Positions 1 through 22,614 of a stretch of 22,614 nucleotides of DNA are shown here, piece after piece. The stretch spans positions 1 through 22,614 of IMG/VR virus record IMGVR_UViG_3300034101_002186, one strand, 5' to 3'. The stretch comes from a virus. Made by a program: the position numbers and the translations under genes. The notes under the pieces were generated by a model, which had not been told where the DNA came from, ran no database searches, and saw only the letters and a list, made by a program, of their open reading frames with translations. Within the stretch, counting starts at the first letter, position 1, and the number at the start of each line of letters is the position of its first letter.

Positions 1-115
1 TTTCTTTCGACGCGAAGGTGTCATACCCAAACGATACTAGCGACATAGTAGCTGCAATCAAAGCACCAATTCCGCCTACCCATGGAGCTATCGTTTTAAG
101 TATTTCATCACTCAT
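1..115 (-). CDS. N-terminus of a small membrane protein, cut by the window edge
   Basis: Only the first 38 codons are inside the window. The visible part begins MSDEILKTIAPWVGGIG and has one clear hydrophobic segment at about residues 12-31, followed by a polar stretch (YDTFASKE). The ATG is supported by AGAGGT six to seven bases upstream. It lies 3 bp after the stop of the lipoprotein-like gene, so it is the next cistron of the lysis cluster. A short protein with one N-terminal transmembrane helix here could be a holin, an antiholin, or an inner-membrane spanin if a coiled coil follows. The missing C-terminus prevents a choice. Confidence 0.7.
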   Translation of the reverse strand, partial: MSDEILKTIAPWVGGIGALIAATMSLVSFGYDTFASKE

Positions 116-118
116 GGC

Positions 119-376
119 TTACCTCTTGAGGCACTTATTAGCCATATAGTCTAGGATCTTCTGGAAGTCATTCTGGCGCATGGAAATAAACCCATCAGCT
201 TGAGCAAACGGAATGAACTCGACGTTATTGTCCGGGTCGGAGCATTGCATCCCGCCCGATCGGACGTCTACTAGGCATACTGTCACCTGTGGTCCGTGAC
301 CGCAGGCGCTAGAGCCTACGGACAAGGCGAGCAATGTCACCAGCAGCCGCTTGTTTTTCTTGAGGAGTTTTAGCAT
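119..376 (-). CDS. Small exported lipoprotein-like protein, outer spanin candidate
   Basis: This 85-residue protein has a basic N-terminus (MLKLLKKNKR), a hydrophobic stretch at residues 11-21 and a cysteine at residue 25 in the context VGSSACG. That resembles a lipoprotein signal peptide, although Ser at -3 is not the usual Leu/Val. The mature part has two further Cys (in CLVDVRSGGMQC) and one near the C-terminus. I chose the ATG at 376 because AAAGGG sits just upstream; a TTG fifteen bases earlier lacks that support. The gene starts 68 bp inside the preceding 73-aa gene in another frame, an arrangement typical of nested spanin pairs. A short lipoprotein overlapping a small helical protein next to a transglycosylase suggests an outer-membrane spanin. 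The protein is not proline-rich as classic Rz1 is, so a plain phage-encoded lipoprotein remains possible. Confidence 0.7.
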   Translation of the reverse strand: MLKLLKKNKRLLVTLLALSVGSSACGHGPQVTVCLVDVRSGGMQCSDPDNNVEFIPFAQADGFISMRQNDFQKILDYMANKCLKR

Positions 377-530
377 TCCGAGCCCTTTCAAAGACTTCAG
401 CAGAGTCTAAAATGAACTTGGCAGGATCATCCCCGAAGGTGGCCCGCATCCAGCCGGAAAGCTCTGTGATGAGCTTTACGATCGCTGGTAATGCCTTCAG
501 TAGTTCGAGGAGTCCAACAAAGAAGGCCAT
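309..530 (-). CDS. 73-aa helical protein of the lysis cluster, unknown function
   Basis: The N-terminal third is hydrophobic but interrupted by charges (MAFFVGLLELLKALPAIVKL), so it could be an amphipathic or weak membrane helix. The rest is polar and predicted helical (residues 36-73, rich in Ala, Arg, Lys and Glu). The ATG overlaps the stop of the 58-aa gene as TAATG, indicating translational coupling. Its 3' end overlaps the lipoprotein-like gene by 68 bp in another frame. By position it could be the inner-membrane partner of that lipoprotein (spanin-like) or a holin-related protein. Neither is shown: there is no clean transmembrane segment and no obvious long coiled coil. Confidence 0.65.
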   Translation of the reverse strand: MAFFVGLLELLKALPAIVKLITELSGWMRATFGDDPAKFILDSAEVFERARNAKTPQEKQAAAGDIARLVRRL

Positions 531-706
531 TACTTCTTCGAGAACTTCTTAAGGAAATCGACCGCGGATTGAAGCGCCTTCTCGGGCTGTTCACCGGGAA
601 TAAGAAGAGATATTGCAATAACTCCACTAAGGAGAGCCGAGACTGCTCCGAGAATGTCCGGGCCATGAGCGACGAGCCATTGACCTGCTTCAAGTAACTT
701 TTCCAT
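530..706 (-). CDS. 58-aa one-helix membrane protein, holin candidate
   Basis: I translated this short gene by hand. It starts MEKLLEAGQWLVAHGPDILG and ends DFLKKFSKK. One uncharged hydrophobic segment spans about residues 18-36 (ILGAVSALLSGVIAISLLI). It is followed by Pro-Gly and a polar C-terminal helix ending in several lysines. The start lies 17 bp inside the end of the transglycosylase gene, with GGGGGC upstream, and the stop overlaps the next start as TAATG. A tiny protein with one transmembrane helix and a basic tail, coupled to a muralytic enzyme, fits a small single-helix holin or a membrane accessory. Family membership is inferred from size, topology and position only. Confidence 0.7.
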   Translation of the reverse strand: MEKLLEAGQWLVAHGPDILGAVSALLSGVIAISLLIPGEQPEKALQSAVDFLKKFSKK

Positions 707-1211
707 TTTTAGCCCCCATAACAGCGTCTATTGCAGACAAGTAGAGTTTAACCTTATCGACATAAGTCTGGTTCTTGTAACGACCATCCATCCCTTTGAC
801 GGGAGATCCAGCGTTGTACGCTGCAATAATATCATCGCCTTCTTTGAAGCGAGCCGCAAGGCGCTTTAAGTATTTTGCGCAGTAGGTAATGTTTACAGAT
901 TCATCACAAGCTAGTACCATTGGGCCCTTGTGTCCAAGCTCACGAAGCAGTGCTCCCATGAGCTGACAAGAACCCCAGGACGTCATTTGCATGACAGTCT
1001 CGGTGGCTTCTGTAATTCCGCAATCCCTTGCGAAGTCCTTAGTCTTAAAGAGCCATTTAAAATGGGGCTCGAAGCGTACAGCATACTTGTTGTTCGAGCT
1101 CTCAGTCTGGACAATGGCGCCGAGCAGGTTCTTGGGTACGTTCTCAGCGTCCGCCACGTCCTCGATCACCGACCATGGAAGCCTTAGCACCCAAGCGTTT
1201 TGTGCGCTCAT
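690..1211 (-). CDS. Lytic transglycosylase (SLT fold), endolysin or virion-associated muralytic enzyme
   Basis: This 173-residue protein carries the landmarks of the soluble lytic transglycosylase fold. They are the catalytic Glu37 in IVQTESSNN, the glycan-binding loop GSCQLMG at 80-86, the motif NITYCAKYLKRL at 107-118, and AAYNAG at 130-135. Enzymes of this family cut the MurNAc-GlcNAc bond of peptidoglycan and leave a 1,6-anhydro end. There is no signal peptide or transmembrane helix, so access to the cell wall would need a holin or delivery in the virion. The ATG overlaps the stop of the giant upstream gene as ATGA, with AAGGTGG ahead of it. The small membrane genes downstream argue for an endolysin role. 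Coupling to a very large ejection-like protein makes a tail-delivered role possible. Confidence 0.9.
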   Translation of the reverse strand: MSAQNAWVLRLPWSVIEDVADAENVPKNLLGAIVQTESSNNKYAVRFEPHFKWLFKTKDFARDCGITEATETVMQMTSWGSCQLMGALLRELGHKGPMVLACDESVNITYCAKYLKRLAARFKEGDDIIAAYNAGSPVKGMDGRYKNQTYVDKVKLYLSAIDAVMGAKNGKVT

Positions 1212-4200
1212 TTAGAACCACCTTTTGACATTGCCTTAAGCACGTCCGGGCGATCTTCTTTGATCTCTTTCGGCTTCTCAATTTCAATCAATCTAGCCGC
1301 TGTCGGTTTTGGCCTTCTTGTTTGATTAGCGCCATCTAAGGTCATCTCTACAAGGTGATCTCCTCGGATGGTGCTGGTTTTAGCTAGCTCATTTATAATT
1401 TTAGCCTTCTTAAGTGGAGACATCTCAGAAGCATTAACATCTTGAATCAATGAAGGAATTGCTACTGTAGAAATATACGAGTATTGGTCTGGCTTTATAT
1501 TTTGTACATAAGACGCCATTTCTGCAGCCATAACTGATCGGAACTGATCGTCAGGTACGAATGGAAATGCGTTTAGCATCTTTTTGTAGGACGGAACTCC
1601 TTCAATCCTATTGAGATTTCGAAGCCAGGCTTGAGCTATCTTAGGTCCATAGTTATCGAATGCCATCCCCATGCTCGCACCAAGCGCGGCATTTACTGCC
1701 CAGTTTCCAGTTATTGCATCCGTTTTCGCACCAGCTACTCCTCCTAGAGCCACTGTCATCAACGCTTTAAGAAATACAACTCGTCTACTGCCTTGGATGT
1801 TGGGAGTATCGATCTCTTTTTGAACCCTAAGAAGTTCGACAATCCTTGCAAAGTCTTTAGGATCTTTTAAGTTAATTGCCTTAAAGAACTCAGAAAACTC
1901 ATCTGGATCTAAGCTAGATATCCTGTCTACAAGCTTAGAAGCTTGTTCTGTCATCTGGTCTTTTTTAAAGTTCCTTAAAAACTTTTCAATCCAGTTTCCA
2001 GACTCCACCATATCAAAGGATTTTGCGAGGTCGTCATATTTCCTTTGAAGTTTTAAAGCCCTTTCTTCTTCAAAAGCTTGTGGAGCTATTTCTTCCGATG
2101 CGAACTTAGTTATGGCTTTATTTTTAGCTTTTTGAAGGTTCTGCGGATCGATGAGATCCGTATAAGAATCCCATAAGTCAGCGATCTCTTTTACGTTTGG
2201 ATCATTAGGATATTTAACTCTAAGATCCATTGCTAGTTGCTTGTTTTTCGTTGCCTTTAGCAGAGACTCGGCCATCCTAGCTTTTTCAAGCACTGGATTG
2301 CTTTGGATTGCAGCCATCTTTGCTTCTGGGCTTCCTTGCATCTTTGCAAGTCTAAGCTCATCCACTCCATCCAGTAGAGAAGAGTCTCCTATTTCATTAG
2401 CGAGTTCTTTAATCTGGTTTTCATATACTTTATCCAGCGAAGCCTTTCGGATTCTTAACTTAGCTGCCTCATAAGCACTATTTTCAGTTTTAGCTCCGAC
2501 AATCGGTCTGAAATTATCAATAACATTAAAGCCTCTTGCAATCGGAACCATCGCTTCTGTGTAAAGTGGATTACTCTCTTTCAGGAGGCCATTTAGACCT
2601 CTCTGAATGGAGTTAATCGCTGCCTGATAAGAAGAGTTAAAATCTACAAAAGGAGGTTTTTCATAATCTTTCTGCAGGTCTTTAACTGCTTGCTTAACTG
2701 CATTACCCTGCAAAACTCTTGTCCCACCTTCATCAGTGGTAAAAGCTTTTGTGATATAATCAATTTTTTGCTGAAGCATTTTAATTGCTTGCTGATTTGT
2801 ATCACCAAGCGCAGTGCCTTCTTCTAATCCCTCAATAGAAAGCTTTTTGATCTGCTGGCGATACAAGTCAATCAGCTGTTCTGCTGTTACAGTAGTTTCT
2901 GGATGAATTAGCTCGGTAGCATCTTTACTCTGCTGGAATAGCTGTTCTCGATAAAGCTTGAGGCTCTGCATCAAGTTTTCAGCGTGAGGGGTAAGATCTA
3001 CAGTCTTACCCATTTTCTGGATCCTACCCTCTTCACCAGCTACAGCCACCTTGCTCTGATCTATAATGTCTTCGATCATTACTCTAAGATTAGATAGGGC
3101 TTCTCTTTTTTGTTCAGCTAGATCTTTCTGGGCGCCAACCGCTTCAGATTTAATTCCTGGCAGTCTGCTATACAGCCCCTTCATTATCTCCCGAGACTTT
3201 TCTAGCTCTGCAACAGACCAGTCTTTTTTACCTAGAATGTATTCTCTAAGGTTATCGTAAAATACCTTTACGTCCTCAGTTGAGGCCATCTTTTCAAGTT
3301 CTCGCTCTGCGTCTAGAAACTTTTCTTGAGAGCGCACAGATGGACCGAAAAGAAGGTTATAGAGGATCTTTGCAGGCTTAGATAACCCGGCTTTTTTTAA
3401 ACCAGCTCCTGCTGTACTAAGAGCCATGCCTCCGCCTACCACTCCAGCTCCGATACCAAGAGAAAACACTGGCGCTGCTACAGTAGTAGCTACGATATTC
3501 TTGATCTGCTCACTCGGTGTTGCAGGTGCTCCTGCAGTAGCTTTAGCGAACTCAGATCCGGCTTGCATTGCCGCCGCACTAGCTGCTGCTCCTGTAAGAA
3601 ACTGCCCTACATTTTTAGCCGTAGAAACTGGCTTGTCCCCAGGAAGCATAAATTTTTCTGCTGCCTCTTTTCCAAGTCCAAGCCTAGCAAGAGGAGTAAC
3701 TACTCTCGCTTCGGTTGTTCCAGACCCAGTTACGAGACTAGGAAACTGCTTTGAAAGCAGCTCATACCCTGGCTTGATTGCCTGCTCACCTACTTCGAGA
3801 GCAGCACCGATTGGTTTTGTCATTTTACTGACACCAGCGGCCATACCAAGGCCTTCAGAAATCATTGCGGCAGCCGGGTATGTTTCTTTAAACTCTTGCT
3901 GCCTTGCTAAGTCTTTTGAGTATGCATCTTGAAACTTCTGATATAGTTTTACTTTCTTCTTAGTATCTATTCCAGGATGCGTAAAGATGACATCAAGCAA
4001 TTCATCCGCAGACATTTGTTCCGCAGCACCGAATGCTCCAAAGTACGGTTCAGAAACTGCTTCAGTACCAATGCCTGCAGCTGCAGACCGAACACTTCTG
4101 CCTGCGATTTCCATTGGTTCAAATGGTACTTTTTTTGATCCAGTGCTGGGTATCTCTCCAGTTTCAAGCGCAGTAAGATAATCACCTGAAGGCCCCTCTG

Positions 4201-4471
4201 GGACTTCAAGTTGCTTATAGTAATCACCCAGTCCAGCTTCCTGCGCTTGTTTAATAAGCTCAAGATCACTTATGGGACTTTCTGATAAACTTGGAGATGC
4301 ACTTGATGTCGGAGATGCTTCAGGAGAGGTAGCTGGAATTGGAGCTGCAGCTGCAACCGATTCTGGGCTTTTTACTGGCTCTGGAATTGGCGCAGTTACA
4401 TCAAATTTCTTTCCAAATGCCTTCTCGTAAGCATCTAGAAGCTCTTGATCTGAAGGTTTTTTTTCTTCCAT
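1208..4471 (-). CDS. Giant internal virion / DNA-ejection-type protein (inferred)
   Basis: This 1087-residue protein starts with an acidic helix (SDQELLDAYEKAFGKKF), then a Pro/Ser/Ala-rich linker at about 27-66. A first long glycine/alanine-rich hydrophobic region covers about 286-355 (for example GIGAGVVGGGMALSTAGAG). A long, highly charged helical middle follows at about 380-880. A second hydrophobic region lies at 898-937 (FLKALMTVALGGVAGAK), and the C-terminus is basic. I see no enzymatic motif. The size, alternating hydrophobic and helical zones, and position after nozzle, 322-aa and 513-aa genes fit the largest ejected core protein of short-tailed phages (the role of T7 gp16), which inserts in the envelope during DNA entry. 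Unlike T7 gp16 it has no transglycosylase domain; one is encoded immediately downstream. Function rests on context, and a tape-measure-like or other structural role is the alternative. Confidence 0.75.
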   Translation of the reverse strand: MEEKKPSDQELLDAYEKAFGKKFDVTAPIPEPVKSPESVAAAAPIPATSPEASPTSSASPSLSESPISDLELIKQAQEAGLGDYYKQLEVPEGPSGDYLTALETGEIPSTGSKKVPFEPMEIAGRSVRSAAAGIGTEAVSEPYFGAFGAAEQMSADELLDVIFTHPGIDTKKKVKLYQKFQDAYSKDLARQQEFKETYPAAAMISEGLGMAAGVSKMTKPIGAALEVGEQAIKPGYELLSKQFPSLVTGSGTTEARVVTPLARLGLGKEAAEKFMLPGDKPVSTAKNVGQFLTGAAASAAAMQAGSEFAKATAGAPATPSEQIKNIVATTVAAPVFSLGIGAGVVGGGMALSTAGAGLKKAGLSKPAKILYNLLFGPSVRSQEKFLDAERELEKMASTEDVKVFYDNLREYILGKKDWSVAELEKSREIMKGLYSRLPGIKSEAVGAQKDLAEQKREALSNLRVMIEDIIDQSKVAVAGEEGRIQKMGKTVDLTPHAENLMQSLKLYREQLFQQSKDATELIHPETTVTAEQLIDLYRQQIKKLSIEGLEEGTALGDTNQQAIKMLQQKIDYITKAFTTDEGGTRVLQGNAVKQAVKDLQKDYEKPPFVDFNSSYQAAINSIQRGLNGLLKESNPLYTEAMVPIARGFNVIDNFRPIVGAKTENSAYEAAKLRIRKASLDKVYENQIKELANEIGDSSLLDGVDELRLAKMQGSPEAKMAAIQSNPVLEKARMAESLLKATKNKQLAMDLRVKYPNDPNVKEIADLWDSYTDLIDPQNLQKAKNKAITKFASEEIAPQAFEEERALKLQRKYDDLAKSFDMVESGNWIEKFLRNFKKDQMTEQASKLVDRISSLDPDEFSEFFKAINLKDPKDFARIVELLRVQKEIDTPNIQGSRRVVFLKALMTVALGGVAGAKTDAITGNWAVNAALGASMGMAFDNYGPKIAQAWLRNLNRIEGVPSYKKMLNAFPFVPDDQFRSVMAAEMASYVQNIKPDQYSYISTVAIPSLIQDVNASEMSPLKKAKIINELAKTSTIRGDHLVEMTLDGANQTRRPKPTAARLIEIEKPKEIKEDRPDVLKAMSKGGSK

Positions 4472-4485
4472 ATCTTACCCCGATG

Positions 4486-6027
4486 CTATTTAGCCTGTTG
4501 CGCTTTTTTTAATTGTTGTTCAAGTAACTGTCTTTGTTCAGGAGTTAGAATTTTCTTATCTTCACCGTATCTCGTAATCGCTCCGCCTCTATCTTGAACT
4601 GAAATATCTAATGCGCGCTGGTATCCAGACATAAACCTAACAAGTCGATTATTTAAATTCTCGTCCGCAAACAGCTTGTTCATAATTTCTTGAGTATCCA
4701 TCTTTGGGTTTCCACCCAAGAAATCGATCAGTATCTGTTGCTCATTTGGAGTAAGTGCAGCGCCAAAGTTTTCAAGTTCTTTAGCTTTTGCTACAACCCT
4801 AGAAAGCATCTGACTATATGCTAACTTTGCATCGCTTGGTAATACGCTGTAAGGTCTGCCATTATTAGCTTTTACAATTTTGAAAATTTCGCCAACTTGA
4901 TCTCTAAGGTCTCTTGTCGCAGAAACTTTGTTTACAAATTTATCATAGTTAGATTTTCCCATCTTATCGATATCAAGAGGGGAAAACCCATAACGGCCGT
5001 CATAAAGTTTAGTAGTCTTCTCTTCTGAGAGAATCTCTTCGCCTTTAGGTGGAGTGGCAATATTCTGCTTGCCAACCTTTGAGAATGCCTCAATCAAGCT
5101 AGGCATCATTGTTATGAATCTGCCTTCATCATCTTTTGTTAGCTCTTTGGCTTTTAAGAATTTAGAAAGCTCATATTTCTCTTTGATTGGCAGGAGCCTT
5201 AGATCGATTTTCCCTTTGGTGAGATCCTTCTGGAAGTCTCCGATCTTATCCATGTCTTCTTTTGTGAGCATGGCTTTGAGCTTCATTGCCTCAGACTTAA
5301 TCTTATTTGCCGCTTCTCGTCTGGATTCTTCTGTCTTCATAAGGTCCTCAAGAACCTTATTTGCACCCTCTTGAGCGTACTGACCGCCACGATATCCAGC
5401 AAACTTTGCTCCAATGAGTCCAGGAGCAAGTGCGAGCATGCTTTTGCCTACAACCTCAAGAAGCCCCATTCCTTCTGGCTTCTTGGTCATTTCCTCGACG
5501 GACCTATCTAGGTAGTCTTCAAACTCTTTCTTTTTCTGAGTTCTTTTCTCTTCAAGGTCTTTGATGTCTTGATCGAGATTATTAATTTCTGACTGCTCTG
5601 CAGTTAGCTTAGCCGGAGTCCCGGCACCGACTGACGGCTTTCCCCCTCGGGTAAAAATAGTCTTCTTATCCGAGACCCCACTTTCCGATGATTTAGTTGT
5701 CACTCTGCTCGGAACAGGCTTTTCAGGAGGAAGAATCTTGTTAATAAGATTCTTAGTCATTTCCTGAACTGCCTGTTTTGTTTCAGGGTCATACTCTGGG
5801 ACAATCTTAGGCTCGAATCCCGGTACTCTAGAAGGCTCTGACCCCACTCCAGCTGGAGCACGAACTGCTTCAGAAACTTCTTTAGAGGTTTCTGGAATTA
5901 GAGATTTTAACGCATCCATATTCTGCTTCTCTTCTTCATCTTCTTGAAGAGATTCTAGATATGATTCTTTCGGACTCCAGTGAGGAGATTTACCAGTCAA
6001 TGCCTTCAGTACGTCAATTTCAGCCAT
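4486..6027 (-). CDS. 513-aa internal virion-type protein with coiled coil (inferred)
   Basis: The first 135 residues are polar and apparently disordered, rich in Glu, Pro, Lys and Ser. A charged coiled-coil segment spans about 140-180 (for example NLDQDIKDLEEKRTQKKKEF). It is followed by a short hydrophobic glycine/alanine segment at about 190-210 (LLEVVGKSMLALAPGLIGAK), then a long helical remainder ending in a Gln/Lys-rich tail. No catalytic motif is visible. It lies between two other large helical proteins, 8 bp after the 322-aa gene and 14 bp before the giant gene, whose start has GGGGTAAG upstream. Position and composition suggest the middle member of an ejected core-protein set, comparable in role to T7 gp15, without recognisable sequence similarity. 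Confidence 0.7.
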   Translation of the reverse strand: MAEIDVLKALTGKSPHWSPKESYLESLQEDEEEKQNMDALKSLIPETSKEVSEAVRAPAGVGSEPSRVPGFEPKIVPEYDPETKQAVQEMTKNLINKILPPEKPVPSRVTTKSSESGVSDKKTIFTRGGKPSVGAGTPAKLTAEQSEINNLDQDIKDLEEKRTQKKKEFEDYLDRSVEEMTKKPEGMGLLEVVGKSMLALAPGLIGAKFAGYRGGQYAQEGANKVLEDLMKTEESRREAANKIKSEAMKLKAMLTKEDMDKIGDFQKDLTKGKIDLRLLPIKEKYELSKFLKAKELTKDDEGRFITMMPSLIEAFSKVGKQNIATPPKGEEILSEEKTTKLYDGRYGFSPLDIDKMGKSNYDKFVNKVSATRDLRDQVGEIFKIVKANNGRPYSVLPSDAKLAYSQMLSRVVAKAKELENFGAALTPNEQQILIDFLGGNPKMDTQEIMNKLFADENLNNRLVRFMSGYQRALDISVQDRGGAITRYGEDKKILTPEQRQLLEQQLKKAQQAK

Positions 6028-6034
6028 GTAAACC

Positions 6035-7003
6035 TCAGTCTCTTACGAAAAGGCCAATGATGAACATTTGAACGGATCTGGCAGCAAAGGTAACAAATCC
6101 AGCTAGGCTGCGATCCTTGCCATTGCCGAACTTAACAAACCGCTTGAACTCAGCGTAGTGAGCTGGAGCCTGTCCGCGAGCAATCGCACGACGTCCAATC
6201 CACCTATAGCCGCGGCGAATAGACTCACCCCACCAGCGGTCATGAAGCGCAGCCTCGCACCAGCGTTTAGCCTCAGCGAGCTCTCTGACATGAAAGGCTC
6301 CATTCTGAACGGCATGAGTGGCGATGACGCATCCCTTCTTTCCTTCAGCTTCAGCCATTTCTTTCTGAGTCTTAAGGGTTTGTTTTGTGAGATCCTCTTC
6401 TTGAATCCCTTTACGATAAGCTTCGATAGCTTGCTGCTGTGCAACACCTGCAGAGAGTTCCGCAAGCTGCTGCCCTTGAGCGGACTGCATAGTTCCGCCA
6501 ACCGTGCCCTCATATTCACCAAGGGCTTCGCGCTGACGCTGCGCCTGCTGGAGCATAAGGTTCTGCTCCTGCTGCGCTTGTCCAAGTGCAGACCGCTGTG
6601 CCATCTGAGCCTGAAGCGATGCAGCTGCTCCACCCTTAATTCCTTGTTTAGCAAGGGACGCCTGGAGTGCTCGATCAGCTTGGGCCTGCGCAGCCTGCTG
6701 AGTACCAGCTGCAGAAGCGCGCATAGCCGCAAGCTCTGGAGCCTGATAGCCTGCAAGTGCTGATTGACGCCTTTGCATAATATCGCGCTGCTCGGCTGCG
6801 ATAAGTTCAGAGTTAGTAAGGTCGCTAATGCGTTGCGGCTTTAACGCAGCATACTCCTCTTGTAGTTTTTTTTCACCAGCTGCTCGGTCCGCTTGTTTCT
6901 GCGCTGCTGCTGCTTCAGCTGCTTTTCGTTTCGCTTCTTTGCTAGTAGCTAATTCTGCATTAAACTTTTTCGCAGCCCCGGCAGCTATTTGTCTCGTATC
7001 CAT
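6035..7003 (-). CDS. 322-aa Ala/Gln-rich internal virion-type protein with a C-terminal cysteine domain
   Basis: Residues 1-215 are almost entirely Ala, Gln, Lys, Arg and Glu, and predicted helical. Glutamine-rich runs occur at 100-170. At residue 223 the composition changes to a compact domain that opens GCVIATHAV and contains RWCEAALHDRWWGESIRRGY around 247-266, then a conserved-looking HYAEFKRFV. It ends in a hydrophobic stretch FVTFAARSVQMFIIGLFV before the terminal RD. I recognise this C-terminal block as a type that recurs in phage virion proteins, but I cannot name the family with certainty. In gene order it follows the nozzle and accessory genes, the slot of T7 gp14, an ejected outer-membrane channel component. 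The C-terminal hydrophobic helix would suit membrane insertion. Start ATG has AGGTGA five bases upstream. Confidence 0.75.
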   Translation of the reverse strand: MDTRQIAAGAAKKFNAELATSKEAKRKAAEAAAAQKQADRAAGEKKLQEEYAALKPQRISDLTNSELIAAEQRDIMQRRQSALAGYQAPELAAMRASAAGTQQAAQAQADRALQASLAKQGIKGGAAASLQAQMAQRSALGQAQQEQNLMLQQAQRQREALGEYEGTVGGTMQSAQGQQLAELSAGVAQQQAIEAYRKGIQEEDLTKQTLKTQKEMAEAEGKKGCVIATHAVQNGAFHVRELAEAKRWCEAALHDRWWGESIRRGYRWIGRRAIARGQAPAHYAEFKRFVKFGNGKDRSLAGFVTFAARSVQMFIIGLFVRD

Positions 7004-7006
7004 AAA

Positions 7007-7354
7007 TCACCTCATCAAAACTATGGTTGCGGTCATGTCAGAGCCGCCAGTATTCCTGAAGTATACCGAATTCTGAGTCCAAGGCGTATCGCTATCATCT
7101 ATTGTGCTTCCAGACGCCCGGACTATCAACCGTTTGGATGGAATTACACCAAGCGAATGAGGATAACCTACAGTCTGTCCAGCTGGTAGGGATACCGTTA
7201 TCGTTTGTGACTCAAAGTTCTCATCAAACTTTAGCCTGATTAAACCAGCCTGAAGTTCCTTCAGAGATACCGATAGCCCGGTCGTAAGGTACAGGATCAC
7301 CTCTTCGACCGTTTGAGCTGATTTCAATGTCCTGAATCCGCTAAATTTTGCCAT
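7007..7354 (-). CDS. Small tail-associated structural protein, unknown
   Basis: The 115-residue protein opens MAKFSGFRTLKSAQTVEEVI. It has a mixed helical N-terminus and a beta-rich second half (TITVSLPAGQTVGYPHSLGV, then NSVYFRNTGGSDMTATIVL) that looks like a small beta sandwich ending in a strand. The ATG overlaps the stop of the nozzle-like gene as TAATG, so the two are probably translated together, and the stop is 3 bp from the next ATG. The position suggests a minor tail component bound to the nozzle. I do not recognise the family, and I see no signal peptide or catalytic motif. Confidence 0.7.
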   Translation of the reverse strand: MAKFSGFRTLKSAQTVEEVILYLTTGLSVSLKELQAGLIRLKFDENFESQTITVSLPAGQTVGYPHSLGVIPSKRLIVRASGSTIDDSDTPWTQNSVYFRNTGGSDMTATIVLMR

Positions 7355-9921
7355 TATCGTTTAAAGGCCGGCTGATAAGGGAGTGATAGCTCCAGTTCAT
7401 AACCAGTAACTGCTACGTTAGTTTGTTCCTGATTGTTAACTAGACCAACCCGTAAGCTGTAAACTCTTCCATTTGATAACTTGTGCTTCCGGTCAGGATT
7501 AGCTGGATCTCCGTATGGAGCCGTTCCGTATTCGCTTAATCCGTAGCCATTACCCTCGAACGTAACCGAGCAAGTGCTCAAAATGTCGTCCGCAATGAAA
7601 TTTCTCTCGGTCTCGATTCCAATAGTAACATCTGTATCGACCGCTTCGACTGAGTAGATCCTGATCCTTTGGAAGTTCTTCAATACCGCAGCATTGCCCA
7701 TAAATTCCCACTTGCTGCGCCATGTAAACGCTACCGGGCCTGTATGGTCTTGGTAGTCAAAGAATTGATCTGAGTTGTGTATCTTACCGACATAATAAGC
7801 GATGGTACCCACAACCCCGGTTTCCTTGCGGGATACGAAAAGCATGTCGTCATCGATCTTGGCCATGCCACCAGTGAAATCGACATTGGTCCACTTAACC
7901 CACGAGTCGCGAGTATAATCATACACAAGTGCTATTGAATTAGAGTTGCTGAAGCTATTCCCACCAGAGGAGCTCTCAGCTGGGATAAAGATAATGTACT
8001 TTTCTCCAGTAGTGTCGTTTCTCCCGACCGCTCTCTTCAGTCTCAAAATAGAGGAGCTGGTTCTCTCTCTCCTGTTGAAGATGGGATCAACACGGGAGTT
8101 AAACTGACTGCCTGGCGCAACACCTAAGCCCATTGGGAGCGAGTTTCCGGCCATTACTCGCGGCCCTACTTCCGAAAGAAAGAATATCTTCCCGCGGACA
8201 TCCTCAATAGTCGAATGAGCGATACAACCCACGTCCTGAGTAATCGTATCCACTCGAAATGACTGATTGGGAACATCCCCAGTCACGGCGTGAATACCTC
8301 TTCTCTGAAAGATCAAAAACGTCTCTGAGGAAGGATGGATGCCGGTGATAATGTCGCCCTGAGTGTTGTTTACCGTGAACTGGTTAGACACCAGCGGGAA
8401 ATACTCAGGACCGGCGAAGTCTGAGAAGCTAACCTCATTCGGGCTGCTGATGCTTCCAGCCGTAACCATTAGGTTTATATATGATGAAATATATTTTCCA
8501 GGACGTGGGGGTGAGCGATCCGTTGCTGGCTCAATAAACTGAGATACTAGGCTGGCATCAGGAGTCACATCTGAATAGGTCGAAGTCGCTGCAAAGCTAT
8601 TATTCGGAATCTCCGCAACTTCGAACCAAAGGGTGGGGCTGCCTGTCGTATTCTGGTTTCTGAGAACCTTAATCCTGAGATTGTTGCTAATGACGTTTTG
8701 GTTGTTAGTTGCGGTATTTGAGTATCCAACCGATGAGTCAACCGTGACGCTTAATGCCCCCACTGAGACAACGGTTCTCGTAACATAAGCTGGAGATGGG
8801 GAGGCTGCAGTATCGTACAGGAATGCAGTATCCCCTGCTTTCATAGTATGACCGACTGTTACCGGTATAACCGTTCCAGTACCCGATGCAGTAATGATGG
8901 CGCAGTTAGTATTGTAACCTGATCCAGCCTGTATATTGGCAAGTGTTACGGTAGCTGGTGTCCCACCAGTAGGCTCCGCATAGTTATACTCGGAGCTGTA
9001 AACGGTATTCCCTTCTACAAAGTTACCGTTTGCATCAATTTGAATGAATTGCTGCCTCCAGACGTACACGTTAGGAGGAGGAGTTGGCCCAATGGGACCG
9101 GCTGTTCCAGTAGCAGTAATGGCGTAGGTGCCATCAGATCCGTCAGAAGCTGGCGCTATACCAGCCTTGTAGGCGTTCTGGCCATCATACTTCAGGACTG
9201 GATCGTACCCGTTTGAGAAGTAGATACAGTTTTGAAGCTGGACGGCAGTTACGTTCTCAAAATTTTCTTCGTTCTTGTTGGTTTCAGAACCTTGAAGCGG
9301 TCCAGCCTTACCAGTCTGCGGACTCGTGTTCAGACTGGACCAGTAACGAGCATAAGTGCTTACCGGAGCTCCAGTGAGATCCTGAGCCTCCAAAGGATTC
9401 AGAAATGAAGCCGGAGTATTTCCATCACCGGTAACTGTTGCTGAAAAGTTAGCTATAGCGTTAATCGCAGATACTAGATTGGTAATTGTTATAGGTACGT
9501 TATCCTGATCCCCAACCCCAAGGCTAAAATCCAATACTGTACTAAACTGCTCTGTAATGACACACCTATATACACTTGTATCGGGGAAGAACCGAATAGT
9601 CAGCGCAGAGATCGCGGAAGTTCCGCTATAGGTGACCTGTAAACTAACCTTGTTTAATTTACTTACAGAATTTGAAGCCCCGATAACTTCAGGAGTTTCT
9701 ACTCCAGATGAGTTTACCCGATTGTAGGTGAAGATACCAAACTTGGCACCCTGAGTGCCGTGAGTGAAATATCCTTTTCGCTTCTCAAGGGTACCACTTG
9801 CAGAAAAGTTGACATTATCAGCGACAGTTGCAAACTCGTCTTGAAACTCAAGATCATTGGTCTTGAGATCAACCCCAAAGAAATTCTTATATTTCTGAAT
9901 GTGCTGATACGGTCCAGGCAT
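7354..9921 (-). CDS. Tail nozzle / tail tubular protein B-like structural protein
   Basis: This 855-residue beta-rich protein begins with the pattern FFGVDLKTNDL...NVNFSASGTLEKRKGYF (residues 14-51). That pattern is typical of large phage tail-hub or nozzle proteins, where a short segment on 'default' variables precedes an alternating-strand body. The length is close to T7 gp12 (794 aa). The middle (about 260-460) has Gly/Thr/Ala-rich strands and a VGHTMKAGDTAFL element, perhaps an inserted domain. The last third contains RKGSN-free, beta-rich segments such as IALVYDYTRDSWVKW and ends in ELELSLPYQPAFKR. It directly follows the adaptor-like gene (TAATG overlap), the same pair order as gp11-gp12 in T7-like phages. 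The product would form the distal tail tube through which DNA leaves the virion. The assignment is from pattern and context. Confidence 0.75.
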   Translation of the reverse strand: MPGPYQHIQKYKNFFGVDLKTNDLEFQDEFATVADNVNFSASGTLEKRKGYFTHGTQGAKFGIFTYNRVNSSGVETPEVIGASNSVSKLNKVSLQVTYSGTSAISALTIRFFPDTSVYRCVITEQFSTVLDFSLGVGDQDNVPITITNLVSAINAIANFSATVTGDGNTPASFLNPLEAQDLTGAPVSTYARYWSSLNTSPQTGKAGPLQGSETNKNEENFENVTAVQLQNCIYFSNGYDPVLKYDGQNAYKAGIAPASDGSDGTYAITATGTAGPIGPTPPPNVYVWRQQFIQIDANGNFVEGNTVYSSEYNYAEPTGGTPATVTLANIQAGSGYNTNCAIITASGTGTVIPVTVGHTMKAGDTAFLYDTAASPSPAYVTRTVVSVGALSVTVDSSVGYSNTATNNQNVISNNLRIKVLRNQNTTGSPTLWFEVAEIPNNSFAATSTYSDVTPDASLVSQFIEPATDRSPPRPGKYISSYINLMVTAGSISSPNEVSFSDFAGPEYFPLVSNQFTVNNTQGDIITGIHPSSETFLIFQRRGIHAVTGDVPNQSFRVDTITQDVGCIAHSTIEDVRGKIFFLSEVGPRVMAGNSLPMGLGVAPGSQFNSRVDPIFNRRERTSSSILRLKRAVGRNDTTGEKYIIFIPAESSSGGNSFSNSNSIALVYDYTRDSWVKWTNVDFTGGMAKIDDDMLFVSRKETGVVGTIAYYVGKIHNSDQFFDYQDHTGPVAFTWRSKWEFMGNAAVLKNFQRIRIYSVEAVDTDVTIGIETERNFIADDILSTCSVTFEGNGYGLSEYGTAPYGDPANPDRKHKLSNGRVYSLRVGLVNNQEQTNVAVTGYELELSLPYQPAFKR

Positions 9922-10847
9922 TAGTAGCTATCCCATCCCAAGTATTGACCATCCAAGATTGTAATGTAATCCGGATCATTATCAGGCTCTGCAAAGGCAG
10001 AATTCAACGTCGCAAGCATACGCTCAAGAACTTGAGCAATAGGGGCTGCGTCAGTATCAGAATCCCTGATCTTGATCCGGACGTTTGTATATTCAAGCAT
10101 TCCCTTCTCGCAAACCTCGGGAAGCTGAGAAAAGTTAGTGGAGTATTTTCCTCTGAACACGCTATCTCCGGCCTCGATGGTTTCTCCATCTTCAAAGACG
10201 AATCCTGGCTCAACCGTTACAATTCCAGTCGTGCTAATGGCGTTAATCGGAATAGATTGCATTTTAATTACGCCGTTTTTATCGGCAATGCAGATGAAGT
10301 TCTCCTCAAGAAGAGAATCCCGATCAAAAGCGATCGCGTCATTTATCTTCAGAGAAGAGATCGTATTCCCAGTAAGAGTAACAGACTCAATCTCTCCACG
10401 CTTCGTATCCAGCTTGGGAATAGCTCTCTGGTAAGTTACTCGGATCTTTGAGTTACTTTGAGGGCGTGGCTGAATCAGGAGCTGAGTACCGTTACGGATG
10501 TAAAAGCTTGGATCACCCTGAATCCCGTTCAGGCGCTCCTTGAGACTCCCCTTCTTCAATGCATAAAAGTAATCTGGGTTACTTTTACTGAACTCAACGA
10601 AGTCGATTCGGGTTCCCATGTAAACATCATCAGGAATGTCATAAGCCTCCTGATTAGAGACAAGATCAATGATCTTTGACGCCATCAGAACGTGGGGCCA
10701 GTTAGCGTTGATAAGCGCATGAATCTCTTCCTGCGCATCATTGAAGAACTGGATGAACTCCTCATCCTGAATCCCGGCAGTAGCCGTAAACTCAAGGTTT
10801 TCGGTCGTTCTCCGGCTTGCAGTGATGAGTGTTTCCAGTTTACGCAT
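9921..10847 (-). CDS. Head-tail adaptor / tail tubular protein A-like protein
   Basis: The 308-residue protein has an N-terminal helical segment TASRRTTENLEF, then FIQFFNDAQEEIHALINANW at 31-50. The pattern 'F..F.NDAQ..I' is characteristic of phage adaptor proteins such as tail tubular protein A or P22 gp4-type. It continues with GDPSFYIRNGTQLLIQPRP at 111-129, also common in that group, and a beta insertion at about 150-230. The C-terminus returns to helix (EVCEKGMLEYTNVRIKIRDS, then APIAQVLERMLATL). Adaptors form a ring between portal and tail. It is immediately followed, with a TAATG overlap, by the large nozzle-like gene, which supports both calls. It is longer than T7 gp11 (196 aa), and the insertion may explain this. 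Confidence 0.8.
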   Translation of the reverse strand: MRKLETLITASRRTTENLEFTATAGIQDEEFIQFFNDAQEEIHALINANWPHVLMASKIIDLVSNQEAYDIPDDVYMGTRIDFVEFSKSNPDYFYALKKGSLKERLNGIQGDPSFYIRNGTQLLIQPRPQSNSKIRVTYQRAIPKLDTKRGEIESVTLTGNTISSLKINDAIAFDRDSLLEENFICIADKNGVIKMQSIPINAISTTGIVTVEPGFVFEDGETIEAGDSVFRGKYSTNFSQLPEVCEKGMLEYTNVRIKIRDSDTDAAPIAQVLERMLATLNSAFAEPDNDPDYITILDGQYLGWDSY

Positions 10848-10849
10848 TG

Positions 10850-11098
10850 TTAATCTTTCTTCTTGTTCTTCATTTTAGCGACAAGAATGGCAATTTTAGA
10901 CTTGCTCGGCATTTGCTTGACGCCTTCTGGAGCCTCTTCCATTCCTTCAGAGTACTCTCCACCCTCTTCTTCCATCTCTTCAGGCTCTTCAGAGTCCATC
11001 TCATCTTGGAATTGCTCCAAGCTCATCCCAAGCGCAGCCAAGGCCGACATGAGTTGTTCGTAGTGCATCTTAGCAGCCGACATTTTATCCTGTTTCAT
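10850..11098 (-). CDS. Acidic 82-aa protein, unknown
   Basis: Charge is strongly segregated along this small protein. Residues 1-28 are a helical, weakly basic part (MKQDKMSAAKMHYEQLMSAL). Residues 29-60 are extremely acidic (runs such as DSEEPEEMEEEGGEYSEG). The last twenty residues are basic (SKIAILVAKMKNKKKD). The start is well supported by AAGGAG four bases upstream. It lies between a coiled-coil gene and the adaptor gene, with gaps of 8 and 2 bp. A scaffold-like, chaperone-like or DNA-mimicking role could be imagined from the acidic centre, but nothing identifies one. Confidence 0.7.
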   Translation of the reverse strand: MKQDKMSAAKMHYEQLMSALAALGMSLEQFQDEMDSEEPEEMEEEGGEYSEGMEEAPEGVKQMPSKSKIAILVAKMKNKKKD

Positions 11099-11106
11099 GG
11101 TTCTCC

Positions 11107-11604
11107 TTATCTCGCAGCAGAGCGAAAATTAGCGATCAATTGTTGCATATTCTGGACGCCAGCACCCATTCCGCGGGCAGCAGTCTTTTGCTGCGACTTG
11201 GATTGGCTCTCAGTCATTTCTCTTTTCTTCTGGAATTCTATGGCTTCCTTCTCGGCATTAGCCTTTAGGATACCCTTCAATGCACTGGCTCCAGCCATAA
11301 TGGCAGCTCCGCCAACATCTGATCCAATTTCTGTTTCAGATCCGCCTTTTATCCCAGTTTTCAATTCAACGCCTGGGTCAACACCGGCTTCTTTCATGCT
11401 ACCAATTACTTCTGGCATCTTATCTAATTCTTTTACGTCTGGACCGCCAAGTGATGGACCACTCCCTTCTGAAAATTGAGATCCAAATTCTGGTTTTTGA
11501 AATGCAGCTGATGGAGACTGCATAGCAGCAAGGCGATCTTTGCCTTGCTGATCAATGTCTTTCATCATGTTTATGTAATCACCGAGCGATGGTACTGTAT
11601 TCAT
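11107..11604 (-). CDS. 165-aa coiled-coil protein, paralogue of the upstream 74-aa protein
   Basis: Residues 1-95 are polar and low in hydrophobicity (Gly, Ser, Pro and Asp rich). Residues 97-165 have a glycine/alanine hydrophobic turn followed by a charged helix (GASALKGILKANAEKEAIEF). This C-terminal part aligns with nearly the whole 74-aa protein encoded just upstream: over 25 aligned residues (105-129 here, 13-37 there) 14 are identical, and both end in a Q-x-L-I...R helix. The start overlaps the upstream stop as TAATG. Short 'GAS-L-G-I' plus coiled-coil proteins like these occur among phage internal virion proteins. A minor virion or assembly role is likely but unproven. Confidence 0.7.
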   Translation of the reverse strand: MNTVPSLGDYINMMKDIDQQGKDRLAAMQSPSAAFQKPEFGSQFSEGSGPSLGGPDVKELDKMPEVIGSMKEAGVDPGVELKTGIKGGSETEIGSDVGGAAIMAGASALKGILKANAEKEAIEFQKKREMTESQSKSQQKTAARGMGAGVQNMQQLIANFRSAAR

Positions 11605-11828
11605 TATCGCCTCATCTTCGTTTTATAAGCTTCGATAAGCCCCTGAAGCGATGCAGCCTGAGCTTCACGCTGGCGCCCTACGTTTTCCATCCCACGATCA
11701 AGAGCGGACTGCTCTGCTTCTTGCTTCGCAGCGTACTCACGGGCTTCTTTTTCTTTCTTAGCTTGGTAGATACCAGAAAGAAGACTGGCTCCACCAAGAA
11801 TACCAGCTGCAGCTATAGGAAAAGGCAT
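11604..11828 (-). CDS. 74-aa internal virion-type small protein
   Basis: The protein starts MPFPIAAAGILGGASLLSGI, a hydrophobic glycine/alanine-rich segment. A strongly charged helix follows (QAKKEKEAREYAAKQEAEQS) and the C-terminus is basic. This 'small hydrophobic head plus coiled coil' pattern is common in minor internal virion proteins of short-tailed phages. The start has GGGAG seven bases upstream, and the stop overlaps the next ATG as TAATG. Its sequence resembles the C-terminal third of the 165-aa protein encoded next, so the two genes probably arose by duplication. Confidence 0.7.
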   Translation of the reverse strand: MPFPIAAAGILGGASLLSGIYQAKKEKEAREYAAKQEAEQSALDRGMENVGRQREAQAASLQGLIEAYKTKMRR

Positions 11829-11840
11829 AATAAAGCTCCC

Positions 11841-12356
11841 TTACGAATAGTTTACTTGCCAATCAGCATAGTAAACAGAGTCTACTGAATTATAGTAAAG
11901 CGTTATCGAATCTACCGCTCCAGAACTCGCGGTAGGTATAAGGCTCTGGCCTTGAGGCCATTTAATTAAGGCAGCCGGAGCAATTGGCCACGAGAACGCA
12001 AGCGCGGTAGCTGGCTGTCTAATGAAAATCTTATACTCGGCCCCAGCTACAGGGTTAGCCAGTACGATAGACATGGTTCCAGTAGCCGCGGTGAGATCAA
12101 TCAGGTGAATGTTACCGTTTGCGAAGTCGATAGTTACCGATGACGTAGGCGCAGTAATCGTCTGTAGCGATGCCTGGACTAATGCAAAGTTTGGCGCGAT
12201 TGACGCACCTGTGAGCTTTTCTCCGTTGCCTGATCCAGAATGGTCATGCGCTGAGATCTTCTCCCAGGCTCCTACAAGTGTGGCCTGCGACCAATTTTTA
12301 GTCCCAGTAGTGGGGACCGTGAGTGTAAGACCTAAGTTAATGGTAGTATATCCCAC
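11841..12356 (-). CDS. 171-aa beta-rich virion protein with HDHSG motif
   Basis: Early in the protein the segment WEKISAHDHSGSGNGEKL (residues 31-48) is a motif found in many phage tail-fibre and appendage proteins. The rest is beta-rich and hydrophobic, with repeated strand-like stretches (VTIDFANGNIHLIDL, then YKIFIRQPATALAFSWP) and a C-terminal strand ending YYADWQVNYS. The start is GTG at 12356 with GGAGGGG immediately ahead; no ATG lies close by. It is the last of the appendage genes before the small coiled-coil genes. It could be a fibre tip, a small baseplate-like protein or a fibre-attachment protein. Confidence 0.75.
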   Translation of the reverse strand: MGYTTINLGLTLTVPTTGTKNWSQATLVGAWEKISAHDHSGSGNGEKLTGASIAPNFALVQASLQTITAPTSSVTIDFANGNIHLIDLTAATGTMSIVLANPVAGAEYKIFIRQPATALAFSWPIAPAALIKWPQGQSLIPTASSGAVDSITLYYNSVDSVYYADWQVNYS

Positions 12357-12371
12357 GATCCCCTCCCTTAA

Positions 12372-12833
12372 TCAGCGTACCACTTTAGCGCGGGCTTCAG
12401 CGCGCAATGTTTTGATCTCAGCAGGACACGGCACCCCTGCATCCACTTCCCGAATAACAAGCCAGTCAGTCGATGCGAGGTAGGCCAGAGCCTCAGCGTT
12501 GATAGCCTCTTGAGCCACTTGAGCCGTGATGTCCTCGATTTCAACCGTGTACTCGGCTTTAAGCTTCACGTATTTCTGCATGACAGCAGGGACAGCAGGC
12601 GAGACTTCGACACCCTGCTCGTCTAGTACCGCATCAATAGCAGGGGTAAGCTCACGCATCTCCTCTTCGAGAACGTCAGCGTCGTCGTATGATGCTTCAG
12701 CCATCGGCTCGTCTTTGTGGAGAACCCAGCGTTCTGGTTTGCCGAAGCAAGGCTCGTAATGAGCCTCATCTGCAAAGTCTGAAGTCCAAGAGTTTGTAAT
12801 GATTCCGTTTTTTACAACGCTATATTTTATCAT
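12372..12833 (-). CDS. Tail-fibre assembly-like protein
   Basis: The 153-residue protein has a C-terminal motif YLASTDWLVIREVDAGVPCP followed by an R..A.A pattern. This matches the 'TDW-V-IR ... G ... P ... R..AR' end seen in many small phage proteins annotated as tail-fibre assembly or XkdW-like. The N-terminal part (MIKYSVVKNGIITNSWTSDF) and central acidic stretch (EEEMRELTPAIDAVLDEQG) are also usual for that group, in which the protein helps the neighbouring fibre fold or attach. Its start lies 2 bp after the stop of the 695-aa fibre gene, which fits a fibre-plus-chaperone pair. It might instead be a minor virion component. Confidence 0.75.
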   Translation of the reverse strand: MIKYSVVKNGIITNSWTSDFADEAHYEPCFGKPERWVLHKDEPMAEASYDDADVLEEEMRELTPAIDAVLDEQGVEVSPAVPAVMQKYVKLKAEYTVEIEDITAQVAQEAINAEALAYLASTDWLVIREVDAGVPCPAEIKTLRAEARAKVVR

Positions 12834-12835
12834 AG

Positions 12836-14923
12836 TTAATTACCCACCCTTGAAAGAGTAACCCAGTTACTTCGATTATCTGCAAACGGACTAGTCGATA
12901 TTGATGCTGATCCCAATATGTATACTTGAGTTCCAGCTAATGCATAAAACTCCGTTGCCCCAGCAGATGTTACAATCACGCTTGCGGCAGTAGGAATTAT
13001 TGGTCGCCCAAGTATATATTCTGTTGAGCCGACCATAACACTGATTGACACATTGTTTCCGGACGTAAAAGTGTTTTGAGTCCAATATGATGCAGCAATT
13101 CTCCATGTGCCACTAATTGGAATGGTTACAATCCCGGTCGTTGTGTTATATATCGAATGGGAGTCATAATCTTTTGATGAATAAATTACTGTAACCGGAC
13201 TAGATCCTATTGTTGTCGTTGTCGACTTTACCCTAAGAGCAACCGTCTCACTAGCCGCGATAGTGGCGGGGCCGGAGAGACGTTCGATATTTAGCTGTGA
13301 CAGCCCAGCTGCTGTATTATCGCCAGCTATATTGTATGATGCTATAACCGACTGATTGACATAAATTTCTAAATAATCACCAGCATTTGCTTGCACAAGA
13401 AATGAAAATGGAGTGCCATGCTCTATTCCTGCTGTTCCATTTTTCGGAACCGACAGCTGTTGGACACGAGATCCAATTTTGTAAACTGCTATGGTAACAT
13501 CCCCAGTATTTGCTGTACCAGTGTTCCAGTAAAGCTGTCCATGTAAACGATATAGTCCACTTACTGGCACATTGTAGCGATTATTTGTTGTTATATCAAA
13601 AGATGAGTGTGTGTCGATTACTGAAGAATTAAAAAGCACTTTTGTCCAAGTGCCTGTAGATGCAATGAGTTGACCGGTAGCCCTTCTGACTTGAGCCGCA
13701 ACCACCCTCGTATCGGTGTCGTTGGACATTTGGACGGAGGATGAGAGGCCGACAACTTTGAAAGTAAAATCCGCAGAAATATATTTTGCCGCACCAACAC
13801 TATTAAAGTCCGCGTCATATAAATCTCTATTTGTTCCACGCTTTGCTAGAAAAACACCGGACGACTGTACTCTGACTCCATCAAGCTGCACATATTGGTT
13901 TGCGGTTCCAGTTAGATCCCCGTAAACCTCATAAAATCCGTGAACTGCCGTTCCACCAATATCTGGCGCGCTTGTAGTGTCTGGTGTGACGTTATTTGGT
14001 AAGCTGATTTTCCACGAAGTAGTTGCTGTTCTTGCTTGGCTTGGTACAGAAAACGCCACGCGCACATGATATGAGTCGCCTATTCTGCGAAATGCACCCG
14101 TTGCACTCGTAATGCCAGTCGCGTTAGTAATAGTTGGCGTGTAAGATTGCCAATCCGTTACTGGAGCACCGTACACTGTGGTCTGAGGGCCGCAGATTAC
14201 ATTGTCAATCGCGAGCACATAAGCAGAAGCAGACGTAGATGCTACATGGAAGCAAACACGGTAGCTCTGTCCAGTAGCTTGAGTCTGGAAGGTAGCAATC
14301 TGTCGCATGGTCGTTCCAACCGTTGCAGACTGTACAGTGTATCCAGCTGGCTGAATAACTACTGGAGTTCCAGATGGATCAGCGATCAAGTAGACCGTTA
14401 AATCTCCGCTGGCATAGGTTCCGCTTAGAACCTCGTAATCAAAGGTAACCGTCAAAACCTTGGCGCGATCTGCAAGGTCAATCGTGATGTCAGTAGCAAC
14501 GCCTTCGCCTTGGCGGTTTGCTGCATCTTTAGTGAAGTTGAAGTCAGCGGCCCCACGAAGAGGGGTAGTCGTCGAACGAGTCCAGGTAACGGTAGGTGAA
14601 CCACCAGTCCCGTCTACAGGGGCAGCACCAGCAGCGTCTGCATAGGTGCTCCATCCGGTCGTGTTAGTCGAAGCCGTAGGATTCGTAATGTAGTTGATCC
14701 CGCTCGTTCCAGCTCCAACTTCAGTCCAGTTAGTAGAGCTTCCTGAATCGTTCTTCCGGTACTGTTTACCGGAAGTCGTATTCAGAAGAATAGAGCCGGG
14801 ACTTGCGTCTACTGCAACGCTTGTCGGGTCTACAGTTGAACTGATAACGTCCGCCCCGCCGTTAAGCGAAAGCGTACCTTTCAGCGTTTTGACTTTTGAT
14901 CCTGCAAATATACTTGCTGGCAT
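12836..14923 (-). CDS. Tail fibre with two C-terminal C1q-like domains
   Basis: Four zones can be seen in this 695-residue protein. Residues 30-70 carry PGSI...GKQYRK...STNWTEVG, a short fibre motif also present in the 181-aa protein at the other end of the block. Residues 75-245 look like a carbohydrate-binding-type jelly roll (INYITNPTASTNTTGW ... VCFHVASTSASAYVLAIDNV). Residues 255-395 hold a further beta domain (DWQSYTPTITNATG). Residues 405-550 and 555-694 are two C1q/TNF-like domains, the first with NNRYNVPVSGLYRLHGQLYW and the second with TGIVTIPISGTWRIAASYW. C1q-like heads commonly trimerise at phage fibre tips and contact receptors. The C1q-encoding part is much more AT-rich than the upstream part, suggesting domain exchange. 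AGGAG lies ten bases before the ATG. Confidence 0.8.
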   Translation of the reverse strand: MPASIFAGSKVKTLKGTLSLNGGADVISSTVDPTSVAVDASPGSILLNTTSGKQYRKNDSGSSTNWTEVGAGTSGINYITNPTASTNTTGWSTYADAAGAAPVDGTGGSPTVTWTRSTTTPLRGAADFNFTKDAANRQGEGVATDITIDLADRAKVLTVTFDYEVLSGTYASGDLTVYLIADPSGTPVVIQPAGYTVQSATVGTTMRQIATFQTQATGQSYRVCFHVASTSASAYVLAIDNVICGPQTTVYGAPVTDWQSYTPTITNATGITSATGAFRRIGDSYHVRVAFSVPSQARTATTSWKISLPNNVTPDTTSAPDIGGTAVHGFYEVYGDLTGTANQYVQLDGVRVQSSGVFLAKRGTNRDLYDADFNSVGAAKYISADFTFKVVGLSSSVQMSNDTDTRVVAAQVRRATGQLIASTGTWTKVLFNSSVIDTHSSFDITTNNRYNVPVSGLYRLHGQLYWNTGTANTGDVTIAVYKIGSRVQQLSVPKNGTAGIEHGTPFSFLVQANAGDYLEIYVNQSVIASYNIAGDNTAAGLSQLNIERLSGPATIAASETVALRVKSTTTTIGSSPVTVIYSSKDYDSHSIYNTTTGIVTIPISGTWRIAASYWTQNTFTSGNNVSISVMVGSTEYILGRPIIPTAASVIVTSAGATEFYALAGTQVYILGSASISTSPFADNRSNWVTLSRVGN

Positions 14924-14944
14924 TTTAAGTAGTCTCCTAGTTCA

Positions 14945-17900
14945 TCATCCGATGAAGTTAATTGCCACAATTCCACTCGATATAGCCGTAGTTGAATCAA
15001 GACGTTTCAAGCTAATCCGAGTACCGGCAGGGATTGAATGCTCAATCGTCTGGTCAGAACCCGGACCCATTACAAACTGAAGCACCTCAGAGAGAGCTGC
15101 ACCAGTGTAAACACCGATAAAAGCTCCAGTCGTATCAAGGAGCTGTAACTTCTTAGTAGCCGCAGCAGTCGAAGCCACAACTTGAGTCGGGTTAGATGCG
15201 CTGCCTGCAATGTTGGTCGAGCTAGTATCCAAGATGCCAGCGTCCAGAAGGTCAACAACCGACAAAGTATTGACGTCGACCTTTCCAATTGTATTGGTCC
15301 CGCTTGGCAGTGCAGCCACAATGTCAACCTGAAGCTCAGATCCGCTTACCGCATTGTCGATCAATTCAACCGCTGTTTTGATATCCGCGAGGGTGGCTTC
15401 AGTAGCCGCACCCGTTGGCAGGCTAATCGTTCCTGAAACGTTGTTGATATTCCACGTTCCAGACTGAGTAGCTGCTACGGTTCCAGTCACATCAGCAACC
15501 AATGCACCTGATGGGTTAACCTTAACAGCCACATAGCCACCGCCACCACCAGTCGTCTCACCAACGATAATCCCTTTAGTCAGGATAACCTGAGACTGAG
15601 AACTAAAGGTCTGGCTTGCCCGGTAGGAGCTTGGGAATAGAGCTGTAGGCTTAAGGTTACTCTGAAGTAGGAAAGTAGCCTGTGGGGCTGCTCCGTTCGT
15701 GTAGTTGATACGGAAGTATCTGAACTCAGCAGAGAGCTGATATCCGATACCGTTCGCACCACCAGGGAATGTCCAGAGATGGAAGTGATGAACCGATACG
15801 CCATCGAAGCTGTACTCGATACGAAGGCCATCAGTAGCAGAGGCTACGTCAGAGAATACACCTAAGTTAATCGAGTTGTAGTCTTTGATCTCAGTCCATG
15901 CGCCCGTGAAGTTTCCACCAGCAAGGAGAGGAGTCGAAGTCGTGTTATTGGCATCCATGACGCCTTCGATAAGCTTAACGTCCACCTGCATCTCATTGCC
16001 TGAGATAGCGTTATCGATAAGTTCAGCCGCTGTTTTAATCGCGGCAAGAGTAGTCTCCGTTGCAGCTCCCGTAGGTAATGCGCTCGAAAGAACGTCTACT
16101 TGAAGTTCTCCAGCCGCATCGGTCTTCAGTGCTCTATTTGTCGTCCCATCATTACCGAATACTGCTACTGAGTCAGTAGTTTGCGACAAGCTAACGGAGA
16201 TCGGGCTTGTTACATAGACATCAAGAGCGTTGCTCGTTGATCCAATAATGTTCCCAGAACCGTCTACAATTTGAGTCTTTTGGGAGCCGTCAGTCTGCGC
16301 CGCGCTCGTTGCGGCTCCGGTCGGAAGGGCTGAGGTAACAACATCGACTTGAAGTTCACTGCCGCTAACCGTGTTTTCAATCGCTTCGACAGCGGTTTTA
16401 ACTGCTAGAAGTGTAGTCTCTGTCCCTAAAGTCAAAACCGTAGCTTCAGTAGCGAGCGTACTTACAGTCGCTTCTGTCGCTAGTGTTGCAAGAGTCGCTT
16501 CCGTAGCAGCTCCTGTAGGGAGAGCAGAACTAACAACATCAACCTGCATCTCGTTGCCGGAGATCGCGTTATCAATGATCTGAACAGCGGTTTTGATATC
16601 TGCAAGAGTAGTTTCAGTAGCTGCGCCTGTAGGAAGTGCGCTAGATACTACATCTACTTGAACTTCCGAACCAGATACACATCCAGCTAGTGAAGTTGTA
16701 TCAGCTTCAATCGCTAGAAGCGTTGTCTCTGTTGCTGCTCCTGATGGAAGTGCCGAAGATACAATGTCTACCTGTAATTCGTTTCCGCTAACCGTGTTAT
16801 CAATCAGCTCTACTGCAGTCTTAATTGCATTAAGAGTCGTCTCGGTAGCAGCCCCAGTAGGCAATGCAGAGCTAAGAATATCTACCTGGAGTTCCCCTGA
16901 AGCATCGGTCTTGATCGCTCTGTTAACAGTGCCATCATACCCAAACACTGCTACCGAATCATCTGCTTCATCGAGATTAACATCGACGATGACAGGACTC
17001 TTTAAATTTACGTCGAGAGCATTAGAAGTTGAGCTAATGACGTTTCCAGAGCCATCGACAATCTGACTCTTTTGAGTGCCGTCAGTTTGAGCAGCAGCAG
17101 TCGCAAGTGTAGCGACAGTAGCCTCCGTGGCGAGCGTTGCTACAGTAGCTTCGGTGGCAAGAGTGCTTACCGTTGCCTCAGTCGCAAGCGTAGCAACCGT
17201 GGCTTCCGAAGCCAAAGTACTGACGGTAGCCTCTGTAGCCAAGGTGGCTACCGTGGCTTCGGTAGCAAGTGTGGCAACAGTAGCTTCAGTAGCCAGCGTG
17301 CTAACGGTCGCTTCAGTGGCAAGGGTAGCTACAGTGGCTTCAGTAGCCAATGTGGAAACAGTAGCCTCAGTTGCGAGCGTTGCTACAGTAGCCTCGGTTG
17401 CCAAAGTCGCTAGAGTAGCCTCAGTAGCTGCACCGGTTGGAAGTGCGCTTGAAAGCACATCAACCTCAAGCTCACCAGCGGCATTAGTTTTAATGACCTG
17501 AACAGCCGAGCCATCATAACCGCCGACTACTTTTACTACAGCAGGAAGAGCACCACCGTCAGCAGCCGTAGCTTCTTCAGAGAATGAAATCGATCCAGTG
17601 ATATTCACAGCCCCGGTCGAGTCAACCGATGGATATTTGTGCCGAAGAATTTTAAAAGTGACAGCTGCAGCAATCACTGAAGGAAGAGTCTCAGCAAGGG
17701 TAATGAGGTTAGCCGATACTTCCCAAACCTTTACTTCACGGCCTAAAAGGGCACCGCTCGTCAAAAGAATGACGTCACCCTTGAGAGCTGCGTGGGCAGA
17801 AGCTACGATTGAGTAAGCTGTAGAGCCAGCTTCAGCGGCGTCAGTGCCCACTTCATAAACAAATTGATGGGCTACAACCGTGGAGCCGTACTGAAGCTCT

Positions 17901-17980
17901 CTGACTGGCTCAATAGTCTGAAACTGAGCCGATAACCGGTCGTCTTTTTCCTGCGTACTGTAACCTTTTTGTGAACTCAT
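14945..17980 (-). CDS. 1011-aa modular repeat protein, probable virion appendage
   Basis: Residues 1-165 are a non-repetitive beta-rich N-terminus that could be the virion anchor. Then repeats follow. Twelve 9-residue units of TEATVATLA type occupy 186-293. A 90-residue block occupies 294-383 and recurs at 558-645. Three perfect-length 38-residue modules (LQVDILSSALPTGAATETTL plus IKTAVELIDNTVSGNE-type) fill 364-477. A 65-residue version at 478-542 is the same module plus exactly three extra 9-residue units. Residues 665-850 hold a non-repetitive beta-rich domain (HHFHLWTFPGGANGIGY; a GGGGG turn at 811-815). A last module lies at about 854-890, and the C-terminal 110 residues are unique. The 'ALPTGAATETTL' pattern is one I associate with phage and metagenomic structural proteins of unknown function. 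Strong GGAG six bases before the ATG. Placed between fibre-like genes, it is probably a fibrous appendage. Confidence 0.75.
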   Translation of the reverse strand: MSSQKGYSTQEKDDRLSAQFQTIEPVRELQYGSTVVAHQFVYEVGTDAAEAGSTAYSIVASAHAALKGDVILLTSGALLGREVKVWEVSANLITLAETLPSVIAAAVTFKILRHKYPSVDSTGAVNITGSISFSEEATAADGGALPAVVKVVGGYDGSAVQVIKTNAAGELEVDVLSSALPTGAATEATLATLATEATVATLATEATVSTLATEATVATLATEATVSTLATEATVATLATEATVATLATEATVSTLASEATVATLATEATVSTLATEATVATLATEATVATLATAAAQTDGTQKSQIVDGSGNVISSTSNALDVNLKSPVIVDVNLDEADDSVAVFGYDGTVNRAIKTDASGELQVDILSSALPTGAATETTLNAIKTAVELIDNTVSGNELQVDIVSSALPSGAATETTLLAIEADTTSLAGCVSGSEVQVDVVSSALPTGAATETTLADIKTAVQIIDNAISGNEMQVDVVSSALPTGAATEATLATLATEATVSTLATEATVLTLGTETTLLAVKTAVEAIENTVSGSELQVDVVTSALPTGAATSAAQTDGSQKTQIVDGSGNIIGSTSNALDVYVTSPISVSLSQTTDSVAVFGNDGTTNRALKTDAAGELQVDVLSSALPTGAATETTLAAIKTAAELIDNAISGNEMQVDVKLIEGVMDANNTTSTPLLAGGNFTGAWTEIKDYNSINLGVFSDVASATDGLRIEYSFDGVSVHHFHLWTFPGGANGIGYQLSAEFRYFRINYTNGAAPQATFLLQSNLKPTALFPSSYRASQTFSSQSQVILTKGIIVGETTGGGGGYVAVKVNPSGALVADVTGTVAATQSGTWNINNVSGTISLPTGAATEATLADIKTAVELIDNAVSGSELQVDIVAALPSGTNTIGKVDVNTLSVVDLLDAGILDTSSTNIAGSASNPTQVVASTAAATKKLQLLDTTGAFIGVYTGAALSEVLQFVMGPGSDQTIEHSIPAGTRISLKRLDSTTAISSGIVAINFIG
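16046..16309 (-). repeat. Second copy of an 88-90-residue block in the 1011-aa gene
   Basis: Residues 558-645 (TSAAQTDGSQKTQIVDGSGN to ...LPTGAATETTL) align along their whole length with residues 294-383, with a two-residue length difference in the middle. Shared landmarks are AAQTDG, QIVDGSGN, STSNALDV, DSVAVFG, NRA and LQVD. The block is the same module in both places, not a random match. Confidence 0.85.
16424..16504 (-). repeat. Short array of three 9-residue units
   Basis: Residues 493-519 read TEATLATLA, TEATVSTLA, TEATVLTLG and run directly into TETTLLAVK, which is the normal single unit of the module. The host module is therefore 65 residues long instead of 38, a difference of exactly 27 residues or three units. 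Confidence 0.9.
16550..16891 (-). repeat. Three tandem 38-residue modules
   Basis: Residues 364-401, 402-439 and 440-477 are consecutive modules of identical length. Each begins LQVD or VQVD, contains SSALP[TS]GAATETTL, continues into a helical-looking IKTAVELIDN-type segment (more diverged in the second) and ends VSGNE, VSGSE or ISGNE. They are protein-level repeats; codons differ between copies. Confidence 0.9.
16832..17101 (-). repeat. First copy of the 90-residue block in the 1011-aa gene
   Basis: Residues 294-383 follow the last unit of the long 9-residue array without a break (TAAAQTDG). They match residues 558-645 in order and spacing. The end of this block overlaps the start of the first 38-residue module. 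Confidence 0.85.
17102..17425 (-). repeat. Array of twelve 9-residue (27-bp) units, synonymously diversified
   Basis: Residues 186-293 are twelve consecutive units: TEATLATLA, then TEATVATLA or TEATVSTLA, with one SEATVATLA (unit 9). The length is exactly 12 x 27 bp. No two units have the same DNA. Leu in the last triplet is TTG, CTC, CTT or CTG, and Ser is TCC, AGC or AGT. Units 6 and 7 encode the same nine residues yet differ at 7 of 27 bases. The closest pair, units 2 and 11, differ at 2. Confidence 0.95.
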
Positions 17981-17994
17981 TCTATACTCCCTCC

Positions 17995-18009
17995 CCCTGC
18001 TTAAGCGGG
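17995..18009 (-). promoter_or_regulatory. Small hairpin just upstream of the repeat-protein ribosome binding site
   Basis: In the largest gap of the window (57 bp), the minus strand reads CCCGC-TTAA-GC-A-GGG. This can fold into a five-pair stem with one bulged base and a TTAA loop. It is followed at once by a purine-rich GGGGGAGGGAG ending six bases before the ATG at 17980. There is no T-run, so it is not a convincing terminator. It could tune translation start or mark an RNA end, but the stem is short and may be chance. Confidence 0.3.
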
Positions 18010-18037
18010 ATCTTCGTGGTTTAATCTAGTTTGCGGT

Positions 18038-18565
18038 CTATTCGTCTTTTTTGCCAGTCTCGATATGCAAAATTTTATTCCTAAAGAAACCCATGGCCTC
18101 ACCGATACCAAGGTGATTCACATAAATGTCTTTTGTAAAAGTCTTACCTGCACGCTGCAATGTCGCTTTTACTCGCAGCGTGCTTTTTCCCATACAGAGG
18201 TTAGTGATTACATCACCAGCTGGAATTACCCCAACCCATCGACCGATTGCATCCTCAGTGCCTAACACCGTATCAGTGTTGACTGCGCTCCATGTCCCGT
18301 CCCCCGTAATTTCCGTGAGAGAAAACGTACATGACCCAGCCTGAATCGGTCGACCTACAACTCGCTGCAAATAGGCCATCACGTTAAGGCTGTCGCCAGT
18401 TTGAGAATACTGAGCGGCTAATTGAACAGAAATTGGATTAACTCCGCTTGATAGTCTGGTGCAAATAACAGTCTGAGGCGCTACCGCTAACGGCAAATTG
18501 AAGGCAAGGTTTACCTCTTGCCAGTAATTCGTCGAAGTTAGCATTTGAGCGCGTCTCAGTGCCAT
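18038..18565 (-). CDS. 175-aa beta-rich appendage protein, unknown
   Basis: I start this gene at the ATG at 18565 (MALRRAQMLTSTNYWQEVNL), which has GGAG six bases upstream and lies just after the previous stop. A TTG thirty bases earlier would overlap the upstream gene and lacks that signal. The protein is beta-rich with regular hydrophobic strands, including GDGTWSAVNTDTVLGTEDAI in the centre and KTFTKDIYVNHLGIGEAMGF near the C-terminus. It ends in a polar GKKDE tail. The architecture resembles small beta-sandwich components of phage fibres or host-binding structures. I cannot assign a family. It sits between two clear appendage genes, so an accessory or connector of those fibres is the likely role. 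Confidence 0.7.
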   Translation of the reverse strand: MALRRAQMLTSTNYWQEVNLAFNLPLAVAPQTVICTRLSSGVNPISVQLAAQYSQTGDSLNVMAYLQRVVGRPIQAGSCTFSLTEITGDGTWSAVNTDTVLGTEDAIGRWVGVIPAGDVITNLCMGKSTLRVKATLQRAGKTFTKDIYVNHLGIGEAMGFFRNKILHIETGKKDE

Positions 18566-18567
18566 GT

Positions 18568-19656
18568 TTACTCCGCGATGCTCAGTCCTACACAACCAGT
18601 CCGTGGGCCGCCGTGCGCCATAATTTCTATTTGAACTGTGTAATGAGTTAACGACGTTAACACTGAAGCACTAACCGGAGCCATTTTGTAGAACCCGTTT
18701 ACATCTGCGACAAGCCCGGATTGAGCGATTCCAATGAGTGCTCCGTTAACGTCCCGGATGGAGAACGAGGCAGTCCCAAGGTCATCAGTGACTTGGCCCG
18801 TATTATTAATCACCCAGAAGGTCCCTTGTAGTTGATTAATTGGGCTAATCGAGAAGACAGCCCTTGTCTCGTATTGAGGGAGTACAGGCTGCTGCGTAAC
18901 AGGCAGCGTGTAGGTGATTGGCACCCCGTCTACTGCGATCGTCACTTTTGCCGCGTAGAAGTTGTGCTCAAAATCTAGAATTGACGGGATCGGTGTGATT
19001 TCGAAGAACCCGTTAATATCTGGAATAATCCCACTCTGAGTAAACCCTGGGACGGCGTTTCCGTTGTTGTCATAGACAATAAAAGAAGCGGTCCCAAGCC
19101 TGAGTGGGTTAGTAATCGTCCCCAATGAGTCAGCGACCCAGAAAGACCCGATAAAATCATTCGTATCATCGACCGCGAACATGCCAGAGATCGTGGCGAT
19201 ATTTGCGCCTGTAATCCCGGGGCTAACCAATGAGAGAGAGACTAGGTTAGAATCTCTGTTACCTACTGCATCCACTGCTCGAACGCCGACAAAGTAGGTT
19301 GTTGCTGGAACTAGCAGTGACCCGTCAGCGAGTGCGAACAGATCCGTAGTCAAAGACTGCGTCACAAGCGCGACATTGACCAAATTAAAAAGCCCAGTCG
19401 CAGTACCGGCTTGAATGTAAATCTCGTATCTAACCGGGGTTGAGGGATCTAAACCCGCTGAATACTGAATCTGAAACTGGCCCAAAACCCCCAAACCTAA
19501 AAATGAAATCCCACCAAACACAGGCGGAATCAGATCGACAATGCACGCTTGACTCGACTCCTGTTTGACGTTCCCAGTGACAAGTTGGTTCCCCCAAATT
19601 GTAGCAAGGGACGTGCTCTGTACGACTGACCCGCTCTGTATTAGTTGGTTACTCAT
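18568..19656 (-). CDS. Appendage protein with FnIII-like domain and two Ig-like repeats
   Basis: Residues 40-147 look like a fibronectin type III fold: PPVFGGISFLG at the start, then ATTYFVGVRAVDAVGNRDSN, the usual 'Y-x-V-x-A-D-x-GN' end. Two further domains at about 158-245 and 267-350 are clearly related to each other. Both contain G[ST]FWV, a LGTASF[IS] strand, DNNGN or DVNGA, QSG[IL]..D[IV]NGF[FY] and a closing strand. Such Ig-like tandem domains are common in phage tail decorations and fibres and bind surface polysaccharides. The stop lies 2 bp before the next gene, and AAGGG lies upstream of the ATG. The product probably forms part of a host-contacting appendage; FnIII and Ig-like folds alone do not name a receptor. 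Confidence 0.75.
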   Translation of the reverse strand: MSNQLIQSGSVVQSTSLATIWGNQLVTGNVKQESSQACIVDLIPPVFGGISFLGLGVLGQFQIQYSAGLDPSTPVRYEIYIQAGTATGLFNLVNVALVTQSLTTDLFALADGSLLVPATTYFVGVRAVDAVGNRDSNLVSLSLVSPGITGANIATISGMFAVDDTNDFIGSFWVADSLGTITNPLRLGTASFIVYDNNGNAVPGFTQSGIIPDINGFFEITPIPSILDFEHNFYAAKVTIAVDGVPITYTLPVTQQPVLPQYETRAVFSISPINQLQGTFWVINNTGQVTDDLGTASFSIRDVNGALIGIAQSGLVADVNGFYKMAPVSASVLTSLTHYTVQIEIMAHGGPRTGCVGLSIAE

Positions 19657-19665
19657 TTTTTACCC

Positions 19666-22014
19666 TTAGGAGTCTCTCAAGCTCGGTCGGATATCCACCC
19701 CCGGGGGCGAGGTGAAGGTGTACCGGATCAATGTTCCAACCGTGTTTGGAATGGTTCCCAATGGCAACCAAGTGGTCCCACCATCAGTTGAGTATTGGAA
19801 CTTGGTCGGCGCTGCCGTGATGCTTTCAGACACAAGCATATTGTTTGACAGGTCAAATGCCCGGAAAGTAAGCGCGCTCGGCACCGCTACGGCATATGTA
19901 TCTCGAAGCCTGAAACCGCAACGGGTCGGGCTTCCAACGCTTGAGTCGTCGTAAGAGTACTCCCAGAAGTCCGACATCTCTTCGAGCGAATCATATCCGA
20001 CCGCAAACGATGAGATCTGAATCGGTGTCGATTTTCCGATGCACTGGACCGCGACTCCAAGCTTGAATTGAATCTGAGATACCGACCCGATAGCTTGAAC
20101 CTCGTCTGGGTTAATCATCACCCATCCGCCCGAGATGCTTCCGAACCCTGAGGTCCGGTAGAACACTACGAGCTGAGATCCCGGATCTCTGTTTTCAACC
20201 GTAGCTTTCAATCGCTTGATCGTCGTCGTCGGTACGAAATCTAAAACTTTCGTGACGATATAAGAAGTCGTGCAGGCAATGTCAGACTTAAGGTCCATCG
20301 CGATAACGCCACGCTGACCCGTTACCGAAGCCGGTCCTACTGAGAACAGCCAACCGAACTGGTTTGAAAAACCTTGAGGCGCGGCGAAAAACTCCATCTC
20401 TACGCCTTGTGGGTTTACCGCTTCATATTGCCGGATTCCCATCTGGCCGAACACCGTATCAATTTGGTTGTTGATGACTTTCTTCGTCAAAAACTTAACC
20501 GTGTTGAGTGCCACGATTGCTTGATCGATTGAGTTTGACCACGAAGCGTTGATTGCAGAAGGAACAACATACTGACCAATCGCCCCAAGGTAGTTTGCGG
20601 TCGTGAGGCTCGGCCAAGTGGTCGCACCTGCAGTAAGCTCAGAGAGCAGTCCGAGATACATGTTGGTACTTGTCGCAAAGAATGCGCACGAATTGCCGTT
20701 TAGGATCCCTCCGTTAACTGGAGCATCAACGGGAGTCGCTTGGTTTTCCGAATCCGTTAGGAGAATCACGCCGCTCAGTGCTGGAAGAATGCTCGTCCGA
20801 TGCACCCACTGAGAGTTGGTGTAACCCCATGCGCGACCAATGGTGACCAAGCCAGCCGTCGAGGTCGTAATACCAGTACCTCCAGCCGTCGCGCTCAATT
20901 CAAAATCGTTTGCTGATGGGTTAACAACGAAATAAACCGTTGCGAGGGCTAGACCGCCGGGCACCGTTCCCGATAGTAACATCACGGTATCGTTGATCTT
21001 GTAGTTGTGCCCGACAATTTGAACTTTGCCCGGAGCCGCTGCTGTAATCGTCACCCCAGAGTCCGCCGCATAAACGGGAGCTACTGACGTGTTTCGCACG
21101 AAGTACTGATGAGCCGCTGCCAAACCCGTGTGCGTGTAAAGTCTGTTTGCTGCAAAATCGAGCACCGCGCCTGCGGGTTCAATCTCTATGTTGATTTGGT
21201 TGATTACAACCGAAGTCGGTCCTGCTGCTGCTGCGATAGGGGCGCCACCGAATGTCGCAGATAGCTGGAATGTCCCGACGCCGGCGTTTACGACGAAATA
21301 ACGCGTGTTGACTGCGAATGTTGACGACGTCCATGCAGGGCCAGCTTGAGAACTGATATAGCATTGGTCTCCGTTAACGTAGGTGTGGCCAGCGACGTTG
21401 AACGTGACAGGGGTTCCAAGTGTCGGCGTACCTGTCAGGTTGTTTGAAACCGCAGTTTGGCCAAGGTGGAACACCGCTTTTTGATCTGTCCCCGCAGCAA
21501 TCGGGTATTGAATCGGCGGGGGTGACGCACCCTGAACGAAGTCTGACTGGCCGACGTTGTTGACCAGAAATTGACCCGATTGAAGAAAGTTTTGAGATGT
21601 AGTCAGGTAAATCTTCCAACCAGTCGTGGTCGGGTTGTCGATCACTTTTATCGATCGGAAAGTGTGGGGCACTAATGCAGCAACTGGAAGTTGGACAACG
21701 ATCCTACCGACATAGCTCGAAGCGCCCGTCGCCAAGTCGAAGTTGTAAAGGAGGATTGGGTGCTGCGCGATAGTTGGAGCGGCAGAACCGATAGCAGCGC
21801 CGATGATAAAGAGTCGGTTGTTTGTTGTGCAAAAGGTGAATCCGTTTTGCTGGATACCCGAGTCTGTAACCACGTCGATAAATTTAGTTACAGGCGAACC
21901 AAGGACGGGCACGCTATTGAAGCTTTTGTTTTCAATATTGCCCTGAATCGTGGTTTTGGTTTGATCGTAAACACTAACCACATCGGCCAAGAGCTGTGTG
22001 TCTAAAAGTTTCAT
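19666..22014 (-). CDS. 782-aa beta-rich virion protein with two internal GH-GD/LSAT-type repeats
   Basis: The ATG at 22014 (MKLLDTQ) has AAAGGG upstream; a GTG nine bases earlier falls inside that binding site and is rejected. Residues about 55-160 alternate short strands and loops in a propeller-like way (TNNRLFIIGAAIGS ... GRIVVQLPVAALVPHTFRSI). Two related domains follow, at about 200-275 and 320-392. Both share V.GH.Y..[GN]D, then YFVVN and [FE].LSAT.GG. This repeat type occurs in large phage tail and appendage proteins. The C-terminal half is beta-rich (KRLKATVENRDPGSQLVVFY, then FQYSTDGGTTWLPLG). No enzymatic residues stand out, and I see no depolymerase signature. A large tail appendage or spike-like component is the likely role. 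Confidence 0.75.
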   Translation of the reverse strand: MKLLDTQLLADVVSVYDQTKTTIQGNIENKSFNSVPVLGSPVTKFIDVVTDSGIQQNGFTFCTTNNRLFIIGAAIGSAAPTIAQHPILLYNFDLATGASSYVGRIVVQLPVAALVPHTFRSIKVIDNPTTTGWKIYLTTSQNFLQSGQFLVNNVGQSDFVQGASPPPIQYPIAAGTDQKAVFHLGQTAVSNNLTGTPTLGTPVTFNVAGHTYVNGDQCYISSQAGPAWTSSTFAVNTRYFVVNAGVGTFQLSATFGGAPIAAAAGPTSVVINQINIEIEPAGAVLDFAANRLYTHTGLAAAHQYFVRNTSVAPVYAADSGVTITAAAPGKVQIVGHNYKINDTVMLLSGTVPGGLALATVYFVVNPSANDFELSATAGGTGITTSTAGLVTIGRAWGYTNSQWVHRTSILPALSGVILLTDSENQATPVDAPVNGGILNGNSCAFFATSTNMYLGLLSELTAGATTWPSLTTANYLGAIGQYVVPSAINASWSNSIDQAIVALNTVKFLTKKVINNQIDTVFGQMGIRQYEAVNPQGVEMEFFAAPQGFSNQFGWLFSVGPASVTGQRGVIAMDLKSDIACTTSYIVTKVLDFVPTTTIKRLKATVENRDPGSQLVVFYRTSGFGSISGGWVMINPDEVQAIGSVSQIQFKLGVAVQCIGKSTPIQISSFAVGYDSLEEMSDFWEYSYDDSSVGSPTRCGFRLRDTYAVAVPSALTFRAFDLSNNMLVSESITAAPTKFQYSTDGGTTWLPLGTIPNTVGTLIRYTFTSPPGVDIRPSLRDS

Positions 22015-22036
22015 TGTTCGCACCCTTTCATTTTCT

Positions 22037-22582
22037 TCACGGCGTAATTATCCACGATACTTGAGAGATTTCATATTCAAACCCAACTTCAGAATATGTA
22101 AAAAGTTTTCTGGCGCTGGCTGTTGGACTTATTGATGCCGCAGTATATTCAATTTCTGAGATACGCTGTGAACAAGTATTAAAATCAATATATGTGATAT
22201 CTCGCTGAACATCTCCAGCGGTTAAAATCTGATCCTTTAATGATGGACTGAAGGCGCTGAACTCAATTTCATTCGCCAGTTGGTTAACAGTCACCCCGGG
22301 TCCAGACTTAAAACTTCTAAATTGTAACTGATTTCCGACGATATTTTTCAATACCTGTGCGCCAGTCCCAAGATTTATTCCGGCAACAGATGAAAGTAGT
22401 TCGATCCAGTTAGTTGAGAGTCCTTCATCTAGTTTTATGAAGAACTTAGGCCCGCCTTCACGCAAAAGTCGATAAGTCGTTCCCGGCGCTGCTCGCGTAG
22501 GCACGACTGTGGGATTTTCAACGCCGCTTAAGTCATACTGAATTGTATAACGCGAAAGCGCGGTATCATTATGAGTTGACAT
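22037..22582 (-). CDS. 181-aa fibre-like protein
   Basis: The segment APGTTYRLLREGGPKFFIKL (residues 32-51) is followed directly by DEGLSTNWIEL. This repeats the pattern 'PG..Y...G...K.D.G.STNW.E' found in the N-terminal part of the 695-aa fibre. It is followed by LGTGAQVLKNIVGNQLQFRS and GPGVTVNQLANEIEFS, a common alternating pattern in the shafts of trimeric fibres. The last third is polar beta structure (FNTCSQRISEIEYTAASISP). The ATG has only a weak GAAG upstream. It is the most upstream complete gene of the appendage block and may be a short fibre or the distal part of one. Which it is cannot be decided here. Confidence 0.7.
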   Translation of the reverse strand: MSTHNDTALSRYTIQYDLSGVENPTVVPTRAAPGTTYRLLREGGPKFFIKLDEGLSTNWIELLSSVAGINLGTGAQVLKNIVGNQLQFRSFKSGPGVTVNQLANEIEFSAFSPSLKDQILTAGDVQRDITYIDFNTCSQRISEIEYTAASISPTASARKLFTYSEVGFEYEISQVSWIITP

Positions 22583-22588
22583 AATTTA

Positions 22589-22614
22589 TTACTTCGACAG
22601 CAAATCAATTATTG
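22589..22614 (-). CDS. Possible last codons of an upstream gene, cut by the window edge
   Basis: In one minus-strand frame the edge reads IIDLLSK followed by TAA at 22591-22589; the other two frames have stops at once. The 6-bp distance to the next ATG fits the tight packing elsewhere. Seven codons are too few to be certain. Confidence 0.3.

Follow-up and report, generated by a model that had tools for sequence, protein, structure and literature searches.

The gene P0001 carries twelve tandem copies of a nine-residue unit whose protein sequence is nearly constant and whose DNA spelling differs in every copy, while individual spellings recur, unit by unit, in the arrays of other phages. The window analysed here is a complete virus record of 22,614 bases, a virus contig from a metagenome collection. 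We regard the array as probably an ancient and diverged set of units, in which whole units are lost at short microhomologies and exchanged by phage-phage recombination.

The array and the protein that carries it

P0001 is an open reading frame on the minus strand (17980-14945), encoding a putative virion or fibre-like protein of 1011 aa that is a mosaic of repeated modules. The array occupies aa 186-293 (17102-17425, minus strand), where it is detected by Tandem Repeats Finder as well. Comparison of its twelve 27-bp units bears out the composition given in a preliminary description of this DNA: 10 of the 12 read TEATVATLA or TEATVSTLA, unit 1 being TEATLATLA and unit 9 SEATVATLA, and all 12 DNA copies are distinct, with leucine spelled as TTG, CTC, CTT, CTG or CTA and serine as TCC, AGC, AGT or TCG. 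Across the 66 unit pairs, DNA identity averages 0.706, and is 0.85, 0.95 and 0.31 at codon positions 1, 2 and 3, respectively. The comparison of synonymous with non-synonymous distances that the description had proposed as a check gives a Nei-Gojobori pS of 0.764, far above the pN of 0.092, with pS at 0.75 or higher in 35 of the pairs. Chance is excluded as the origin of a 12-unit protein periodicity spanning 108 residues.

Elsewhere in the gene, a further array of the TEAT type, shorter and more degenerate than the main one, lies at aa 493-528 (16397-16504, minus strand) and is found in the relative L003 too. The module directly after the main array, which begins TAAAQTDGTQKSQIVDG (aa 294-334; 16979-17101, minus strand), has a second copy at aa 558-598 (16187-16309, minus strand). 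An open reading frame on the plus strand runs antisense across the array (17127-17501); an antisense gene was rejected here, as every random synonymous recoding of the array leaves one antisense frame open, which makes the frame a by-product of the codons.

In the predicted structure, an N-terminal all-beta domain (aa 41-116; 17633-17860, minus strand) is modelled with confidence (pLDDT of 87-93 by block, 59 in the last block), as is the beta fold of a C-terminal all-beta domain (about aa 905-1010; 14951-15268, minus strand), which is conserved in most relatives. The array, when modelled alone as a monomer, forms a single helix with a pLDDT of about 60, and it is disordered in the full-length model. 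Fold searches returned beta-sandwich matches to single domains of P0001, and those with the array gave no informative match. The units presumably make up a repetitive rod, spacer or linker of variable length between modules.

The structural genes recognised in the window, namely an SU10-type adaptor, a virion structural protein, a tail-fibre-like protein and a transglycosylase, all lie on the minus strand, like the array gene, placing P0001 in a virion gene neighbourhood of shared orientation. Searches of P0001 against PHROGs, NCBIfam and PDB sequences found no match, and Pfam gave nothing above the cut-off and one match below it, so that P0001 matches no characterised fibre family in these four collections; among phage isolates, the sequence search found just two weak matches, both to a middle domain. 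Judged by its neighbours and its architecture, P0001 is probably a phage virion protein, fibre or tail-associated. The adjacent gene, which encodes 695 aa (12836-14923, minus strand), matches PHROGs family 15750 (unknown function) over aa 421-521 and appears C1q-like by eye, so that the window may hold a run of adjacent fibre-like genes. A further ORF of 322 aa between the structural genes (6035-7003, minus strand) is rich in Ala, Gln and Glu, with a C-terminal third that is unlike the rest and contains Cys and Trp.

Unit spelling within and between phages

Searches found relatives of P0001 at 63 viral loci and relatives of the array segment at 19, and every array relative in this analysis was drawn from metagenomic viral contig collections. 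The repeat pattern is rare, a fully degenerate two-unit version of it occurring in 12 stretches of viral contigs and in 1 of bacterial genomes. Several window units are identical at 27/27 positions to units of other phages: unit 5 to L004 unit 2, unit 10 to L004 unit 6, unit 11 (17129-17155, minus strand) to L004 unit 7, L003 unit 5 and L071 unit 6, and unit 12 (17102-17128, minus strand) to L004 unit 8 and L003 unit 6. Other units match at 23-26/27. Relative to shuffled unit order, order is conserved between the window and L004 (P 0.0002), L004 and L006 (P<0.0002) and the window and L006 (P 0.012), while conservation with L003 is weak (P 0.045 for the window, other L003 pairings not significant). 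Matched units across phages have a pS of 0.05-0.25 compared with 0.76 between units within the gene, a gap that stays large even though matching 27-bp units picks the most similar pairs and biases the orthologous value downwards. Grouping the 34 units of four phages at 23/27 yields 12 groups, one of which chains several window units.

Orthologous units are therefore more alike than paralogous ones, the pattern of an ancient repeat under purifying selection and the reverse of concerted evolution, where units within a gene are more alike than those of different genomes. An old array under strong protein selection was one of two explanations put forward in the preliminary description, and it fits what we find, with pS saturated, pN at 0.09 and the codon states of single units common to several phages. 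Purifying selection would hold the nine-residue sequence while synonymous sites drift to saturation, leaving each unit with its own DNA spelling. At column 6 of the unit, Ala and Ser switch repeatedly among the arrays of the window, L003, L004 and L006, and the Ser is spelled TCN or AGY even between units that otherwise look orthologous.

The second explanation was direct selection for codon heterogeneity, in which synonymous changes are favoured because unlike units resist slippage and recombinational loss. We compared the spellings with random draws from the codon usage of the rest of the gene, with within-array permutations and with 33 non-redundant repeat-bearing ORFs from related loci. 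In the window array, third-position identity is 0.313 against 0.333±0.031 from codon draws (P 0.28), the same-codon rate between units is 0.306 against 0.334 expected, and the longest exact repeat is 20 against 16.5±3.1 in the draws; the permutation test on the whole P0001 gene gives P 0.21. The window units are thus as different as random and not more so, and saturation suffices to explain them. Scrambling specific to the array was likewise rejected, since the larger non-tandem modules of P0001 (LPTGAATETTL...ELQVDVV type) are scrambled equally, with a same-codon rate of 0.319 against 0.360 expected. Same-codon rates do lie slightly under expectation in 4 of 5 arrays, and third-position identity falls clearly below it in L004 (0.258 against 0.337, P 0.015) and L071 (0.244 against 0.382, P 0.001), but these two are not independent, being one array minus a unit, with units in common with the window. 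L072, a 907-aa repeat-rich relative (ORF from about 2813, plus strand), is low across its whole gene, with codon sharing of 0.276 against 0.334 expected, but its uncorrected P of 0.003 is not significant after correction for the 33 genes tested. Of those 33 ORFs, codon sharing is below expectation in 2, as expected in 13 and higher than expected in 18. Codon draws, permutations and the survey all leave active codon repulsion unsupported, and we consider direct selection for heterogeneity improbable. The likeness to an engineered codon-scrambled repeat that had also been remarked upon leads no further, as nothing points to engineering and the contig is that of a metagenomic virus.

Scrambling might also be overrepresented through the way such arrays are recovered. 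On this view, arrays of identical units would be broken or collapsed by short-read metagenome assembly, with only scrambled ones seen whole and young arrays going unseen; every array relative used is a metagenomic viral contig, the L071 contig stops within its array, and other repeat genes in related loci have excess codon sharing (18 of 33). Our survey is biased towards scrambled arrays to the extent that assembly can lose long identical ones, 2-4 identical units being probably visible, but arrays as short as 2-4 units, within the reach of short reads, are scrambled as well. The observed scrambling is, moreover, real regardless of any arrays that were missed, and still needs explaining. As an account of the array, ascertainment seems to us unlikely.

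Unit number, and the probable loss, gain and exchange of units

Unit number differs widely among the relatives, with 12 units in the window, 6 in L003, 8 in L004, 8 each in L006, L007 and L008, 6 degenerate units in L069, at least 6 in L071, where the array is cut by the contig end, and no array in L009, L011, L013 and others despite similar end domains. L071 and L005 were handled as separate parts, their end-to-end join giving no continuous frame. The prediction in the preliminary description that unit number would be stable is false, even the near-clonal L004 and L071 being one unit apart. Its counter-case, homologues whose units are identical in DNA and vary freely in number, is found by half: number varies, but DNA-identical units are absent. 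A stable functional array, with a fixed role for each unit position, unit number under selection and losses only occasional, would agree with the codon states and unit order conserved between phages, but is very unlikely in view of 12, 6, 8, 8, at least 6 or no units among relatives whose N- and C-terminal domains are related, and of units so nearly identical as protein that distinct roles are themselves unlikely.

A likely loss of one unit is seen between L004 and L071, where an alignment of 4164 bp contains 1 mismatch and one 27-bp gap that corresponds exactly to L004 unit 3. The ends of this gap share a 7-bp microhomology, TGGCTAC. Because L004 unit 3 is matched by a unit of the window (25/27) and by one of L006 (24/27), loss is likelier than gain, although this is a single event near the end of the L071 contig, where an assembly error is possible. 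L004 and L071/L005 come from different IMG/VR samples and are near-clonal around the gene (1 mismatch in 4164 bp, 18 in 4336 bp) with one repeat unit between them. On the reading of an ancient, diverged unit set, units would be deleted one or more at a time at short microhomologies of this kind.

Gains of units appear to follow a different route. Among 47 distinct adjacent unit pairs from all loci there is no fresh adjacent duplicate, the best pair reaching 22/27 with a synonymous identity of 0.32. Simulated tandem duplication and loss fit the window poorly once their rate reaches about 0.5 events per unit per synonymous substitution per site (P 0.045), and no longer fit it at 1 event (P 0.007). 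L003 and the window, at a synonymous distance of about 0.11, are at least 6 units apart. Taken together, these results indicate that units are either imported already diverged or that duplicates are removed quickly. Gains may occur mostly through recombination with the arrays of other phages, which would supply already diverged units, while any identical unit arising by local duplication would probably be purged soon afterwards. Should identical duplicates be lost in this way, the survivors are scrambled and direct selection on codons is unneeded. Two pairs of non-adjacent near-copies, window units 2 (17372-17398, minus strand) and 11, identical at 25/27, and L006 units 4 and 8, would be compatible with unequal recombination, though chance alone yields pairs of this kind fairly readily (P 0.13 and 0.08), a maximum pair as high as units 2/11 having a P of about 0.13 under random codon draws.

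Exchange between phages extends past the array itself. The N-domains of the window and L004 proteins are 46% identical and their C-terminal codons match at 0.45, while in the matched units 3 of 62 synonymous codons differ, and in the next 75 aa 3 of 71, with divergence rising beyond. An exchange of the array alone, for which pS values of 0.054 in the units and 0.224 in the 95 aa after them were considered, was rejected on the codon counts: the 75 aa that follow the array are as close as the units, with divergence beginning later, and thus what was exchanged also takes in the beginning of the module that comes next. The array and the first residues behind it are present in L006 too, whose middle is unrelated from there on, and other P0001 segments have their best matches in different relatives. 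That the array is common to proteins with strongly diverged flanking domains implies that it moves by recombination. The P0001 gene is a mosaic, with the array among its exchanged pieces. A broader reading, which we put forward only tentatively, is that the phage population might share a pool of diverged, recognisable unit alleles, with protein length changing by unit loss and recombinational re-import; here, microhomologies would allow in-frame exchange and codon divergence would block runaway slippage.

Comparison with known repeat systems

Protein repeats with fast horizontal (paralogous) and slow vertical (orthologous) divergence have been described previously (PMC5120217). As in those repeats, the copies in the array diverge within the protein while purifying selection preserves each of them across related genomes; unlike in them, the protein units are nearly identical, with only the synonymous sites saturated, and entire units appear and disappear over short distances. 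The array belongs to this known class, in which orthologous units are conserved and paralogous ones diverged (PMC5120217); it is a new and clean example, while the principle is not new. It provides a clean natural case in which the protein repeats are frozen, the DNA is randomised and unit number shifts over very short distances, and it raises a general question that can be tested, namely whether natural arrays are scrambled by the time available to mutation or by the deletion of identical copies. In our case, time and deletion meet the evidence without direct codon selection.

Polyubiquitin genes, for which birth-and-death evolution with purifying selection has been discussed against concerted evolution (PMC10457151), are similarly composed of head-to-tail repeats with a nearly invariant protein sequence, many synonymous differences and variable number. 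Their paralogous copies are, however, described as resembling one another more closely than orthologous copies do, whereas the array presents the reverse and no sign of homogenisation. In addition, polyubiquitin units are 76 aa long, while those of the array are 9 aa long and are not released as separate proteins.

With mosaic phage tail-fibre and structural genes (PMC5967307, PMC8986868), P0001 shares conserved ends, a shuffled middle and segments matching different relatives. It differs from those genes in having a short-unit array among the exchanged segments, and it matches no characterised fibre family. Finally, the array resembles codon-scrambled synthetic repeat genes, which likewise encode one peptide in many codon versions, with recombination lowered (PMC12365220). 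Those genes are designed, whereas codon choice in the array equals random draws from the usage of the gene, as mutation alone would give. Codon-scrambled repeats, then, need not be engineered.
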